Part shown: one piece after another, positions 1-64,000 of the stretch
How positions within the stretch are numbered: position 1 is the stretch's first letter
How the letters are laid out: every line of letters starts with the position of its first letter
The notes under the pieces: generated by a model
Databases searched by the model: none
Seen by the model: only the letters and a program-made list of their open reading frames with translations
What the model was told of the DNA's origin: nothing
Made by a program: the position numbers and the translations under genes
NCBI GenBank assembly: GCA_902785325.1
Contig: CACZXZ010000002.1
Location: 31,695-95,694, forward strand
Direction: 5' to 3'
Source: an uncultured Succinivibrio sp.
GTDB lineage: Bacteria; Pseudomonadota; Gammaproteobacteria; Enterobacterales; Succinivibrionaceae
DNA: 64,000 bases

Positions 1-180
1 CTCAGTTGAAACTTCAGAGTTAGAACGCTCAGACTCCACTATCTCATTTAATTGTTTTACATCCTCTGTAATGCCTTGCATATTTGAAGAAATCTCTGAG
101 GTTGCAGTAGTTTGTTGCTCTGCTGCAGTTGCAATCTGAGTAATTTGAGTATGAACAGAGGATACGTTATAAACAGCATC
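1..180 (-). pseudogene. Methyl-accepting chemotaxis protein fragment, 5' truncated (runs off the window)
   Basis: The reverse strand encodes a stretch typical of the C-terminal half of the chemoreceptor signalling domain, containing QIATAAEQQTTATSEISSNM, and stays open to the window edge. The frame remains open upstream to an ATG at 330. However, the residues coded by about 181-330 do not resemble a chemoreceptor: there is no sensor, HAMP or hairpin tip. That ATG also lies inside the terminator hairpin of the neighbouring methyltransferase gene. I infer that the 5' part of a chemoreceptor gene was lost where the methyltransferase locus begins. A short chemoreceptor-like gene with an odd start is the alternative. 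Confidence 0.6.
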
Positions 181-306
181 GCGGAAATGTCGGAGAAGGA
201 CAGTTTCATCTAAATCAAAGTAATATAGACTATCATCGTAAAAATTTTTTAGTTGAAAAGTTAACCTATGAACAGTTGTACCAACTATTTTTATAATTAA
301 AGAGCA

Positions 307-335
307 AACCAATGTCTTTAGTATTGACATTGGTT
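307..335 (-). terminator. Hairpin terminator of the methyltransferase gene
   Basis: AACCAATGTC and GACATTGGTT form a perfect 10-bp stem with a 9-nt loop, just after the methyltransferase stop codon on the reverse strand. The downstream reverse-strand sequence is T-rich (TTTGCTCTTT). Confidence 0.6.
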
Positions 336-346
336 TTTCAAAGTTT

Positions 347-2515
347 TTAAGCTAAAAATTTATTTTCGTCATCGACAGCCTTTTTTATAATAGTCATATC
401 TGTAGCATCTAAACAAAAGATGTTTGAGATTAAAATGTCTATTTCTTCATAGAGTTTTTGTGCTTCTTTTAATTCAACATTATCTATCAATTTATTTGCA
501 AGCTTAATTACTTCATCTTGGGTATTTTGATCTACCAAAGGAATAGGAATGCTCTCAATATGAGCTCTTAAGATTTTTACAGAATTAAATTCTTTTTTAA
601 AGATGAATTGTGCAATTCTTGAATTTAAAACAGCTAAAACATATTTGATGCTTATATTGGGGATCCTTGGAATGACAATATTGCAACTATTTAGTGATAG
701 AGTTTGTTTGTCATCGTAAGCAAAGACCAATTGATTACAAATGAAACGGTAAAATAATTTTTCTTTTGCTCTATAAAATTCAGTAGGAGCTGTTTGCTGA
801 AAGTTTTCAGGTTGGAAAGTAATGTAGTTTGAAGAATTATTGATATGGTATTTACTAATATCAGATCCCTTCAAAACTATTTCGTTATCATTTGACTTTT
901 CACTTGAGATGTATTCTTTGTTATTACCTGTTACTATACCTAAAGCAAAGTCTGCATTTCCTTGTAAGTAAGAACAATTGTAAACATTTTTAATCTTATT
1001 TAGTACAGCGTATTCTTCATCTGTGGTACCAAAACTAAAATTATCTGCTGTAACTTCACGTTCTGTATTTATCGTAAATGAGTTAGATTTATTAGTTATA
1101 TTCATTCCTATCGTTGAGAATGAGGCATTGGATCTTTCTAAATCAAGAATAATGCAAGGACATTGAACCCCTTCAAAAGCGTTACCGAGAAAATCAATTT
1201 TTTTAATCAAAGAATTATTAAGAATACACTTTCTAATTTCTGTGTGAGCTTTTACATTAAGTATTGCTTCAGGTAATACCAAAGCTACATGACCGTTAAT
1301 TGAAAGAGTATTTAATGATTGCTCTAAAAATAGATCATAGGATTCAATGTTTTTTCCAATAGCTGAATTAAATTTGTTTTTTAATTTATTTTTTTCATCA
1401 TCTGAAAATTCAAAGCCCCAAGGAGGATTTCCTATGACAAAGTCAAATGTACCAATATGAATATAATCAGTTAGAAAATTACTACAGGTGATATGGTTGT
1501 ATAGTTTGTCAATTGGAGCATCATACTTTAGGGCCATATTTAATCTAGTAATTTTTACGCTTATAGGATCAATATCATTTCCAAATATTGAATCAAAAGT
1601 GATATCTAAAGGTAATTGAAGTAAAAAATTACCGGTTCCACAGCAAGGATCTAAGATCTTCTGATGTTTTTGAATGCTAAGTTTTTCTATAAGTCTCTTT
1701 ACAATTTTTGTTGGAGTATAGTACGAGCCAGTAGCTTTTCTGTTGCCTATATTTTTACAGGAGATATAGGTTAAACCTAATATATCTTCATTTTCTTCAT
1801 AAATAAAATCTGCTTTAAGCATGTCTGAGTATTCTTTGCTGAATAACAATGCCTCTTCTTTATTATGAATTAGATCTACAATTAGTTTGTCATATTTACC
1901 GATGGAAACTTTACCCTTAAGAAATAGTGACAATAAATTTTCATTTTTAGAAACTATTTGGTTCTGTTTATTTGCAAATAAGCATAGCGCACAATTAGCT
2001 ACAAGGAACTGTATTGTGTCTGTATTAAGATTGATATCTTTTTCAAATGTCAAATCAACAAGTTTTTCAACTAATGGAAGATTTTTAGATGTGTCTGATA
2101 CATATGACTTATATAGAGTAATACCTGAAACGAATTTTTTATTTCTTCGGCTTTTTAAAGCTGTATTTTTTCCTGATTTTAATTCATTGCGTAAAGTCAA
2201 AAGATATTCTTTTGTAAAATAATATTTAGAATTTTCAGTTATACTTGGTGTAATTTTTCCAAGTTTAATCCAGTTTCTTCCTGTTGCAGTTGATATGGAT
2301 AATTCACTACACAATTTGTTGAGAGTTAAATAGTCATCAGAAACTGAAGTTGAGTTTATTCTTTCGTCATTTGGTTTGACAGCAGAATTAGGAATTAACC
2401 ATATACCACTGAATCTGCCACAACCTTCAATTCTGTTACTTTCGCAAAGCTGTTGGACTCTTCTTTCTGTCAAATTAAATTTTTGCGCAGCTTCTTTTAC
2501 TGTAATAAATTCCAT
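347..2515 (-). CDS. Orphan N6-adenine DNA methyltransferase with two N-terminal HTH segments
   Basis: Predicted to methylate adenine in DNA. Residues about 1-50 and 60-112 each look like an excisionase/MerR-type helix-turn-helix (TVKEAAQKFNLTERRVQQLC, then LNKLCSELSIS). The catalytic part follows: GSYYTP near residue 266, the AdoMet motif DPCCGTGNF near 291 and the catalytic motif NPPW near 365. The C-terminal third resembles a TaqI/Eco57I-type target-recognition domain. The first possible codon is a TTG at 2521, but the in-frame ATG at 2515 is preferred; neither has a clear Shine-Dalgarno. No restriction endonuclease or specificity gene lies beside it, and I see no PD-(D/E)XK motif inside it. 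It could be a solitary regulatory methylase or a decayed type II system. A perfect palindrome lies just upstream. Confidence 0.8.
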   Translation of the reverse strand: MEFITVKEAAQKFNLTERRVQQLCESNRIEGCGRFSGIWLIPNSAVKPNDERINSTSVSDDYLTLNKLCSELSISTATGRNWIKLGKITPSITENSKYYFTKEYLLTLRNELKSGKNTALKSRRNKKFVSGITLYKSYVSDTSKNLPLVEKLVDLTFEKDINLNTDTIQFLVANCALCLFANKQNQIVSKNENLLSLFLKGKVSIGKYDKLIVDLIHNKEEALLFSKEYSDMLKADFIYEENEDILGLTYISCKNIGNRKATGSYYTPTKIVKRLIEKLSIQKHQKILDPCCGTGNFLLQLPLDITFDSIFGNDIDPISVKITRLNMALKYDAPIDKLYNHITCSNFLTDYIHIGTFDFVIGNPPWGFEFSDDEKNKLKNKFNSAIGKNIESYDLFLEQSLNTLSINGHVALVLPEAILNVKAHTEIRKCILNNSLIKKIDFLGNAFEGVQCPCIILDLERSNASFSTIGMNITNKSNSFTINTEREVTADNFSFGTTDEEYAVLNKIKNVYNCSYLQGNADFALGIVTGNNKEYISSEKSNDNEIVLKGSDISKYHINNSSNYITFQPENFQQTAPTEFYRAKEKLFYRFICNQLVFAYDDKQTLSLNSCNIVIPRIPNISIKYVLAVLNSRIAQFIFKKEFNSVKILRAHIESIPIPLVDQNTQDEVIKLANKLIDNVELKEAQKLYEEIDILISNIFCLDATDMTIIKKAVDDENKFLA

Positions 2516-2552
2516 AATCAATTTTTAATATATATAGATAATTTAATTAAAA

Positions 2553-2568
2553 TTTCGTTTAAACGAAA
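2553..2568. promoter_or_regulatory. 16-bp perfect palindrome upstream of the methyltransferase, candidate operator
   Basis: TTTCGTTTAAACGAAA is a spacerless perfect palindrome 38 bp before the preferred methyltransferase start. It lies in AT-rich DNA where the promoter is expected. The double HTH of the methyltransferase itself is a possible ligand, but this is inference. Confidence 0.4.
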
Positions 2569-2711
2569 AATAGTTGAAATTAATAATACTATAAAAATTG
2601 TTAATATTCAAATAGTCAGAATAGATTAAAGAAAACTTTGTAGACTGTATTTAGAAGTGTAGCTATTAGAATTGTTTCTGCTCTGAAAACACAGAACTTT
2701 AATTTTATAAG

Positions 2712-2734
2712 GATGGCATTATGGTAATGCCATC
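2712..2734 (-). terminator. Stem-loop after asnA
   Basis: GATGGCATTA and TAATGCCATC form a 10-bp perfect stem with a 3-nt loop, 18 bp past the asnA stop. The T-run on the reverse strand is weak, so termination efficiency is uncertain. Confidence 0.5.
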
Positions 2735-2751
2735 TTCAACTTTATATTAAA

Positions 2752-3789
2752 TTAGATTAGAGGCATGTGAAGTTCTTCACATTCTTTTCTCATTTCCTCA
2801 GGCCAAATACTTGCTTGGATTTCGCCAATATGAGCCTTGTGAAGTAGTACCATACATAGACGGCTTTGACCGATACCACCACCAATTGATAGCGGTAATT
2901 TACCTTCTAAAAGTTGCTTGTGGAAGTAAAGCTCTTTTCTATTGGTCTTGCCTTCAAGCTCTAGCTGCTTATTTAAAGCAGTGATATCCACACGGATACC
3001 CATTGAGGACAATTCAAAAGCACGGTTTAAAATTGGATACCAAATTAAGATATCACCGTTTAAACCAATCTTGCCATCCTCATTTGGAGTTGACCAGTCG
3101 TCGTAGTCAGGAGCTCTACCATCGTGTTTTTCACCATTTGATAGCTTAGCGCCGATGCCCATAATGAATACCGCACCATACTTTTTAGCAATCAAATCTT
3201 CACGCTCTTTAGGAGTCTTATCTGGATACATATCTAAAAGATCTTGAGAGTGAATGAAGGTGATTTTCTTTGGTAAAAATGGTTTTAGGCAAGGGTAGCT
3301 TTCACAAGCTAAATATTCAGTACGTAAAATAGCACCATAAATTCTTGAAACTACATCCTTTAAAAAAGCAATGTTTCTATCTTCTTTAGTGATAGTAGCT
3401 TCCCAGTCCCATTGATCAACATATAGAGAATGAAGATTATCTAATTCTTCATCGGCTCTAATAGCATTCATATCAGTGTAAATGCCGTAGCCTGGCTCAA
3501 TCTTTAGCATAGCTAAAGTTAATCTCTTCCACTTTGCAAGAGAATGAACCACTTCAGCTTCTTTATCACCTAAATCTTTAATAGGGAATGATACAGGGCG
3601 CTCTACGCCATTTAAATCGTCATTGATACCTAAACCTTTTAAAACAAACAAAGGTGCGGTAACGCGACGTAGTCTTAGCTCTGTAGCTAAATTCTGTTGG
3701 AAGAAATCTTTGATAAGCTTGATGCCTTTTTCGGTTTGGATCTTATCTAGTAAGGGTTGGTAATCTACTGGTTTGATAATTTTACTCAT
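2752..3789 (-). CDS. asnA: Aspartate--ammonia ligase (asparagine synthetase A)
   Basis: Makes asparagine from aspartate, ATP and free ammonia in the cytoplasm. At 345 residues it has the usual length of the AsnA family, a class II aminoacyl-tRNA-synthetase fold. It is recognised by family blocks such as VVHSLAKWKR, YVDQWDWE, RAPDYDDWSTP, LNGDILIWYPIL, FELSSMGIRVD and the terminal GGGIGQSRLCM. The start has a good GGTAGGA Shine-Dalgarno upstream. It is monocistronic and divergent from the GGDEF operon. The enzyme uses ammonia rather than glutamine, which matches the dead glutaminase domain of NadE further along. Confidence 0.97.
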   Translation of the reverse strand: MSKIIKPVDYQPLLDKIQTEKGIKLIKDFFQQNLATELRLRRVTAPLFVLKGLGINDDLNGVERPVSFPIKDLGDKEAEVVHSLAKWKRLTLAMLKIEPGYGIYTDMNAIRADEELDNLHSLYVDQWDWEATITKEDRNIAFLKDVVSRIYGAILRTEYLACESYPCLKPFLPKKITFIHSQDLLDMYPDKTPKEREDLIAKKYGAVFIMGIGAKLSNGEKHDGRAPDYDDWSTPNEDGKIGLNGDILIWYPILNRAFELSSMGIRVDITALNKQLELEGKTNRKELYFHKQLLEGKLPLSIGGGIGQSRLCMVLLHKAHIGEIQASIWPEEMRKECEELHMPLI

Positions 3790-3923
3790 AATTTTCCTAC
3801 CTTAAACAAACTTTAGCTATTTTACCTTAAAAGCAATTAAAAGCACGTATTTAAAAAAATTTAAGTTGTAAAAAGGTTTAAAACCAAAAGTAATTGCATA
3901 TCTTGCAAGGCAGAACACATATT

Positions 3924-3946
3924 CAAAAGGTCCTTTTGGCTATAAT
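3924..3946 (+). promoter_or_regulatory. Promoter -10 with adjacent palindromic operator candidate for the GGDEF operon
   Basis: CAAAAGG-T-CCTTTTG (3924-3938) is an interrupted perfect palindrome ending two bases before a consensus TATAAT (3941-3946). No good -35 is visible, which would suit an activator- or repressor-controlled promoter. The start codon of the first gene is at 3972. Confidence 0.45.
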
Positions 3947-3971
3947 CAAATAGCTTGTAAGAGGATCTAAT

Positions 3972-4505
3972 ATGCGCTTATTTAGTTTGAATAAGATTGT
4001 TTTTGCTGTGGCTTTAATTAGCTTTAGTATATCTGTAACTGCAAAAGATCTTGCAACTTCATCTAAATCTGTAGATGAAAACTCTATCTTAGAGAGTCTA
4101 AGTGCTTTAGATGAGAATAAAGCTAATACCCCTTTGCAAGAAGAAATGGATGAAACTAGTCGTAAGCTACATACTTATGATAGAGAGGTAGCTCAGGAAA
4201 AAGCTATCGAAACCAAAGATTACAAAATTGCTATTACTGACGAGCAAAAAGAAGCTTTACAAGAATTTAATGAGGAAAACTCAAGAAATCGTGGTCATGA
4301 AAAGCTAGCTGTTAAGACTCAAAAGAAGTCTAAAGTTGCAGTGCCATCAGACAAACTTGAAGGTGCTTTGATGTCTAGCTTTAATAAACCTAAGAAAAAG
4401 ACCAAAGTTGCCGTTAAACATCAAGATAAAAATAAAAATGGCAAACGCGATAATACTCAGTATAAAAATCGAGCCTCTTCATTATCTGATACCTTTAGTA
4501 AATAG
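3972..4505 (+). CDS. Secreted hypothetical protein, first gene of the GGDEF operon
   Basis: Not a family I recognise. The 177-residue product begins with a clear Sec signal peptide (MRLFSLNKIVFAVALISFSI, cleavage after about residue 24 in VTAK). The mature part is hydrophilic and highly charged: acidic and helical up to about residue 110, then Lys-rich (KPKKKTKVAVK) to the end. There are no cysteines or transmembrane segments, so it is probably periplasmic. An AAGAGG ribosome site precedes the ATG. Nine bases separate it from the first GGDEF gene, and the second follows closely, so the three are very likely one operon. The periplasmic protein may feed a signal to the membrane cyclases, which is inference. 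Confidence 0.75.
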   Translation: MRLFSLNKIVFAVALISFSISVTAKDLATSSKSVDENSILESLSALDENKANTPLQEEMDETSRKLHTYDREVAQEKAIETKDYKIAITDEQKEALQEFNEENSRNRGHEKLAVKTQKKSKVAVPSDKLEGALMSSFNKPKKKTKVAVKHQDKNKNGKRDNTQYKNRASSLSDTFSK

Positions 4506-4514
4506 GAAGATTTT

Positions 4515-5684
4515 ATGTCTTTATTTTTAAGAATAGAGATTTATTTAGTAGTTGTATTTGTATTGCTCATTATCATTCGTTCTCTAATCAATGAGCATAA
4601 CAAGTCTTATCCTTTTTTCATGCGCTTGTGCTATTTGGTACTAGCTACCACTATTATCAAAATCTTAGGCTTGATTTTTCCTTATGCCAATTACGTCAAT
4701 TTACATTATGTAATCAATTGCATTAGCTTTGTGTTGACCGCTTTAATTCCATGTATTTGGGTTTATGTGATCTTAGAAAAGCATGAGATAAACTTTTTAA
4801 AGAAAAGTGATTACTTTGGTGGTTTCTGTTTAGTTGCTATATTGTCAGTAGCAACTTTATCGGTACTATCTCCAAGTTTTGGATATTTATTTAAGTTAAA
4901 TCTGTTTGGTGATCCAGTCCCAGGCTTATATTTTGATGTATTTAACTTAGAAATAGCCACTTTTGGTGGTATAGCTATCTTAGTCTGCTTAATTAAAGTT
5001 TTATGCAGACTCACTCCTGAAGAAAAGAAAGATGTACTTTTCTCCTTAGCAATTTCGGTTTTGGTCATAGGTTCACAATTGTATTCTATGACCCGATCCT
5101 CTAATTTGTACTTAGTGGTGGTAACTTTAGGCATTGTGGTTTACTACATTAACTTCCATGAGGAGAGAGTATTTACCGATGCGCTTACAGGTCTTAATAA
5201 TCGTAATCGCTTTAGAAAGTACTTTTTAAGTTTAATGTCAGCATCTGTTGCCCAAAAGAGTAATACTTACCTAACTTATATCGATATTGACGATTTTAAA
5301 CAAATAAACGACAACTATGGTCATTTGATGGGTGATTTAGCCTTGCGTACCGTAGCTGAGAGTATGCGTGATATAGGGGATAGAACTCATGCTTTTTTAG
5401 CAAGAATTGGCGGTGATGAGTTTGTAATGATTTCCCATCATCCAACTGTTGATAGTCACTATCATATGGTTGAGCGTTTAACAGAAATCTTAAATGAAAA
5501 AGCACGTGCCACACTTTCAAATATCCAAGTATCGTTCAGTGTTGGTTTTACTAATTTAAATGTACCTAAGGCCAATGCTGCAGACATTATTAAACTTGCA
5601 GATAGAAATATGTATCGCAATAAAACCTTTAAAAAGCAGCAACGCCAAGCTTTAGAAAAAGAACAGAGTGCTACTAAAAAGTAA
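4515..5684 (+). CDS. Membrane-bound GGDEF protein (probable diguanylate cyclase)
   Basis: Predicted to synthesise cyclic di-GMP at the inner membrane. The first ~215 residues hold about seven hydrophobic helices of a type I do not recognise. A GGDEF domain follows, with DALTGLNNRNRF near residue 225, DIDDFKQIND near 260 and an intact GGDEF active site at 299-303 (ARIGGDEFVMI). The position of the usual inhibitory RxxD I-site reads RTHA, so product inhibition is probably absent. It lies 9 bp after the secreted gene, with an AGGAAG ribosome site, and 14 bp before a second GGDEF gene of similar layout but different sequence. Confidence 0.88.
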   Translation: MSLFLRIEIYLVVVFVLLIIIRSLINEHNKSYPFFMRLCYLVLATTIIKILGLIFPYANYVNLHYVINCISFVLTALIPCIWVYVILEKHEINFLKKSDYFGGFCLVAILSVATLSVLSPSFGYLFKLNLFGDPVPGLYFDVFNLEIATFGGIAILVCLIKVLCRLTPEEKKDVLFSLAISVLVIGSQLYSMTRSSNLYLVVVTLGIVVYYINFHEERVFTDALTGLNNRNRFRKYFLSLMSASVAQKSNTYLTYIDIDDFKQINDNYGHLMGDLALRTVAESMRDIGDRTHAFLARIGGDEFVMISHHPTVDSHYHMVERLTEILNEKARATLSNIQVSFSVGFTNLNVPKANAADIIKLADRNMYRNKTFKKQQRQALEKEQSATKK

Positions 5685-5698
5685 TGAGGTAAAAATTT

Positions 5699-6901
5699 AT
5701 GAATTCATTTTTTTACTATGCAGTAGTACTTGATGCCATGTGCTTATTCATCTTTTTGGTGGTAAGTTACAATCTACTAGCTAGTACCCTAAAAAACAAA
5801 GCTATATACTTAATTTTGCTTGTTTTACTAGCCTTAAATTGCCTGTTAGATGCAACCCACAATTATTTATTGACCTATAATTGCCAATCAAATTTATTAA
5901 AGGAAGGACTTTGCAAGTTTGACATCGATTTTGTGATGATCTCTCAAACTGCAGTTACCTTTACTAACTTGTTTATACCTTACGTAATTTATGTCTTCTC
6001 CTATATCCTAATTTCACGTAATGTCGCCACAAGAGAAGCAAAGTTACTAATTTTCTCAGTACCATTTATTATCCTATCTTATTTTGTGTTATCAGCAGTA
6101 TTCAATGGCTATATCCAATTTAAGACTTTCCAAGGTGAATTTGTTCATGGAAAATACTATACCTTCCTAGTGGCAACCGTAGGTTTCTATAGTTGCTTAG
6201 GCTTAATCAATATCCTACAAATGGTAACCCACAAAATGGACATGATAAAACAGGTTTTATCCTCAAATCTTGATGTCTTTTTGCTATATCTAAGTGTAGC
6301 TATGCCTTTTATTTTAGGACCTGTAAACTTACTGTTTGATTGTGCGATTGTGCTACCTTGTTATGCTGTTTGCGCATTCTTCTTGATGACAATTCAACAG
6401 TATTTAAGAATTTCTATTGATGAGTTAACTACAGTTAACAACCGTAATGAATTAAATTCTTACTTAGACAACCTAATGTTATTGTCTGAAAAGGATAGAC
6501 GCTCTACCTTCATGATGTTTATTGATTTAAACAAGTTTAAACATATCAATGATACTTTTGGTCATAATGAAGGTGATGTGGTTTTAGTACAAATCTCAAA
6601 ATTACTAAAAGCTGTAGCTGGTGCTTTTAATTGCTTTGTCTGTCGTTATGGTGGTGATGAGTTTATTTTAATTAAACGTCATGCTAATGAGGAGAAAGCT
6701 GTTAATGTATGTAAATACATTGATGAGAGTGTAACTCAACTGCAGAACTTATCCCTAGCTCCTTATGAAATTTCAGTATCTACAGGTTTCGTGCGCTTTG
6801 ACAATCGCTTTAAAACCCCTAAAGATTTCATTGAAGCAGCTGATAGGCTAATGTACGAAACTAAGCGTTCAGGTAAGAAAGATTATTCAACCATGAAATA
6901 A
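5699..6901 (+). CDS. Second membrane-bound GGDEF protein (probable diguanylate cyclase)
   Basis: The 400-residue product has an N-terminal half of about seven hydrophobic helices followed by a GGDEF domain. It carries DELTTVNNRNEL near residue 240, MMFIDLNKFKHINDTFGHNE near 275 and GGDEF at 318-322 (CRYGGDEFILI). The I-site position reads AFNC instead of RxxD, so allosteric feedback is again unlikely. It follows the first GGDEF gene by 14 bp with a GAGG ribosome site and ends at a strong shared hairpin. The pair is probably an old duplication that has diverged in its sensor halves; they might form a heteromer or answer different signals. Catalytic residues look intact, but activity is not proven. 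Confidence 0.87.
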   Translation: MNSFFYYAVVLDAMCLFIFLVVSYNLLASTLKNKAIYLILLVLLALNCLLDATHNYLLTYNCQSNLLKEGLCKFDIDFVMISQTAVTFTNLFIPYVIYVFSYILISRNVATREAKLLIFSVPFIILSYFVLSAVFNGYIQFKTFQGEFVHGKYYTFLVATVGFYSCLGLINILQMVTHKMDMIKQVLSSNLDVFLLYLSVAMPFILGPVNLLFDCAIVLPCYAVCAFFLMTIQQYLRISIDELTTVNNRNELNSYLDNLMLLSEKDRRSTFMMFIDLNKFKHINDTFGHNEGDVVLVQISKLLKAVAGAFNCFVCRYGGDEFILIKRHANEEKAVNVCKYIDESVTQLQNLSLAPYEISVSTGFVRFDNRFKTPKDFIEAADRLMYETKRSGKKDYSTMK

Positions 6902-6905
6902 AGAC

Positions 6906-6935
6906 AACCTCTAAGATAATTACCTTAGAGGTTTT
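6906..6935. terminator. Bidirectional terminator between convergent operons
   Basis: AACCTCTAAG and CTTAGAGGTT form a 10-bp perfect stem with an 8-nt loop, followed by TT on the plus strand. It lies between the stop codons of the second GGDEF gene and the reverse-strand kinase-like gene. Confidence 0.75.
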
Positions 6936-6940
6936 GGTTG

Positions 6941-7543
6941 CTATAAGTGGAAATGATCTTTTACGATATCGGTTAGAATTTGAGCGGTCTTATCTACACC
7001 AAAGTAACTTGAATCGATCATTAAGTGGCGGTCGTCATACTCACTTGTGCACTCAGGGCAATACTTTTTGCGGTAAGCACTTCTTGCTTCATCGACTCTC
7101 TTTAGGGACTCTAAAGCAGTCTTCTCATCCATAGCAAGATTGTTAATGCAGTTTTGCAATCTAGCCTCAAATGGAGCGTAAATGCAGATGTTTAAAACAT
7201 TCTTATGATCTCTTAGAATACTGTCTGCACAACGACCTACAATGATGCAGGACTCTTTTTCAGCGTAATCTTTAATAATGTTCTTTTGAACTTCAAATAC
7301 ATTGTTGTGAATATTGTAGACAGAGAAGTCAAAAAGATAAGTTTTTCTTAAAAAGAAACTGTCACGACCAGGATTCTCATCGTAGTGACTAATCTCACCT
7401 TTAGGTAAACCTAAACGTTTTGAAGCTTCTTTTACAATATCTCTATCTAATAATTCAATATTTAAATTTGAAGCCATCTTAAGTCCAATGGTTCTACCCA
7501 TTGAAGCAAATTGTCTGGAAATTGTAATTACATAATTAGACAT
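6941..7543 (-). CDS. Cytidylate kinase-like protein
   Basis: A 200-residue cytosolic P-loop protein of the cytidylate kinase-like family. The N-terminus has ISRQFASMGRTIG in place of a standard Walker A, then the family signature LDRDIVKEASKRLG and a conserved IVGRCADSIL stretch. These proteins are thought to phosphorylate nucleotides or another small substrate, but the substrate is generally unknown. The gene lies 9 bp after the second permease gene of the amino-acid transporter and is the last member of that operon. A functional tie to amino-acid uptake is not understood. It is not the housekeeping cmk, which is about 225 residues with a different P-loop. Confidence 0.8.
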   Translation of the reverse strand: MSNYVITISRQFASMGRTIGLKMASNLNIELLDRDIVKEASKRLGLPKGEISHYDENPGRDSFFLRKTYLFDFSVYNIHNNVFEVQKNIIKDYAEKESCIIVGRCADSILRDHKNVLNICIYAPFEARLQNCINNLAMDEKTALESLKRVDEARSAYRKKYCPECTSEYDDRHLMIDSSYFGVDKTAQILTDIVKDHFHL

Positions 7544-7552
7544 AGTAAAACC

Positions 7553-8332
7553 TTATGCTTTTGAGACTACATACTTTCTGACTTTATTCTTGTTTAAATG
7601 ACGAACTAACAAGGATAAGCTAAAGTTAATTATAAAGTAAATTGCAGCTGCGCAACCGTACAATACGAATACATCAGATACGTTAATATTTCCAAGACCA
7701 TTGTACATGTTAGCACTACTTAGGATTTGTCTTACACGAGACATTAACTCAACGGTTGCTACGTTTGCAAGGTAGGAGGAATCCTTGATAGTAGTAATAA
7801 TTTGGCTTAACAATGTAGGTACTACATTCTTAATAGCTTGTGGCAAGATAATGTAAATCATGCTCTGCACAATGTTAAAGCCTTGAGAGTGACCTGCTTC
7901 AAATTGACCTTGTGGAATGGAGTTTAAACCACCACGGATGATTTCTGCAATAACTGATGAGGTAAAGAGAATTAAAGCAATAGAAGCTTTAAATAGTAAT
8001 TTAGTTTCAACTGAGGTTAAACCAAATAACTTGTGAGCAAATAGGGATGGTACTGGGCAGAAAACCACACAAATAAAGATCCATAACAATAAAGGTGTGT
8101 TACGGAAAACTTCAATATAGGTTACAGCCATGTACTTAAAGATACGGTATTTTGGTTCATTACAGTAGTTTCTAACTAGTGCTAATACAGAGCCAAAGAT
8201 AATACCTAAAATCACTGCTATAGCAGAGATAATAACAGTAAATAAGGTACCTTTTAAAATATAAATAATAATGGCATCAATGCTTAGAATATGAAAACTT
8301 GCTAGCCATTCTTGCATAAGTGTTGCGTCCAT
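7553..8332 (-). CDS. Amino-acid ABC transporter permease (polar amino-acid type)
   Basis: Inner-membrane permease of the HisM/GlnP family, 259 residues with about five to six transmembrane helices. Family features include a first helix region TLFTVIISAIAVILGIIFGS, TYIEVFRNTPLLLWIF, and the coupling loop that contacts the ATPase, EIIRGGLNSIPQGQFEAGHS. It pairs with the upstream permease gene (gap 11 bp) to form the heterodimeric channel of a PEB1-like aspartate/glutamate importer whose ATPase and binding protein are encoded just upstream in the same operon. The start is the ATG after an AAGGAAAATAAAG stretch. Substrate is inferred from the binding protein. Confidence 0.92.
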   Translation of the reverse strand: MDATLMQEWLASFHILSIDAIIIYILKGTLFTVIISAIAVILGIIFGSVLALVRNYCNEPKYRIFKYMAVTYIEVFRNTPLLLWIFICVVFCPVPSLFAHKLFGLTSVETKLLFKASIALILFTSSVIAEIIRGGLNSIPQGQFEAGHSQGFNIVQSMIYIILPQAIKNVVPTLLSQIITTIKDSSYLANVATVELMSRVRQILSSANMYNGLGNINVSDVFVLYGCAAAIYFIINFSLSLLVRHLNKNKVRKYVVSKA

Positions 8333-8343
8333 CTTTATTTTCC

Positions 8344-9045
8344 TTATTTAGCTGTTGAACTCATACGGTCACGTTTTTTAAGATTGTTTTCCCAATTACT
8401 TGCAAGTTTTGATAATGGGTAGCAGAAAACAAAGAATAGCAAACCACATACTAAGTAAGCAGGACCATAAGCACCACCTGTGGAGGCGCCTGTTACGAAG
8501 TTGTAGGTTAAGGAGATTAAATCAGTACCACCAATAATGTATAAGCAGCTGGTGTTTTTAACTAAGTTTACAACTTGGTTTACCATAGGTGGCAAAATGA
8601 TTTTGATACTTTGAGGTAAGATGATGTAGTACATGGTTCCAAAATAATCAAAACCCTGACTTTGTGCTGCCTCAAATTGTCCTTTATGAATAGATTGAAT
8701 ACCAGCGCGAATAACTTCTGCCATATAAGCGCCATGGTATAAGCCAATGGAGATAATACCAGAGGCTAAAATACCTATACCATTACCTGAAAAAGATAAG
8801 GCATAGTAAAGAAAACAGATTTGTAATAATAATGGAGTATTTTGAATAAACTCAACATACACACGAGCAATAGCCTGTAAGCTTAGCTTATTTGAGGTTG
8901 CCATTAAACCAAATATCAAGCCTAAGGTTAAGCTGATTAAAAGTGAAATTAGAGATACTTGTACAGTAGTTAAAAAGCCTAGAATAAAGGTATCTTTATA
9001 GTGCCATACCATCATCCAAGCATCTAGTGAAAACAAATTACCCAT
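8344..9045 (-). CDS. Amino-acid ABC transporter permease (polar amino-acid type)
   Basis: The second membrane subunit of the same importer, 233 residues, HisQ/GlnP family. It shows FILGFLTTVQVSLISLLISL in the first helix, YVEFIQNTPLLLQICF, and the coupling loop EVIRAGIQSIHKGQFEAAQS. Its gene follows the binding-protein gene after a 45-bp gap that holds a stem-loop, and precedes the other permease by 11 bp. The two permeases are homologous, as usual in this ABC class. A reasonable AAGGAATAA ribosome site precedes the ATG. Confidence 0.92.
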   Translation of the reverse strand: MGNLFSLDAWMMVWHYKDTFILGFLTTVQVSLISLLISLTLGLIFGLMATSNKLSLQAIARVYVEFIQNTPLLLQICFLYYALSFSGNGIGILASGIISIGLYHGAYMAEVIRAGIQSIHKGQFEAAQSQGFDYFGTMYYIILPQSIKIILPPMVNQVVNLVKNTSCLYIIGGTDLISLTYNFVTGASTGGAYGPAYLVCGLLFFVFCYPLSKLASNWENNLKKRDRMSSTAK

Positions 9046-9064
9046 TATTATTCCTTAATATGTA

Positions 9065-9085
9065 AAGGTGGCTTTACGCCACCTT
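9065..9085 (-). other. Intercistronic stem-loop after the binding-protein gene
   Basis: AAGGTGGC and GCCACCTT form an 8-bp stem with a 5-nt loop between the binding-protein and permease genes. There is no T-run, so it more likely stabilises the upstream message or partly terminates, giving more binding protein than permease, as in many ABC operons. This role is inference. Confidence 0.5.
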
Positions 9086-9090
9086 AAAGC

Positions 9091-9939
9091 TTATTGTAAG
9101 TTATTCTCTTTGATTAACTTATCAATAGTACCGTCAGCTAACCACTTTTCGATTAGCTCGTTAATAAATGGTGATAAGCCAGAACCCTTCTTAGTTACAA
9201 CACCATATTGTTGTGGTGCAAACTTCTCATCGATGAAGTTACGTGACTTAGTCTTATAAATGTTAAGAATTGACTTATCCACACAGAATGCTTGAACCTC
9301 ACCTGCAGCAAGAGCAGTTGAAATAGCAGGGTAGTTATCAAACTGATGGAACTTTACACCCTCAGTCCAAGTTGCAGGATCAAACTTAGCAGGATCAAAA
9401 CCCTTACCTTCGATAACTTTATTTTCAATCATAGCTGTTACTAGAGCACGACCAGAGGTTGAACCTGAGGATACACCAACAGTCTTACCAACTAGATCTT
9501 TTAGACTATGAATGTTTGATGCTTGCTCAACAAGAACTGATACTGCATCAGTGTAGTATGGAGTTGAGAAGTCCCAGTTCTTTTTACGCTCTTCAGTGAT
9601 GGTAAAGGTTGCTAGTACGCAATCAAGATCGCCAGAGTCAATTAACTCTGAACGAGTAGCAGCAGTAACAGCTGTGAACTCAACTTCAACGTCGTCACCA
9701 ATCTCTTTAGCAATCATCTGTGCTAAAGTGTCTTCAAAACCTTTATATTCACCAGTTAAAGGATCTTTTACAGAGAAACCTACAACATCGTTTTTTACGC
9801 CAACACGTAATACACCATTGTCCTGAATGGTCTTAATCTCTTTGATGTCAGAAGGTGCTGCAGCCATTGCTTGATTAGATAAAGCAAAAGCGCAGGATGC
9901 TGCTAACAAGGTTTTAATAATTTTTGATTTAATTTTCAT
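9091..9939 (-). CDS. PEB1-like periplasmic aspartate/glutamate-binding protein
   Basis: Periplasmic solute receptor of 282 residues with a Sec signal peptide (ending SNQAMAAA near residue 27). The mature part is a family 3 solute-binding protein: NGVLRVGVKNDV, TGEYKGFEDTLAQMIAKEIG, VTAATRSELIDSGDLDCVLA, TFTITEERKKNWDFSTPYYT and the final QQYGVVTKK. These blocks match Campylobacter PEB1a from memory, including the Arg of TAATRSELI that in PEB1 contacts the ligand carboxylate, so aspartate/glutamate is the likely substrate. It lies 19 bp after the ATPase gene with an AAGGAG ribosome site. The stem-loop downstream suggests it is the most abundant product of the operon. Confidence 0.9.
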   Translation of the reverse strand: MKIKSKIIKTLLAASCAFALSNQAMAAAPSDIKEIKTIQDNGVLRVGVKNDVVGFSVKDPLTGEYKGFEDTLAQMIAKEIGDDVEVEFTAVTAATRSELIDSGDLDCVLATFTITEERKKNWDFSTPYYTDAVSVLVEQASNIHSLKDLVGKTVGVSSGSTSGRALVTAMIENKVIEGKGFDPAKFDPATWTEGVKFHQFDNYPAISTALAAGEVQAFCVDKSILNIYKTKSRNFIDEKFAPQQYGVVTKKGSGLSPFINELIEKWLADGTIDKLIKENNLQ

Positions 9940-9958
9940 AACAAGCTCCTTAACTAGC

Positions 9959-10687
9959 TTAATGTTTTAATATTTTTCCTAAAAATTGTTTTACACGCTC
10001 ATTCTTAGGCTCTGTGAAGAAGTGCTCTGGGGTACCTTCTTCAATGATGGTGCCGTCGGCCATAAATACGACTCTATCAGCCACCTGTCTTGCAAAGCCC
10101 ATTTCGTGAGTTACTACTACCATGGTGATGTTAGATTCTTTAGCAAGCTTAATCATTACATCTAATACTTCCTGAATGGTTTCAGGATCTAGAGCACTAG
10201 TTGGCTCATCAAATAGAATGATCTTAGTTTGGGCACATAAAGCTCTAGCAATAGCGATACGCTGTTGCTGACCACCAGATAGGGTAGATGGATATACATG
10301 AGCCTTATCAGAAAGACCTACCACCTCAAGATAGTGCATAGCTAGCTCTTCAGCTTCTTTTTTGCTCTTTTTGAAGAGCTTAATAGGTGCAAGAGTTAGG
10401 TTATGTAATACATCTAAATGAGGGTATAGATTAAACTGTTGGAAAACCATAGACTCATATTCACGAATGATCTTGGTTTTATTCTTTTGGGTAAGCTCTT
10501 TACCGTCAATATAAACATGACCTGAGGTTGGAACTTCTAGAAAGTTCATGCAACGTACAGTAGTGGATTTACCAGATCCTGAAGGACCGATAATTACAAG
10601 CTTTTCACCTTCAGCAACTTCTAAACAAACGTCTTTTAAAACATGTAAATCGCCATAGTATTTATTGATGTGATCTAGCTTTATCAT
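9959..10687 (-). CDS. Amino-acid ABC transporter ATP-binding protein (GlnQ/PEB1C type)
   Basis: Cytoplasmic ATPase that powers the importer encoded downstream. The 242-residue product shows Walker [10 protein letters not shown] at 34-42, the Q-loop [10 protein letters not shown], the ABC signature LSGGQQQR starting at 136, Walker [13 protein letters not shown] at 156-167, and the switch histidine in [10 protein letters not shown]. Length and sequence are typical of polar amino-acid ATPases. It is the first gene of a five-gene reverse-strand operon (ATPase, binding protein, two permeases, kinase-like protein), driven from a well-formed promoter about 135 bp upstream. Confidence 0.95.
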
Positions 10688-10821
10688 ATTAATGTTTATC
10701 CAACCGTAAAATTGATTTAATTAAACTTATCTTAAGTTGCCTTAATTACATAGTTTCATCTTATCACTGTAAGTAAGTGAGAATTAGAATTAAAAACACT
10801 TGCACATAATAAGGGCAACTA

Positions 10822-10849
10822 ATTATATATTATTACTAAAAAAGTGCAA
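10822..10849 (-). promoter_or_regulatory. Promoter of the PEB1-like transporter operon
   Basis: On the reverse strand TTGCAC (10849-10844) and TATAAT (10827-10822) are separated by 16 bp. Predicted transcription starts near 10815, leaving a leader of about 130 nt before the ATPase start codon. Confidence 0.6.
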
Positions 10850-10886
10850 AATTTAGGAGAAATGATCTTTTTAAGGTAGGAGTAAA

Positions 10887-10909
10887 AAGCCACGATAGTA
10901 TCGTGGCTT
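10887..10909 (-). terminator. Rho-independent terminator of dsbB
   Basis: AAGCCACGAT and ATCGTGGCTT form a 10-bp perfect stem with a 3-nt loop, followed on the reverse strand by TTTACT. It directly follows the dsbB stop codon. Confidence 0.85.
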
Positions 10910-10913
10910 GAGA

Positions 10914-11471
10914 TTATCTGTAGAGTCTATTGAAGTTTTTGGCTTTATTTTTTACAAAGCAACTTAAGAACATCATGGCAGCGATAAATAGACTTACACT
11001 AAAGATTAGCACAATCCAAAAAGGCATGCCTTGACCTAAGAATTCCCAATCGATTTTTTCTGAGCATAAAGCAAAAGGCTTAAACATCCAAGGGGCAATT
11101 TCATCTAAAGGTAAGAAACTTGGAAAATCAGCTTTTAAACGACAAGAGTTTGATAGTGGATTGGTGCTAGTATAAGCACTTAAATGTCTTAAGGAAACGA
11201 TAAGACCACCTACGGCACTTGCAACAAAAGAAGCAGAGCAAACAAGTCTTACTAAGTAGAAATTTGCAGCTAACGCTCCAACAAAGCCTATAAATATATA
11301 AGCTAGGAAGAAAGCTCGTTCATATACGCATTCAATGCAAGGATTTAAATTTAATTGATACTGGAAATATAGTCCACAAGCCTCAAGAGCTATTGCTGAT
11401 AAAAACAGCAAGAACCAGCAGAATCTTGAACCAGTAATATTTTTAAATAATTGTAACAAGGCAAACTCCAA
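10914..11471 (-). CDS. dsbB: Disulfide bond formation protein B
   Basis: Inner-membrane protein that reoxidises periplasmic DsbA and passes electrons to quinone. It has 185 residues and four hydrophobic helices. The first redox pair is CIEC at 45-48, in LNPCIECVYERAF, and the second pair is Cys110 (SNSCRLKADFP) and Cys136 (FALCSEKIDWEFLG). The LSAIALEACGLYFQY helix and the DWEFLG block agree with E. coli DsbB. It appears monocistronic, with its own terminator; no dsbA is in the window. Electrons probably go to menaquinone in this likely anaerobe, which is inference. Confidence 0.95.
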   Translation of the reverse strand: MEFALLQLFKNITGSRFCWFLLFLSAIALEACGLYFQYQLNLNPCIECVYERAFFLAYIFIGFVGALAANFYLVRLVCSASFVASAVGGLIVSLRHLSAYTSTNPLSNSCRLKADFPSFLPLDEIAPWMFKPFALCSEKIDWEFLGQGMPFWIVLIFSVSLFIAAMMFLSCFVKNKAKNFNRLYR

Positions 11472-11589
11472 GTAATTGTTACCTTAACTAATTAAATAAT
11501 AACATTATAATTTTTAATAATTTTAGACTTATAGCAACAATTTGATTAAAAGTAGTGCAATAATCAAATTTATAGTTGCTTTTTTAACA

Positions 11590-11616
11590 AAAATGCCCTC
11601 AACAAGAGGGCATTTT
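11590..11616 (-). terminator. Rho-independent terminator of nhaB
   Basis: AAAATGCCCTC and GAGGGCATTTT form an 11-bp perfect stem with a 5-nt loop, followed on the reverse strand by TGTTAAAAAAGC. It lies 15 bp after the nhaB stop codon. Confidence 0.85.
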
Positions 11617-11631
11617 AGGTCAATTTTAGGA

Positions 11632-13212
11632 TTACTTCATATGAGACATAATCTGCTCTAAAGAAGCACCATGAACTAGACCATCTTTAATCATCTGACC
11701 TGTAAGTTCAGGCATAATAAACCAAGTTGCAATTAAGCCTACAATAGTTAATACGATGGTATATGGTAGAGCCATGTACATCATCTTAAAGTAAGGTAGC
11801 TTAATTAAAGCTGCAATTGGTGAGGTTAATAAGAACAAGAAAGCAGCTTGACCGTTAGGGGTTGCAACAGATGGTAGGTTAGTACCAGCGTTGATGGCAA
11901 TTGCTAACTCATCAAATTGCTCAGGGGTAATTACACCAGCAATTAAACTGTCACGTACTTGTTGAATATAAATGGTTGCCACGAATACGTTGTCAGATAC
12001 TGAGGAGATAATACCATTTGCCATGTAGAAAATTGGTAAGTGGAATTCTTGTGGAGTGCTAAAAACCCAATCAATAATAGGTACGAATAGCTTTTGAGTA
12101 GAAATTACAGATACTACAGTAAAGAATACGCACAATAAAGCACAGAATGGCATTGACTCTGTGAATGACTTACCTACAGGACCTTCTGAGGTAATACCAC
12201 ATAAAGCTGTTGCAAGTACGATAACTGATAGACCGATAACACCAACTGATGCTAAGTGGAAGCCTAGTGCTACAACTAACCAAACTACGCAACCAAATTG
12301 TACGATTAAGTTTAATTTGTCACGCTTTGTTAAAGCTTTAGTTTGCTCTTCGTCTTTTTTAACCATGATCTGATATACAGCATCAGGCATCTTGTGACCA
12401 TAGCCAAACCACTTGAATTTCTCAATTAAAACGCAAGTTAGTAAGCCACAAACAAATACTGGTACAGAGATTGGAGCCATTCTTAAAGCATAATCAATAA
12501 ACTTCCAACCGCAAACATCACCGATGATTAGGTTCTGAGGCTCACCAACGATAGTGCAAATACCACCTAAGGTTGTACCTACAGCTGAGTGCATTAGTAA
12601 AGATCTTAAGAATGCTCTGAAGTCATTTAAGTTTTGTTTGTGCTCATCAGGAACTAAATTGTCATTTGAGCTTACTAAAGCTAAGGCATTATTATCAGTA
12701 ATGATATTCATGTATAACTGATATAAGCCAACGCAAGTTGAAATGATGATTGCAAGAACTGTTAAAGCATCTACGAAAGCTGAAAGAATAGCTGACATAA
12801 AGCAGAACATGAAGGCTAAAAGGACGCTTGATCTTACTTTTACTAATAATTTAGTGAAGAAGAATAGTAAGAAGTCACGGACGAAATGAATACCTGCTAC
12901 CATGAACATTAGCAACATGATAACCTCAAGATTTGATTCAATCTCTTTGGTTACGTGGTGCATATCAGTCATGCCTAAGAAACATGCCTCAATTACAAGT
13001 AGACCACCAGCTTCTAGTGGGTAGCACTCAAGTGCCATAGCTAGAGTAAAAATGAATTCTACTACTAATAACCAACCAGCAACGAACATGGAGTAGTGTG
13101 CTACGATTGGATTGATAATTAAAAAGGCAATGATGATATTTTTATACCAAGCAGGAGCACTTCCTAAGAAGTTCAACATTCCAGCTTTAGCATAAGATAA
13201 TGATGTGCTCAT
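11632..13212 (-). CDS. nhaB: Na+/H+ antiporter NhaB
   Basis: Inner-membrane sodium/proton antiporter for sodium and pH homeostasis. The 526-residue product has about eleven to twelve hydrophobic helices and close agreement with gammaproteobacterial NhaB (513 residues in E. coli). Recognised blocks include APAWYKNIIIAFLIINPI, PLEAGGLLVIEACFLGMT, SAFVDALTVLAIIISTCVG, VGTTLGGICTIVGEPQNLII, SVSDNVFVATIYI and AINAGTNLPSVATPNGQAA. It is monocistronic and divergent from the RelA/SpoT-like gene across a 240-bp region. Confidence 0.96.
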   Translation of the reverse strand: MSTSLSYAKAGMLNFLGSAPAWYKNIIIAFLIINPIVAHYSMFVAGWLLVVEFIFTLAMALECYPLEAGGLLVIEACFLGMTDMHHVTKEIESNLEVIMLLMFMVAGIHFVRDFLLFFFTKLLVKVRSSVLLAFMFCFMSAILSAFVDALTVLAIIISTCVGLYQLYMNIITDNNALALVSSNDNLVPDEHKQNLNDFRAFLRSLLMHSAVGTTLGGICTIVGEPQNLIIGDVCGWKFIDYALRMAPISVPVFVCGLLTCVLIEKFKWFGYGHKMPDAVYQIMVKKDEEQTKALTKRDKLNLIVQFGCVVWLVVALGFHLASVGVIGLSVIVLATALCGITSEGPVGKSFTESMPFCALLCVFFTVVSVISTQKLFVPIIDWVFSTPQEFHLPIFYMANGIISSVSDNVFVATIYIQQVRDSLIAGVITPEQFDELAIAINAGTNLPSVATPNGQAAFLFLLTSPIAALIKLPYFKMMYMALPYTIVLTIVGLIATWFIMPELTGQMIKDGLVHGASLEQIMSHMK

Positions 13213-13392
13213 ATGTCCTCAGCTTTTCTAGAGTATCTTTGAGTAAATTGCTTAAAAATCGAAATGAAAGAACAGTTTACTGTTTCGTAAAATGTTAGTT
13301 TATTATAATCTTTATTTGATAAGGATTAAAGTAACAAGACTAATTTGATTAAACTTTTTTAGGTATATTTCAAAGTATTACGTGTAGTAAAT

Positions 13393-13424
13393 TTGATTCT
13401 TGTACTACTTTGTTGATATATAAT
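13393..13424 (+). promoter_or_regulatory. Possible promoter of the RelA/SpoT-like gene
   Basis: A consensus TATAAT (13419-13424) lies 28 bp before the ATG, preceded by TTGATT at 13393-13398. The 20-bp spacer is longer than ideal. The -10 is convincing; the -35 is not. Confidence 0.4.
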
Positions 13425-13452
13425 AAAACATATTATTTAAGGATAAAATTTT

Positions 13453-14484
13453 ATGCGCACAGATACTTTTCAATTACCTTCTAAAAAGTCAGTAAGAAAG
13501 GCTGGAATCTCTCTTAGAGACGGTGTTGATGATGAAAAATCACGCAAAATAATCTCAGAGTGGAGAAGTGCTCATTCCTATCCAATTAATACTATTCAGG
13601 CATTGATAAGAAAAAAAATCCGTGAAGGTAAATTTTCATCAACGTTAATTGCACAGAGATTAAAACGTTTAGTGTCCATTCAGACTAAGCTTCAGCGCTT
13701 TTCTGATATGTGTCTTGATAGAATGCAAGATCTTGGTGGTATTAGAGTAATTTTTCCTGACATGGTAGATTTGCGCAGATTTTATTCTTTATTGCAAAGA
13801 TCTAACGTAAAACATCAGTTTGTAGAGCCTCCTCATGATTATATAGCTTGTCCTAAAAAGGATGGCTATAGATCCTTTCATCAAGTAATTAAGTATGAAA
13901 GTAAAAGATTTCCAAATTTAAATGGATTATGTATTGAACTGCAACTTAGAACAAAATTACAGCATGCTTGGGCCACTGCTGTGGAGACATTAGGAATTAT
14001 CGAGAACACTTCCTTTAAGACTGGTTGTGGCAGCGAAGCGTATAAACGTTTTTTCAAATTATGTAGCGCTTTGTTTTCTATAGAAGAGAAAGAGCCAATT
14101 TTAGAAGAATATAGAAACTTTGATAAAGAAACAATTGTCAATGAGTTTAAAAGTTTAGATGCAAAACTAAATGTTCTATCTAAATTAGACAACATAGTTG
14201 TAGCTTCAAAAAATATTGAAGGTAATACTAAATTTGAAAAAGGTGGATATCAAGTTTTAGTCACTGATGCTCAGCAAAAAGTAGTCTCATTAGTGCAATT
14301 TACTAAAAATCAATTAAACGAAGCTCAACTTTACTATTCAGCTCAAGAGCGTGAAACAAAAGACCAATCTGAAAAATCTGTTGTAATGATAAGTGTTAGT
14401 TCATTACATGACTTAAAACAAGCCTATCCAAATTATTTTTTGGATACTAAATATTTTTTAGAAAAGTTAAAAAAGTACAGGTAG
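13453..14484 (+). CDS. Stand-alone RelA/SpoT synthetase-domain protein
   Basis: A single-domain alarmone synthetase relative of 343 residues. The RelA/SpoT catalytic domain spans about 50-185, with QRLKRLVSIQTKL (nucleotide-binding Arg/Lys region), DRMQDLGGIRVIFPD, PKKDGYRSFHQVIKY and the diagnostic ELQLRTKLQHAWATAVETLG. No HD hydrolase, TGS or ACT domain is present, so it could make but not degrade the nucleotide. A C-terminal ~130-residue extension ends AYPNYFLDTKYFLEKL, which I recall as common in uncharacterised RelA/SpoT-domain proteins. Possible roles are small alarmone synthetase, tRNA-modifying toxSAS-type toxin or defence effector. No candidate antitoxin gene lies beside it. A good AAGGA ribosome site precedes the ATG. 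Confidence 0.85.
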   Translation: MRTDTFQLPSKKSVRKAGISLRDGVDDEKSRKIISEWRSAHSYPINTIQALIRKKIREGKFSSTLIAQRLKRLVSIQTKLQRFSDMCLDRMQDLGGIRVIFPDMVDLRRFYSLLQRSNVKHQFVEPPHDYIACPKKDGYRSFHQVIKYESKRFPNLNGLCIELQLRTKLQHAWATAVETLGIIENTSFKTGCGSEAYKRFFKLCSALFSIEEKEPILEEYRNFDKETIVNEFKSLDAKLNVLSKLDNIVVASKNIEGNTKFEKGGYQVLVTDAQQKVVSLVQFTKNQLNEAQLYYSAQERETKDQSEKSVVMISVSSLHDLKQAYPNYFLDTKYFLEKLKKYR

Positions 14485-14509
14485 GATAAGCTCTCTAAGA
14501 GAGCTTATC
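14485..14509. terminator. Bidirectional hairpin between convergent genes
   Basis: GATAAGCTCT and AGAGCTTATC are perfect arms around a short loop. The hairpin lies between the stop codons of the RelA/SpoT-like gene and the reverse-strand membrane-protein gene. Confidence 0.65.
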
Positions 14510-14522
14510 TGTGCAAGTATTC

Positions 14523-15308
14523 CTAATCTTTAAAACAAATCTTGTTTTGAAATCCTAGTGCTGTATAGGTAAATAAACCTAAGGCATAGGTTATGATATG
14601 AACTATGTAAACTCTTATGATGATAAAGAGAATACTTGGGTTAAAGATATCCTGTCCTAGAATATAACCTTGCAGGTAAATTAGCTTTAATCTTGCGTAA
14701 TACATTTCAAGCAGAGCAAAAATAAAGACTACAGCTACTGTAAAAAGTAAATATACAGGAAGATTCTTAACCATTGCCAAAAACACTAGCTTAAGACTAG
14801 TTTTCAAATCTGGACTAATCAAAGCGTTTGCTTTTGCACTTGCTTTAAGATAGCAAATTCCATTGATTACAATAAAAAGTACTAAGGTAAAAATTCCTAG
14901 AGCTGACAACAATAAAGTAAGGTTGTGACTATAGGTTAGTTGCTCTTTAGTACCTAATTGTAAAACACCACTTTGCTTTGCAATTTCCTCATATTCTTGC
15001 AGGTAAATACTTAACTTATAGCCTACAAATTTTAAGGCTGCATACATAAGTGCAAGATACATAAGCTCTGTTGCTATTACAGTTTTTAAATCAAAGCTAT
15101 TTGTAAGTCCCTTATTAAACTTAAAGAATTTGCCTTGTTGATTGGTAAAAACGTGGTAATAGATAAAAGCTACTACAGGTGGGATAAATAAGGCTAGTGG
15201 CACAAGAATAATCGCAAGAATAGGTTGAATAGCACCTTTTGCAATGCTCAAAAAAATGCCGCTGGCATTTACCTTCTGACAGCGGACATTTAACATACAA
15301 TTTGTCAT
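14523..15308 (-). CDS. Hypothetical integral membrane protein
   Basis: Not recognised. The product of about 261 residues has roughly five to six hydrophobic helices (for example IQPILAIILVPLALFIPPVV, LLLSALGIFTLVLFIVINGI and LPVYLLFTVAVVFIFALLEM) separated by short polar loops. The ATG at 15308 is preferred over an in-frame TTG six bases upstream; neither has a strong ribosome site. It starts 12 bp after the YidE/AspT-type transporter gene, so the two are probably co-transcribed, and it may assist or modulate that transporter. No conserved motif could be named. It ends at a hairpin shared with the convergent gene. Confidence 0.7.
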   Translation of the reverse strand: MTNCMLNVRCQKVNASGIFLSIAKGAIQPILAIILVPLALFIPPVVAFIYYHVFTNQQGKFFKFNKGLTNSFDLKTVIATELMYLALMYAALKFVGYKLSIYLQEYEEIAKQSGVLQLGTKEQLTYSHNLTLLLSALGIFTLVLFIVINGICYLKASAKANALISPDLKTSLKLVFLAMVKNLPVYLLFTVAVVFIFALLEMYYARLKLIYLQGYILGQDIFNPSILFIIIRVYIVHIITYALGLFTYTALGFQNKICFKD

Positions 15309-15320
15309 AAACAAATCTTT

Positions 15321-17054
15321 TTAGAATGCAGATGAAACAATAATTAACATGATCTGTGGTGACAGAATTCTTAAGAACATCACAAATGGATATACGGTTG
15401 CATAACCAATTGATGAAGCTTCTGCATCCTTGTACATGTTGTTTGCATATGCTAAAGCTGGAGGATCAGTGCAAGCACCAGCTAACACACCTGATAGAAC
15501 TAGGTAGTTAACCTTAAATACTTTATAGCCCACAAAGCCTACGATTAGTAGTGGGATGATAGAAATTAAGGTTGCCCAAGCCATCCAGTGTAAACCTAAA
15601 CCGTGGGTTAATTCTTCCCAGAAGCCATTAGCACCAGCATTGATACCAACGATGGTTAAGAATAGGGTAATACCAATCTCTTTAAAGGCTGATAAAGCTG
15701 CAGATGGTAATCTCCAGTGGATTCTGTTGAAGGTGATGGTATCACCAAAACGAGCTAATAAAATTGCTACAACTAAGGTACCACCGATAACACCTAACTT
15801 CATAGGTGCAGGAACACCTGGTAGTGGAATAGGAATAGACCCTAATAACATACCTAAGAATAGACCGATAAAGATAGGCATCATTGCAACGTGATTCATA
15901 GTTGCAGAGGAGTTACCAACAACTTTACCTGCCTTTTTGATGTTCTCAACAGTACCGATTACGTTTAATTCATCACCTAAAGCTAAACGTAAGTTCTTAG
16001 TTGGCATGAATTGAACACCTGATCTGATAACACGTGAGATCACTAAACCAAATTGTGATTCTAAGTCTAAATCACCTAAGGTGCGACCCATTACATTGTT
16101 ATTAGTAATGATCAAGTGACGAACAGAAATGGTTGAACCGTGGGTGGTTAAAACATCCTTAGTCTCGGTACCAACAGCCATAGAAGCTTTGGATACGTAT
16201 TTAGCACCACCAACTAAGTGTAGTAAGTCACCCTTTTGTAATACTAAATCTTTAGCTGGAACTGACAATTCACCATTACGCTTGATACGAGAACAAATTA
16301 CAGTACCATCTTGAATGCATGGAATATCAGCAATGGTCTTGCCAATGAAGTCTGAGTTTTGAACCTCAACGTTAGATACGATAGGCTCGTCAACACCCTT
16401 GCTCTTGCTTTGTGCGTAGTCATTACCTGCTGCATCAATACTTACTTTGAATACTGAGCGAATTAAAATCATGGTAATTAAAATTGCACAAACACCAAAT
16501 GGGTAAGCAACAGCGTAAGCCTTTGGAACTTTAGCAGCGTCGAAGCCTAAAGCTAGAGGATCTTGACCTGCTTGAGCAAAAGCCTGAGCTAAATCAGAAA
16601 CCATAATGGTACCAGCAGATAGAGCTGGGGTATTGGTGATAGCACCAGAGTACATACCAACCATAGCATCAGGAGTTACGATACCGCAGTAGAATAGAGC
16701 TAAAGCGATGCAGCAACCTAGCACAATAATTGAAATTGCTAAAGTTAATAGCTTAAGACCGCTACCACGTAAAGCTGCAAAGAAGCTTGGACCTACTTGA
16801 ATACCAATACCATAAACGAACAACATTAGACCGAATTCTTGTAAGAAGTGAAGAATGCTAGCCTCAGCTGTTAGTCCTGTTTGGGTGTGTAATTCAAAAC
16901 CAAAATAAGCGTTTGCAATGTGACCGACTAAAATACCGGAGAAAAGCACGCCACCAATTCCTAGTCCGACGCCTTTATACTTTAATTGTCCTAGGGCAAT
17001 ACCAAGCACAGCGCCAACTGAAATATAAATAATTAACAGGGCAAGTGATGACAT
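15321..17054 (-). CDS. YidE/AspT-family transporter with two TrkA-C domains
   Basis: Predicted inner-membrane transporter of the aspartate:alanine exchanger (AAE) family, 577 residues. Two blocks of about five to six helices (residues 1-200 and 385-577) flank a cytoplasmic part with two RCK_C/TrkA-C domains (near 225-285 and 305-375; NVEVQNSDFIGKTIADIPC and LIITNNNVMGRTLGDLDL). Each block carries a repeated family motif (MYSGAITNTPALSAGTI and VLAGACTDPPALAYAN). Characterised members exchange aspartate and alanine or export succinate or other dicarboxylates. Either would suit a succinate-producing fermenter, but the substrate cannot be read from sequence. It is the first gene of a two-gene operon. 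E. coli YidE (553 residues) is similar in length. Confidence 0.88.
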   Translation of the reverse strand: MSSLALLIIYISVGAVLGIALGQLKYKGVGLGIGGVLFSGILVGHIANAYFGFELHTQTGLTAEASILHFLQEFGLMLFVYGIGIQVGPSFFAALRGSGLKLLTLAISIIVLGCCIALALFYCGIVTPDAMVGMYSGAITNTPALSAGTIMVSDLAQAFAQAGQDPLALGFDAAKVPKAYAVAYPFGVCAILITMILIRSVFKVSIDAAGNDYAQSKSKGVDEPIVSNVEVQNSDFIGKTIADIPCIQDGTVICSRIKRNGELSVPAKDLVLQKGDLLHLVGGAKYVSKASMAVGTETKDVLTTHGSTISVRHLIITNNNVMGRTLGDLDLESQFGLVISRVIRSGVQFMPTKNLRLALGDELNVIGTVENIKKAGKVVGNSSATMNHVAMMPIFIGLFLGMLLGSIPIPLPGVPAPMKLGVIGGTLVVAILLARFGDTITFNRIHWRLPSAALSAFKEIGITLFLTIVGINAGANGFWEELTHGLGLHWMAWATLISIIPLLIVGFVGYKVFKVNYLVLSGVLAGACTDPPALAYANNMYKDAEASSIGYATVYPFVMFLRILSPQIMLIIVSSAF

Positions 17055-17092
17055 TTAATTAAATTTCCAATTTGGATTAAGGGATTAAAAAG

Positions 17093-17122
17093 AATTTTGT
17101 CAAAGTGGTCTTTGACAAAATT
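17093..17122 (-). terminator. 13-bp perfect inverted repeat: terminator or leader element
   Basis: AATTTTGTCAAAG and CTTTGACAAAATT are perfect 13-bp arms with a 4-nt loop. On the reverse strand a CTTTTTAATC stretch follows, as in a terminator for the large gene ending at 17173. It also lies only 38 bp before the transporter start, and each arm contains a -35-like TTGTCA/TTTGACA, so it could act as an operator or attenuator. Confidence 0.6.
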
Positions 17123-17172
17123 TGTGGTATTGTATCACAATCTTAGAAGATTTCTTAAGATAAAAATATCGC

Positions 17173-20100
17173 CTAGAGTTTCTCTAAAATTTCAGTTGTA
17201 AGGTAAACGCAATTTTCTTCATAACTTACATCTAAAATTGGAGCATCAAAGTTCTCATAAGCCCAATCATTAACTTCCTCAATAGCAGCATCTTGTGACA
17301 TGAATTTCATGCTCTTGCATAGACCTGCAAACTCATTTAAATCCATGATTTCACTGTTTTGAGCCTTGATAGCTTGAAGCAGTTTTTGTGAGTTTTCAGA
17401 TGGATATTCAATACCGTTTTGAGAATTACTTTCTGTTGAAGTATCATCCTCTAAATGATCTTTTTGCGTTTCATTTTTGTTTAAGTCTTGAGCATCTAAA
17501 TTTGGATCTTCTTCAACAATACCATTTTCATCTTCTCTTAATTGAGAGATAAAACTTTGAATTTCACTAGATTCTTTAAGCTTACTTTCAATTAAGCTAG
17601 TATCAAGCTTTTCTACATTAAACTGAACTGGCTTAAAGAAAGAATGTTGAGTGCTAGTTTGTCTTTCTTGTCTTGAAGTATTTGTGGCGCTATTTTGATT
17701 TAAAGTACTCTTATAGATCTCTTCTTTTTGATCTTCTATATCCTGTTGTCCTTTAAGATAGGACAATGCCTTATTAAAGGTTCTTGATAGGTAGCTTGAA
17801 ACCGCACTTTTTTCTATTTCGCTATAAGCAAGTTTAACTAAGTAATCTAAGGTTAATTTATATACTTCAGGGAATTTATGCTGATTTTTATAAATACCAA
17901 GATAAAAACTCTTAGTTAAAGAGGTTATATGCTTACTTATCTCATTGAAGTTTTCTAAAAACTTGATAACAAAAGATTGTTCTGTTTCATCAAGCTCCAT
18001 TAGTGATGGAAGAATTAACCAGCGACGGCTAAGGGGAGCATTAACCCTAAAAATAAGTTGGGATAGCTGTGCAGCTTTAAGCTTATTGATAAAGTCGGTG
18101 GTAAATTTCTTCTCATCTAAAGTTGAATTTATAACTTTTTTTAACGGAAAAAGCTTAGATTGAGAGGTAACAGATTCTATTCTTAGAGGAACTGTGATTA
18201 AACCAATTTTAGTAAGAGCTTCTTCAACAAATGGAAGTTGCTTATTTTCTATATGGCAATTGCATTTATTAGATAACTTTAATGCATCTGTAAACACAAA
18301 ATTAGACAAGTTATGTTTTAAGGTAGTACCTAATGACTTATCAATATTTCTGGTAAGTATTCTTGCAATAGTGTTATCTTGTTGATAGTCACAATTGTAT
18401 AAAAATCTTAATATAGCTCTATCAGGGGCAAAATAGTTAAGTAACTTGGTTGTAAAGTTACTAGTTAATTCAATATGATTGTGAGTAAATAAGTCAAGGG
18501 TGATTTTATCTAGCAAAGGACCAAAAAACACACAAGAAGAGATTGCACTTGCTACAGCATAATTAGTTTTATTTCGACTTATAATTTTAGTTGTAAGGTT
18601 GTAGCCTTTTTTTATAGCAGAAGCATCATTGTAATTAGCATTGATATTCCAACTTTGCTCGCTTGTAATACTACCATTTTCTAGAGCTTCTTCATTGCCA
18701 TAATTTTTTATACAAATAAATTCATGACAATTATCTTTAGTAATTCGCGTTTTGAGTCTGTCTAATAAGAAGTCAATAAAATAGTGAGTGTTACATTTTC
18801 CTGATAAATTGCTATGAAAGCTTAAATTTCTGTTATCAATGTTATTGATTATAAATAAATCAAAAAGTTCTTTAGCATATTCATAATAATCACTTAAAGA
18901 TTTTTTGCGACCACTGTTTAGTAAGATCTGCAAACATAAATATGTTAATTGAGGAAAATAAAACAAGGCTAACTTTATCATTGGTGGTAAGGTTAGCTTA
19001 TCACTACGTTTGATACACAACTCAAAGAGCGCAAAACTAAAGCCTACATAAAAGAGTAGGTAAATGTTTTTGCTCTTTATAAATTCTTGATATGCTGCGT
19101 TAATGCATTGATTATCAAGAGTTTTATCGTAATCTACAAAGAGTTTATACAGAGTTAGTCTTGCAAAAAAGTTAAACTCTTTAATATCAGAGACGACATT
19201 CCATCTTGTGTTATTAGTAGTAATGTAACTTTTTATAATATTTTTGATTTGATTTTCAATGGCTTTATCTGGAGCATCAAGATCAGATACAACCATTAAA
19301 AAAGGGAAGACATAGGAAAGTTGCTCATTATCTGTGACTAAAAATTCATAGTTAATGCCAAAATTTGGATCATTAACCATAACTAGCTTAGTATTGTTCT
19401 TATTCATAAAAGTTTGTTTGTTTAAACTATACTTAGCGTGAATTTTTAAGATGTTGTAACACAGTGAGTTTTCTTTAAAGGGGGAAAAACACAAGAGTTT
19501 ATCTATATCAATAGCTTGTCCGTCTGGCTTTATTTTAAATAGACAATGCCTTACTTTTTCAGCCATTTCCATTTCTTTTGAAAAAGGGGCTATTCCTGCA
19601 TTTTTAAGATCAGTAAAGTCTTCATCATTAGTAATGGAAGTTTGCTTCTTTTGGATAGCTCCAAGTTTTTTATATTCAGCTTCTAAAATTGAAAGATCAG
19701 GATAATCCTGGGAGAAAGCAATTAAGTAACTTCTGTTTGCAGCAAGATAAGCTAAATAAGAGCTAACTCTTTTTTGTTGTTCGTCATTTAGTCTTTTAAA
19801 ACAATATTCAGGTTTAGCATAGTCACATTTGTAAGTTTGATGTTCACAGGCAAAGGTATAACAAGTTCTTAAGAAGTCTTGCCCCTCTTTAGGCATAACA
19901 TTCTCGTAAATAATTTTATTTAGAGCTTCCTTTTGATGAACATCAATTTTGCAGTTACTACAAACAACACTTAATGACTCAAATACACGTAAGAGCACGT
20001 TATAGTTTGCAAGCTTTTCGTTCATCCTTGAGATGTGAATGCCATCTTTAGCTGTTACTTGTCTTTTTGACTTGATAAGCTCTCTTACATAAGAGCAATC

Positions 20101-20421
20101 CTCATCATTATTAAGATCAGGCTTTTTAGTTACAAAAACCTCATCTTCAAAGAAAATATTTTTAGGAACAAAAGCAGGAACTAGCTTTAAACCAAATTTT
20201 TCAAGAAAGGTATTGATAAGTACATAGTTTTTTTGTGGCTCATCAGTAAAACTCTGATTAGTGTACTCAAAGGATAATTTTTGACAAAGTTCATTGATAG
20301 TTAGGCACACAAATCTACTAGAATTGACAGCTTTTTTTAAATTCTCAATTTGTGATAATAAAGATGAGCTTAAATCATTGAGCCTATCAAGGTAATATTG
20401 GGCATCTTTTACTAAAGCCAT
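17173..20421 (-). CDS. Large uncharacterised protein with TerB-C-like C-terminus
   Basis: A soluble protein of about 1082 residues, whose ATG at 20421 follows an AAAAGG ribosome site; an upstream in-frame TTG at 20430 is less likely. The last ~60 residues (DLNEFAGLCKSMKFMSQDAA, then INDWAYENFDAPIL-like text) resemble the TerB-C domain of tellurite-resistance-associated TerB proteins. This is pattern recognition, not a search. Residues about 155-215 carry a cysteine cluster (CSNC, then CYTFACEHQTYKC and YCF) that might bind metal. Residues 910-1010 are a low-complexity, charged linker rich in Glu, Gln, Ser and Thr. The middle is helical with no motif I can name. No signal peptide or membrane helix is visible. 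It stands alone in its transcript; TerB-type proteins elsewhere are linked to stress and phage defence. Confidence 0.75.
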   Translation of the reverse strand: MALVKDAQYYLDRLNDLSSSLLSQIENLKKAVNSSRFVCLTINELCQKLSFEYTNQSFTDEPQKNYVLINTFLEKFGLKLVPAFVPKNIFFEDEVFVTKKPDLNNDEDCSYVRELIKSKRQVTAKDGIHISRMNEKLANYNVLLRVFESLSVVCSNCKIDVHQKEALNKIIYENVMPKEGQDFLRTCYTFACEHQTYKCDYAKPEYCFKRLNDEQQKRVSSYLAYLAANRSYLIAFSQDYPDLSILEAEYKKLGAIQKKQTSITNDEDFTDLKNAGIAPFSKEMEMAEKVRHCLFKIKPDGQAIDIDKLLCFSPFKENSLCYNILKIHAKYSLNKQTFMNKNNTKLVMVNDPNFGINYEFLVTDNEQLSYVFPFLMVVSDLDAPDKAIENQIKNIIKSYITTNNTRWNVVSDIKEFNFFARLTLYKLFVDYDKTLDNQCINAAYQEFIKSKNIYLLFYVGFSFALFELCIKRSDKLTLPPMIKLALFYFPQLTYLCLQILLNSGRKKSLSDYYEYAKELFDLFIINNIDNRNLSFHSNLSGKCNTHYFIDFLLDRLKTRITKDNCHEFICIKNYGNEEALENGSITSEQSWNINANYNDASAIKKGYNLTTKIISRNKTNYAVASAISSCVFFGPLLDKITLDLFTHNHIELTSNFTTKLLNYFAPDRAILRFLYNCDYQQDNTIARILTRNIDKSLGTTLKHNLSNFVFTDALKLSNKCNCHIENKQLPFVEEALTKIGLITVPLRIESVTSQSKLFPLKKVINSTLDEKKFTTDFINKLKAAQLSQLIFRVNAPLSRRWLILPSLMELDETEQSFVIKFLENFNEISKHITSLTKSFYLGIYKNQHKFPEVYKLTLDYLVKLAYSEIEKSAVSSYLSRTFNKALSYLKGQQDIEDQKEEIYKSTLNQNSATNTSRQERQTSTQHSFFKPVQFNVEKLDTSLIESKLKESSEIQSFISQLREDENGIVEEDPNLDAQDLNKNETQKDHLEDDTSTESNSQNGIEYPSENSQKLLQAIKAQNSEIMDLNEFAGLCKSMKFMSQDAAIEEVNDWAYENFDAPILDVSYEENCVYLTTEILEKL

Positions 20422-20750
20422 ATCAAGCAACCTTTTGAGTACTAAAAGTCTTAAGTTAAAATATCGTATAAACTTTTATATTTTAAGCTATTTTTGGCCT
20501 TAAAGAAGTCTAACCTTATCACCATTTGTGAAATAATAAGATCTATTGTCTCTATTAGATTTAGTTAACAGTGAATTTTTGCATAAAGTAAGGCGTAAAT
20601 AACAGTTGCAATAAATATATAAATTATTTATAACATCTTCTAATCTTTAGAAAGGTGCACGGTGCCAGCAACTTTCTCAAGTTCTTTTATAAGCGCAATA
20701 TTATCCAACTGTTACTCCTTATGTTTTTTCCTAAAGCTTCTGTCATGCTT
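20422..20750. other. Intergenic region of 329 bp, mostly AT-rich, no full gene
   Basis: It presumably carries the promoter of the large reverse-strand gene, but no convincing -35/-10 pair stands out. Near its right end a very short reverse-strand reading frame follows a strong AAGGAG (see the separate entry). No repeats or RNA gene seen. Confidence 0.5.
20640..20708 (-). other. Very short ORF or gene remnant with a strong ribosome site
   Basis: A TTG at 20708 lies 6 bp after AAGGAG (20720-20715, reverse strand) and opens a 22-codon frame reading LDNIALIKELEKVAGTVHLS before a TAG. The peptide resembles the N-terminus of FAD-linked lactate/glycolate dehydrogenases, where a LARLVGSSHL-like segment occurs. 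It may be the stub of a lost oxidase gene downstream of the GH84 gene, or chance. Confidence 0.25.
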
Positions 20751-21818
20751 TTAAGTAAGACAACTTGGATCGAACTTAAAGTAATCATTAAGGTAAGCTA
20801 CAACTTCTCGTCTTGCAATTGTGTCAATGCTACTTAAGATTTTAAGTAAGTCTGCCTTTTTAGTATCCTCAAGTTTTGATTTACCTTCATCATTTAAGCT
20901 ATCAAAATACTTAACTAATAAAGCACTCTTACCTTCAAAAAGCTCATCTATAGCTTTTAGTCTTTCTTTTTCTATTTGAGCTAAATCTTGATGTTGATAA
21001 ACTAAACTTAAAGTTGCAGCTGCAATATAACTTAGTAAACACTCACACATTGGGTTTATAGCATGAGATTTTACAATGCCATCAAGGTTATCTCTGTTGT
21101 AAAAAGGTTTGGTAAAAAGCTTATCGCACAAATTTTTACCGTCATTTACAGGGTAGTTATCCCATAGAGTTACTTTTCTTTTAAAAAGTGAGTTTGTCTT
21201 TTGAATATCCTCTTTTGTAATCTCTTTTGATACCACCTTATTACCTGTCCAAAAGATCTCAATAGACTCATCTAAATCTTTGGTAATATCCTCAAAGTAG
21301 CAATCTGGTCTAGCACCAAAAATCTTTTCTAAGATAGGATCAAATGAATAGTAGGTTGGACAGAAGATTAAGCGTATTGCTTTATTCTTTTTTGAAATTC
21401 TCTGATAAATAGTTCTGACAATTTGATTTTGTAGGTAACCTTCTTTTTTTGAATACAGTTTTATGTCATCAAATAAAATGGCGAGAATATCAATTTGAAG
21501 CTCGTCAATTAAGCAATCAATCTTATCCTGAAGGCAAGGCAACAAGTTATCTAGATCTTCAGTTATCTTAAGTGGGGAAAGACCAACTCCAAATTGAAGC
21601 TTGTGCTTTTGACAATGCTTTTTTATATCTTTTAAAAAGAGGAGTTCATCTTTGTTAAAAGGTCTTATCCAATTTTTTCTTAAACTATCGTCATTTTTAG
21701 GAGCATAGATATAGTAGCTATAATCCTTTTTTGAAAGTAGAGAAATTAAAGTCTTACGAGACTGCGGTAAATAAGGCTTCCCGTAGAATCCTTCAATGAC
21801 ACCTAAGGTTGTTTCCAT
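20751..21818 (-). CDS. GH84 family beta-N-acetylglucosaminidase (O-GlcNAcase-like), no signal peptide
   Basis: A glycoside hydrolase family 84 catalytic domain filling nearly the whole 355-residue protein. It opens with GVIEGFYGKPYLPQSRKTL, then YIYAPKNDDSLRKNW, GVGLSPL, and the catalytic aspartate pair at 117-118 in AILFDDIK. Later come FCPTYYS, IFWTGNKVVSKEI and LWDNYPVND (219 onward). These are the landmarks shared by human OGA and bacterial homologues, which cleave terminal beta-GlcNAc by substrate-assisted catalysis. Most bacterial members are exported with extra binding modules. This one begins straight in the barrel with no signal peptide, so it should be cytoplasmic, acting on peptidoglycan-recycling fragments, free chito-sugars or protein GlcNAc. 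It is monocistronic and divergent from tig. Confidence 0.9.
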   Translation of the reverse strand: METTLGVIEGFYGKPYLPQSRKTLISLLSKKDYSYYIYAPKNDDSLRKNWIRPFNKDELLFLKDIKKHCQKHKLQFGVGLSPLKITEDLDNLLPCLQDKIDCLIDELQIDILAILFDDIKLYSKKEGYLQNQIVRTIYQRISKKNKAIRLIFCPTYYSFDPILEKIFGARPDCYFEDITKDLDESIEIFWTGNKVVSKEITKEDIQKTNSLFKRKVTLWDNYPVNDGKNLCDKLFTKPFYNRDNLDGIVKSHAINPMCECLLSYIAAATLSLVYQHQDLAQIEKERLKAIDELFEGKSALLVKYFDSLNDEGKSKLEDTKKADLLKILSSIDTIARREVVAYLNDYFKFDPSCLT

Positions 21819-21903
21819 AGCATTTTTCTTAGTGTAATCAAAATTGACTGTTTAAAAATGTCGACAAGCTAACACTTTAAACGCAAGCAAAATAAATCAA
21901 ACA

Positions 21904-21932
21904 TTGATATAAAGTTTACATATAAGTATAAT
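21904..21932 (+). promoter_or_regulatory. Sigma-70 promoter of tig
   Basis: TTGATA (21904-21909) and TATAAT (21927-21932) with a 17-bp spacer form the best match to the sigma-70 consensus in this stretch. Transcription should start near 21939, about 93 nt before the tig ATG. Confidence 0.7.
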
Positions 21933-22031
21933 AGCAAAGTTTGTTAAGACGAACGGCACAGTTTTAATTTACTTTGCTACGTCGATTATATTTTGTTAAT
22001 TACTGCAACCTAAAAGATATAGAGGACAAAG

Positions 22032-23351
22032 ATGCAGGTTTCTTCAGAGAAAAAAGAAGGTATTAAACATCTTCTAACTGTTACTGTGCCAGCAGACGAT
22101 GTAAAAAAGGCATATCAAGTAAGCTTCGTTAAATATGCAAAGAATGCAAAGATTGATGGCTTCCGTAAGGGCCACATTCCTACAAATGTTTTAGAGCAAC
22201 ACTTTGCCTCACAGATTTTTGCTGATGCTTATGATGCATTAGTAGGTCAAACAATTGGTAAAGCTATCGATGAGGCTAAGCTTGACGTTGTTGGCTATCC
22301 AAAGATTGAAGTTAAGAGCGCAAACTTTAAGAAGGATGAGGACTTCGTTTACGAAGCAACTGTAGAAGTTGTTCCTGTTTTAGAGTTAAAGCCATTTGAA
22401 GACTTAAAGTTAAAGAAGATCGTATCAGAGTTATCAGACGCTGATGTTGATAGCATGATCGAGAAGTTACGCAAGCAACAAGGTAAGTGGCAAGTCAAAG
22501 ATGGTGCAGAAGTAGCTGATGAGACTCGTGCATCTATCGATTTCTTAGGCCGTTGCGATGGCGTTGAGTTCGAAGGCGGTAAGGCTGAGAACTTCGAGAT
22601 CATTGTAGGTCAAACTCAAATGATCCCAGGCTTTGTTGAGCAAATCAAGGGGCACAAGGCTGGCGACAAGTTCACTATCCAAGTTAAGTTCCCTGATGAG
22701 TATCACGCTGAGAACCTAAAGGGTAAAGATGCTGAGTTCGACATTACTGTAAACTCTGTTTCAGAGCAGGTTTTACCTGAGTTAAACGAAGACTTCGTTA
22801 AGTTATTCGGTATTAAAGATGGTTCTTTAGACACCTTCAAGGCAGATCTTCGTAAGAACATGCAACGTGAGTTAGACCGTGCAACTTATGTTCAAAACAG
22901 AAGACAGCTATTTGATGCATTAAAGGCTCAATATGGTGAGTTTGACGTACCTGAGGCTTTCGTAGCATCAGAGGTTAATCGCTTAGCTAAGAACTTTGAG
23001 AATCAAATGCGTATGTACGGCATGAAGAAGTTACCTGATTCATTCAAGCCAGCTGAGATGTTCAAGGATGAGGCTGTTAAAGAGGCTCGTTTAGGCGTTA
23101 TCGTTCGTCAAATCATGACTGAATTAGATTGCACTAAGCCAAATCCAGAGTATGTTGATGCTCAATTAAAGCAAATTTCATCTGCTTATGAAGATGCTGA
23201 TGAAGTTATCGCACAATTACGCAAGGATAAAGAGCAATTTGCTAACGTTGAAAACGCTGCTATCGAGGCAGAAGTTGTTGACAAGATCTTAGCAAAGGCT
23301 TGCGATGGCGAAGAGAAGAAGGCATTTGACGAGTTAGTTGGTCGTCAATAA
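22032..23351 (+). CDS. tig: Trigger factor
   Basis: Ribosome-associated chaperone and peptidyl-prolyl isomerase that binds nascent chains. It has 439 residues, the usual length. The N-terminal ribosome-binding domain contains the signature GFRKGHIPTNVL near residue 43. The FKBP-type isomerase domain follows around 150-245 (RASIDFLGRCDGVEFEGGKA, MIPGFVEQIKGHKAGD, FPDEYHAENLKGKDAEF), and the helical C-terminal chaperone arms make up the rest. An AGAGGA ribosome site lies 5 bp before the ATG. The codons (many GGC and CGT) look optimised for high expression compared with neighbours. It precedes clpP-clpX-lon as in most gammaproteobacteria. Confidence 0.98.
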   Translation: MQVSSEKKEGIKHLLTVTVPADDVKKAYQVSFVKYAKNAKIDGFRKGHIPTNVLEQHFASQIFADAYDALVGQTIGKAIDEAKLDVVGYPKIEVKSANFKKDEDFVYEATVEVVPVLELKPFEDLKLKKIVSELSDADVDSMIEKLRKQQGKWQVKDGAEVADETRASIDFLGRCDGVEFEGGKAENFEIIVGQTQMIPGFVEQIKGHKAGDKFTIQVKFPDEYHAENLKGKDAEFDITVNSVSEQVLPELNEDFVKLFGIKDGSLDTFKADLRKNMQRELDRATYVQNRRQLFDALKAQYGEFDVPEAFVASEVNRLAKNFENQMRMYGMKKLPDSFKPAEMFKDEAVKEARLGVIVRQIMTELDCTKPNPEYVDAQLKQISSAYEDADEVIAQLRKDKEQFANVENAAIEAEVVDKILAKACDGEEKKAFDELVGRQ

Positions 23352-23382
23352 TTCTTATCTTTAGTCAATAATTTTTGATATT

Positions 23383-23421
23383 CAAAGCATTAGTGGGTAG
23401 AATCTGCTAATGCTTTGTTTT
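23383..23421 (+). terminator. Terminator-like hairpin between tig and clpP
   Basis: CAAAGCATTAG and CTAATGCTTTG are perfect 11-bp arms around a 13-nt loop, followed by TTTTACT. It probably separates or attenuates tig and clpP transcription. Confidence 0.7.
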
Positions 23422-23524
23422 ACTATAGATTGGAAAATTATCAACAAATAAGGTTTCATTAGAGCACTATTTCTTGATAGTTTTAATAATATAAGCAATA
23501 AATGAATGAGGAGCTTTTGATTAC

Positions 23525-24163
23525 ATGTTTAATCGTGATGATGAATTAAGACTAGCTTCTACTTTAGTACCTACAGTTATTGAGCAGACCGCTCGTGGTG
23601 AGCGCGCTTTTGATATCTACTCAAGATTATTAAAGGATAGAGTTATCTTTTTAACTGGTGAAGTTGAAGATCATATGGCTGACATTATTGTGGCTCAGCT
23701 ATTATTTTTAGAGTCAGAAGATCCTGATAAAGATATCTATTTATACATTAACTCACCAGGTGGTGTAGTAACCGCAGGTTTAGCAATTTATGATACCATG
23801 CAGTACATCAAGCCTGATGTTTGCACCCTTTGCATGGGACAGGCTTGCTCTATGGGATCCTTCTTATTAGCAGGTGGTGCTGAAGGTAAGAGATTTGCAC
23901 TTCCAAATGCTCGTATTATGATCCATCAACCATTAGGTGGTTTCCAAGGTCAAGCAACCGATATCATGATCCATGCTCACGAGACTCAAAGAATTAAACA
24001 AACTTTAAATAGCATCTTAGCAAAGCATACTAAGAAATCCTTAGAGCAAATCACTCAAGATACTGAGCGTGATAACTTTATGACTGCTCAAGAAGCTTTT
24101 GAATACGGTTTAGTAGATAAAGTAATTACAGATCGTACTCAGATGAAGGATAGTAAGGAGTAA
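23525..24163 (+). CDS. clpP: ATP-dependent Clp protease proteolytic subunit
   Basis: Serine peptidase forming the 14-subunit chamber that degrades proteins fed by ClpX or other Clp ATPases. It has 212 residues with the complete triad Ser109 ([12 protein letters not shown]), His134 ([10 protein letters not shown]) and Asp183 (TERDNFM). The family blocks [20 protein letters not shown] and [14 protein letters not shown] are intact. A GAGGAG ribosome site sits 11 bp before the ATG. clpX starts 5 bp after its stop, so the two are co-transcribed. The gap from tig is 173 bp with a hairpin in between. Confidence 0.98.
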
Positions 24164-24168
24164 TACAC

Positions 24169-25440
24169 ATGGATGAGAAATCAAAGAGCAAGTGCCTCTT
24201 CTGTGGTGGTGAATCATCACCTACTAGAACTTTAATTAGAGCTCGTGATGGTATTTGTGTATGCTCTGATTGTATTACCAAGTGCTACAAGATGCTTGAG
24301 CAAAACGGTTTTGGTAAAGATAAAGATGAGCCAAAAGATGGTTTAGATTTAGACAATATTCCAACTCCACATGAAATTGCTAAGCATTTAGATGAGTATG
24401 TTATAGGTCAAGACGATGCTAAAAAAGTATTGTCAGTAGCAGTTTACAATCACTATCAGAGACTACGTCATTCTAATAAGGATTCTCAAGTTGAACTTGG
24501 TAAATCTAATATCCTTTTAGTAGGTCCTACAGGCTCTGGTAAAACCTTATTAGTACAGACCTTAGCTAAGTTTTTAAATGTTCCTTTTGCTATTTCCGAT
24601 GCAACTACTTTAACAGAAGCTGGTTACGTAGGTGAGGACGTTGAAAACGTAATTGTAAGACTATTACAAAATTGCGATTTTGATGTAGAAAAGGCTCAAA
24701 AGGGTATTATCTATATCGATGAGATTGATAAGATTGCTCGTAAGAGTGAGAACCCATCTATCACCCGTGATGTATCAGGTGAAGGTGTGCAACAGGCTTT
24801 ATTAAAGCTAGTTGAAGGTACTGTAGCTTCAGTTCCACCTAATGGTGGCAGAAAGCACCCTCAGGAGAAGAATATTGAGGTAGATACCTCACAGATCTTA
24901 TTCATCTGCGGTGGTGCTTTTGATGGTCTTGATAAGATCGTAGAAAAGAGAGTATCAAAGACTGCAACTATCGGTTTTGGTGGTACTGTATACGGTAAAA
25001 ATGACAAATTGTCTTTATCAGATAAGTACAAGAAAGTTGAACCTGACGATTTAGTAAAGTTTGGTATTATCCCAGAGTTTGTAGGTCGTTTACCTGTTAT
25101 AACCGCTTTATCTGAGTTAAACCGTGAAGAACTAATTAGAGTGCTTCGTGAGCCAAAGAACGCTATCATTAGACAGTTTGAGGCAATGTTTAACTTTGAG
25201 GATGTTAAGTTAGAGTTTACTCAAGAAGCTTTAAATGCTATTGCTGATATCGCTATTGAGCGTCATACTGGTGCTCGTGGTTTAAGATCAGTAGTTGAAG
25301 GCTTATTACTTAACACCATGTTTGATATCCCATCAGTTGATGATGTGGAGAAGGTTGTGGTAGATAAAGACACCGTCGAGAAGCATCAAGAGCCTTTAGT
25401 ATTAAAAAAAGGCGATTTTAATGTTGCCTCTAATTCTTAA
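24169..25440 (+). CDS. clpX: ATP-dependent Clp protease ATP-binding subunit ClpX
   Basis: AAA+ unfoldase that recognises tagged substrates and threads them into ClpP. The 423-residue product has the N-terminal C4 zinc-binding domain (Cys9, Cys12, Cys32, Cys35), Walker A GPTGSGKT at 119-126 and Walker [12 protein letters not shown]. The pore loop YVGEDVENV, the ClpP-binding IGF loop (ATIGFGG) and sensor 2 ([15 protein letters not shown]) follow. It starts 5 bp after clpP and ends at a strong terminator, so lon has a separate promoter. Confidence 0.98.
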
Positions 25441-25457
25441 GAATTAGTAAGTAAAAG

Positions 25458-25487
25458 AGGACCTGATGTATTTCAGGTCTTTTTTTT
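25458..25487 (+). terminator. Rho-independent terminator of clpPX
   Basis: GGACCTGA and TCAGGTCT arms around a 6-nt loop, followed by a run of eight T residues. It lies about 20 bp after the clpX stop codon. Confidence 0.88.
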
Positions 25488-25496
25488 GCGTTTTGT

Positions 25497-25528
25497 CTTG
25501 AATATTGCTCTTAAAATCTCCATATAAT
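25497..25528 (+). promoter_or_regulatory. Probable heat-shock (sigma-32) promoter of lon
   Basis: CTTGAA (25497-25502) and CTCCATAT (25518-25525) are 15 bp apart. They fit the sigma-32 consensus CTTGAAA / CCCCATNT with one mismatch in the -10. A TATAAT overlaps at 25523-25528 but lacks a well-spaced sigma-70 -35. The lon ATG is at 25562. Confidence 0.6.
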
Positions 25529-25561
25529 AGGTAAGTATTTAAGTAAATTTTTAAAATATAT

Positions 25562-28120
25562 ATGTCAGAAAATAGTAAAGAAATTAAAAAAACAACCAAA
25601 AGCTCAACCACTACTAAAAGAACCACAAGTTCAAAACGTCGTACCCCTAAAAGTGGTGATGGTCAACTAATCTTACCTTTAATCACCTTAAGAGCTTTAA
25701 TTATTACCCCAAATTCAAAGCTTCAGATCACTGCAGCAAGAAAAAGCTCTATAGCAGCTTTAGACTATGCTAATGCTCAAGAGCAAAAGCATTTAGCTGT
25801 GTTCTGTCAGTTAAATGAGCAAGATGAAGTACCAGGATTTAATGAATTACATAAAACTGGTGTGATTTGTAATTTAATCAATCTTACTCAAAAAGATGAG
25901 CATACAAGTCAGTGTCTTTTCTCTGGCTTTTCAAGAATTAAGCTAATTGAGATCATCGATGATGAGAAAGTAGCTTTTAGACAAGCTAGAGTACAGGTTT
26001 TACCTGAAGAAGAGTGTGAACCAAAAGATATCGCAGACACTCAAAGCGTGATTAAATCAAGCCTGCAGTATGCTATTGATAGTTCTGATAAGACTGCTCG
26101 TGCTTTAATTGAGGAGTCAGTACCAAAGCACTTGATTAAAACCATACTTGAGGAAACCTCCTTATCAAAGCTTACTGATATGCTAACTCAAGTTTTGAAA
26201 TTAGATTTTCAAACTCGCTTGATGCTGTTATCCTCAACCAATCCTGTTGAGCGTGGTCGCATTATTATCAGTGCTTTAAATGGTTATTCTTATCGCTCTG
26301 AACTTGAAGGTCATATCCTAGATTTAGCTAAAAAATCTATGGAGAAGAATCAAAAAGAGTATTTTTTAGCAGAGCAGCTTAAAGCTATTAAAAAAGAGCT
26401 TGGTGTGAATGTCACTGAAGACGATGACATTGAGCAATTTAAGACTCGCAATCAAGAGCTTAAAGCACCAAACTATGTACATGAGAGAATCGATAGAGAA
26501 ATTCGCAAACTAAACTCCATGAGTATTAACTCCTCTGAGTATTCAGTGGTTAGAAACTATATCGATACCTTATTGTCATTACCTTGGGAAGTAAGTTCAA
26601 CAGTAAACTATGATCTTAAAAAGGCTAAAGAGACTTTAGATAAAGAGCACTATGGTCTAACAAAAGTTAAAGACAAGATCTTAGAGTACTTAGCAATTCA
26701 ATCAAGAACCGATAAATTACACGGACCTATTATCTGTTTAATGGGACCTCCTGGTATTGGTAAGACCTCTTTAGGTAAGTCTATTGCTAATGCAACAGGC
26801 AGAAAGTTTGTCCGTTTAGCTTTAGGTGGTATGCACGATGAGGCTGAAATTCGTGGTCATCGTCGTACTTACATTGGAGCTTTACCAGGTCGTATTATTG
26901 CAAATATGGCTAAAGTTGGAGTAAACAACCCATTATTCTTATTAGATGAGATTGATAAGGTGGTTAACTCAAATCAAGGTGATCCTTCAAGTGCCTTACT
27001 TGAGGTATTAGATCCTGAGCAAAACTCAACCTTTGAGGATAACTACGTAGAAATTGAGTACGATTTATCTAATGTGATGTTCGTAACTACAGCTAATTCC
27101 TACAATATCCCAGCTCCGCTATTAGATCGTATGGAAATTATCGATTTGTCATCTTACACAGAGGATGAGAAATTACATATTGCAAAAGAGCATTTATTTC
27201 CAAAGCAATTAAGACTTGCAAACGTATCTAATAAGGAAATTTTAATCTCTGATGAAGTGTTATTACACTTAATTCGTTATTACACTCATGAAGCTGGTGT
27301 TCGTGAATTAGAGCGTATCTTAATTGAGATCATTCGCAAGACTGTAAAAGACTTCATGATTAAAAATCCTAAGGCTAAAAAGCTTACTCCAAAGCAGATT
27401 GAGCTTAGCGATATTCAAGCAATGCTTGGACCTAACCGTTATGACTTTACCTCAAAGCTTAACGATAATAAGGTTGGTATTGTAAATGGTCTATCCTGGT
27501 CTACCTTAGGTGGTGATATCCTACAATTAGAAGCTGTAGCTAATATTGGTAAAGGCAAACATCAAGTTACTGGTAAATTAGGTGACGTGATGAAAGAGTC
27601 TATTACTATTGCCATTAGTGTGGTCAGAACTTTAGCTCAGAATTTACATTTAAATCAGGACTTTTTTGAAACCTCTGATTTACATGTGCACGTACCAGAA
27701 GGTGCTGTACCTAAAGATGGTCCATCAGCAGGTGTCGGCATGGTAACAGCTATAGTATCAGCTTTAACTGGTAACAGAGTAAGATCTGATGTGGCTATGA
27801 CAGGTGAAATTACTTTACGTGGTGATGTACTTCCAATTGGTGGCTTAAAAGAGAAGTTATTAGCAGCCTTACGTGGTGGCATTAAAACAGTTTTAATTCC
27901 AAAGGAGAATGAAAAAGATCTTTGGGATATTCCAAAAATTGTTTCAGAGAAAATGACCTTGAAGTTTGTAAGTCGCATTGAGGATGTTTTAAGTGTTGCA
28001 CTTGAAAATGATCCTAATACCTTCATTCCAACTACTCATTGGAAAGGTAAAGACAAGAAAGTTTCTGCAAACACAAAAAGAAAAACTAAAAACACTGACA
28101 CAATGAATATTGTTTTATAG
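25562..28120 (+). CDS. lon: ATP-dependent protease Lon
   Basis: Cytoplasmic AAA+ serine protease for damaged and regulatory proteins. The 852-residue product has a LAN substrate domain from about residue 35 (LILPLITLRALIITPNSKLQ), the AAA module with Walker A GPPGIGKT and Walker B LFLLDEIDKV, and a C-terminal peptidase domain. The catalytic dyad is Ser722 (PKDGPSAGVGM) and Lys765 (GGLKEKLLA). It starts with an unusual ~30-residue Lys/Thr/Ser-rich tail not found in E. coli Lon. The C-terminus also has a basic extension after the protease domain. A small acidic gene follows after 7 bp, probably in the same transcript. Confidence 0.97.
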   Translation: MSENSKEIKKTTKSSTTTKRTTSSKRRTPKSGDGQLILPLITLRALIITPNSKLQITAARKSSIAALDYANAQEQKHLAVFCQLNEQDEVPGFNELHKTGVICNLINLTQKDEHTSQCLFSGFSRIKLIEIIDDEKVAFRQARVQVLPEEECEPKDIADTQSVIKSSLQYAIDSSDKTARALIEESVPKHLIKTILEETSLSKLTDMLTQVLKLDFQTRLMLLSSTNPVERGRIIISALNGYSYRSELEGHILDLAKKSMEKNQKEYFLAEQLKAIKKELGVNVTEDDDIEQFKTRNQELKAPNYVHERIDREIRKLNSMSINSSEYSVVRNYIDTLLSLPWEVSSTVNYDLKKAKETLDKEHYGLTKVKDKILEYLAIQSRTDKLHGPIICLMGPPGIGKTSLGKSIANATGRKFVRLALGGMHDEAEIRGHRRTYIGALPGRIIANMAKVGVNNPLFLLDEIDKVVNSNQGDPSSALLEVLDPEQNSTFEDNYVEIEYDLSNVMFVTTANSYNIPAPLLDRMEIIDLSSYTEDEKLHIAKEHLFPKQLRLANVSNKEILISDEVLLHLIRYYTHEAGVRELERILIEIIRKTVKDFMIKNPKAKKLTPKQIELSDIQAMLGPNRYDFTSKLNDNKVGIVNGLSWSTLGGDILQLEAVANIGKGKHQVTGKLGDVMKESITIAISVVRTLAQNLHLNQDFFETSDLHVHVPEGAVPKDGPSAGVGMVTAIVSALTGNRVRSDVAMTGEITLRGDVLPIGGLKEKLLAALRGGIKTVLIPKENEKDLWDIPKIVSEKMTLKFVSRIEDVLSVALENDPNTFIPTTHWKGKDKKVSANTKRKTKNTDTMNIVL

Positions 28121-28127
28121 GTAATTT

Positions 28128-28511
28128 ATGGACGCATCTTCAAAAAAGCAAGAAATTGATGAGGCTATCGTTAAGTTTGACGATGAGCAGCAAGAAAAGA
28201 AAGATAATGAGAATATCGATGATGAGATTAAAAAGGTCTTAGATAGCGCACAAAAGCTTATTGATCTTTTAGAGAAAATCGCACCAGATATTAACTCTGA
28301 CAAAGTAGTAAACCCAAAAGCCTTTTTGAAAATCATTAAGCCTTTATGTGTAAGTGTTGAGAACTCTTTACCTATTCTGATGGAGTTTGAGGACAATCTT
28401 TTATATTTAAAAGATGACAATGCTTATGTGCTAAGACAAAAAATAAGTCATATTGAAGATGACTTATTGCCACCTATCTTAGCCTACATTAAAGAACACG
28501 AAAAAGACTAA
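28128..28511 (+). CDS. Small acidic hypothetical protein downstream of lon
   Basis: Not recognised. The 127-residue product is acidic and predicted helical. The first ~40 residues are rich in Asp, Glu, Lys and Gln (KKQEIDEAIVKFDDEQQEK), followed by leucine-rich amphipathic helices (KVLDSAQKLIDLLEKIAPDI and HIEDDLLPPILAYIKEH). There is no signal peptide or membrane helix. It starts 7 bp after the lon stop, so it is very probably translated from the lon message. A regulatory or adaptor role with Lon is possible but is only inferred from position. A hairpin follows the stop. Confidence 0.7.
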   Translation: MDASSKKQEIDEAIVKFDDEQQEKKDNENIDDEIKKVLDSAQKLIDLLEKIAPDINSDKVVNPKAFLKIIKPLCVSVENSLPILMEFEDNLLYLKDDNAYVLRQKISHIEDDLLPPILAYIKEHEKD

Positions 28512-28523
28512 TCACTTCTTTAG

Positions 28524-28549
28524 ATACAGGTACTTAAAGGTACCTGTAT
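28524..28549 (+). terminator. Hairpin after the lon operon
   Basis: ATACAGGTAC and GTACCTGTAT form a 10-bp perfect stem with a 6-nt loop, followed by a moderately T-rich GATTCTCCTATTA. Confidence 0.55.
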
Positions 28550-28634
28550 GATTCTCCTATTACTTATCTAAAATTAGACTCTAAGTATTTTTAATCATAG
28601 CTTTGATGATTTATACTACAACTGTAATCTTAAA

Positions 28635-30527
28635 ATGTTGGTGCTAAAGATGTTAAAGGAAATCGCTGATTCAAATTCAAACTTTTTATCAATTAGAAAA
28701 GAGAAACTTCTCTATATTGATAAAACATCCTTTATTAAAAAGTTTGAGTTGTTAAAGAAGAGTGTATCTTTATTTTTAAGACCCCGCAGATTTGGTAAAA
28801 CTCTGTTTACTGAAATACTATATTATTACTACGATATCGCACAAAAAGGCTTATTTGATAAGCTTTTTGAAGGTACTTACATTCACGAAAACACAACACC
28901 TTATAAGAGCTCTTATGCTGTAGTTAAGTTTGATTTTTCAGGTGTATCAACCTCAGGTAGTGTTGACGATATTCTAGAAGACGTAAGAATTAGAGTAATT
29001 CAAGCTATTGTAGACTTCTTTAAGAGATATCCTGATTTAATTCCTGATGATATAAGAGAATATGCTACTGATAAATCAAACTTGCAAGCAAGTGTTGCAA
29101 AGTTTTACTTTGAGAAAAGAGATTACTTTAATAGCTGCTCAAGAATATTAAATCACTTCTTATTGTTTTTCCAAGCTCAAAGCAAAGTTGATTATAAGCT
29201 CATGTTCATTATCGACGAATATGATAATTTTACAAATGACATCTTAAGTAGAGATAAAAAAGCTTTCATTGATATTGCTAATAAGCAAAGTGAATTAGGT
29301 GCCTTTTACGGTACCATAAGAAACTTTAATCAATATGGTGTGATTGAAAAAGTCTTTATCACAGGTATTCTACCAATTACCATGGATACAATGATATCAG
29401 GCTTTGTCTCAAGTAAAATCTCCCAAGAACCTATCCTAAATGAGCTAGCTGGCTTTACAGATTCTGAAGTACTAGAGTTACTTCAAGAGACTGTAGACTT
29501 TAATCAGTGCAAATATCCAGCTACCTATTTGCAAGAGTTCATGAAGGAGAGATTTAACGGCTATAAGTTTGCCAAACACAGCAAAGATAAAGTCTATAAC
29601 TCTACCTTGTGCTTAAATTTTGTAAACACTTTAAGAACTGATTATGATAGTTTACCTGAGATGGGTATCTCCTCAAACATGGATGTAAATTTTGATAAGT
29701 TAGTAGGTTATTTAAATTTATTATCCAAACAAGATAGAGATAGCATCTTAAAATCCATTATCGATGAAGTACCTTTACGTTTTTCTATACCAGATAGTAT
29801 TAAGCTTGACAATGTAGCTAATAATCTAGCCTATACAGATGGCTTAGCTATGTTGTTCTATCTTGGATTTTTAACCATCATTTCAAATGAAGAAGCTAAA
29901 TTAGATTATGGTGATAGCTACGTTAGTGCCATCTACCTTAAGGTTCCAAACCTATACTTTAAAATTCTGTTTGGTAAGTTTATCACTGACAGTGCCAACA
30001 TTAGTTGGGGAGGCTTGGTAAACCAAAGTAACAACGTAGTGTTAATGGAAAAACAAAATAACTTAGAAGGTTTAATTGAAGCTTTTAAGTTACACGTACA
30101 ACAAGCTTTAGTAAAGGCTGATATTACTCATGAGAGTGAAGCTTTGTTTGTGGTGTCATTCTTTTTAATGGTTTCTATGAACACCAAAGCTTTTCACTTA
30201 CAAAGAGAATACTCCATTAAACAAAACGATGTAGTAGTCTCTGACTGTGCTTATGAGCTTTCTAAATCAAAGGTAGGTAAACACAAAAGAGCAGATTTAG
30301 TGGCTATCAATAAAGAAGGTGGACCAAGTTACTTATTTGAGTTTAAGTATCAGCGCAATGAGAACTCAAGTTTGGATACTAAAGAGAAAGCAAGAGCAAA
30401 GCTACTACGAGATGCCAAAGAGCAAATCAAGTTCTACCAAACTGACGATAAACTTAAAACCATTAAAGATCTTCACAAGTATGTCATCATGTATACATAT
30501 GATGAATTAACTGTACAAGAAGTTTAA
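28635..30527 (+). CDS. AAA-ATPase-like / PD-(D/E)XK nuclease fusion (DUF1703 family)
   Basis: A 630-residue member of the AAA-ATPase-like plus DUF1703 family abundant in gut anaerobes. The N-terminal domain has IRKEKLLYIDKTSFI, the P-loop variant RPRRFGKTLFTE near residue 50, KFDFSGVS, and the Walker B-like IIDEYDNF near 196. The C-terminal domain shows a PD-(D/E)XK nuclease pattern: KRADLVA, then LFEFKYQRN with the E-x-K pair. Function is unknown; signs of mobility or defence have been suggested for the family. The start is unsure: the ATG at 28635 lacks a ribosome site, and an ATG at 28650 is possible. A partial paralogue lies at the right end of the window. Confidence 0.85.
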   Translation: MLVLKMLKEIADSNSNFLSIRKEKLLYIDKTSFIKKFELLKKSVSLFLRPRRFGKTLFTEILYYYYDIAQKGLFDKLFEGTYIHENTTPYKSSYAVVKFDFSGVSTSGSVDDILEDVRIRVIQAIVDFFKRYPDLIPDDIREYATDKSNLQASVAKFYFEKRDYFNSCSRILNHFLLFFQAQSKVDYKLMFIIDEYDNFTNDILSRDKKAFIDIANKQSELGAFYGTIRNFNQYGVIEKVFITGILPITMDTMISGFVSSKISQEPILNELAGFTDSEVLELLQETVDFNQCKYPATYLQEFMKERFNGYKFAKHSKDKVYNSTLCLNFVNTLRTDYDSLPEMGISSNMDVNFDKLVGYLNLLSKQDRDSILKSIIDEVPLRFSIPDSIKLDNVANNLAYTDGLAMLFYLGFLTIISNEEAKLDYGDSYVSAIYLKVPNLYFKILFGKFITDSANISWGGLVNQSNNVVLMEKQNNLEGLIEAFKLHVQQALVKADITHESEALFVVSFFLMVSMNTKAFHLQREYSIKQNDVVVSDCAYELSKSKVGKHKRADLVAINKEGGPSYLFEFKYQRNENSSLDTKEKARAKLLRDAKEQIKFYQTDDKLKTIKDLHKYVIMYTYDELTVQEV

Positions 30528-30537
30528 TAATTGATAC

Positions 30538-30563
30538 GTGGAGGTAGCTAATATTACCTCCAC
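30538..30563. terminator. Bidirectional terminator between the AAA/DUF1703 gene and mfd
   Basis: GTGGAGGTA and TACCTCCAC form a 9-bp perfect stem with an 8-nt loop, followed by TTTTACT on the plus strand. It lies between convergent stop codons. Confidence 0.75.
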
Positions 30564-30568
30564 TTTTA

Positions 30569-33500
30569 CTACTTGACTAGACTACTGTGGGCTTCTAGAG
30601 CTTGTAGTAATTGTTTTAGAAGTTGCACACGATTTCTGCTAGGAGTTTCAGGAATAGCATATCTTAAGGTGCTTTGACCTGTGATCCTATACTCGTTGTG
30701 AGCACAAGCTGTAACTAGTTTAATTAAATAGTCGTTGTTTACTTTGTGCTCTTGCATAAATTCAATTGATCCGCCATTTTCATCACCAACAATCTTTTTA
30801 ATTCCAAGATCAGTTGCTAATTTTTTAAGCTTAGAGATTTCAAATAGGTTCTCAGCAGGCTCTGGGAGGAAGCCAAATCTGTCAATTAACTCAACTCTGA
30901 TGTTGTCAAATTGATCGTCATTTTGACAAGAGGAGATACGCTTGTAGATTGACAATCTTGTGTTTACATCAGCAATGTAGTCTGGTGGTAAAAGACATGG
31001 AGTGTGCAAATTGATTTCACACTCATTGAGGTTAAGCTCTGATAAGGTAGGCTCGTGACCATCTTTTAGTGCTTTAACGGCAGCTTCTAGCATCTGAGTG
31101 TACAAGCTAAAGCCTATAGATTCAATTTGTCCTGATTGCTCCTCACCTAAAAGTTCACCTGCACCACGAATTTCTAAATCGTGAGTTGCTAACACGAAAC
31201 CTGCGCCTAACTCTTCAAAAGAAGCAATTGCATCAAGGCGTAATTTAGCATCTTTTGACAATAAAGCTTTTGGTGGGGTAAATAGATATGCATAAGCTTG
31301 GTGGTGTGAACGACCTACACGACCACGAATTTGGTGTAACTGCGCAAGACCTAAAAGATCGGCTCTATCAATAATGATGGTATTAGCTGTAGGTACATCA
31401 AGACCATTTTCAACAATGGTAGTGCAGACTAAAAGGTTAAATCTCTGATGATAGAAATCTCGCATTACCTTTTGAAGTTCACGCTCGTTTAATTGACCAT
31501 GACCAATACCTATCTTAGCCTCAGGCACTAGCTTTGCTAGTTCCTCAGCCTTTTGATTGATGGTTGCTACATCATTGTGAAGATAATACACCTGACCGCC
31601 ACGACGTAATTCACGTAAGATAGCCTCACGAGTTAGGGTATCAGACTTTTCAGACACAAAGGTTTTAACACACAATCTGTGCTCTGGTGGAGTTGCGATA
31701 ATAGAAAGCTCACGCATGCCTTCCATAGCCATATTTAAGGTTCTAGGAATAGGAGTTGCAGTAAGAGTTAATAAATCTACTTGTGCTCTTAGTGCTTTGA
31801 GCTTTTCTTTTTGCTTTACACCAAAGCGATGCTCTTCATCTACAATGATTAAACCTAATTGCTTAAATTTAAGCTCTTTTGAAAGTAACTTGTGAGTACC
31901 AATAACAATATCTACCGTGCCTTTTTCAAGCTCTTTTAAAACAGCATTTTGCTCTTTAGTGGTTTTAAATCTTGAAAGTAGCTCTACATTGATAGCAGTA
32001 CCTGCAAATCTGTCTTTAAAGTTCTGATAGTGCTGCTCTGCTAAAATGGTGGTAGGCACAAGTACTGCAACTTGGTAACCAGCGTTAGCCACCACAAAGG
32101 CTGCACGCAAGGCAACCTCTGTTTTACCAAAGCCTACATCACCACAAACTAATCTGTCCATAGGAGTAGGTTTAGCTAAATCGTTTATGGTATTGTTAAT
32201 GGCAGCTAGCTGATCTGGAGTTTCTTGATAGCCAAAGCCTTGAGAGAATTCTTCTAAAGCTTTTAGATCTACTTTAAAGGCGGTACCTTGAACTGCAGCT
32301 CTTTGTGCGTACAAATCAAGTAATTGTGCAGCTACATCGGCAACTTTTTGATAAGCTTTTTGCTTTTTTTTAGCCCAAGTGTCGTTACCAAGACGAGATA
32401 AGACTGGATTTTCACCACCTGAGTATCTGGCAACTTTAGATAGAGAGGTAATAGGGATATTTAACATATCGCCATTTTGGTATTCAATAGTTAAATATTC
32501 ACCAACCACACCACCGATGTTTAAGGTTTTAAGTCCACGATATTTACCAATACCATGATCAATATGTACCACTACCTGTCCTTCAGATAAGGAGGATAGG
32601 TTTTTGATAATTGCATCTTGACTTAGTTGACTTCTATGAGTATTACGGCGTTGTTTTACAACCTTAAAACCTAAAAGCTCATTTTCTGTGATAAAGCAAA
32701 GTTTTAAATTAGGTAAAATTACACCTTCATCAAAAGGTGCAATAGTAAGCATGAGTTTATCATCACTGTCTAGAAATTGAGCTAAGCTTGAAGCTGCTTT
32801 GCAACCAAAGTTGTTAACTAAAACAGCAGGGAGTGTTTCTCTAATAGATTGACGCCTACCCTCAGATTGGGCGCTGATTAAAATTCTGCCACCGTCATTT
32901 ATAAAATTAGTTACAAAAGCGATAAAGTTATTAGCGCTTTCTGGTTTATTGTGATTGTAAGCAATATCAGGAATAGCTTGTGCTTCAAGATTAGTATTAG
33001 CTCTCTTTTTAAGCTCCTCATCAGTAAAAGCTTTTTTATAAAGAGAGATTTTAATTCTTTTAGTTATCTCATCCTTAGCTTCTTTTGGAGTTAAAAATAG
33101 AGTATTTACAGGTAAAGATGGATGATCACTGTTACCTTCAAACATCAAAGCACGTTTGTGAGCTTCTACATCAAAATTGTCAATGGCATCAAAGACATCA
33201 TCTACTGTGAGAATTGAAAAATCGTCATTTAGATAATCAAACAAAGTTGATAAGTGACTAAAGAATAAAGGTAAATAGTACTCAATACCTGATGGAATAG
33301 CGCCTTTTGAAATTGCTTGATAAATTACATGATTGGTTAAATTAGCTCCCACAAAAGCATTGCGGTAGTTACTTCTAAAGCAACTTACACCATTTTCATC
33401 TAATGGAAACTCATGGGCTGGCAGTAAGTTAATCTTTTCAATCTTGTTTTTAGATAATTGTGAGTCAATATCAATGATAGAAATAGACTCCACCTCATCA

Positions 33501-34069
33501 TCAAAAAAGTCGATACGATAGGCGTTTTTAGAGCCCATAGGATAGATATCTAAAATTGAGCCACGTACAGCAAATTCACCTACTGATAAAACCTCATTTA
33601 CAAGTAGGTAGCCTTGATTAGTTAAGTCTTCTTTCATCTTGGTGATATCCCGTGTATCACCAATTTTTAAATTGAAGCTGTGCTGTTTTATATATTCTGT
33701 AGGTGATAGGCGTTGCATGAGGGCTGCAACGTTAGTTATCACTACCTGCTTTTTAAAACTTGAGATCCTAGATAAGATATCAATTCTGTTAGAGATAATA
33801 TCCTGATGAGGGGATAAATTGTCATAAGGTAAGGTTTCACTATCTTGGAAATAGACAATCTCAATTTCAGGTAGGATTGCAAACAAACTTTGTTTTAAGT
33901 TTTGAGCATCAAAGCTATCAGAGCAGATAACTAATAGTGGACCACGATGTTGCTCAAAAAAAGCGCCAATAGCACCAACTAAAGTAGTTTGATTTAAATT
34001 ACCTAGATTTTTAAAGCTTTTAGAATTACTCTTGTTAATGCTACCTAGTATGAGATCATTTAGTTCCAT
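30569..34069 (-). CDS. mfd: Transcription-repair coupling factor
   Basis: DNA translocase that removes RNA polymerase stalled at lesions and recruits UvrA. At 1166 residues it matches the family (1148 in E. coli). It has the N-terminal UvrB-like module (SCFRSNYRNAF region and EFAVRGSILDIYPMGS), then the RNA-polymerase interaction domain (VVHIDHGIGKYRGL). The helicase motor carries Walker A GDVGFGKTEVALRA, the DEEH box in IIVDEEHRFGVKQ and TATPIPRTLNMA, followed by QIRGRVGRSHHQAYAY. The C-terminal TRCF domain begins around GAGELLGEEQSG. It is monocistronic and divergent from a membrane-protein gene. Confidence 0.98.
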   Translation of the reverse strand: MELNDLILGSINKSNSKSFKNLGNLNQTTLVGAIGAFFEQHRGPLLVICSDSFDAQNLKQSLFAILPEIEIVYFQDSETLPYDNLSPHQDIISNRIDILSRISSFKKQVVITNVAALMQRLSPTEYIKQHSFNLKIGDTRDITKMKEDLTNQGYLLVNEVLSVGEFAVRGSILDIYPMGSKNAYRIDFFDDEVESISIIDIDSQLSKNKIEKINLLPAHEFPLDENGVSCFRSNYRNAFVGANLTNHVIYQAISKGAIPSGIEYYLPLFFSHLSTLFDYLNDDFSILTVDDVFDAIDNFDVEAHKRALMFEGNSDHPSLPVNTLFLTPKEAKDEITKRIKISLYKKAFTDEELKKRANTNLEAQAIPDIAYNHNKPESANNFIAFVTNFINDGGRILISAQSEGRRQSIRETLPAVLVNNFGCKAASSLAQFLDSDDKLMLTIAPFDEGVILPNLKLCFITENELLGFKVVKQRRNTHRSQLSQDAIIKNLSSLSEGQVVVHIDHGIGKYRGLKTLNIGGVVGEYLTIEYQNGDMLNIPITSLSKVARYSGGENPVLSRLGNDTWAKKKQKAYQKVADVAAQLLDLYAQRAAVQGTAFKVDLKALEEFSQGFGYQETPDQLAAINNTINDLAKPTPMDRLVCGDVGFGKTEVALRAAFVVANAGYQVAVLVPTTILAEQHYQNFKDRFAGTAINVELLSRFKTTKEQNAVLKELEKGTVDIVIGTHKLLSKELKFKQLGLIIVDEEHRFGVKQKEKLKALRAQVDLLTLTATPIPRTLNMAMEGMRELSIIATPPEHRLCVKTFVSEKSDTLTREAILRELRRGGQVYYLHNDVATINQKAEELAKLVPEAKIGIGHGQLNERELQKVMRDFYHQRFNLLVCTTIVENGLDVPTANTIIIDRADLLGLAQLHQIRGRVGRSHHQAYAYLFTPPKALLSKDAKLRLDAIASFEELGAGFVLATHDLEIRGAGELLGEEQSGQIESIGFSLYTQMLEAAVKALKDGHEPTLSELNLNECEINLHTPCLLPPDYIADVNTRLSIYKRISSCQNDDQFDNIRVELIDRFGFLPEPAENLFEISKLKKLATDLGIKKIVGDENGGSIEFMQEHKVNNDYLIKLVTACAHNEYRITGQSTLRYAIPETPSRNRVQLLKQLLQALEAHSSLVK

Positions 34070-34140
34070 GGTGATCCTGTTGTTTCATGTTGTTGTATAC
34101 TTATCAGAACAATTTTACACTTAGTTTTAGCACATTAAAA

Positions 34141-35559
34141 ATGACAAATAAAAAAACTTTTGCACTCCTTTTATTTTGGCTCTTCTTTATCTTTGCTTTT
34201 AGCTATTTAATCCCTGATTTTTCAAATAATTATCGCTACATGATGGTAGAAGGTGAGGATAGGTTAATTGCAAGTTTCTACGATATTGTAGTCTCTCAAT
34301 ATCGTCACTATTTTACCTGGGGTGGCAGAACTCCTCCTCATGTCTTAGCTTCAAGTTTGTTGTATTTAGGTAAAGGTGTAACCGCTTTTGCAACTGCAGC
34401 TTGTTACTTATTACTGGTATATTTAATTTTTAAAATCTCATGTATTGAAAAACAGGTATTTACAAAGCACCTTAATAAAATTCTTTTTATCACCACCATG
34501 CTTTGGATTTGCACAAGAAACTATGGTGAAGTGTTTTTTATGACGGTAACTGCTTGTAATTACTTTTTTACCACCACTTTTATTCTGTTTTTGTGTACTT
34601 ATTTTGCTAAAAGCTTTGGTGCCAACGTAAATACCGATAAGGAAAACTTCTCAAAAGCTTTACTTCCACTTTTCTTTATTCTAGGTGTAATTGCTGGCTG
34701 GTGTAATGAGAATACAGGTTTTGCTATCTGCTTTACATCCTTTTTAGCAATTGTTTACTTCTATCTTAATAAAAAGCTAAGCGCTGTGCATTTGAGCCTA
34801 TTTTTAGGCTTTTGTGTGGGCTTTTTAATTCTTGTGTTATCACCTGGTAATCATGTAAGACTTGAGAACATGGAGAAGGGAAGCTTTGATTATTTTGAAC
34901 ATATTTTTACAGCTATTGAGATCTTCTTTATAAGCTTGTTTGAAAACAGCTTATTGCTAATTGCGATGGCTTATCTTTTGTATTTATCAGTTAAACATAA
35001 AATTCTTTGTAAGTATAAAGAGCAGTATCTTCAGGCTTTATACCTCTTTATGGTAGGCTTTGCATCCTTAGCTATAATGATCTTCTCACCAAATTTCCCT
35101 GCAAGAAGTTCAACTCCTTTTACCTTCTTTAGTATTGCAACAGTGTTGTGTTTATACAACATAGTAAATAAAGAAGATATTAAGGTAATGTCATCTGTTA
35201 AGCAGAAGTTTTTATATGGCCTTGCTCTTTTATATTTTGTAGTTACAGCAAGCAATGCTTATGGCGCTTTATTCACTATTAGGGATGATTGTAAGCAAAG
35301 AGATGTAGAGCTTCAAAAGATGATAAGTGAAGGACAAAAAGATCTTGTAGTAGAGCCTTTTAGAGTGCAAACTTCACGTTATATCTTTATCGCTGATGTA
35401 AGACAAGATCCAAAGTATTTTGCAAACCAAATCTTAACAAGATACTATCACTTAAACTCCATCAGAAGATCTTGTGATTATAAGAAGTCTAAATATCCTG
35501 CAACAGACTTTCATCTAATCCAAGATTATAGCAAGAAGGTTTGTGAGTCTTCAAAATAA
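34141..35559 (+). CDS. Polytopic membrane protein, DUF6056-like
   Basis: About 472 residues with roughly ten to eleven transmembrane helices. The extracytoplasmic loop has QYRHYFTWGGRTPPHVLAS and a later GWCNENTGFAICF, which I associate with the DUF6056 family of polytopic, glycosyltransferase-like envelope proteins. The Asp/Glu-containing first loop and multi-helix layout are reminiscent of GT-C enzymes, but no catalytic assignment is possible. The ATG at 34141, just before MTNKKTFALLLFWLFF, is preferred; an in-frame ATG at 34087 would add 18 residues and lie very close to the divergent mfd start. It ends at a bidirectional terminator. Confidence 0.72.
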   Translation: MTNKKTFALLLFWLFFIFAFSYLIPDFSNNYRYMMVEGEDRLIASFYDIVVSQYRHYFTWGGRTPPHVLASSLLYLGKGVTAFATAACYLLLVYLIFKISCIEKQVFTKHLNKILFITTMLWICTRNYGEVFFMTVTACNYFFTTTFILFLCTYFAKSFGANVNTDKENFSKALLPLFFILGVIAGWCNENTGFAICFTSFLAIVYFYLNKKLSAVHLSLFLGFCVGFLILVLSPGNHVRLENMEKGSFDYFEHIFTAIEIFFISLFENSLLLIAMAYLLYLSVKHKILCKYKEQYLQALYLFMVGFASLAIMIFSPNFPARSSTPFTFFSIATVLCLYNIVNKEDIKVMSSVKQKFLYGLALLYFVVTASNAYGALFTIRDDCKQRDVELQKMISEGQKDLVVEPFRVQTSRYIFIADVRQDPKYFANQILTRYYHLNSIRRSCDYKKSKYPATDFHLIQDYSKKVCESSK

Positions 35560-35583
35560 GCTTACCTTTTCAAAGGGCAAAAA

Positions 35584-35609
35584 AAAATCTCCACCAAAGT
35601 GGAGATTTT
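35584..35609. terminator. Bidirectional Rho-independent terminator
   Basis: AAAATCTCCAC and GTGGAGATTTT form an 11-bp perfect stem with a 4-nt loop, with A-run and T-run on the two sides. It separates the DUF6056-like gene from the convergent envelope operon. Confidence 0.85.
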
Positions 35610-35627
35610 CCTAAGTTTTAAAGCTTA

Positions 35628-36644
35628 TTAATCTTTAGCATAAATTAACTTGCTAATCTCAGCTTCTTTATCAAGAATTTGCTTCTTTAAATTTGGAAGA
35701 TCATTATTGATGATGTTTTGGTAGTATCTTGGAGTACCACGTCTTGGAGTACCAGTGGTTACCTCTTGTTCAATACCAGAGTCGATTTCAAAGTCTGAGT
35801 TACCATCTGTGATTACAGCCTTATAAATCTCAATATCAACAGTGTTGTTTGCATCAGAAAGAGCTGTTACACACTTTTTACCACAACCAAATTCCTCAAG
35901 TAAGGTACCACCATTTCTCTCAACAATAGAGCTTAAATCAGTGGTAAAGAAAGACTGATCAACTAATGCACCAGTATTCTTGTTCTTATAGTCAATAGAT
36001 GCAGTAATAGTCTTTAAATCAAAATCTGGTAAAGAGTTTTGAATGTTTAACTGTACTACATTATTCACTTGATCGTAGTTTGCCTTAAAGCTTATCTTTG
36101 AGAATAAGTTTTGTGAGTATAACAACTGGGTATAACCGCTGTTTAGTGAGTATAACTCCTCATAAATATTACTACGCTTTTTGTATAAATTACTTAGTTC
36201 ATGTAACTTTGTGGATAATTCATTTAAGTATGAGGATTTATCTGTAATAACCTTTTCACTTGAGGTCATATCTGAAACAATATCAGCTACATTGTCAGAG
36301 GTGTTTTCTACTAATTTTTGTAAATCGCTTAAAGTAAGCTTATCAAACCATGGATTAAAAACATTCAAACCAACTAGATTAGTAGTGTTTTTAAATCTTA
36401 AATCACATAGAGTAGTTGCAATTTCTTTGCTTACTTCATCTTTAGCAGTTTCGCCTTTACAGATAGCAGCAAATTTTTGACTAAACTCTAAAGCTGCCTT
36501 ATATTCTTGAGAATCTTTAGCAGCTGAACTATGAAGAACATTTGCTTTTTCTATTGTTAAAGAGTCAGCGCTTACCTCAGCGTGGGCTGATACAGTTATT
36601 AAACTAGCAAGAGACAATGCTAGAGCTGTTTTTAATAATTTCAT
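35628..36644 (-). CDS. Secreted hypothetical protein, third gene of the envelope operon
   Basis: Not recognised. The 338-residue product starts with a Sec signal peptide (MKLLKTALALSLASLITVSA, cleavage after HA in SAHAE), so it is periplasmic or outer-membrane associated. It has helical segments around residues 110-175, then a beta-rich region (NNVVQLNIQNSLPDFDLKTI), a possible disulfide (CGKKC near 254) and a C-terminal helix (NDLPNLKKQILDKEAEISKL). The gene lies 12 bp after the lipoprotein gene with a GGAG ribosome site, making it the last of a three-gene envelope operon. The layout resembles the neighbouring lipoprotein, with helices then an immunoglobulin-like fold, hinting at distant duplication. 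Confidence 0.75.
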   Translation of the reverse strand: MKLLKTALALSLASLITVSAHAEVSADSLTIEKANVLHSSAAKDSQEYKAALEFSQKFAAICKGETAKDEVSKEIATTLCDLRFKNTTNLVGLNVFNPWFDKLTLSDLQKLVENTSDNVADIVSDMTSSEKVITDKSSYLNELSTKLHELSNLYKKRSNIYEELYSLNSGYTQLLYSQNLFSKISFKANYDQVNNVVQLNIQNSLPDFDLKTITASIDYKNKNTGALVDQSFFTTDLSSIVERNGGTLLEEFGCGKKCVTALSDANNTVDIEIYKAVITDGNSDFEIDSGIEQEVTTGTPRRGTPRYYQNIINNDLPNLKKQILDKEAEISKLIYAKD

Positions 36645-36656
36645 CTTTTTCTCCTA

Positions 36657-37589
36657 CTAATCTAACTTAGCCACTTCATTAACTTTGCTCATAGCATCGC
36701 CATACAACTTGCGTCTAAAGTCGAAATCATTAGTTTGATGGATACTATCTACATCAAACTTATTAGACTTCATAAACTCTAAGTAACCTTTTGAAGTTGT
36801 AAGTCTGTTACCTCTTAAATTTCTTTCTGGTGATTCTTTGATAACTTTATCGCCATTATTATCAATAAAGGTAATGGATACTAATCTAAAGGTTCCTGCA
36901 TTTTTAGAGCTAGATACATCTAGCATAATCTCAGACTCTTCACCAGGTTTGATTGCAGTTCTAAGATTCCAATCACCGTAACTGTCACCATTGCTTGATA
37001 CAAAAGTAAAACCTTTAATTGGCATGTCAGAGTTGTTAGTAAGTTTTACCTTTAATCTCCAACTATCTACACGAACTACAGTAAAGTAAAATTGCTTTGC
37101 ATACTCTCTATAATCTAGGATATCTGATGCTTTGTTTTTCTGAGTTGCAATAATGTCATCAACACTTTGAATATAGTCTAAATATGCAGCCTTTTTGGCA
37201 TCTGAAAAATTGATTTCTAGAGCATGAACATTGTTTAAGTATTTGCTATAGTATTTCTCGCGGATTTGCTCTTTAGCTGCCTTTACATAATCCTTAGCTA
37301 AAGCTTCGTTAATCTCAACACCTTCATATGTAGTCTTGCTAATATACTTAGTGTAAGTGTCGGTTAGATCTTCTTGTGTTAATAGTAAGAACTTGTCTTT
37401 ATCATCAATAGCATCAAAGAACTGCTTTAAGTTCTTATTAGCTTGCTCTAAAGTAACTACCTTTTGTAACTGCTTGCCATTAAGTGAGGCTTTTACAGCA
37501 CTTACAACAGAATTTTCTTCAGCGTTGTCACCACAAGCTGTTAATGCAAGGCAAGCTAGAATACTTGCGCAAATAAGTGATTTTTTCAT
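36657..37589 (-). CDS. Lipoprotein, second gene of the envelope operon
   Basis: A 310-residue lipoprotein: signal peptide MKKSLICASILACLALTACG with a lipobox LTAC placing the lipidated Cys at residue 19. The first half of the mature protein is helical (residues 40-175). The second half looks like an immunoglobulin-type beta domain (KLTNNSDMPIKGFTFVSSNG, IKPGEESEIMLDV, FRLVSITFIDNNGDKV). I recognise no named family with certainty. It lies 10 bp after the BamE-like lipoprotein gene and 12 bp before the secreted-protein gene. The three products probably work together at the outer membrane, which is inferred from operon structure. Confidence 0.78.
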   Translation of the reverse strand: MKKSLICASILACLALTACGDNAEENSVVSAVKASLNGKQLQKVVTLEQANKNLKQFFDAIDDKDKFLLLTQEDLTDTYTKYISKTTYEGVEINEALAKDYVKAAKEQIREKYYSKYLNNVHALEINFSDAKKAAYLDYIQSVDDIIATQKNKASDILDYREYAKQFYFTVVRVDSWRLKVKLTNNSDMPIKGFTFVSSNGDSYGDWNLRTAIKPGEESEIMLDVSSSKNAGTFRLVSITFIDNNGDKVIKESPERNLRGNRLTTSKGYLEFMKSNKFDVDSIHQTNDFDFRRKLYGDAMSKVNEVAKLD

Positions 37590-37599
37590 AAAAATTCCT

Positions 37600-38232
37600 T
37601 TAATCTAATACTACTTTTTTAGCTGATTTCTTAGGAGTAGCCTTTGGAGCTTCCTGCTTTACAGTCTCAGTTGTGGTTGATGTTGCTGTTGCAGTTGGCT
37701 TTGAAACCTTCTCAATAGCTACGTTCTCTTTGTTTTGAGACAACTGTTGGGTACGAGCAGCTTGCTTTTTCTTTTCGTCCTTAAGCTTCTTTCTTAAAGC
37801 ACGCTTTTTCTTCTTGTCTTGAGTCTTAGCTAAGATCTTTTGGTTATCTTCTTGAATATACTTACTTAAGATAGCCTCACGAGCTAACTCACACTCTTTA
37901 TCTTCTAAGCAGTAATATTTAAAAGCACCATCTAACTTATCGTCAGGAGTGTAAGCAAAGATAGTGAAGTAACGATAATGATCATTACCAAACTTGATTA
38001 AGTCAAGGGTTGATAAGTAGATATCAAAGTGGTGTTTTAGATCAAGGTTATCGGTACCATCTGTATAGATTTCTTGTGGATTACCTAGCTTTGCACGAAC
38101 TGAGGTTGAAGTATCAACTCCTTCTTGGAAGGTAGCAATTTCTTCATCGGTTACATATTTACCGGTGCAACCTGCTAAGGATACTGCTGCTAATGTTCCT
38201 AGCGCAATTAAACTCTTTTTTAATAATTTCAT
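37600..38232 (-). CDS. BamE/SmpA-like lipoprotein with Lys-rich tail
   Basis: Lipoprotein of about 210 residues; the ATG at 38232 (MKLLKKSLIALGTLAAVSLA, then GC) has an AAGGA ribosome site and gives a normal signal peptide, whereas an upstream ATG at 38256 would add eight polar residues. Lipobox SLAGC. The mature N-terminus has a SmpA/BamE-like motif (FQEGVDTSTSVRAKLGNPQE) also seen in the two lipoproteins near 46 kb. Residues about 130-210 are an unusual basic, low-complexity tail (KKKRALRKKLKDEKKKQ, then Thr/Ala/Pro-rich), possibly spanning the periplasm to bind peptidoglycan. First gene of the envelope operon. Confidence 0.75.
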   Translation of the reverse strand: MKLLKKSLIALGTLAAVSLAGCTGKYVTDEEIATFQEGVDTSTSVRAKLGNPQEIYTDGTDNLDLKHHFDIYLSTLDLIKFGNDHYRYFTIFAYTPDDKLDGAFKYYCLEDKECELAREAILSKYIQEDNQKILAKTQDKKKKRALRKKLKDEKKKQAARTQQLSQNKENVAIEKVSKPTATATSTTTETVKQEAPKATPKKSAKKVVLD

Positions 38233-38567
38233 GTTTCTTTTTTCCTTGTTATACATGTGTTAATCACATACCTACAGCTATCTTACTGCATTTAATGTAC
38301 TAACACGATAAATTTTATCGGTATTAGAGAATAATTTTTTTGCGATAAGTCAAAAATCATATGTTTGCTTATCAGATAAAAGTAATTTGCCTTTAAAGTG
38401 TGAGAATGCTTGAAAATTTAAGGCTTAATGTACTAAACAAATTAGAGTATCTTTTTAAAGCTTGTGAGTATATAATTTTCAGTCAACGTTGGTAGAAATA
38501 CTTTTTTAGAGCTATCTTCCAAAGTATTAAATTTACTTACTGTAAAAGTCTTAATCAAAACAAAATT
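38233..38567. other. Divergent intergenic region (335 bp) with a palindromic operator candidate
   Basis: It must hold the promoter of the reverse-strand envelope operon and that of the small plus-strand gene. CGATAAA-T-TTTATCG (38306-38320) is a perfect interrupted palindrome about 75 bp upstream of the envelope operon start. A TATAAT at 38471-38476 could serve the plus-strand gene. No coding potential seen. Confidence 0.45.
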
Positions 38568-38849
38568 ATGAATGATCCATTAACTTTAGAATTTATAAGA
38601 CGCATCAAACCAAACTTTAAAGTAACTAAAAAAGCTGATAAAGAATCCTTAAGAGAGCTTATTCTTACAAATAGAAAGATGAGAGTAGATGTTAGCTTAG
38701 GTGTTTTTCGTAAGATCATTCCATCCTTTGATTTACTTGATCCTAGTGCACCAACCGATAAAGAGCTACAAGAAAAGTTTGAGAAGAGACTTATTGTAGA
38801 ACAAGTAGCTCATCCTTTTAGTTTTTATAAAAATCCTTTTAAAGAATAA
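38568..38849 (+). CDS. Small hypothetical protein
   Basis: Not recognised. A 93-residue basic cytosolic protein with no signal peptide, membrane helix or cysteine. Segments of note are FIRRIKPNFKVTKKADKESL, a central VSLGVFRKIIPSFDLLDPSA and a C-terminal VEQVAHPFSFYKNPFKE. No clear ribosome site precedes the ATG, which follows an A-rich stretch. Its stop is only 16 bp from that of the convergent binding-protein gene. Codon use looks like that of its neighbours, so I regard it as probably real. Confidence 0.55.
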   Translation: MNDPLTLEFIRRIKPNFKVTKKADKESLRELILTNRKMRVDVSLGVFRKIIPSFDLLDPSAPTDKELQEKFEKRLIVEQVAHPFSFYKNPFKE

Positions 38850-38865
38850 GCTACTTAACTTTTGT

Positions 38866-39978
38866 TTAGTCTGCTACCTTAGCAGAATCGATTTTCATAG
38901 CATTCCAAACGTTGTTGGTAATGCGAGTGGTTTTAGCTGGGGTAGGTTGCATAAAGTACATAGTCTTTAGCTTTTCCTCAGATAAATTGATGCTTGGGTT
39001 GTTCTTAAGCTCATCGGATAGATTTGCGATAGCTTCATCTACAGGTAGAATGTAACCCATCTCATTAGATAGCTTAGAGGCGTTTTTAGGATCTAATAAC
39101 CAATCAAACCACTTCATAGCATTGTCGTAATTCTTTGCACCCTTTGGTACTGTCCAGCTGTCGAACCAGAAGATAGAGCCTTCTTTTGGAATTACGTACT
39201 CAATATCGAATTTATTTTTACCATGAGCACTTAGGTGACGGCTTTGAATGATATCGCCAGAGTAACCAATAGCAGCGCAGATTTCGCCTGAAGCTAAATC
39301 TGTTACATAACGATTAGACTGGAAGTAAGCGGTATTTGAGGCAAGAGTAGTTAAAATCTTACGAGCCTCTTCAAAGTCCTGCTTCTTTTGAGAGGTTGGA
39401 TCTTTACCTAAGTAATGTTGTACAGCTGAGATAACCTCAATTGGGGAATCAATAATAGCAATACCACATTGTTTTAGCTTGTCAGAGTTTTCTTTTTTGA
39501 ATAGGAAATCCCAAGAATCTACTACATAATCTTTACCAAAGATCTCCTCAATCTTTTGCTTGTTGTAGCCAATACCGATAGAGATTTCGATATATGGGTA
39601 AGCGTAGTCATTGTTAGGATCAAGAGTTGCTAATTTCTCAAGTCTTGCGTGGTTTTGTTTAACCCAGTTAGGAATTTTTGAATGATCAATTTTTTGTAGG
39701 GCACCTGCTTTTGCCATTCTTGGTACATAGTAACTTACAACGATAGATGCATCAAAACCTGTGTTACCAGCAAGTAAACGAGCTTCTTGTAGTTCATTAG
39801 AGTCGAACTCTACGTAATTTGTTTTAAGACCAGTATCTTTTTCAAAATCTGCTACAGTATTTTCACCAATGTTGTAGCTCCAATTCCAAATGTTAACATT
39901 ACCGCTATCTTCAGCTACAGACATATTAGTAGCTGATGCTAATAGCACAGTAAGAACAGATAAAGATGCTAGCTTCAT
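38866..39978 (-). CDS. PotF/PotD-like periplasmic polyamine-binding protein
   Basis: Periplasmic solute-binding protein of 370 residues with a signal peptide (MKLASLSVLTVLLASATNMS, then VAE). Mature blocks closely follow E. coli PotF: VNIWNWSYNIGENTVADFEK, TGLKTNYVEFDSNELQEARL, GYNKQKIEEIFGK, DSWDFLFKKENSDKLKQCGI, YLGKDPTSQKK and EICAAIGYSGDIIQS. The YSGD segment matches the WAGD that contacts polyamine in PotF. Putrescine or spermidine is therefore the likely ligand. No permease or ATPase genes for polyamine uptake adjoin it, so it must partner with a transporter encoded elsewhere or act as a sensor. It is monocistronic. Confidence 0.87.
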   Translation of the reverse strand: MKLASLSVLTVLLASATNMSVAEDSGNVNIWNWSYNIGENTVADFEKDTGLKTNYVEFDSNELQEARLLAGNTGFDASIVVSYYVPRMAKAGALQKIDHSKIPNWVKQNHARLEKLATLDPNNDYAYPYIEISIGIGYNKQKIEEIFGKDYVVDSWDFLFKKENSDKLKQCGIAIIDSPIEVISAVQHYLGKDPTSQKKQDFEEARKILTTLASNTAYFQSNRYVTDLASGEICAAIGYSGDIIQSRHLSAHGKNKFDIEYVIPKEGSIFWFDSWTVPKGAKNYDNAMKWFDWLLDPKNASKLSNEMGYILPVDEAIANLSDELKNNPSINLSEEKLKTMYFMQPTPAKTTRITNNVWNAMKIDSAKVAD

Positions 39979-40176
39979 ATCACTTTAACCTCATGGTAAG
40001 AAAAATAAAATATAAGCAAAAACGCTTACAACCCTAGGTATTATAAAGAATTTTAGTTAAAAATGCCTTAATTTAGCGATAGAAGGTTCGCAAAATTAAA
40101 AAATGTTGCGTGGTAATTGTCAAACATACACTTAAATTAGATAATGAGTTTAAGAAAAGCAAATTAAGGTGAGACG

Positions 40177-41397
40177 ATGGAAAACTTTCAGTTCAATTTA
40201 AGTACTAAGTACTACTTTGGTCAAAATGAGCATAAGAATGTAGGTAAAATCCTAGCAGAGCACAAAGATAAGTTTGGTATCCAAAAGATCTTATTAGTCT
40301 ACGGTCAAGGCTCTGTTAAGCGCTCAGGGCTTTTAGACGATATCAAAGGACAACTTAGTGAATTTAATTTTCCATATGTTGAACTTTCTGATATTCAACC
40401 AAATCCTACAGCAACTAAAGTCTATGAAGGCATTAAACTGTGTAAAGAAGAAAAGGTAGACTTTATTTTAGCTTTAGGTGGTGGCTCTGTTATTGATACT
40501 GCTAAAGCTATAAGTTTAGGTACTGTAGATGATGGGGATTTTTTTGATTTCTTTTTAAAGAAGAGAAAACCTTGTATATCCTTAAAGGTAGCCTCTGTAC
40601 TTACCATTGCAGCAGCTGGCTCTGAAAGCTCACCTAGCTGTGTGATTCAAAAACAAGTTGGCGATAAGGTGATTAAGACTGGTTGTACTACAGAGCTTAA
40701 CAAGCCTGTAATTGCCATACTTGATCCTACCTTAACCTACACCTTATCTAACTATCAAACCGCTTGTGGTGTAGTAGATATGATGGCTCATATTATGGAG
40801 CGTTATTTTACTAATACTGAAGGTTGTGATATTACCGATAGAATGTGCGAAAGTTTATTAAAATCTATAATTCACAATGCCCACTTAGTTTTTGAAGATC
40901 CTTTCAATTACGATGCTCGTGCCAATTTGATGTGGGCAGGAGCTTTGGCACACAACAATATTTGTGGTGTAGGTCGTGAGCAGGATTGGGCAAGTCATCA
41001 CTTAGAGCATCAATTGTCAGCTTTATATGATATTGCTCATGGCGCAGGTCTATCTGTTATATTCCCAGCTTGGATGGAATATGTTTATAACCATGATGTT
41101 AAACGTTTCTGTCAGTTTGCCAATAGAGTTTTTGACATTAACATAAATCTTGAGGATTTAGAGAAAACCGCTCAATTAGGAATTCGAGCTTTACGTGAGT
41201 TTTTCAAATCCATAGATATGCCATTATCCTTTAAAGATATTAACGCCTCTAAAAATGACATTCCAAAACTTGTGGAGATGTTAGGGGTGGATGAAATGGA
41301 AAAATCTGAAGGTCATTTTGTGCAACTTTATCGCCAAGACTGCGAGAAGATCTATTTAATTGCAGCAGAGTATGACTGTAAAAAAGACAATCTTTAA
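40177..41397 (+). CDS. Iron-containing alcohol dehydrogenase (YqhD/butanol-dehydrogenase type)
   Basis: Cytosolic NAD(P)H-dependent, probably Fe-dependent, alcohol dehydrogenase of 406 residues. N-terminal Rossmann-like domain with YYFGQNEHKNV, ILLVYGQGSVKRSGL and the cofactor motif LALGGGSVIDTAKAIS. The C-terminal helical domain carries the metal ligands: Asp and His in GVVDMMAHIMERYF, and two further His in SHHLEHQLSALYDIAHGAGL. The overall pattern is YqhD/BdhA-like, enzymes that reduce aldehydes to alcohols for redox balance or detoxification. A GGTGAGACG stretch precedes the ATG. The fbp gene begins 18 bp after its stop, so the two are probably co-transcribed. Confidence 0.92.
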   Translation: MENFQFNLSTKYYFGQNEHKNVGKILAEHKDKFGIQKILLVYGQGSVKRSGLLDDIKGQLSEFNFPYVELSDIQPNPTATKVYEGIKLCKEEKVDFILALGGGSVIDTAKAISLGTVDDGDFFDFFLKKRKPCISLKVASVLTIAAAGSESSPSCVIQKQVGDKVIKTGCTTELNKPVIAILDPTLTYTLSNYQTACGVVDMMAHIMERYFTNTEGCDITDRMCESLLKSIIHNAHLVFEDPFNYDARANLMWAGALAHNNICGVGREQDWASHHLEHQLSALYDIAHGAGLSVIFPAWMEYVYNHDVKRFCQFANRVFDININLEDLEKTAQLGIRALREFFKSIDMPLSFKDINASKNDIPKLVEMLGVDEMEKSEGHFVQLYRQDCEKIYLIAAEYDCKKDNL

Positions 41398-41415
41398 AGA
41401 TTGCTAAGGATTTAT

Positions 41416-43335
41416 ATGAAACAAAAGGATCGCTACTTAAACTTATTATCCTTGCAATATCAAAATCGCTTTGCTGTTTATACCAAGCTTATAAACTTAA
41501 GTGCGATTTTAAATATGCCAAAAGGTACAGAGCATTTTATCTCTGATATTCATGGGGAATATGAAGCCTTTTTACATATCATCAACAATGGCTCAGGAGT
41601 AATTAAAGAGAAGGTAAAACTTATCTTTAAGGACTTTAGTAAAAAGGAAGTAGACGACTTTTGTAGCCTCATTTACTACCCAAAAGAGGTGTTATCAGTT
41701 CAGGAAAAAGCCTGTAAAGATAAGTTAGATTTAAGCTTTTATAAAAACACCATTGATAAACTTATCGTCTTAATCAATTTTCTATCCTCAAAGTATTCAA
41801 GAACTAAGGTTAGAAAACTTATGGATGTGGATTTTGCCTTCATCATCGACGAGTTGATGCACGCAAAATCAGATGAGCACAACTCAAGACATCAATATCA
41901 TCAGCATATTTTAAAATCCATTATTCAATCTGGTTGTGCTGATGACTTTATCATTGCTTTATGTGCCTTAGTTAAAAGACTATCTGTAGATAAGTTACAC
42001 GTCTTAGGTGATATTTTTGATAGAGGCTTAAATCCTGACAAATGCATGGATTTATTGATGCAGTGTCATGATCTTGATATGCAATGGGGTAACCATGACG
42101 TTTTATGGATGGGCGCTTGCTGTGGAAGCCCTATCTGTGCTGTTAATATCCTTTGTAATAACTTGCGCTACCATAACTTTAAGATGCTTGAAAATGGCTA
42201 TGGTATCTCTTTACGTAAGCTTGCAATCTTTGCCCACAATACTTATCAAGATGAAGATCATTTTCCTGCTGTAGAAAAAGCTATAGCAGTTATTTGCGTA
42301 AAGCTTATAGGTCAATTAGTTAAAAGACATCCTGAGTACCATATGGAGGATAGATTAGTTTTAGATAAGCTAAATCTTGATAAAGGTACGGTAATTTTAT
42401 TTGATGGTAAAGAATATGAGCTTAAGACACGTGATCTTGTAACTATTGATAAAACAGATCCTTATAAGTTAACAGGTGAGGAGCAAGATGTTGTAGATGA
42501 CTTAGTATCCTCCTTTACAGGCTCTGTTCGCTTAAAAGAGCATATTGAGTTCTTGTATTCAAAAGGCACTATGTACAAGTGTTTTAATGGCAATCTTTTG
42601 TATCATGGCTGTATACCTTTAGACAGTAACGGTCAATTTGAAAAGATTGAATGTGACGGCAAGTGGTTATCTGCTCAAGAATACTTAGACTACTGTGATC
42701 AAAAGGTGAGAAAAGCATATCACCAAAGGGATTTAGCTCATTTAGATTTCTTATGGTATATGTGGACCGGCGACAAATCTCCTTTGTCTGGCCGTAAGAT
42801 GAAGCTTTTTGAAAGAATGTTTTTAAAAGATCCTGCAACCTACGATGAGCCTCGTAATCCATACTACGACTATTACCGTAATAAAGATACTTGTTGCATG
42901 ATTTTAAAAGCCTTTAATCTTGATCCTAATAAAGGTCATATCATCAATGGTCATACCCCAATTCTTGTGAAAGACGGTCAGTCTCCAATTGGTGCTGAGG
43001 GTAAACTCTTAGTTATTGATGGTGGCTTTTGCAAAGCCTATCAAGCAAAGACAGGTATTGCAGGTTACACCTTAATCTACAGTTCTCACGAATTACAGTT
43101 AAAAGCTCATACTCCTTTTGTAGGTGTTAAAGCTGCTATCTACAATAATGCTGATATTGGGGATATTCACATCCTTGATGTAGAGAAGTTTGAAAAACGT
43201 CAAATGGTAAAAGACACCGATAAAGGTAAAGAAATAAAGCAACTAATAAACGATCTTAAAGATTTATTAGAGCTATACAAAAAAGGTGTGTTAGTAGAAA
43301 AGCAAAGTACTAGTGAGGATAGTGATTTTAGTTAA
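41416..43335 (+). CDS. fbp: Fructose-1,6-bisphosphatase class III
   Basis: Gluconeogenic phosphatase converting fructose-1,6-bisphosphate to fructose-6-phosphate. The product of about 639 residues is a metallophosphoesterase: EHFISDIHGEYEAFLHI, VLGDIFDRGLNPD, QWGNHDVLWMGA, HGCIP and IINGHTPILVKDGQSP. Class III (YydE) is typical of Firmicutes and Bacteroidetes, so its place in a gammaproteobacterial background may reflect transfer. The ATG at 41416, with TAAGGA 7 bp upstream, is preferred over a TTG at 41401. It lies 18 bp after the alcohol dehydrogenase gene. Confidence 0.95.
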   Translation: MKQKDRYLNLLSLQYQNRFAVYTKLINLSAILNMPKGTEHFISDIHGEYEAFLHIINNGSGVIKEKVKLIFKDFSKKEVDDFCSLIYYPKEVLSVQEKACKDKLDLSFYKNTIDKLIVLINFLSSKYSRTKVRKLMDVDFAFIIDELMHAKSDEHNSRHQYHQHILKSIIQSGCADDFIIALCALVKRLSVDKLHVLGDIFDRGLNPDKCMDLLMQCHDLDMQWGNHDVLWMGACCGSPICAVNILCNNLRYHNFKMLENGYGISLRKLAIFAHNTYQDEDHFPAVEKAIAVICVKLIGQLVKRHPEYHMEDRLVLDKLNLDKGTVILFDGKEYELKTRDLVTIDKTDPYKLTGEEQDVVDDLVSSFTGSVRLKEHIEFLYSKGTMYKCFNGNLLYHGCIPLDSNGQFEKIECDGKWLSAQEYLDYCDQKVRKAYHQRDLAHLDFLWYMWTGDKSPLSGRKMKLFERMFLKDPATYDEPRNPYYDYYRNKDTCCMILKAFNLDPNKGHIINGHTPILVKDGQSPIGAEGKLLVIDGGFCKAYQAKTGIAGYTLIYSSHELQLKAHTPFVGVKAAIYNNADIGDIHILDVEKFEKRQMVKDTDKGKEIKQLINDLKDLLELYKKGVLVEKQSTSEDSDFS

Positions 43336-43359
43336 GGTCGTTTTTAACTAAGCGTAAGT

Positions 43360-43403
43360 ACAAAGGATAATAAAGTGTTAAAATTTGTTGTCCTTGTGTT
43401 TTA
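43360..43403 (+). terminator. Weak terminator-like hairpin after fbp
   Basis: ACAAAGGA and TCCTTGT can pair with one bulge across a 23-nt loop, followed by GTTTTATTGTTTT. Evidence is modest. Confidence 0.35.
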
Positions 43404-43422
43404 TTGTTTTAAGGAAAATTAA

Positions 43423-45429
43423 ATGACTAAATACATCAGAAATGATGTTAATACTTTAAAAGCAATAGCAATTGTTGCTGTAGTATTATTTCATTTTTTT
43501 GAGCTAGTTTTAGCTCAGCATGGTAACAATATAAATGACTTCCTAACTAGCGTTGGGGGGGGTAATCTTCTTATAAATCAATTAGTTAGCTTAACTTTAT
43601 TCAGAGGAGGTTATCTTGGTGTTGATATCTTTTTAGTAGTCTCAGGCTTCTTAATTTGTACCTCAATTTTAAATTCACAAGCCATACCAAATCATCAATT
43701 CTCCCTTATCCATTTTTATAAAAGACGCTTTTACAGGCTATCGTTACCTTTAATTCCTTTAATTATATTTTGTGCAGTATTAGGTTATTTTGTTTTATCT
43801 CCAACTATTTTTCATGAATTACTAAGTGAAACCGCTAGAGCATTAACATTCGTATCAAATCAGTACTTTGCAAAACAAGGTGGTTATTTTGCCCTAAACT
43901 CTTTAGATAAGATCCTATTGCACACTTGGTATTTAAGTTTAATTGGTCAGTTTTACATAGTATTCCCACTAGTAGTATTAGTTATCAATAAGCTACTTGG
44001 TCAAAAATATCTTAAAGCAGCTATATTTGCACTTACCATATTCACCTTTGTTTATGCTGAGCAAAAATTTATATTGTCAAAGGATGACAATCTATATTAC
44101 CTTTCAGCTATGAGAGCTTGGGAATTACTCTTTGGTGCTTCATTAGCTTTTATAAAGATTGAGGTTAACAACAAGAAACTCTGTTTTTATCTAGGAATTG
44201 TAGCTCTATCAGCCATCATCATATTTAAAAAGAACCAAAGCTACATTCCATTCTCAATTCTATATGTAGCACTAGCTACAGCCCTTGTTATTGTCGCTAA
44301 CTACCAAGACTCAAGATTAAATAACAAGGTAGTTCAATTTGTTGGTAAGAGCTCATACTCACTTTACTTATGGCACTGGCCAATTATGGTGTTCTGCTCA
44401 AGACTTATGATCTTTGAGGCAACTTGGTTTGTTGTTGCTCTAATTCTTGCAACATGGCTTTTATCATATCGTTTTGAAAAACTTGATAAAAAGTACTTTT
44501 GGGTAGCTGCTACTATTTACTGTGTACTTGGTGCTACAACCTTTGGTGTACTTGCTTTAAACAAGAAAGGTATTATTGATCTTGATAACTATAGTACATC
44601 AGTAAGAGATCTAAGACAGCCTTGGGATAGGTTACAAGGTGATGCTAAAATCATTGACAATATTGTTGATAAGACCAAGCCTTTAAACACTTTAATTATC
44701 GGTGACAGTAATGCTTGTCATTACTTAGAGTATTTTAATAAAGTCTTAAATTACAAATACGTTGAATTGCACGCATCATTACAGTATGGCAATAATGTAG
44801 GTGCAACTGTTCAATACAATAAGCATAACTTTGATAAATTACTTACTAATGTGGTTAAAGCAGTTTCTCTAATGCCTGATGGTAGCAGTGTAATTTTAGC
44901 TAACAGATGGCAGATGTATGAAGAAGAGTTTAAAACTCGTGAAGATGCAATCGTAAACGTCGTTCCTCAATATAAAGATGATGTAATAGGTGGAATTATC
45001 GCTGATATTGAAAAATTGTCGTCAGAATATCCTAACTTAAAATTCTATGTAATCTCCCAACCTGTTAGACCTACAAAAGTTGAGCTTCAACCGTTTGTAA
45101 ATATGTACTATTTGGGTACTAATTATAAGTACTTAAAGAAAGGAAGAGAGCTACTAGGCTTTTCCGTAAATGAAGACTTCAAGCCTGAAAATCAGTATTG
45201 GGTAGATAAGATCAATGCAAGACTAAAAACTTTAGCTGATAAACGAGACAATGTTTATTTTATCGATAGAAACATTCCTGTATGTAAGACCAAGGAAGAT
45301 TGTTACATTGCTATTGATGGTAAACCTTTATATAGTGATATTGATCATTTATCAATTTACGGAGGTGAGACTGTCGGAAAATATATCCTCAAGCAAATAG
45401 AGGAGTCTTGGCAGAAAAAAAGCTACTAG
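43423..45429 (+). CDS. Acyltransferase 3 / SGNH-domain O-acetyltransferase with G8 tract
   Basis: Inner-membrane O-acyltransferase of the OafA/YrhL type, 668 residues, likely modifying LPS O-antigen or another surface glycan. The N-terminal acyltransferase-3 domain (about 1-370, roughly ten helices) shows RNDVNTLKAIAIVAVVLFHF, GGYLGVDIFLVVSGFLI, FYKRRFYRLSLPLI, LLHTWYLSLIGQFYIVFPL and SSYSLYLWHWPIMVF. The C-terminal SGNH-type periplasmic domain has the serine motif IIGDSNACHYLEY and a final DIDHLSIYGG. A run of eight G (43555-43562) encodes Gly45-Gly47, very unusual in AT-rich DNA, so slippage there could switch the gene off. An AAGGAAAA ribosome site precedes the ATG. Confidence 0.92.
   Translation: MTKYIRNDVNTLKAIAIVAVVLFHFFELVLAQHGNNINDFLTSVGGGNLLINQLVSLTLFRGGYLGVDIFLVVSGFLICTSILNSQAIPNHQFSLIHFYKRRFYRLSLPLIPLIIFCAVLGYFVLSPTIFHELLSETARALTFVSNQYFAKQGGYFALNSLDKILLHTWYLSLIGQFYIVFPLVVLVINKLLGQKYLKAAIFALTIFTFVYAEQKFILSKDDNLYYLSAMRAWELLFGASLAFIKIEVNNKKLCFYLGIVALSAIIIFKKNQSYIPFSILYVALATALVIVANYQDSRLNNKVVQFVGKSSYSLYLWHWPIMVFCSRLMIFEATWFVVALILATWLLSYRFEKLDKKYFWVAATIYCVLGATTFGVLALNKKGIIDLDNYSTSVRDLRQPWDRLQGDAKIIDNIVDKTKPLNTLIIGDSNACHYLEYFNKVLNYKYVELHASLQYGNNVGATVQYNKHNFDKLLTNVVKAVSLMPDGSSVILANRWQMYEEEFKTREDAIVNVVPQYKDDVIGGIIADIEKLSSEYPNLKFYVISQPVRPTKVELQPFVNMYYLGTNYKYLKKGRELLGFSVNEDFKPENQYWVDKINARLKTLADKRDNVYFIDRNIPVCKTKEDCYIAIDGKPLYSDIDHLSIYGGETVGKYILKQIEESWQKKSY
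43555..43562 (+). repeat. Poly-G tract (G8), candidate phase-variation site
   Basis: Eight consecutive G residues lie in codons 45-47 of the acyltransferase gene. It is the only G or C run of this length I noticed in the window. Gain or loss of one base would frameshift the protein near its N-terminus. Confidence 0.6.
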
Positions 45430-45452
45430 CTTCTTTTTATAAATTCAACTTT

Positions 45453-45484
45453 AAATTCCCCTCTTTTGTTAAGAGAGGGAATTT
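45453..45484. terminator. Bidirectional terminator after the acyltransferase gene
   Basis: AAATTCCCCTCTT and AAGAGAGGGAATTT pair over 13 bp with one bulged A and a 5-nt loop. It lies between convergent genes. Confidence 0.75.
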
Positions 45485-45496
45485 TGTCTAGATTGA

Positions 45497-46207
45497 TTAT
45501 TTATAGTTAAACTCAACCTTATCAAATAGCAGAGATGACTTTGTGCCATCATAGCTTTCAGCTGGTACTTTTTCATCTATAAATTTGACTTGATGCTCGA
45601 ATACTTTATTAGCACCTTTGCAACACAAATAATATAGCATAGTAAGCTCATTACTATTGTATGTTAGCTCGAATTTTTCAATACTCTCATCGGAGATGTT
45701 TTTAGAAGAGAATGACTGAATAATTTGGTCAACATTTAGAGGCTCAGCACGTTTAAATTCTTCCTCTGTTAAAGCTTGAAAATAAGAGCTATTCCAAGAT
45801 CCACCAGCTCTAATCCATACATAACCTCTGTATTGTATTTCTTCAACTTTATCATTGTTGTCAAATTTAAAATATACATTCTTTTGTGTGTAAGTATGCC
45901 CCCAACAGTCATTATTTTTAAGTGTTAAGGCATCAAGAAGTCTTGTTCCAAATGAGTCTCCATAATCTTGTTCATTCATAATTGCATAACCTATAACTAG
46001 ATGATCCTCATTGAGCGTTCTTCCTTTTACAGTTGGCGCACCAAAGAGCTCACGTACATCACGAATATCAGATTGTCCTTTAACAATTAATTCTTCTGTT
46101 TTAGTTAAATCAGGATATTTCTCAACCTTTGGAAGGTTTGCCATGGTACAACCTGTAAGAGCAAGTGATGACAACACCATAATAGTTGCAAATATTTTCT
46201 TAAGCAT
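45497..46207 (-). CDS. BamE/SmpA-like lipoprotein
   Basis: A 236-residue lipoprotein: signal peptide MLKKIFATIMVLSSLALTGC with lipobox LTGC. The mature N-terminal domain has YPDLTKTEELIVKGQSDIRD followed by VRELFGAP, the pattern of the SmpA/OmlA (BamE) fold, then a beta-rich portion (VYFKFDNNDKVEEIQYRGYV). The C-terminal ~90 residues are unique to this small family. It is paralogous to the protein encoded just upstream on the same strand and shares the BamE-like motif with the lipoprotein at 37.6-38.2 kb. The gene lies 27 bp after its paralogue and is probably co-transcribed. It is too long and divergent to be the housekeeping BamE (about 110 residues). Confidence 0.78.
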   Translation of the reverse strand: MLKKIFATIMVLSSLALTGCTMANLPKVEKYPDLTKTEELIVKGQSDIRDVRELFGAPTVKGRTLNEDHLVIGYAIMNEQDYGDSFGTRLLDALTLKNNDCWGHTYTQKNVYFKFDNNDKVEEIQYRGYVWIRAGGSWNSSYFQALTEEEFKRAEPLNVDQIIQSFSSKNISDESIEKFELTYNSNELTMLYYLCCKGANKVFEHQVKFIDEKVPAESYDGTKSSLLFDKVEFNYK

Positions 46208-46234
46208 AATCGATTCCTCTATATTTATTTTGTA

Positions 46235-46984
46235 TTACTTTTTAGGTTGATTATATAAAAGTAGGCTTGAATCAACACCGTCACCATAGAGAGGTTTAGG
46301 ATCGTTAAACAAGACTTTGATGCCTTCACCTAAAGCTTTTGAGCAGTTGTCATAACTTATAAACATAAAGGTTGGTGCACCTCTAGTTCTTTTGTGAATT
46401 TCTTTCTTGGTAAGTTGTGATACATCAACACCTTTTCTCTTGGCTAACTTTTGTGCGTACATCTGATAGATTTCATCTTCAGTGTAAAACTTTGAGTCTT
46501 TATATTCTTCATCACTCAGAATTTGAAAAGCTTCGTAGTATTCGTCAGTTCTAAAAAATTGTACATGTGCAAAGCCACGGTATTTGAAATCGTAAACTTG
46601 ATCTTTATCAAACACAAAATAGATCACCTTGTTGGTATTAGGATAAGAATTACGGCTAAGACCTAAGACACCAGCTGCTCTTTTGAAATCATTGACCCGA
46701 CCTTTCATAATGTCTTCTGGGACAAAACTGTAAGCATATACTAATCTGTTAGTCTTTAAAGTTAAAGCTATGTAGTTAGGTGTGCCGTAGATCCTACGTA
46801 CATCATCAATAGTAGATTTACCTTTAGTGATTAGTTTGTCCGTAATGGTTAAATCAGGATAGCTTCCTTTTAAGTATGAGGTATAGGCTGGATTGTAGTG
46901 CGCAGGTGTTTTATATCCACCAGAACATCCTGTGACTGCGATTGTTGCAACAAGTGCAATTATTGCGAAAATTGTTTTTAACAT
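46235..46984 (-). CDS. BamE/SmpA-like lipoprotein (paralogue)
   Basis: A 249-residue lipoprotein with signal peptide MLKTIFAIIALVATIAVTGC (lipobox VTGC). It repeats the plan of the downstream gene: SYPDLTITDKLITKGKSTID then DVRRIYGTPNYIA, the BamE/SmpA-like motif, followed by NKVIYFVFDKDQVYDFKYRG and a C-terminal region (SDEEYKDSKFYTEDEIYQMY) comparable with TEEEFKRAEPLNVDQIIQSF in its partner. The two are clearly tandem duplicates. Location at the outer membrane is inferred from the lipobox and the absence of Asp after the Cys. It is the first gene of the pair. Confidence 0.78.
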   Translation of the reverse strand: MLKTIFAIIALVATIAVTGCSGGYKTPAHYNPAYTSYLKGSYPDLTITDKLITKGKSTIDDVRRIYGTPNYIALTLKTNRLVYAYSFVPEDIMKGRVNDFKRAAGVLGLSRNSYPNTNKVIYFVFDKDQVYDFKYRGFAHVQFFRTDEYYEAFQILSDEEYKDSKFYTEDEIYQMYAQKLAKRKGVDVSQLTKKEIHKRTRGAPTFMFISYDNCSKALGEGIKVLFNDPKPLYGDGVDSSLLLYNQPKK

Positions 46985-47093
46985 GATTTTGTTCCAAGAT
47001 TATAACTAGAGTAAGCTTTTGTAACTAAAGCTATTGTGGGTAATGATAATCTTACAGAACAATGATTGATGCAAGTGAAATTTTGATAAAACA

Positions 47094-47123
47094 TAAATTT
47101 AGGAGGTTTACCTCCTAAATTTA
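47094..47123 (-). terminator. Rho-independent terminator of the SpoIIE-like gene
   Basis: TAAATTTAGGAGGT and ACCTCCTAAATTTA are perfect 14-bp arms around a 2-nt loop, followed on the reverse strand by TGTTTTATC. Confidence 0.8.
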
Positions 47124-47129
47124 GCCATA

Positions 47130-49916
47130 TTATTCGTCAAATTCTTTATTATTTGCGTTCTTCTTGATGATGATAGCGCAGATATCTTGAGCATGTAGTT
47201 GCTCTTTAGATATGCTATCTACTCCTTTAGCAGGAGCATTTTCTTGAGAGGCTTTGTAAAGTGCCACTAATTGCTCGTAAGCTTCTAAATCAGCATTGTC
47301 TACAGACATTCTTACAATGCTATCTATACCACCAACTCTATTTGCATTAGCTTGTAGCGGAATATACTCAGAATCAACAACAATGCTGTTTTCCTTGTCA
47401 TCAGTGGTAGTAGTTTGCTTATCGGGATCTTTAATTGCAGAAGTGCTCTCAATACCATTACCTGTAAATACTAAGGTATCAAGATAAGTTACTTTATCAC
47501 GGGAATCTACATAATCTAGATCTTTAACTTGGCACAAAGGTGCTTGTACAAGCTTTGGCTCCATAAACTTAGCTTTGTGTAAGTGAATTAAGAATGGTAC
47601 TTTGTTACCTGCAACAGAGTAGATAAAGTTACCTGTAAACTCACTTAAGATCATCACAAAGATGTTCATAGTTAAATTGTGCTTTGATTTTTGCATTAAT
47701 AGCTGATTCAAAGCTGTTAAAGTCTCACCTGGTAATTTGGTTTCAGTAATTAAAGACTGACGCACAAAATCAATAGTAGAGCTAATAGCTTTAAGAGCTT
47801 CAACACCTGATTTTGAGCAAGAGCCAAAGACTACACCGATATTGTCTTGATCGACTCTAAAGAGATCATAGAACTCTTTAGGATTTCCTTTTGATGGGAT
47901 CATAAAGGAGGCAATATCTAAGAACTTTGAGGTTGGCATATCAGTCTCATTTGGAATAAGAGATTGATGAACCAGCATTAGCTGTTTTGCTAATGCATCC
48001 TCAATAGATTGCTTCTTATCAATAGCAAAATCAGTGGTTAACTTGTTGGTGCTTGTAGTTACCTTATCGCAAATTGAGCGTGACAAGTTTGATAAAGCTT
48101 TGGTTAGATCATTTACATGAGGGAAACGTGAACGCTGATCTTCAAGTTTAACTGTAAGCTCATTCATTTGCTCATGAGTATCTAAAACTTTAGTAGCTAA
48201 GATATCTACATTGTTGATGATCTGCTTTACATCATGATTAAATTCTTTAGATAATTTAAATAATAGATAGAGTAGTAAGCCAAAGACTACCACCATCACA
48301 CCAAAGATGATGAAGGTTGACATGATTACAGGCTTAATCACATTACCTTTTTGAGATGTTACAATAACGTAGACATCAAAATCCTTGAGATAAGCTACTG
48401 TTACAAGCTTTGCTTTTTCCTCATTTTCTTCGGTTACATAAACCCCATCAATAGTATTTAAAGAGGTTTGTGCTAAAGGTTTTGAAGAATCAGTAGTCTC
48501 ATTTTCTTTAATACTCTCCTTAACAGGTGAGTTTTCTTCACTATCAGATAAAGCTCCTTTCTCTGAAACTTTTGAGATTAAACTTGGCTCATTGTCTTTT
48601 TGCTCTTTATTATCGTAAGCTTTTTCTTGTGAAGAAAGCGCTTGTGTGTCTTTGTTGGTAGCATCATTATTTTGAGCAAGATTATCTGCTAAAGTGTCAG
48701 GTGTTTTTTCACTCTCTGAGTTTACAGAAGTTACATTATCAGTGGTGTTTGTAGCTTGAGATTGCTTCTCACTATCGGTATTAGCGCTAAGATCTGTAAT
48801 GGTAGCTTGATTTTTTACTGGATCTTCTGCTGCAACGGTTGCATCGTTTGAATTGGTATTAGCATGAGAAACATCAGTTAAAGGCTTATCTGTTTTAGTT
48901 GCAGCATCTATCTTCTCATTTGAGGAAACTTCATCTGCCTTTTGTTCTTTTTGATTTAAGGCTTTTGTGGCAGTATCTTGAACTTCAGTTAAAGCTTCTT
49001 TGGTGTGTTGTGGATTTTGAGCTTTTACAGTTTCAAAAGCTTTAAACTCAGTTTTTAAAGCAGCTTTAAAATCAGCTGAATTTAAAACTTGATGTAAAGA
49101 TACTCCTTCAGTAGCCTTTGCTCCTTTATCATTTAGCTTTAAATTTGAAGCTAACACTTCACCTGTAGTTGATAACACGCTTACTTGATAATTTCCTAAA
49201 GATAGAGTTTTATCAAAATCTATTTGGTTTAAAACGTGTTTTAAAACGAGCTCTTTAACCTGTGGGTAAGGATCTTTATCAGTTAGTTTTAAATTAGTAG
49301 CTAAATCACCTTTAGTCTTATTATCTACAAATTCAAAGATAGGCTCATCATGGATGGAGTAGAAATCATTAGCTACAGCTTTTCTTAAGAAAATGTAATG
49401 CTTGTCGTTTGCGGTGAACTTATAGCCTAAAACGACGGTGTTTTTGTATTTTTTTGAAAAAACATTGTCAAAAGAATTAAAGCTGCTCTTAAGGTAATTT
49501 AAAAGTGTTTCTTGATCTGATTTTGGTACGTTTAATCTTGAAAGCAGATTGTCGCTTTTGCAAAGTTGTGTATTGTAGTTAAAGACTTGGATTTGAGAAT
49601 TTGAACTTAAAAAATAATTAAAGGCACTAATATCTACAATTTGGCTTTCTGGTAAGTTAAAGAAAGTATCGTAAGCACTGTTTTTAAGCTCTGTAACAAG
49701 CTTTAGATACTTTGTCTTTAAGTTATCTTGACGATTGATAGCAAAACTTTTGAGATTGCCTGAAATTACTTTAGTAAAAGATACTTGCTTTGAAAGCTCA
49801 TCTTTAACTAGTTGATTTGAAACTACGGTTGAATTATAGGTACATAAAGCTGCAGTACTTACAATAAAAGTCGAGGCTAAAATCAACGATAATTGATGTT
49901 TTAAGTTCATATTCAA
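47130..49916 (-). CDS. Membrane sensor with degenerate SpoIIE/PP2C-type domain
   Basis: A 928-residue inner-membrane protein. Helix 1 (about 8-30) is followed by a periplasmic region to ~525 whose second part (300-505) is low-complexity, rich in Thr, Asn, Asp, Gln and Ser. Helix 2 is at ~527-553 (IMSTFIIFGVMVVVFGLLLY). A coiled linker and a cytoplasmic domain resembling SpoIIE/RsbU phosphatases follow: IASFMIPSKGNPKEFYDLF, VVFGSCSKSGVEAL, TALNQLLMQK, FIYSVAGNKVPFLIH and a final AQDICAIIIKK. The usual GGD and GDxSGKG aspartates read NPK and GSCSKSG, so two metal ligands appear lost and catalysis is doubtful. It may be a pseudophosphatase binding a partner. It is monocistronic. Confidence 0.78.
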   Translation of the reverse strand: MNMNLKHQLSLILASTFIVSTAALCTYNSTVVSNQLVKDELSKQVSFTKVISGNLKSFAINRQDNLKTKYLKLVTELKNSAYDTFFNLPESQIVDISAFNYFLSSNSQIQVFNYNTQLCKSDNLLSRLNVPKSDQETLLNYLKSSFNSFDNVFSKKYKNTVVLGYKFTANDKHYIFLRKAVANDFYSIHDEPIFEFVDNKTKGDLATNLKLTDKDPYPQVKELVLKHVLNQIDFDKTLSLGNYQVSVLSTTGEVLASNLKLNDKGAKATEGVSLHQVLNSADFKAALKTEFKAFETVKAQNPQHTKEALTEVQDTATKALNQKEQKADEVSSNEKIDAATKTDKPLTDVSHANTNSNDATVAAEDPVKNQATITDLSANTDSEKQSQATNTTDNVTSVNSESEKTPDTLADNLAQNNDATNKDTQALSSQEKAYDNKEQKDNEPSLISKVSEKGALSDSEENSPVKESIKENETTDSSKPLAQTSLNTIDGVYVTEENEEKAKLVTVAYLKDFDVYVIVTSQKGNVIKPVIMSTFIIFGVMVVVFGLLLYLLFKLSKEFNHDVKQIINNVDILATKVLDTHEQMNELTVKLEDQRSRFPHVNDLTKALSNLSRSICDKVTTSTNKLTTDFAIDKKQSIEDALAKQLMLVHQSLIPNETDMPTSKFLDIASFMIPSKGNPKEFYDLFRVDQDNIGVVFGSCSKSGVEALKAISSTIDFVRQSLITETKLPGETLTALNQLLMQKSKHNLTMNIFVMILSEFTGNFIYSVAGNKVPFLIHLHKAKFMEPKLVQAPLCQVKDLDYVDSRDKVTYLDTLVFTGNGIESTSAIKDPDKQTTTTDDKENSIVVDSEYIPLQANANRVGGIDSIVRMSVDNADLEAYEQLVALYKASQENAPAKGVDSISKEQLHAQDICAIIIKKNANNKEFDE

Positions 49917-49973
49917 ACGCTACCAAAATTACTTCAAAAAGAAATAATCTAAAATCTACAAAAACACTTGTCT

Positions 49974-49979
49974 ATTATA
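49974..49979 (-). promoter_or_regulatory. Probable -10 element of the SpoIIE-like gene
   Basis: Reverse-strand TATAAT about 58 bp before the start codon, with only a poor -35 (TTACAT, 17-bp spacer). Confidence 0.4.
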
Positions 49980-50198
49980 GCTTTAAAATCTAGCTAAATG
50001 TAAGATTGTTAAGACTTTTGTTGTGACAAGGTTCATAGGTTAATTAAAAGTCATCAATCAATAGAAAATGAAAATTTACTTTCTTTATTTAAAGTAAGGT
50101 AAATTTCAAAATCACTTACCTTCACTATTTCAATACAAGCCAATTTTTATTAATTTGCTTTGAAATTCAGTAAGATAAAAGAATTTCAATTTTTTGTG

Positions 50199-50228
50199 TT
50201 GCAATAAAAATCCTTTTGTATTTATAAT
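50199..50228 (+). promoter_or_regulatory. Promoter of the cysteine operon
   Basis: TTGCAA (50199-50204) and a consensus TATAAT (50223-50228) with an 18-bp spacer. Predicted transcription starts near 50235, about 30 nt before the Cys-rich leader. Confidence 0.55.
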
Positions 50229-50264
50229 ATCTACAAATCATATAGGAAATATAGGAAATAAAAA

Positions 50265-50360
50265 ATGATGTGTTGTTGTAGTTCTTTCTTTATAGGCAGT
50301 GTTATGAATATTTTTGAAGATTTAATAGAAGAAAATGAACATTTACGAGAATATAACTAA
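50265..50360 (+). CDS. Cysteine-rich leader peptide (candidate cysteine attenuator)
   Basis: A 31-codon frame beginning ATG-ATG-TGT-TGT-TGT (MMCCCSSFFIGSV, then an acidic tail) and ending TAA at 50360. AGGAA at 50253-50257, 7 nt before the ATG, is a good ribosome site and better than the A-rich one before cysK. The frame overlaps the first 26 nt of cysK in a different frame. Three successive Cys codons at positions 3-5, directly before a cysteine-synthesis operon, are what a Cys-tRNA-sensing leader needs. GUUCUUUCUUU (50281-50291), just after them, can pair with 50328-50340, covering the cysK ribosome site and flanking its AUG. Stalling at the Cys codons would cover the first arm and expose cysK. 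Comparable overlapping poly-Cys leaders are known in mycobacteria. Confidence 0.7.
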   Translation: MMCCCSSFFIGSVMNIFEDLIEENEHLREYN

Positions 50361-51261
50361 GTTAATAGGTAAGACTCCATTAGTATACTTAAACTCCATT
50401 AAGGAGAAGTATCAGTTACAAGCTAATTTAATTGCTAAATTAGAATCTTTAAATCCTGGTGGCTCACTAAAAGATAGAGTTGCCTTAAGGATCCTAAAAA
50501 GTGCTTTAGAGCACAAGCTTATCAACCAAAATTCCACCATTATTGAACCAACCTCTGGTAACACAGGTATTGCACTAGCTTTAGTCTGCGCATCTTTAGG
50601 CTTAAAGCTTGTGATTGTGATGCCAGATTCTATGTCTCTAGAGCGAAGATCCTTACTTAAAGCCTATGGCGCAAAGCTTGTATTAACTCAAGGTGCTTTA
50701 GGTATGGTTGGTGCCATTGATAAAGCTAAAGAGCTTTTAGCTAACTCAGAAAATGCTTTTATGCCAAGTCAATTTGACAATTTGCAAAACGTAAATTCTC
50801 ATTACTTGACCACTGCAAAAGAGTTGTATCAGGACACCGATGGCAAGATTGATGTGTTTTTAGCAGGCGTTGGTACTGGTGGCACTATAAGTGGTGTAGG
50901 CAAATTTTTAAAAGAGCGTAATCAAAATATTGAGGTGATAGCCATTGAACCTACAGGCGCTCCTATCTTAACTCGTGGCCTTACAGGTCCTCACAAAATT
51001 CAAGGTATTGGAGCCGGTTTCATCCCTAAGATCTTAAACCAAGAGAGCTTTGACAGAGTAATTGATGTTACAGATGCTGATGCTATTGAAGCTACTCAAA
51101 AACTTGCTTTGTACGAAGGTATTTTAGCTGGTATTGCCACAGGTGCAGTATTACATGTAGCCATGAAATTAGCATCTAAAAAAGAGTACGCAGGTAAAAA
51201 CATTACCTTTTTAGTCTCTGATACCGGAGAGCGTTATTTATCCACTCAAGCATTTTTATAG
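50335..51261 (+). CDS. cysK: Cysteine synthase (O-acetylserine sulfhydrylase)
   Basis: PLP enzyme making cysteine from O-acetylserine and sulfide. The 308-residue product has all CysK landmarks: IGKTPLVYLNSI, LNPGGSLKDRVAL with the PLP Lys46, PTSGNTGIALALV, VMPDSMSLERRSLLKAYGAK, the PLP-phosphate loop GVGTGGTISGVGKFL and EPTGAPILTRG. The ATG at 50335 lies inside the Cys leader, with only an AGAAGAAA stretch as ribosome site, so expression probably depends on coupling to leader translation. It is the first gene of a four-gene operon (cysK, methyltransferase, mccB, mccA), with gaps of 2 to 11 bp. Confidence 0.95.
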   Translation: MNIYENITKLIGKTPLVYLNSIKEKYQLQANLIAKLESLNPGGSLKDRVALRILKSALEHKLINQNSTIIEPTSGNTGIALALVCASLGLKLVIVMPDSMSLERRSLLKAYGAKLVLTQGALGMVGAIDKAKELLANSENAFMPSQFDNLQNVNSHYLTTAKELYQDTDGKIDVFLAGVGTGGTISGVGKFLKERNQNIEVIAIEPTGAPILTRGLTGPHKIQGIGAGFIPKILNQESFDRVIDVTDADAIEATQKLALYEGILAGIATGAVLHVAMKLASKKEYAGKNITFLVSDTGERYLSTQAFL

Positions 51262-51272
51262 GGAAAGGCAGT

Positions 51273-52181
51273 ATGAAAACCTATCAAGAAAGTATCACCG
51301 CTAAAATTTGCTCCTTTGTAAGAGCCTATCACAGTGCTTATGCTAAACATAAAATCTATGATGACAGCTTAGCTTATGACTTATTAGGTCAAAACGAATA
51401 TTTAAAAATTGGTAAGCTTATTGAACATAATTTTAATGAAGTTGAGGCTAAAAATGACAGTAACTATTACTTTGATAAAGAGAAGATAGCTCCTGTTGTA
51501 GAGCAGTTTTTAGCACCAATTCCTTTATCAAGACTTGCTTTTGCAAAAGAAAAATATGAGAAGTTTTTATCTTTACATCAACATCAAACCCTACAATTTA
51601 TTGTCTTAGGTGCTGGCTTAGATACCTTTTCATTGACTAATGACAATCATCAAGTTGAAGTTTATGAATTTGATCATCCTAATAGCTTTAGATATAAGTT
51701 AGGTCGCATTGAAACTTTAAATTTAGTGATGCCAAAGAACCTTCACTTTGTGCCGATTGATTTTGAAAAACAGTCTTTAGGTGCTTTATTAAAAGAAAGC
51801 GCAATTAAGCCTACAGTTCCAACTTTTATTACTTTTTTAGGAGTAGCTTACTATCTTGAGCTTGATACTTTAAGACAGACTTTAGCTACATTATCGTCCT
51901 TTTTTAAAGGGGAACTTACCTTAGTTTTTGATTACCCAGATGAAACCACTAAAACCTCACCTACAAACTCTCGGGTTACTAAACTTGCAAAGCTTACAAG
52001 TCAAGTAGGCGAGCACATGGTAGATGGTTTTAGTTACCAACAAATTCAAACTTTACTTTTAGATACCCATTTTAACTTAGATGAACATTTAACCCCTCTC
52101 GACATCGATGAGCGTTACTTTAAAGAGAACTTAACCCTTAAAGCTTATGAGAATGTTCATTTTATTAGTGCAACTTTATAG
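51273..52181 (+). CDS. Class I SAM-dependent methyltransferase (leucine carboxyl methyltransferase-like)
   Basis: A 302-residue cytosolic protein of the LCMT/PPM family: RLAFAKEKYEKFL, the AdoMet motif FIVLGAGLDTFSL, YEFDHPNSFRYKLGRIE, LHFVPIDFEKQSL and FITFLGVAYYLEL. The substrate is unknown. It lies 11 bp after cysK and 9 bp before mccB, each with a GGAG-type ribosome site. In Bacillus the yrrT-mtnN-mccA-mccB operon also couples an AdoMet methyltransferase with reverse transsulfuration. By analogy this enzyme could release S-adenosylhomocysteine as a homocysteine source, but it belongs to a different methyltransferase family and the role is inference. Confidence 0.85.
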   Translation: MKTYQESITAKICSFVRAYHSAYAKHKIYDDSLAYDLLGQNEYLKIGKLIEHNFNEVEAKNDSNYYFDKEKIAPVVEQFLAPIPLSRLAFAKEKYEKFLSLHQHQTLQFIVLGAGLDTFSLTNDNHQVEVYEFDHPNSFRYKLGRIETLNLVMPKNLHFVPIDFEKQSLGALLKESAIKPTVPTFITFLGVAYYLELDTLRQTLATLSSFFKGELTLVFDYPDETTKTSPTNSRVTKLAKLTSQVGEHMVDGFSYQQIQTLLLDTHFNLDEHLTPLDIDERYFKENLTLKAYENVHFISATL

Positions 52182-52190
52182 GAGAAAAAG

Positions 52191-53351
52191 ATGTCACACG
52201 TTTATAAAAATCTTGAGACAGCAGTAATTCACGCAGGTATTTCAAAAGATCCTTTTACTAAATCAGTAAATGTACCAATTTATCAGACCTCTACCTTTGG
52301 ACAGGACAATATCCGTGTACAAATTGAGTGGGAGTATGCAAGAACTGGTAACCCAACTCGTTTTGCTTTAGAAGAGTTAATCAAAGATCTTGAGCAAGGT
52401 TACAAAGGTTTTGCCTTTGCCTCTGGTATGGCTGCAATTAGCGCTGTATTAACCTTATTTAAGACAGGTGACAAGTTAGTTTTATCATCTAATGTCTATG
52501 GTGGTACCTATAGACTTTTAGACAAGGTGTTATCCCATGTTGGTATTAAGTATGAGCTTGTAGATACCACTGATCTTGAGGCTATTAAAAAAGCAATCAC
52601 CCCTGAGGTTAAAGCCATTTATATTGAAACACCAACTAACCCACTTTTAGATATCACAGATATTAAGGCAGTTTCTGCTCTTGCTAAAGAGCATGGTTTA
52701 TTAACAATTGTGGATAACACCTTTATGACCCCATATCTTCAAAGACCATTAACATTAGGCGCTGACATCGTATTGCACAGTGCTACTAAGTATTTAGGAG
52801 GACATTCTGATTTAGTTGCAGGTTTAGTTGTAGTAAATAACGCAGATCTTGCGCAAAAATTAGCTTTCATTCAAAACTCTGTAGGTGCTGTTTTAGGACC
52901 TTTTGATTCCTTCTTGTTAATCCGTGGTATTAAAACTTTAGCGGTAAGACTAGACAGACACACTGACAATGCTTTGAAAATTGCTTTAGATTTAACTTTA
53001 AATAAAGCCGTAACCAAGGTTTACTACCCAGGTTTAAAGTCCCATCCAGGATTTGAAATCAATCAAAAACAAGCTAAAAACGGTGGCGCTATGATCTCCT
53101 TCTTATTAGATGATAAGCACGATGTAAGAAAGTTTTACGCCTCATTAAAACTAATCACTTTAGCTGAAAGCTTAGGTGGTGTGGAGTCTTTAGTTTGCCA
53201 CCCAGCTTCTATGACTCATGCTGCAATTCCTGAAGAGATTAGAAACCACATCGGTATTAAAGAGAATTTAATTAGATTCTCTGTAGGTATTGAAAATTAC
53301 GAAGATTTAAAAGCAGATCTTGAACAGGCAATTGAGAACTCAAGGATTTAA
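52191..53351 (+). CDS. mccB: Cystathionine gamma-lyase/synthase family PLP enzyme
   Basis: Cys/Met-metabolism PLP enzyme of 386 residues. Blocks seen: ETAVIHAGISKDPFTKSVNV, PIYQTSTF, YARTGNPTRFALEELI, FAFASGMAAISAVL, ETPTNPLLDITDI, IVDNTFMTPYLQRPL, the PLP Lys200 in HSATKYLGGHSD and VESLVCHPASMTHAAIPEE. Sequence alone does not fix synthase against lyase. Its neighbour mccA and the absence of homoserine-activating genes favour cystathionine gamma-lyase, giving cysteine, ammonia and 2-oxobutyrate. The symbol is assigned on that context. It begins 9 bp after the methyltransferase gene with an AGGAG ribosome site, and mccA starts 2 bp after its stop. Confidence 0.88.
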   Translation: MSHVYKNLETAVIHAGISKDPFTKSVNVPIYQTSTFGQDNIRVQIEWEYARTGNPTRFALEELIKDLEQGYKGFAFASGMAAISAVLTLFKTGDKLVLSSNVYGGTYRLLDKVLSHVGIKYELVDTTDLEAIKKAITPEVKAIYIETPTNPLLDITDIKAVSALAKEHGLLTIVDNTFMTPYLQRPLTLGADIVLHSATKYLGGHSDLVAGLVVVNNADLAQKLAFIQNSVGAVLGPFDSFLLIRGIKTLAVRLDRHTDNALKIALDLTLNKAVTKVYYPGLKSHPGFEINQKQAKNGGAMISFLLDDKHDVRKFYASLKLITLAESLGGVESLVCHPASMTHAAIPEEIRNHIGIKENLIRFSVGIENYEDLKADLEQAIENSRI

Positions 53352-53353
53352 AC

Positions 53354-54268
53354 ATGCATTATTACAATTCAATGAAAGACTTAATTGGTCACACCCCATT
53401 AGTAAAGATAAATTATGCCTTAAAGGCAACAGCTGGAGTACAGGTATTCTCAAAGTTAGAGCTTTACAATCCCTCAGGCTCTGTAAAGGACAGAACTGGT
53501 CTTTACATGGTTCAAGATGCACTTTTAAAAGGTACTTTAAAAAAAGGCTCTACCATTATTGAAGCTACTGCTGGAAACACTGGTTTAGGTATTGCCTTTG
53601 CAGCTTTAAATCTTGGTATTAAAGTGATTTTTGTGGTCCCTGAAAAGTTCTCAGAGGAAAAGCAAACTCTAATGAAAGCCCTTGGTGCACAGATCATTCA
53701 CACTAAGCGTGAAGATGGTATGTTAGGCGCAGCTGCTAAAGCAAAAGAATTAGTAACTTCCACACCTAATGCTTTATCTTTAGAACAGTTTAAGAATCTT
53801 GCAAATCCTAAAGCTCATTATGAGACCACTGGTGTTGAGATTTATGAAGATCTTGATGGCAAGATTGATTATCTTGTGGCAGGAGCTGGATCTGGTGGTA
53901 CCTATTCAGGAGTAGTTAAATACCTAAAAGAGCAAAATCCTAATATTAAAGGCATTTTAGCTGATCCTGTAGGTTCAACTATGGGTGGCGGTGAACACAG
54001 TGACTATGACATAGAAGGTATTGGTAATGACTTTATTGCTGACACTATGGATATGTCTTTAGTCGATGAGGTAATCAAAGTTAACGATAAGGAAGCTTTC
54101 GATGGCTCAAGAGTACTTGCAAAAACAGAAGGAATTATTGCAGGAAGCTCTACAGGTGCAGCCTTTGCTGCAACTAAAAAGCTTATTGAAAAAGGTGTAA
54201 AGGGCAATATCGTGTTTATTGCTCCAGATAGAGGAGATAGATATTTCTCAAAGAACTTATTTGATTAA
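53354..54268 (+). CDS. mccA: Cystathionine beta-synthase / cysteine synthase family enzyme
   Basis: Fold-type II PLP enzyme of 304 residues, distinct from the cysK product earlier in the operon. It has LIGHTPLVKINYAL, YNPSGSVKDRTGLYM with PLP Lys45, EATAGNTGLGIAFA and GAGSGGTYSGVVKYL. The stretch FVVPEKFSEEKQTLMKALGA with IIHTKREDGM is close to Bacillus MccA (YrhA) as I remember it. It should condense homocysteine with O-acetylserine or serine to cystathionine, which MccB then cleaves to cysteine. A CysK-like activity is the alternative. It starts 2 bp after mccB and is the last gene of the operon, before a strong terminator. Confidence 0.85.
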   Translation: MHYYNSMKDLIGHTPLVKINYALKATAGVQVFSKLELYNPSGSVKDRTGLYMVQDALLKGTLKKGSTIIEATAGNTGLGIAFAALNLGIKVIFVVPEKFSEEKQTLMKALGAQIIHTKREDGMLGAAAKAKELVTSTPNALSLEQFKNLANPKAHYETTGVEIYEDLDGKIDYLVAGAGSGGTYSGVVKYLKEQNPNIKGILADPVGSTMGGGEHSDYDIEGIGNDFIADTMDMSLVDEVIKVNDKEAFDGSRVLAKTEGIIAGSSTGAAFAATKKLIEKGVKGNIVFIAPDRGDRYFSKNLFD

Positions 54269-54291
54269 GAAAAAATAACTAAAACAAATGT

Positions 54292-54333
54292 AAGCTTATC
54301 AGTTTTACAAAGTTTGCTGATAAGCTTTTTTTA
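54292..54333 (+). terminator. Rho-independent terminator of the cysteine operon
   Basis: AAGCTTATCAG and CTGATAAGCTT are perfect 11-bp arms around a 14-nt loop, followed by a run of T residues. Confidence 0.88.
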
Positions 54334-54550
54334 TCCTTACAAAATTATAATTAGCTATAGTTTTACTACTACAAATATAGGTTTATTAACCTTAATTAAA
54401 GAAGTGTAAGGATTCCGATAACAATGCTTGTTTAGTGACTTAATAAACCCACTTAATGAATAAATAAAAATTTTTGCCCTTAAAACCCATCTACAAAGCC
54501 ATTTATTGAAGTTTTTATTAAAAATGAGAACTATTCCTATATTAAGACAA

Positions 54551-54578
54551 TTGAACATTTAAATTCATTCGCTATAAT
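54551..54578 (+). promoter_or_regulatory. Promoter of pflB
   Basis: TTGAAC (54551-54556) and TATAAT (54573-54578) with a 16-bp spacer. Predicted start near 54585 gives a leader of about 93 nt. An AGGAG ribosome site (54668-54672) precedes the ATG. Confidence 0.6.
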
Positions 54579-54677
54579 TTGCTTGCTTTATTGAGCACAA
54601 CTGTTGCGAAAATCCAAATGCATCGTGACAGAGTTTTACAGATTAAAGATGTCTGTTTAATTTAATTAGGAGTAAAC

Positions 54678-56924
54678 ATGAAAGAGCAATGGCGCGGATT
54701 TACCGGCACTCACTGGGTTGATGATGTAAACGTACGTGACTTCATTCAACACAACTATACACCTTATGATGGCGACGAGTCATTCTTAGCAGAGCCAACA
54801 GCTGCTACCAACACTCTATGGGGTAAGTTACAAGAGTTACAACACCAAGAGCGTGCTAAGGGCGGCGTTTTAGATATGGAAACAGAAATTGTTTCTGGTA
54901 TCACTGCTTACGGTCCAGCTTACATTGGTGAAGATACTAAAGATCTTGAGAAGGTTGTAGGTTTACAAACTGATAAGCCATTAAAGCGTGCTTTCATGCC
55001 TTATGGTGGTATCAAGATGGCTCAAGAAGCTTGCACCACTTACGGTTACACTCCTAATCCAAAATTTGACCAAATTTTCAATGAGTATCACAAGACCCAC
55101 AACCAAGGCGTTTTTGATGCTTATACCCCAGAAATGAGACTTGCTCGTAAGAACAAGATCATCACTGGTCTTCCAGATACCTACGGCCGTGGTCGTATCG
55201 TTGGTGACTACCGTCGTGTAGCTTTATACGGTATCGATTTCTTAGTAGCACAAAAGAAGGCTGATTTAGCAAACTGCGGTTGCGGCACCATGACTGATGA
55301 CATCATCCGTCAGCGTGAAGAATTAGCAGATCAAATCAAAGCTTTAAATGCTATGAAGGTTATGGCTGCAAGCTATGGTTATGATATTTCACAGCCTGCT
55401 AACAACGCTCGTGAAGCTGTTCAGTGGTTATACTTTGGCTACTTAGCTGCTATCAAGACTCAAAACGGCGCTGCTATGTCAGTAGGTCGTGTATCTACCT
55501 TCTTAGATATTTATATCAACCGTGATTTACAAGAAGGTACTTTAACTGAGGCTGAGGCTCAGGAGTTAATTGACCATTTAGTAATGAAGTTACGTATGGT
55601 TAAGTTTGCTCGTATTCCTTCATACAACCAATTATTCTCAGGTGACCCAGTATGGGCAACTTTAGAGGTTGCAGGTTTAGGTATCGACGGTCGTTCACAA
55701 GTAACTAAGACTTGTTACCGTTTCTTACACACCTTAGAGAACATGGGCCCATCACCAGAGCCTAACTTAACTGTTCTATATTCTTCAAGATTACCAGAGA
55801 ACTTCAAGAAGTATGCAGCTAAGATCTCTATTGATACCTCATCAATTCAGTACGAGAATGACGATGTAATGCGTGCTGAGTGGGGCGACGATTACTCAAT
55901 CTGCTGCTGCGTATCTGCAACTCAAACTGGTAAAGAGATGCAGTTCTTCGGTGCTCGTGCAAACTTAGCTAAGGCACTTCTATACGCAATGAACGGCGGT
56001 ATCGACGTTAAGACTCGTATGCAAGTTGGTCCTAAGTTACCAAAGATCACTTCAGAGTACCTAAACTACGACGAGTTAATGGCTAACTACGACATCGTTC
56101 TAGAGTGGCTTGCTGATCTATACGTTAACGTATTGAACCTAATTCAATACATGCACGACAAGTACTACTACGAAGCTGCTGAGATGGCTTTAATCGATAC
56201 TGACGTACGTCGTACTTTCGCAACTGGTATTGCAGGTTTCTCACACGTTGTAGATTCTATCAGTGCTGTTAAGTACGCTAAGGTTAAGCCAATCCGTGAT
56301 GAAGATGGTATGGCAATCGACTTTGAAGTTGAAGGTGATTTCCCACGTTATGGTAACGATGATGATCGTGCAGATAAGATTGCTGTATGGTTATTAAAGA
56401 CCTTCTTAACTAAGTTAAAGAAGCGTCACACTTATCGTAACTCAGAGGCTACAACCTCAATTCTAACCATTACTTCAAACGTTGTTTACGGTAAGGCTAC
56501 TGGTGCATTACCTGATGGTAGAAAAGCAGGCGAGCCTTTATCACCTGGTGCTAACCCATCATACGGTGCTGAGAAGTCTGGTTTATTAGCATCTCTAAAC
56601 TCAGTTGCTAAGTTACCATATGAGTATGCTTTAGATGGTATTTCTAATACTCAAACCATCAGCCCTGATGCTTTAGGTCACAACGAAGGCGAGCGTGTAA
56701 ACAACCTAGTTAACGTAATGGATGGTTACTTCGATCAAGGTGCACACCACTTGAACGTTAACGTATTCGGTACTGAGAAGTTAATTGATGCTATGGAGCA
56801 CCCAGAGAAGCCAGAGTATGCAAACTTCACTATCCGTGTATCAGGCTATGCTGTTAAGTTCATTGACTTAACTAAAGAGCAACAAATGGACGTAATCTCA
56901 AGAACATGTCACAAGACCATGTAA
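54678..56924 (+). CDS. pflB: Formate C-acetyltransferase (pyruvate formate-lyase)
   Basis: Glycyl-radical enzyme that converts pyruvate and CoA to acetyl-CoA and formate, the main anaerobic pyruvate outlet. At 748 residues it is close to E. coli PflB (760). The radical site is Gly723 in [11 protein letters not shown], and the active-site cysteines are Cys410-Cys411 in [10 protein letters not shown], with an extra Cys409 before them. Other blocks are [48 protein letters not shown] and [16 protein letters not shown]. Codons look optimised for high expression. Its activase follows after a terminator-like hairpin, as in E. coli. No focA formate channel adjoins it. Confidence 0.98.
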
Positions 56925-56942
56925 TTTAAGATTATGTTTTAC

Positions 56943-56972
56943 AAAAAGGGGGCGCTTATGCGCCCTTTTTTG
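56943..56972 (+). terminator. Terminator-like hairpin between pflB and pflA
   Basis: AAAAAGGGGGCGC and GCGCCCTTTTTT arms around TTAT, G-C rich and followed by T residues. It should cut pflA expression relative to pflB. Confidence 0.8.
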
Positions 56973-56994
56973 ACGACACAACCTGGAAATTTAA

Positions 56995-57735
56995 ATGACA
57001 AATCAAGGCTATATACATTCTTTTGAAACCTTTGGATCAGTAGATGGTCCTGGAGTGCGTTTTATCATTTTTATGCAAGGCTGTCCTATGCGCTGCTTAT
57101 ATTGTCATAATCCAGATGCCTGGAAAATGAATGTAGGTGAGCTTAAAAGCGTAGATGAGATTGTTGCAAAAGCCTTGCGTTACAAAAACTATTGGGGCAA
57201 AGAAGGTGGTGTTACAGTAAGTGGTGGCGAGGCTTTATCTCAGATCCAATTTGTAACTGCATTATTTAAAGCTTTCAAAGCAAAAGGTGTGAATACTTGT
57301 CTTGATACTTCAGCAGGTCCTTATCGTGATAGTCCTGAGTATATTGAACTGTTCGATGAGCTGATGAGATATACAGACTTAGTCTTATTAGATATTAAGC
57401 ACTCTGATCCTAAGGCTCACAAAGAGCTTACAGGTATTTCTAATGAGAATATCTTAGCTTGTGCAAAACACTTATCTGATTTAAACAAACCTGTATGGAT
57501 AAGACATGTTTTAGTACCAGGTATTACCGACACTAAAGAGCAGCTTGAAGGCGTTAAAAAGATAATAGACTCTTTATCTAATGTTAAAAAGGTAGAAGTA
57601 TTACCTTACCATTCCTTAGGTATTCATAAGTATGATGCTTTAGGAATTGAATATAAATTAAGAGATACCCCACACCCATCACAAGAATCAATTCAAATTG
57701 CCTGCAAAATTCTAAATGCAGCTGTTCGAGATTAA
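56995..57735 (+). CDS. pflA: Pyruvate formate-lyase activating enzyme
   Basis: Radical-SAM enzyme that installs the glycyl radical on PflB. The 246-residue product carries the [4Fe-4S] motif CPMRCLYC (Cys30, Cys34, Cys37) after SVDGPGVRFIIFMQG. The SAM-binding GGVTVSGGEAL, LDTSAG, LVLLDIKHSDP and a C-terminal VLPYHSLGIHKYDALG segment follow. Length equals E. coli PflA. The start is the ATG at 56995; no strong Shine-Dalgarno is visible (CCTGGAAATTTAA). It sits 70 bp after pflB across a hairpin. Confidence 0.97.
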   Translation: MTNQGYIHSFETFGSVDGPGVRFIIFMQGCPMRCLYCHNPDAWKMNVGELKSVDEIVAKALRYKNYWGKEGGVTVSGGEALSQIQFVTALFKAFKAKGVNTCLDTSAGPYRDSPEYIELFDELMRYTDLVLLDIKHSDPKAHKELTGISNENILACAKHLSDLNKPVWIRHVLVPGITDTKEQLEGVKKIIDSLSNVKKVEVLPYHSLGIHKYDALGIEYKLRDTPHPSQESIQIACKILNAAVRD

Positions 57736-57740
57736 GCTTT

Positions 57741-57770
57741 AAAGCAGCTTTTCTATTGTAAGGCTGCTTT
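57741..57770 (+). terminator. Hairpin after pflA
   Basis: AAAGCAGC and GCTGCTTT form an 8-bp stem with a 14-nt loop. It follows the pflA stop codon by 5 bp. Confidence 0.6.
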
Positions 57771-57798
57771 TGAAAAAAATTTTTTAATATGCAATAGA

Positions 57799-57879
57799 GT
57801 ATACATTCTAAATTAAAAAAAAAATTTGATTTGTTTGAATACATGATCATTTTTATTATAATTTAGTAATAATGTATAC
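57799..57879 (+). promoter_or_regulatory. Promoter of the DUF4143 ATPase gene flanked by an inverted repeat
   Basis: TTGAAT (57835-57840) and TATAAT (57857-57862) with a 16-bp spacer form the promoter. It is flanked by GTATACATT (57799-57807) and its exact reverse complement AATGTATAC (57871-57879), a layout suggesting a dimeric or looping repressor. An A10 run (57815-57824) lies upstream of the -35. Confidence 0.5.
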
Positions 57880-57893
57880 CTGAGGTATTAAAA

Positions 57894-59123
57894 ATGGTAA
57901 ATCTTATTAATCGAGAAACATACTTGTCTAAAATTAGACCGTATTATGATTTAGATATTATAAAAGTAATTACAGGAATAAGACGTTCAGGAAAGTCATT
58001 TTTATTAAAATCTATCATCAATGAAATTAAATCTAAAGGAGTAAATATAGATCATATTATCTATATTAACTTTGAGGATATAGATTTTGCTTACATTCAG
58101 AATGCAATTGATTTAAATAAAGAAATTAAATCAAAAATATTGGATAATGAAAAATATTTTGTTTTTTTGGATGAAATCCAATTTGTCCAAGAGTTTGAAA
58201 AAGCTTTAGCTTCTATTAAAGCCACTTGTAACGTTTCATTGTTTGTTACAGGAAGTAATTCAACTTTATTATCAGGAAAGCTTGCAAGCTTATTAACAGG
58301 AAGAACCATTGAATTTGAGGTGTTCCCATTTTCATATTTTGAAGCGGTAGAGTACTTACATGTTAATAATGCCTCTAGTAATGCATTGACAATTGAGAAC
58401 TATTTAAAGTGTGGAGGCTTTCCTTTTACATATCAGCTCAACTCTTCGCAAGAAGTCATAAATTATGTTAAACATTTGTATGAAAGCATTGTAGCTAAAG
58501 ATATTGCTCATCCTTATTCAAGGATTGATAGGTCTCTTTTTAATACTGTTGCGCTGTATATTTTAGCTAATGCAGGAAAGGAATTATCTCTAGCCAATAT
58601 TGTTAATTACTATAATTCACATAATACAGATAACAAGCTTACAAGACCAATGGTTAAAACTTTTTTAGATAAAATGGTCCAAGCCTATTTGATCTATCCT
58701 ATTTCACAATATAATTTAAGTGGAAAACAGTCGCTAAATAGCCATCCAAAATATTATGCAACAGATCTTGCTCTAAGAACTATAGGTACAAATACTATTG
58801 ACTTTGAAGATACTTTCTTCCTTGAAAATTTAATTTGTAACGAACTTAAGTCCAGAGGTTATGACGTAAGAACTGGTAAAACATACCGATCAGAAATTGA
58901 TTTTATTGTCATTTTAAATGGGAAAAAATGCTTTATTCAAGTTTGCTATTACCTTCTAAATGAACAAACAATCAAAAGAGAATTTGATGCGTTTAACCCA
59001 ATCAAAGATCATAGTCCAAAATACGTATTGTCACTTGATAAAGTAGATTTAAGCCACAACGGTATAGCTCATTTAAATATTGAGGACTTTTTGTTGCATA
59101 AAGTTGATATTACGTTAACGTAA
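57894..59123 (+). CDS. AAA ATPase with DUF4143 domain
   Basis: A 409-residue member of the AAA_14/DUF4143 family. It has RPYYDLDIIKVITGIRRSGK including the P-loop GIRRSGKS near residue 27, Walker B FVFLDEIQ, VTGSNSTLLSGKLASLLTGR, then DUF4143 features: EYLKCGGFPFTY-like text, KDIAHPYSRIDRSLFN and a C-terminal YRSEIDFIVILNGKKCFIQV that has the outline of a restriction-type nuclease fold. Function is unknown; these proteins are patchily distributed and spread by transfer. The DNA is noticeably more AT-rich than the flanking pfl genes, which fits acquisition. Its promoter carries a paired operator candidate, and its last codons lie in a 32-bp palindrome. Confidence 0.85.
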   Translation: MVNLINRETYLSKIRPYYDLDIIKVITGIRRSGKSFLLKSIINEIKSKGVNIDHIIYINFEDIDFAYIQNAIDLNKEIKSKILDNEKYFVFLDEIQFVQEFEKALASIKATCNVSLFVTGSNSTLLSGKLASLLTGRTIEFEVFPFSYFEAVEYLHVNNASSNALTIENYLKCGGFPFTYQLNSSQEVINYVKHLYESIVAKDIAHPYSRIDRSLFNTVALYILANAGKELSLANIVNYYNSHNTDNKLTRPMVKTFLDKMVQAYLIYPISQYNLSGKQSLNSHPKYYATDLALRTIGTNTIDFEDTFFLENLICNELKSRGYDVRTGKTYRSEIDFIVILNGKKCFIQVCYYLLNEQTIKREFDAFNPIKDHSPKYVLSLDKVDLSHNGIAHLNIEDFLLHKVDITLT

Positions 59124-59132
59124 TATCAACTT
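59101..59132. terminator. 32-bp perfect spacerless palindrome over the end of the DUF4143 gene
   Basis: AAGTTGATATTACGTT is followed immediately by its exact reverse complement. It includes the stop codon (59121-59123) and lies 5 bp before the end of convergent glgX. It probably serves as a shared hairpin terminator, although T-runs are weak. Confidence 0.6.
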
Positions 59133-59137
59133 AAAAC

Positions 59138-61222
59138 TTAGGCTACAGGACATAATAGCATAACCACAGAGCGGTTTTTAACTCTTAACTTTTGACCTGC
59201 ATGATAACGAGTGGACATAAAGTATAAAGATACGTCCTTACCTTTATCAAGACCAGTATTGATAAACTGGAACCAGCATTTGTCAAGATGACCTGGTACA
59301 CATGGGATCTCAATGGTCAGATCTTGCCAATAGGCATTTACGAATACATAGGCGTAGACATCCTGTTTTTGATAGTAATACAAGAAGCCTACAGAATGAG
59401 ACATATCAGACCAGTCAGGCTGGAAAGGTTTGCAACCATGCCATTGAATCTTTGCATTAGATAAGGTGTTTTGAAGTTTATGGTTAGGCTCACTGTGATG
59501 CTTAATCTTACCTAGACGACATAAGGTAATTAAGCTTTTAGTGAATCTAAACATTTCCTCCTGACGCTCATCACGATTCCATTTTAGATAACTTAACTCA
59601 TTATCCTGGCAATAAGCGTTGTTGTTACCTTTTTGGGTTCTTAAGACCTCATCTCCCATTAAGATCATAGGAGTTCCTAAAGACAGCATGGTAAGTGCCA
59701 TGAAGTTTTTTGCCATGCGTAATCTTAAAGCATTAAGATTCTTATCCTCACAAGGACCTTCAAAACCGTAGTTTGCTGAGTAGTTGTTATTATTTCCATC
59801 ACAATTGTGCTCACCGTTAGCATCGTTATGCTTATCTGCATAAGTAACTAAATCATTTAAGGTAAAGCCGTCATGACAGGTAATAAAGTTAATAGACTTT
59901 TGAGGATCAACCTGATGCTCATTGTAGATATCAGGGGATCCTAGAATACGTAAGACAAACTTTTTAACCATAGCGCCATCGCCACGCATAAACGATCTTA
60001 CGTCATCTCTAAATTGACCGTTCCACTCACGCCACTTTGAACCTGAGATAGCACCTAATTGATATAAGCCACCTGCATCCCATGGCTCTGCGATAAGTTT
60101 GGCATTGGCAAGTTTAAAATTAGCATCAATGGACAACAAGGTAGAGTTGTCCTTCATAGGTGCACCTAACTTGTCACGAGTTAAGATGGAGGCTAAATCA
60201 AATCTAAAGCCATCTACATGCATCTTCTCATGCCAAAAGATTAGTGAGTCCATGATCATGTTACGCACTACAGGCTGATTAGCATTTAGAGAGTTACCAC
60301 AGCCTGAGAAGTTCTGATGATAGCCATTATTGATGATGTAATAGCCATTTTTATCAAAACCTTTGTAACAGTAGGTAGGACCAAAATCGTCACCTTCAGA
60401 GGTATGGTTGTAAACTACATCTAAAATAACCTCAATGCCATTTTTATGTAGGGCTTTTACCATGTCACGAAATTCGTCAAGTGGTCCTGTAATGGATTTG
60501 TCAGAGGAGTAGCTATCCTGTGGCGCAAAGAAGGACATAGGGGAGTAGCCCCAGTAATTCTTCATATGAGGGCGGGCATCGTCCTCATCAAATTGATAAA
60601 CAGGCATCAATTCAACAGCTGTAATTCCAAGCTCAACTAAATAAGGGATCTTTTCAATTAAGCCTTTATAAGTACCAGCGATTTTTTCATTAAGTCCTGA
60701 GCTCTTATCTTTAGTAAAGCCTTTAACGTGCATTTCATAGATGATGGTATTTTCAAGAGAATGATGAGGATATGAATCAATACCCCAGTCATATTCATTC
60801 ACATCGATGACTGCACACTTTAGGCAAGTTTTAAGGGCTAATTTTTGATCTTTTGGTGGAAAACGCTGATAGTTATCAGGAAATAAAACGCGTTTTGCGT
60901 AAGGATCGATTAAAACTGTATCAGTTTTAACAGAGCTTGAAGGTACACCATTTACGGTTACAGCTTTAGTAATTCTGTAGGCATAGATTTGGTTTTTGCC
61001 AATACCACGGACTTTTACATGCCAGTAGTAGGTAGACTTAAATACGTTAGAGCATAAATGGATTACAAAAGGATCATCGTCATTAACATCGTCAAATAAC
61101 AATAAATCCATTTCCTCTGCATCAGGGCACCATAAAGAAAAGTTTACGCCATCCTCTTCGATGATTGGTCCTAATTTTCTGCAATGACCAACAGAGATTA
61201 CAAAATTCTTATTCTTATCCAT
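59138..61222 (-). CDS. glgX: Glycogen debranching enzyme GlgX
   Basis: Cytosolic isoamylase-type debranching enzyme acting on limit dextrins during glycogen breakdown. The 694-residue product has an N-terminal CBM48 domain (PIIEEDGVNFSLWCPDAEEM) and a GH13 barrel. The conserved regions are VILDVVYNHTSEGD, GFRFDLASIL with the nucleophile Asp, LIAEPWDAGG with the acid Glu, and FITCHDGFTLND. The motif GDEVLRTQKGNNNAYCQDNE also supports GlgX. No other glycogen genes are beside it. It is monocistronic, divergent from nadE and convergent with the DUF4143 gene. Confidence 0.95.
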   Translation of the reverse strand: MDKNKNFVISVGHCRKLGPIIEEDGVNFSLWCPDAEEMDLLLFDDVNDDDPFVIHLCSNVFKSTYYWHVKVRGIGKNQIYAYRITKAVTVNGVPSSSVKTDTVLIDPYAKRVLFPDNYQRFPPKDQKLALKTCLKCAVIDVNEYDWGIDSYPHHSLENTIIYEMHVKGFTKDKSSGLNEKIAGTYKGLIEKIPYLVELGITAVELMPVYQFDEDDARPHMKNYWGYSPMSFFAPQDSYSSDKSITGPLDEFRDMVKALHKNGIEVILDVVYNHTSEGDDFGPTYCYKGFDKNGYYIINNGYHQNFSGCGNSLNANQPVVRNMIMDSLIFWHEKMHVDGFRFDLASILTRDKLGAPMKDNSTLLSIDANFKLANAKLIAEPWDAGGLYQLGAISGSKWREWNGQFRDDVRSFMRGDGAMVKKFVLRILGSPDIYNEHQVDPQKSINFITCHDGFTLNDLVTYADKHNDANGEHNCDGNNNNYSANYGFEGPCEDKNLNALRLRMAKNFMALTMLSLGTPMILMGDEVLRTQKGNNNAYCQDNELSYLKWNRDERQEEMFRFTKSLITLCRLGKIKHHSEPNHKLQNTLSNAKIQWHGCKPFQPDWSDMSHSVGFLYYYQKQDVYAYVFVNAYWQDLTIEIPCVPGHLDKCWFQFINTGLDKGKDVSLYFMSTRYHAGQKLRVKNRSVVMLLCPVA

Positions 61223-61386
61223 AACAACCTATGTCCACATACTTTTTAAGTATCTTAAAACTTAAATGTTAACCTTTATCTATTGCTTTGTAATTATGCA
61301 AGAATGCTCATTTTTGGAACATAATTTAGCGCTTAAGGTAAATTTGTGCTATTTTTCTAAGCATTGTTCTTATAGAGGTTTTAAAC

Positions 61387-63231
61387 ATGTCTATTTTAAA
61401 ATGTGCAGCTGCAAGACTAAATACTACAGCACTTGATCTTAGAGGTAATGCAAAAAAAATCCTTAAACTTTGTGTTGAAGCTCAAAATCAAGGCCTTGAT
61501 TTGGTAGCTTTTCCAGAGTTAGCACTAACTGGTTACAACTGTGGTGATATGTTCAATCACCCACATCTTATCAAAAACGCCATCAATTCCTTATTAGAGA
61601 TTAAGTATAGTATGCCAGAGAATATTGTGGCTACTATCGGTCTTCCTTTATTAGGTTCTGACAATAAAGTTTATGACTCTTATGTTTGCTTGAAAAAAGG
61701 TCAAATCCTAGGGGTAGCTTGCTTACACTCTTTTTATAACGCAAAGGATGCAAGAGTCCGCTTCTTTACCACTCCTTTTAATGAGGATTTGTCTTTTGTA
61801 ATCGGTAAAGAGAGCTTTAAAGTAACCTCAACCTTTAAGGTAAAAGAACAAAAGGTTGGTATCTACTTTAATGCCGGTGATACCCAATTTTTAACTCAAG
61901 ATAAACTTGATGTCTTAGTATGTCCTGAAGCTACCCGTTTTGAATTGTATGAAACTCAAGAGCATCTAAATAATTTAGTGGCACTGTCAGCTAAATTTGA
62001 GACAAAGGTCGTAGCAACTAACCTTGTAGGTTGTGAATCAGGCTCAGATATCTTTGATGGTTTATGTGTCTTTGCAAAGAATGGTGATTTGCTAACTGTA
62101 AGTGATATTTTAAGTTTTAAAGAGACTTCTTTAATTACCGAAATTTGCGAGGTTGCTAAGTTCCTAGATGAATACGATACGATTGTAAAAGCAGTAGCAT
62201 TAGGTTTATTTGACTGGATGAAAAAGACTTATGCACACGGTTTTGCTTTATCTATGTCAGGTGGTGCTGATTCTGGTTTATGTGCAACTTGTGTGGCCTA
62301 CGGTCAACTTGCAGCCTTACACGAATTAGGTTATGACAATTATAAAGCTCTTATGGAAAGCTTAAAATTTGAGGTTCCAGCCTTTAGTGGAGATGAGGAG
62401 AGCTTTATTAAAAAATACATGATGCCTCAGGTTCTAACCACAGTATATCAAGGATCTTCTGTATCAGGCTCTGTAACAAGAGAAGCTGCCGCTAAAGTAT
62501 CTGAAAATCTTGGTGCTAAACACTTTGAGTGGTCAATTGCAAAGCTTGTAGAGGATTATGTAGCTTTAGTAAATGCAACTACTCCTGGTAATCCATTAAG
62601 CTGGGAAAAAGACGATTTAACCTTACAAAATATTCAAGCAAGATGCCGTGCCCCAAGTATTTGGATGATGGCAAATCGTTACAATAAGTTGTTAATAACC
62701 ACCTGTAATGCTTCAGAAGATGCTGTAGGTTACTGCACTATGGATGGTGATACCGCAGGTGGCGTAGCACCTATTGGTGATATTAGTAAGAGCAGAATTC
62801 TAAAGATCAATGCACACATTGCTAAAAATGGTCTTGAAATTGAAGCTGGTGGCTTAAAACTTAATGTACCTAATATGTCCTATATTAGTGCTCAAGCACC
62901 TACCGCTGAGTTAAGACCAGGTGGCACTCAAACTGATGAGCATGATTTAATGCCATATGTAATTCTAGACAGAATTCATTTCTTACACCAAAACGATGTC
63001 TTATCTCCAGTAGAGATTTTACCAATCTTACAAAAGGAGTTTGCTTCCTTTAGTGAAGACGATTTAAAACTATTTATCCGTCGTTACTTTACAAAACTTA
63101 GTGTAAATCAATGGAAGAGAGAAAGAGGAGCTACAACTTTCCACATTGAGAAGACTGACTTAAATGCAAAGTCAGGCTTTATCTTCCCATTACTAAATGA
63201 TGGCTATAAATCTTTACTAGAAGATTTTTAA
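61387..63231 (+). CDS. nadE: NAD+ synthase with degenerate glutaminase domain
   Basis: Catalyses the last step of NAD synthesis, amidation of nicotinate adenine dinucleotide. The 614-residue product has the two-domain layout of glutamine-dependent enzymes. The C-terminal synthetase domain is intact: FALSMSGGADSGL (P-loop 291-296), TLQNIQARCRAPSIWMMANR, TTCNASEDAVGYCTMDGDTA and IGDISKSRILKI. In the N-terminal nitrilase-fold domain Glu44 (FPELALTGYNCGD) is present. The catalytic Lys region reads ACLHSFYNAK, and the catalytic Cys of the usual ICED motif is Asn162 in VGIYFNAGD. Glutamine use therefore looks impossible, and free ammonia should be the donor. A GAGGTTTT ribosome site precedes the ATG. 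Confidence 0.93.
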   Translation: MSILKCAAARLNTTALDLRGNAKKILKLCVEAQNQGLDLVAFPELALTGYNCGDMFNHPHLIKNAINSLLEIKYSMPENIVATIGLPLLGSDNKVYDSYVCLKKGQILGVACLHSFYNAKDARVRFFTTPFNEDLSFVIGKESFKVTSTFKVKEQKVGIYFNAGDTQFLTQDKLDVLVCPEATRFELYETQEHLNNLVALSAKFETKVVATNLVGCESGSDIFDGLCVFAKNGDLLTVSDILSFKETSLITEICEVAKFLDEYDTIVKAVALGLFDWMKKTYAHGFALSMSGGADSGLCATCVAYGQLAALHELGYDNYKALMESLKFEVPAFSGDEESFIKKYMMPQVLTTVYQGSSVSGSVTREAAAKVSENLGAKHFEWSIAKLVEDYVALVNATTPGNPLSWEKDDLTLQNIQARCRAPSIWMMANRYNKLLITTCNASEDAVGYCTMDGDTAGGVAPIGDISKSRILKINAHIAKNGLEIEAGGLKLNVPNMSYISAQAPTAELRPGGTQTDEHDLMPYVILDRIHFLHQNDVLSPVEILPILQKEFASFSEDDLKLFIRRYFTKLSVNQWKRERGATTFHIEKTDLNAKSGFIFPLLNDGYKSLLEDF

Positions 63232-63252
63232 TCTAGCGTCATTTTATTTACA

Positions 63253-63282
63253 AAAGTCTGCTTCAAAAGGCAGGCTTTTTTT
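63253..63282 (+). terminator. Rho-independent terminator of nadE
   Basis: AAAGTCTGC and GCAGGCTTT pair over 9 bp (one G-U) around an 8-nt loop, followed by a long T-run. Confidence 0.85.
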
Positions 63283-63466
63283 TAACAAAAAAGACATCAG
63301 CAAATGTTTATAAAAGTGTTTTATATACTAAAAGCATAAGGTAGGAATTGAAATGAGCAAAAGAAATAGAATGAGTTTCTCTGATAAAATATAGGAACTT
63401 GATGTTTACAAAGAAACTATCTAAAAAAAATTTTGCACATGGTGTTAAGTTCAATTTGGAGTATGA

Positions 63467-64000
63467 ATGAAACAAATTTATACAAATCCATACGGCGTAA
63501 GCTCTTTTGAAGAGTTTAATAAACTAAATAGAGCATATGTAGATAAAACAGAATTTATCAATGTAATTGATAAGCTTGACTCACCATATCCTGTTCTACT
63601 AAGGCCTCGTCGTTTTGGTAAAACAACTTTCGTAAAAATGCTACTTTGCTTTTACGATATTTCCTATAAAGATAAGTATGACGAAATCTTTAAGGGCACC
63701 AAAATTCATGAGATGAATTTACCATCTCATAATACTTATCATGTCATTAAGTTTGATTTCTCTGGTGTATCAGGAGATAACGCAAAAGATCTTATTGTTA
63801 ATTTCAACCAAAAGCTCTCAGTTGGTATAAATAAATTCTTAAAAAGATATCCAGACTTTAAGTTTAATAATGACTATACAGGTAGAGATCCTGCTAATTT
63901 CATTGATGAGTTTTTTAAGGCTTTTGATACTCAGTATAAAGATAAATCCTTGTATATACTCATTGACGAATACGACAATTTTGCAAATGACGTATTAAGT
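63467..64000 (+). CDS. AAA-ATPase-like / DUF1703 family protein, partial (runs off the window)
   Basis: The first 178 residues of a paralogue of the gene at 28.6-30.5 kb. It starts MKQIYTNPYGVSSFEEFNKL with a GGAG ribosome site 7 bp upstream. It shows AYVDKTEFINVIDKL, the P-loop variant LRPRRFGKTTFVKML, HVIKFDFSGVSGDNAKDL, and near the edge the Walker B-like LIDEYDNFANDVL. The matching blocks of the other copy are RPRRFGKTLFTE, KFDFSGVS and IIDEYDNFTNDIL. The C-terminal nuclease-like domain would lie beyond the window. Function is unknown. Confidence 0.85.
   Translation, partial: MKQIYTNPYGVSSFEEFNKLNRAYVDKTEFINVIDKLDSPYPVLLRPRRFGKTTFVKMLLCFYDISYKDKYDEIFKGTKIHEMNLPSHNTYHVIKFDFSGVSGDNAKDLIVNFNQKLSVGINKFLKRYPDFKFNNDYTGRDPANFIDEFFKAFDTQYKDKSLYILIDEYDNFANDVLS

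Follow-up and report, generated by a model that had tools for sequence, protein, structure and literature searches.

The region ahead of cysK in the window, as we call the whole 64-kb stretch of DNA analysed here, is in our view a ribosome-mediated, cysteine-responsive translational attenuator of an operon made up of cysK, a methyltransferase gene, a cystathionine enzyme gene and a second cysteine synthase gene (Table 1), a reading to which we give a probability of about 0.65. Its short leader ORF probably acts as a sensor of cysteine shortage. When Cys-tRNA is ample, leader ribosomes would move on past the Cys codons, allowing the helix 50281-50291 : 50328-50340 to re-form behind them, and the same ribosomes would also run over the cysK start; both the re-formed helix and the ribosome traffic would limit initiation at cysK. 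In a Cys-tRNA shortage, a ribosome would halt at codons 3-5 and cover the 5' arm of the helix, leaving the weak cysK site unpaired and clear of traffic, and the operon would be translated. These operons are probably indeed subject to Cys-codon attenuation, and for the window its translational form is the best reading. One operon family appears to carry Cys-codon sensors across a diverse genus with an apparent output that changes between genomes, which, if true, would provide a natural test of attenuator moves between transcription and translation.

Table 1. Features of the cysK leader region and operon, in positions of the window
Feature	Position	Strand	Basis or remark
Promoter-like TTGCAA - 18 nt - TATAAT	50199..50228	+	Pattern scan
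Imperfect palindrome, possible regulator site	50228..50246	.	Comparison of cysK-first operons
SD-like AGGA of the leader ORF	50253..50256	+	8 nt upstream of ATG 50265
Leader ORF, 31 aa, MMCCCSSFFIGSVMNIFEDLIEENEHLREYN	50265..50360	+	ORF reading of the window
Three Cys codons, proposed stall site	50271..50279	+	TGT TGT TGT in the leader ORF
5' arm of the sequestering helix	50281..50291	+	Pairing, minimum-energy fold
Weak SD of cysK, AGAAG	50327..50331	+	3 nt from AUG
3' arm of the sequestering helix, two bases of the cysK AUG (A, U) bulged	50328..50340	+	Pairing, minimum-energy fold
cysK, cysteine synthase A	50335..51261	+	TIGR01139, 398 bits vs cut-off 351
SAM-dependent methyltransferase, LCM type	51273..52181	+	TIGR00027 just above cut-off; PF04072
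Cystathionine gamma-synthase/lyase-type enzyme	52191..53351	+	PF01053; best NCBIfam models below cut-offs
Second cysteine synthase/cystathionine beta-synthase-like enzyme	53354..54268	+	PF00291; TIGR01136 slightly below cut-off

The operon and its leader ORF

The original prediction placed cysK at the head of a cysteine operon, in agreement with the TIGR01139 match of its product and with the cysteine-type enzymes encoded downstream, the third gene specifying a PLP enzyme of Cys/Met metabolism of the cystathionine gamma type. A seemingly similar methyltransferase-mccA-mccB set is known from reverse transsulfuration in Bacillus. The short frame that had been described, beginning MMCCC behind a good ribosome site and ending 23 nt inside cysK, is likewise seen: it starts at ATG 50265, with a second ATG at 50268 and AGGA upstream, and ends with the stop codon TAA 50358-50360, 23 nt of cysK (start 50335) preceding the stop codon and 26 if the latter is counted, in a frame that differs from that of cysK. 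On both strands of the 64-kb window this leader is the sole ATG-started ORF of 5-60 aa whose peptide carries CCC, the one TTG-started ORF of that kind being located within a gene, and an ATG-started ORF with CCC arises in only 3 of 5000 dinucleotide shuffles of 50235-50360. The hallmark of an attenuator, consecutive Cys codons in a short leader ORF ahead of a Cys operon, with a predicted promoter upstream, is thus present.

As a separate observation, positions 50304-50334 of the leader resemble the cysK start at 50335-50365 in 19 of 31 nucleotides. An old 31-nt tandem duplication of the cysK start (50304-50365) was considered and rejected as too weak, 19/31 being reached by 231 of 199,777 random ATG pairs, and a repeat finder reported no direct repeat at 50304-50365.

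Predicted fold and release of the cysK ribosome site

The base pairs that had been proposed by eye are all there, GUUC 50281-50284 facing GAAC 50337-50340 and UUUCUUU 50285-50291 facing GAAGAAA 50328-50334 with one G-U pair; the helix is part of the minimum-energy fold and bulges out the A and U of the cysK AUG, as had been claimed. The fold of 50235-50360 as a whole, suggested at the time as a check, is ordinary in total energy when compared with shuffles (z 0.12), as is that of the leader ORF alone (z -0.45). With a ribosome placed on any Cys codon, the predicted mean unpaired probability of the cysK SD region rises from 0.20 to 0.91, and that of AGAAG alone from 0.16-0.20 in the free RNA to 0.85-0.96 with the ribosome on the first Cys codon, the ranges spanning 12 combinations of transcript ends and three ribosome-footprint edges. 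Among 400 shuffles of the leader with its ribosome site fixed, an equal switch was found in 1 when the SD window was set at -9..-1 and in 11 when it was set at -14..-4, the second and weaker of the two windows tried. In silico, the RNA therefore adopts alternative states that depend on the position of the ribosome at the control codons.

The claim that a ribosome stalled on the Cys codons frees cysK stands for the SD, which opens in the model, but not for the AUG itself, which is not opened by the stalled ribosome (0.65 to 0.53), and a ribosome that merely initiates on the leader already suffices, with a predicted unpaired probability of the cysK SD of 0.79. Masks placed further along the 5' arm give 0.91-1.00. 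Since both the initiating ribosome and the downstream masks open the SD, the opening does not depend specifically on a stall at the Cys codons, and because of the initiating ribosome our confidence in the translational attenuator is slightly lower than it would otherwise be. The model shows that a ribosome held at or close to the 5' arm opens the SD; that Cys supply would determine this position is suggested by the Cys codons and by the relatives described below.

The opening by a ribosome at the leader start also bears on translational coupling, in which ribosomes translating the leader would either melt the helix or reinitiate on the cysK AUG, which lies 23 nt upstream of the stop codon of the leader; leader translation would then raise that of cysK, and a stall at the Cys codons would lower it or act through traffic only. 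The overlap of the two ORFs and the weakness of the cysK SD fit coupling as well, but it would make cysteine synthesis fall under cysteine shortage and leave the Cys run without a role, and the Cys leader of G015 does not overlap cysK at all. We regard coupling as distinctly improbable, and in the translational attenuator that we prefer a stall would raise cysK.

Cys-run leaders in related genomes

Our genus set comprises 19 genomes, 15 of which match the methyltransferase. Operons headed by the methyltransferase gene all have a Cys-run leader in front of it (10 of 10; G001, G002, G003, G005, G006, G009, G010, G012, G016 and G018), with peptides such as ...SLYCCCCCC, ...KTVCCCCR and ...FHCCCQR; an ORF limit of 60 aa misses the leader of G012, which other scans recover. 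Control upstream regions, scanned by a similar though not identical criterion, gave 2 hits before 30 porin genes, 1 before 17 cysS genes and 1 before 17 cysE genes. The porin control covered 30 of 63 porin-like hits, and one of the 2 leaders it gave is itself a likely attenuator; the cysE and cysS hits both come from G008.

Five close methyltransferase-first genomes have retained a leader of 117 nt with the same frame and Cys run, one Cys being replaced by Asn in two of them, while the codons that differ are mostly non-synonymous in 9 of 10 pairs; it thus seems that the place of the Cys codons is conserved rather than the peptide. This pattern also argues against the idea that the window ORF encodes a small functional Cys-rich protein, for instance a metal-binding one, and not a sensor. 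Its three Cys are indeed clustered near the N-terminus, but a Pfam search of the leader peptide gave 0 matches, and we find such a protein hardly credible. The SD-release model finds no support in the ten methyltransferase-first leaders: nine behave in an ordinary way, 21-74 of 100 shuffles reaching their values, and in G005, where 5 of 100 shuffles do so, the predicted release differs little between a stalled ribosome (0.65) and one at the stop (0.57).

The picture is more mixed where cysK leads the operon, as it does in five genomes of the genus (G000, G004, G013, G014 and G015), whose methyltransferases cluster and, with midpoint rooting, adjoin those of four genomes of genus g9 in which the gene order is the same. 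The closest relative of the window's cysK is 57% identical. Among the five operons, a Cys-run leader is found in the window and in G015, where MTFKCCRCCCK ends 77 nt upstream of cysK; the fold of the latter has z -4.3, and the predicted release of its cysK site from 0.09 to 0.60 is reached by 3 of 400 shuffles. The leader MFNLLLYCCR of G013, with Cys-Cys, gives z -2.0 and a predicted release matched by 20 of 400 shuffles. The short ORF of G014 contains a single Cys codon and gives no switch (150 of 400 shuffles match), and no Cys-run leader was found upstream of cysK in G004 or in any of the four g9 cysK-first operons (0 of 4). The original prediction had counted orthologous upstream regions that lack the frame or its Cys codons as evidence against it, and G004, G014 and the four g9 operons, none of which has a Cys-run leader, in part speak against it. 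As to the cysteine-sensing leader as such, the ten methyltransferase-first operons, G015, more weakly G013 and the switch in silico support it, but the overlap with cysK and the pairing 50281-50291 : 50328-50340, which among the relatives compared are seen solely in the window, are not general.

A wider scan for Cys-run leaders gave 10 hits before 73 cysK-like genes, one further gene of the 74 (G033) having been left out where its contig ends. Five of the hits (G050, G022, G039, G021 and G026) look unconvincing, G050 and G021 among them having been folded, and a looser scan added weak hits in G047, G048, G052 and G055.

The cysK-first operons further share a palindrome of the type TACCTA, N8-10, ATAGG, which is found in 8 of the 9 examined and is absent from G041. 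By eye, TTG and T(T/A)TAA elements precede it in 7 of the 8 loci, G004 being the exception. Promoter-like sites as such are not enriched (2 found vs 3.2 expected in shuffles); because such elements and the palindrome are shared among cysK-first loci, however, the transcript may fairly be taken to start near 50235, some 30 nt before the leader ORF. The distance from palindrome to cysK start is 51-55 nt in G004, G042 and G043 and 107-188 nt in G000, G013, G014, G015 and G044, and these differing distances may reflect the insertion or lengthening of the leader downstream of a conserved promoter and ahead of cysK; yet G044 has a long 5' region upstream of cysK with no Cys-run leader and no Cys codons. 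The window genome encodes one Rrf2-family regulator above the Pfam cut-off, whose link to the palindrome is only conceivable.

Such a conserved site could mean that cysK is controlled by its promoter only, for example through a regulator at 50228-50246, and that the leader is a chance or decayed ORF with no regulatory role. Gene order is retained in G004 and the g9 genomes although they lack a Cys leader, the palindrome is kept except in G041, overall folding is ordinary and the frame is conserved in no close relative, all of which would fit. A Cys-run ORF is rare, however, and suits a Cys operon, the SD switch is rare among shuffles, and the unbroken series of Cys leaders before methyltransferase-first operons would be left aside. 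We consider a chance ORF unlikely and retain the attenuator as the preferred reading.

Terminators and apparent outputs across genomes

No terminator-like site (0) was found at 50000-50500 of the window, and Rfam gave 0 matches at gathering score in 11 loci, the window leader locus L245 included, with no riboswitch or T-box among them. Elsewhere the output seems to be a different one. The cysK genes of G008, G009 and G011 are preceded by a poly-Cys leader and, after it, an intrinsic terminator (-14.3, -13.8 and -13.8 kcal/mol, respectively), which looks like the output in place of the ribosome site; G009 belongs to both sets, as it has this arrangement before cysK and a Cys-run leader before the methyltransferase. 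Altogether, 13 terminators were found before 74 cysK-like loci, a clear poly-Cys leader preceding 3 of these terminators. Since the other 10 stand before cysK-like genes that lack a clear poly-Cys leader, and many of them may be terminators of genes further upstream, a terminator by itself is weak evidence.

Nine leaders were folded with the ribosome placed at different points. In the methyltransferase leader of G005 the antiterminator is predicted to win with a ribosome at the first Cys codon and not at the last, and in the cysK leader of G011 with a ribosome at the last Cys codon and not at the first. The other seven keep their terminator or last hairpin in the minimum-energy fold under every mask, though on our own reading some of them show possible antiterminator partner sequences. 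Cys-run leaders are thus common in the genus, and their output is clear in some members only.

These leaders raise the question of whether the window, too, works at the level of transcription, with Cys supply deciding whether RNA polymerase passes through the leader. Because the window has no intrinsic terminator, this would have to take a Rho-dependent form. The leaders with intrinsic terminators before cysK of G008, G009 and G011 and the predicted terminator/antiterminator switching in G005 and G011 are consistent with transcription attenuation, but the region 50000-50500 is devoid of terminator-like sites, and we hold Rho-dependent attenuation in the window to be very improbable. With translational attenuation as the reading for the window, we tentatively propose, at somewhat less than even odds, that the genus has a ribosome-run cysteine regulon in which poly-Cys leaders at cysK, at the methyltransferase/transsulfuration operon and at a porin sense one signal while the output varies between an intrinsic terminator and occlusion of a ribosome site. 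The window would be an extreme member of it, in which the leader overruns the start of its target and traffic and folding are combined.

Comparison with known systems

In trp/his/leu-type attenuators of proteobacteria, a run of control codons in a leader ORF is sensed by ribosome stalling. Their alternative-hairpin logic is matched by G005 and G011, with Cys as the amino acid, whereas the window lacks the terminator that in the trp type lies between leader and first gene and would act on translation start. In the mycobacterial polycysteine leaderless short ORFs of Canestrari et al. 2020, the ribosome site (RBS) is reportedly the target of attenuation.

The original prediction had called poly-Cys leaders established in mycobacteria, and translation attenuation by such leaders is borne out by the available text of PMC13236596 and PMC9031893, in which polycysteine ORFs regulate translation in M. 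smegmatis; that of PMC9094748 treats polycysteine ORFs as conserved in M. tuberculosis. As with these ORFs, the Cys run of the window lies within a short reading frame ahead of Cys genes, and their attenuation through ribosome speed and Cys supply, as the accessible part of these sources presents it, resembles the mechanism proposed here. The window can be grouped with the polycysteine type in that its Cys run precedes Cys genes and the next ribosome site is predicted to be sequestered. The mycobacterial ORFs are leaderless, however, whereas the window has an SD-like AGGA and a predicted leader of ~30 nt, and the phylum is unrelated.

Short ORFs with Cys runs are also reported, in passages of PMC1262725, before cys operons of Mycobacterium and Propionibacterium acnes and before cbs of Bifidobacterium longum, without conserved terminator hairpins. 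According to these passages, their Cys codons lie near the stop, whereas the Cys run of the window lies near the leader start, and in place of a terminator hairpin the window has a predicted helix over the ribosome site; the methyltransferase-first leaders, with Cys near the stop, are closer to those leaders than the window is. The accessible portion of PMC8632094 describes uORFC-8-2, a two-Cys uORF with an intrinsic terminator before cysS of Rhodobacterales, for which Cys transcription attenuation was proposed. On that description it resembles G005, G009 and G011, in which a Cys-codon uORF is combined with an intrinsic terminator; it controls cysS and not Cys biosynthesis, and the window, with cysK and no terminator, is not of this type. 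The available text of PMC2965389 names no Cys leader.

Cys-codon attenuation of cysteine biosynthesis is, in the accessible parts of these sources, described for actinobacteria. In the literature searched, the cysS motif of Rhodobacterales was the sole proteobacterial case of Cys-codon attenuation found, and a search that covered few subscription journals found no report of Cys leaders before Cys-biosynthesis operons of this group.

Cys-rich ORFs before porin genes

Two Cys-rich ORFs were seen before porin genes. In locus L284 (G005:C4), an ORF with CACVCAC lies ~217-388 nt before a porin gene and has no clear terminator; it was inspected and is not counted as a leader. In locus L168 (G008:C10, 3532-3690), the poly-Cys leader MTIDHFNTCCTMCMMCCCAPS... 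stands before another porin gene (PF00267) and is followed by a terminator-like stem with a T run, an arrangement that suggests Cys control of an outer-membrane channel.
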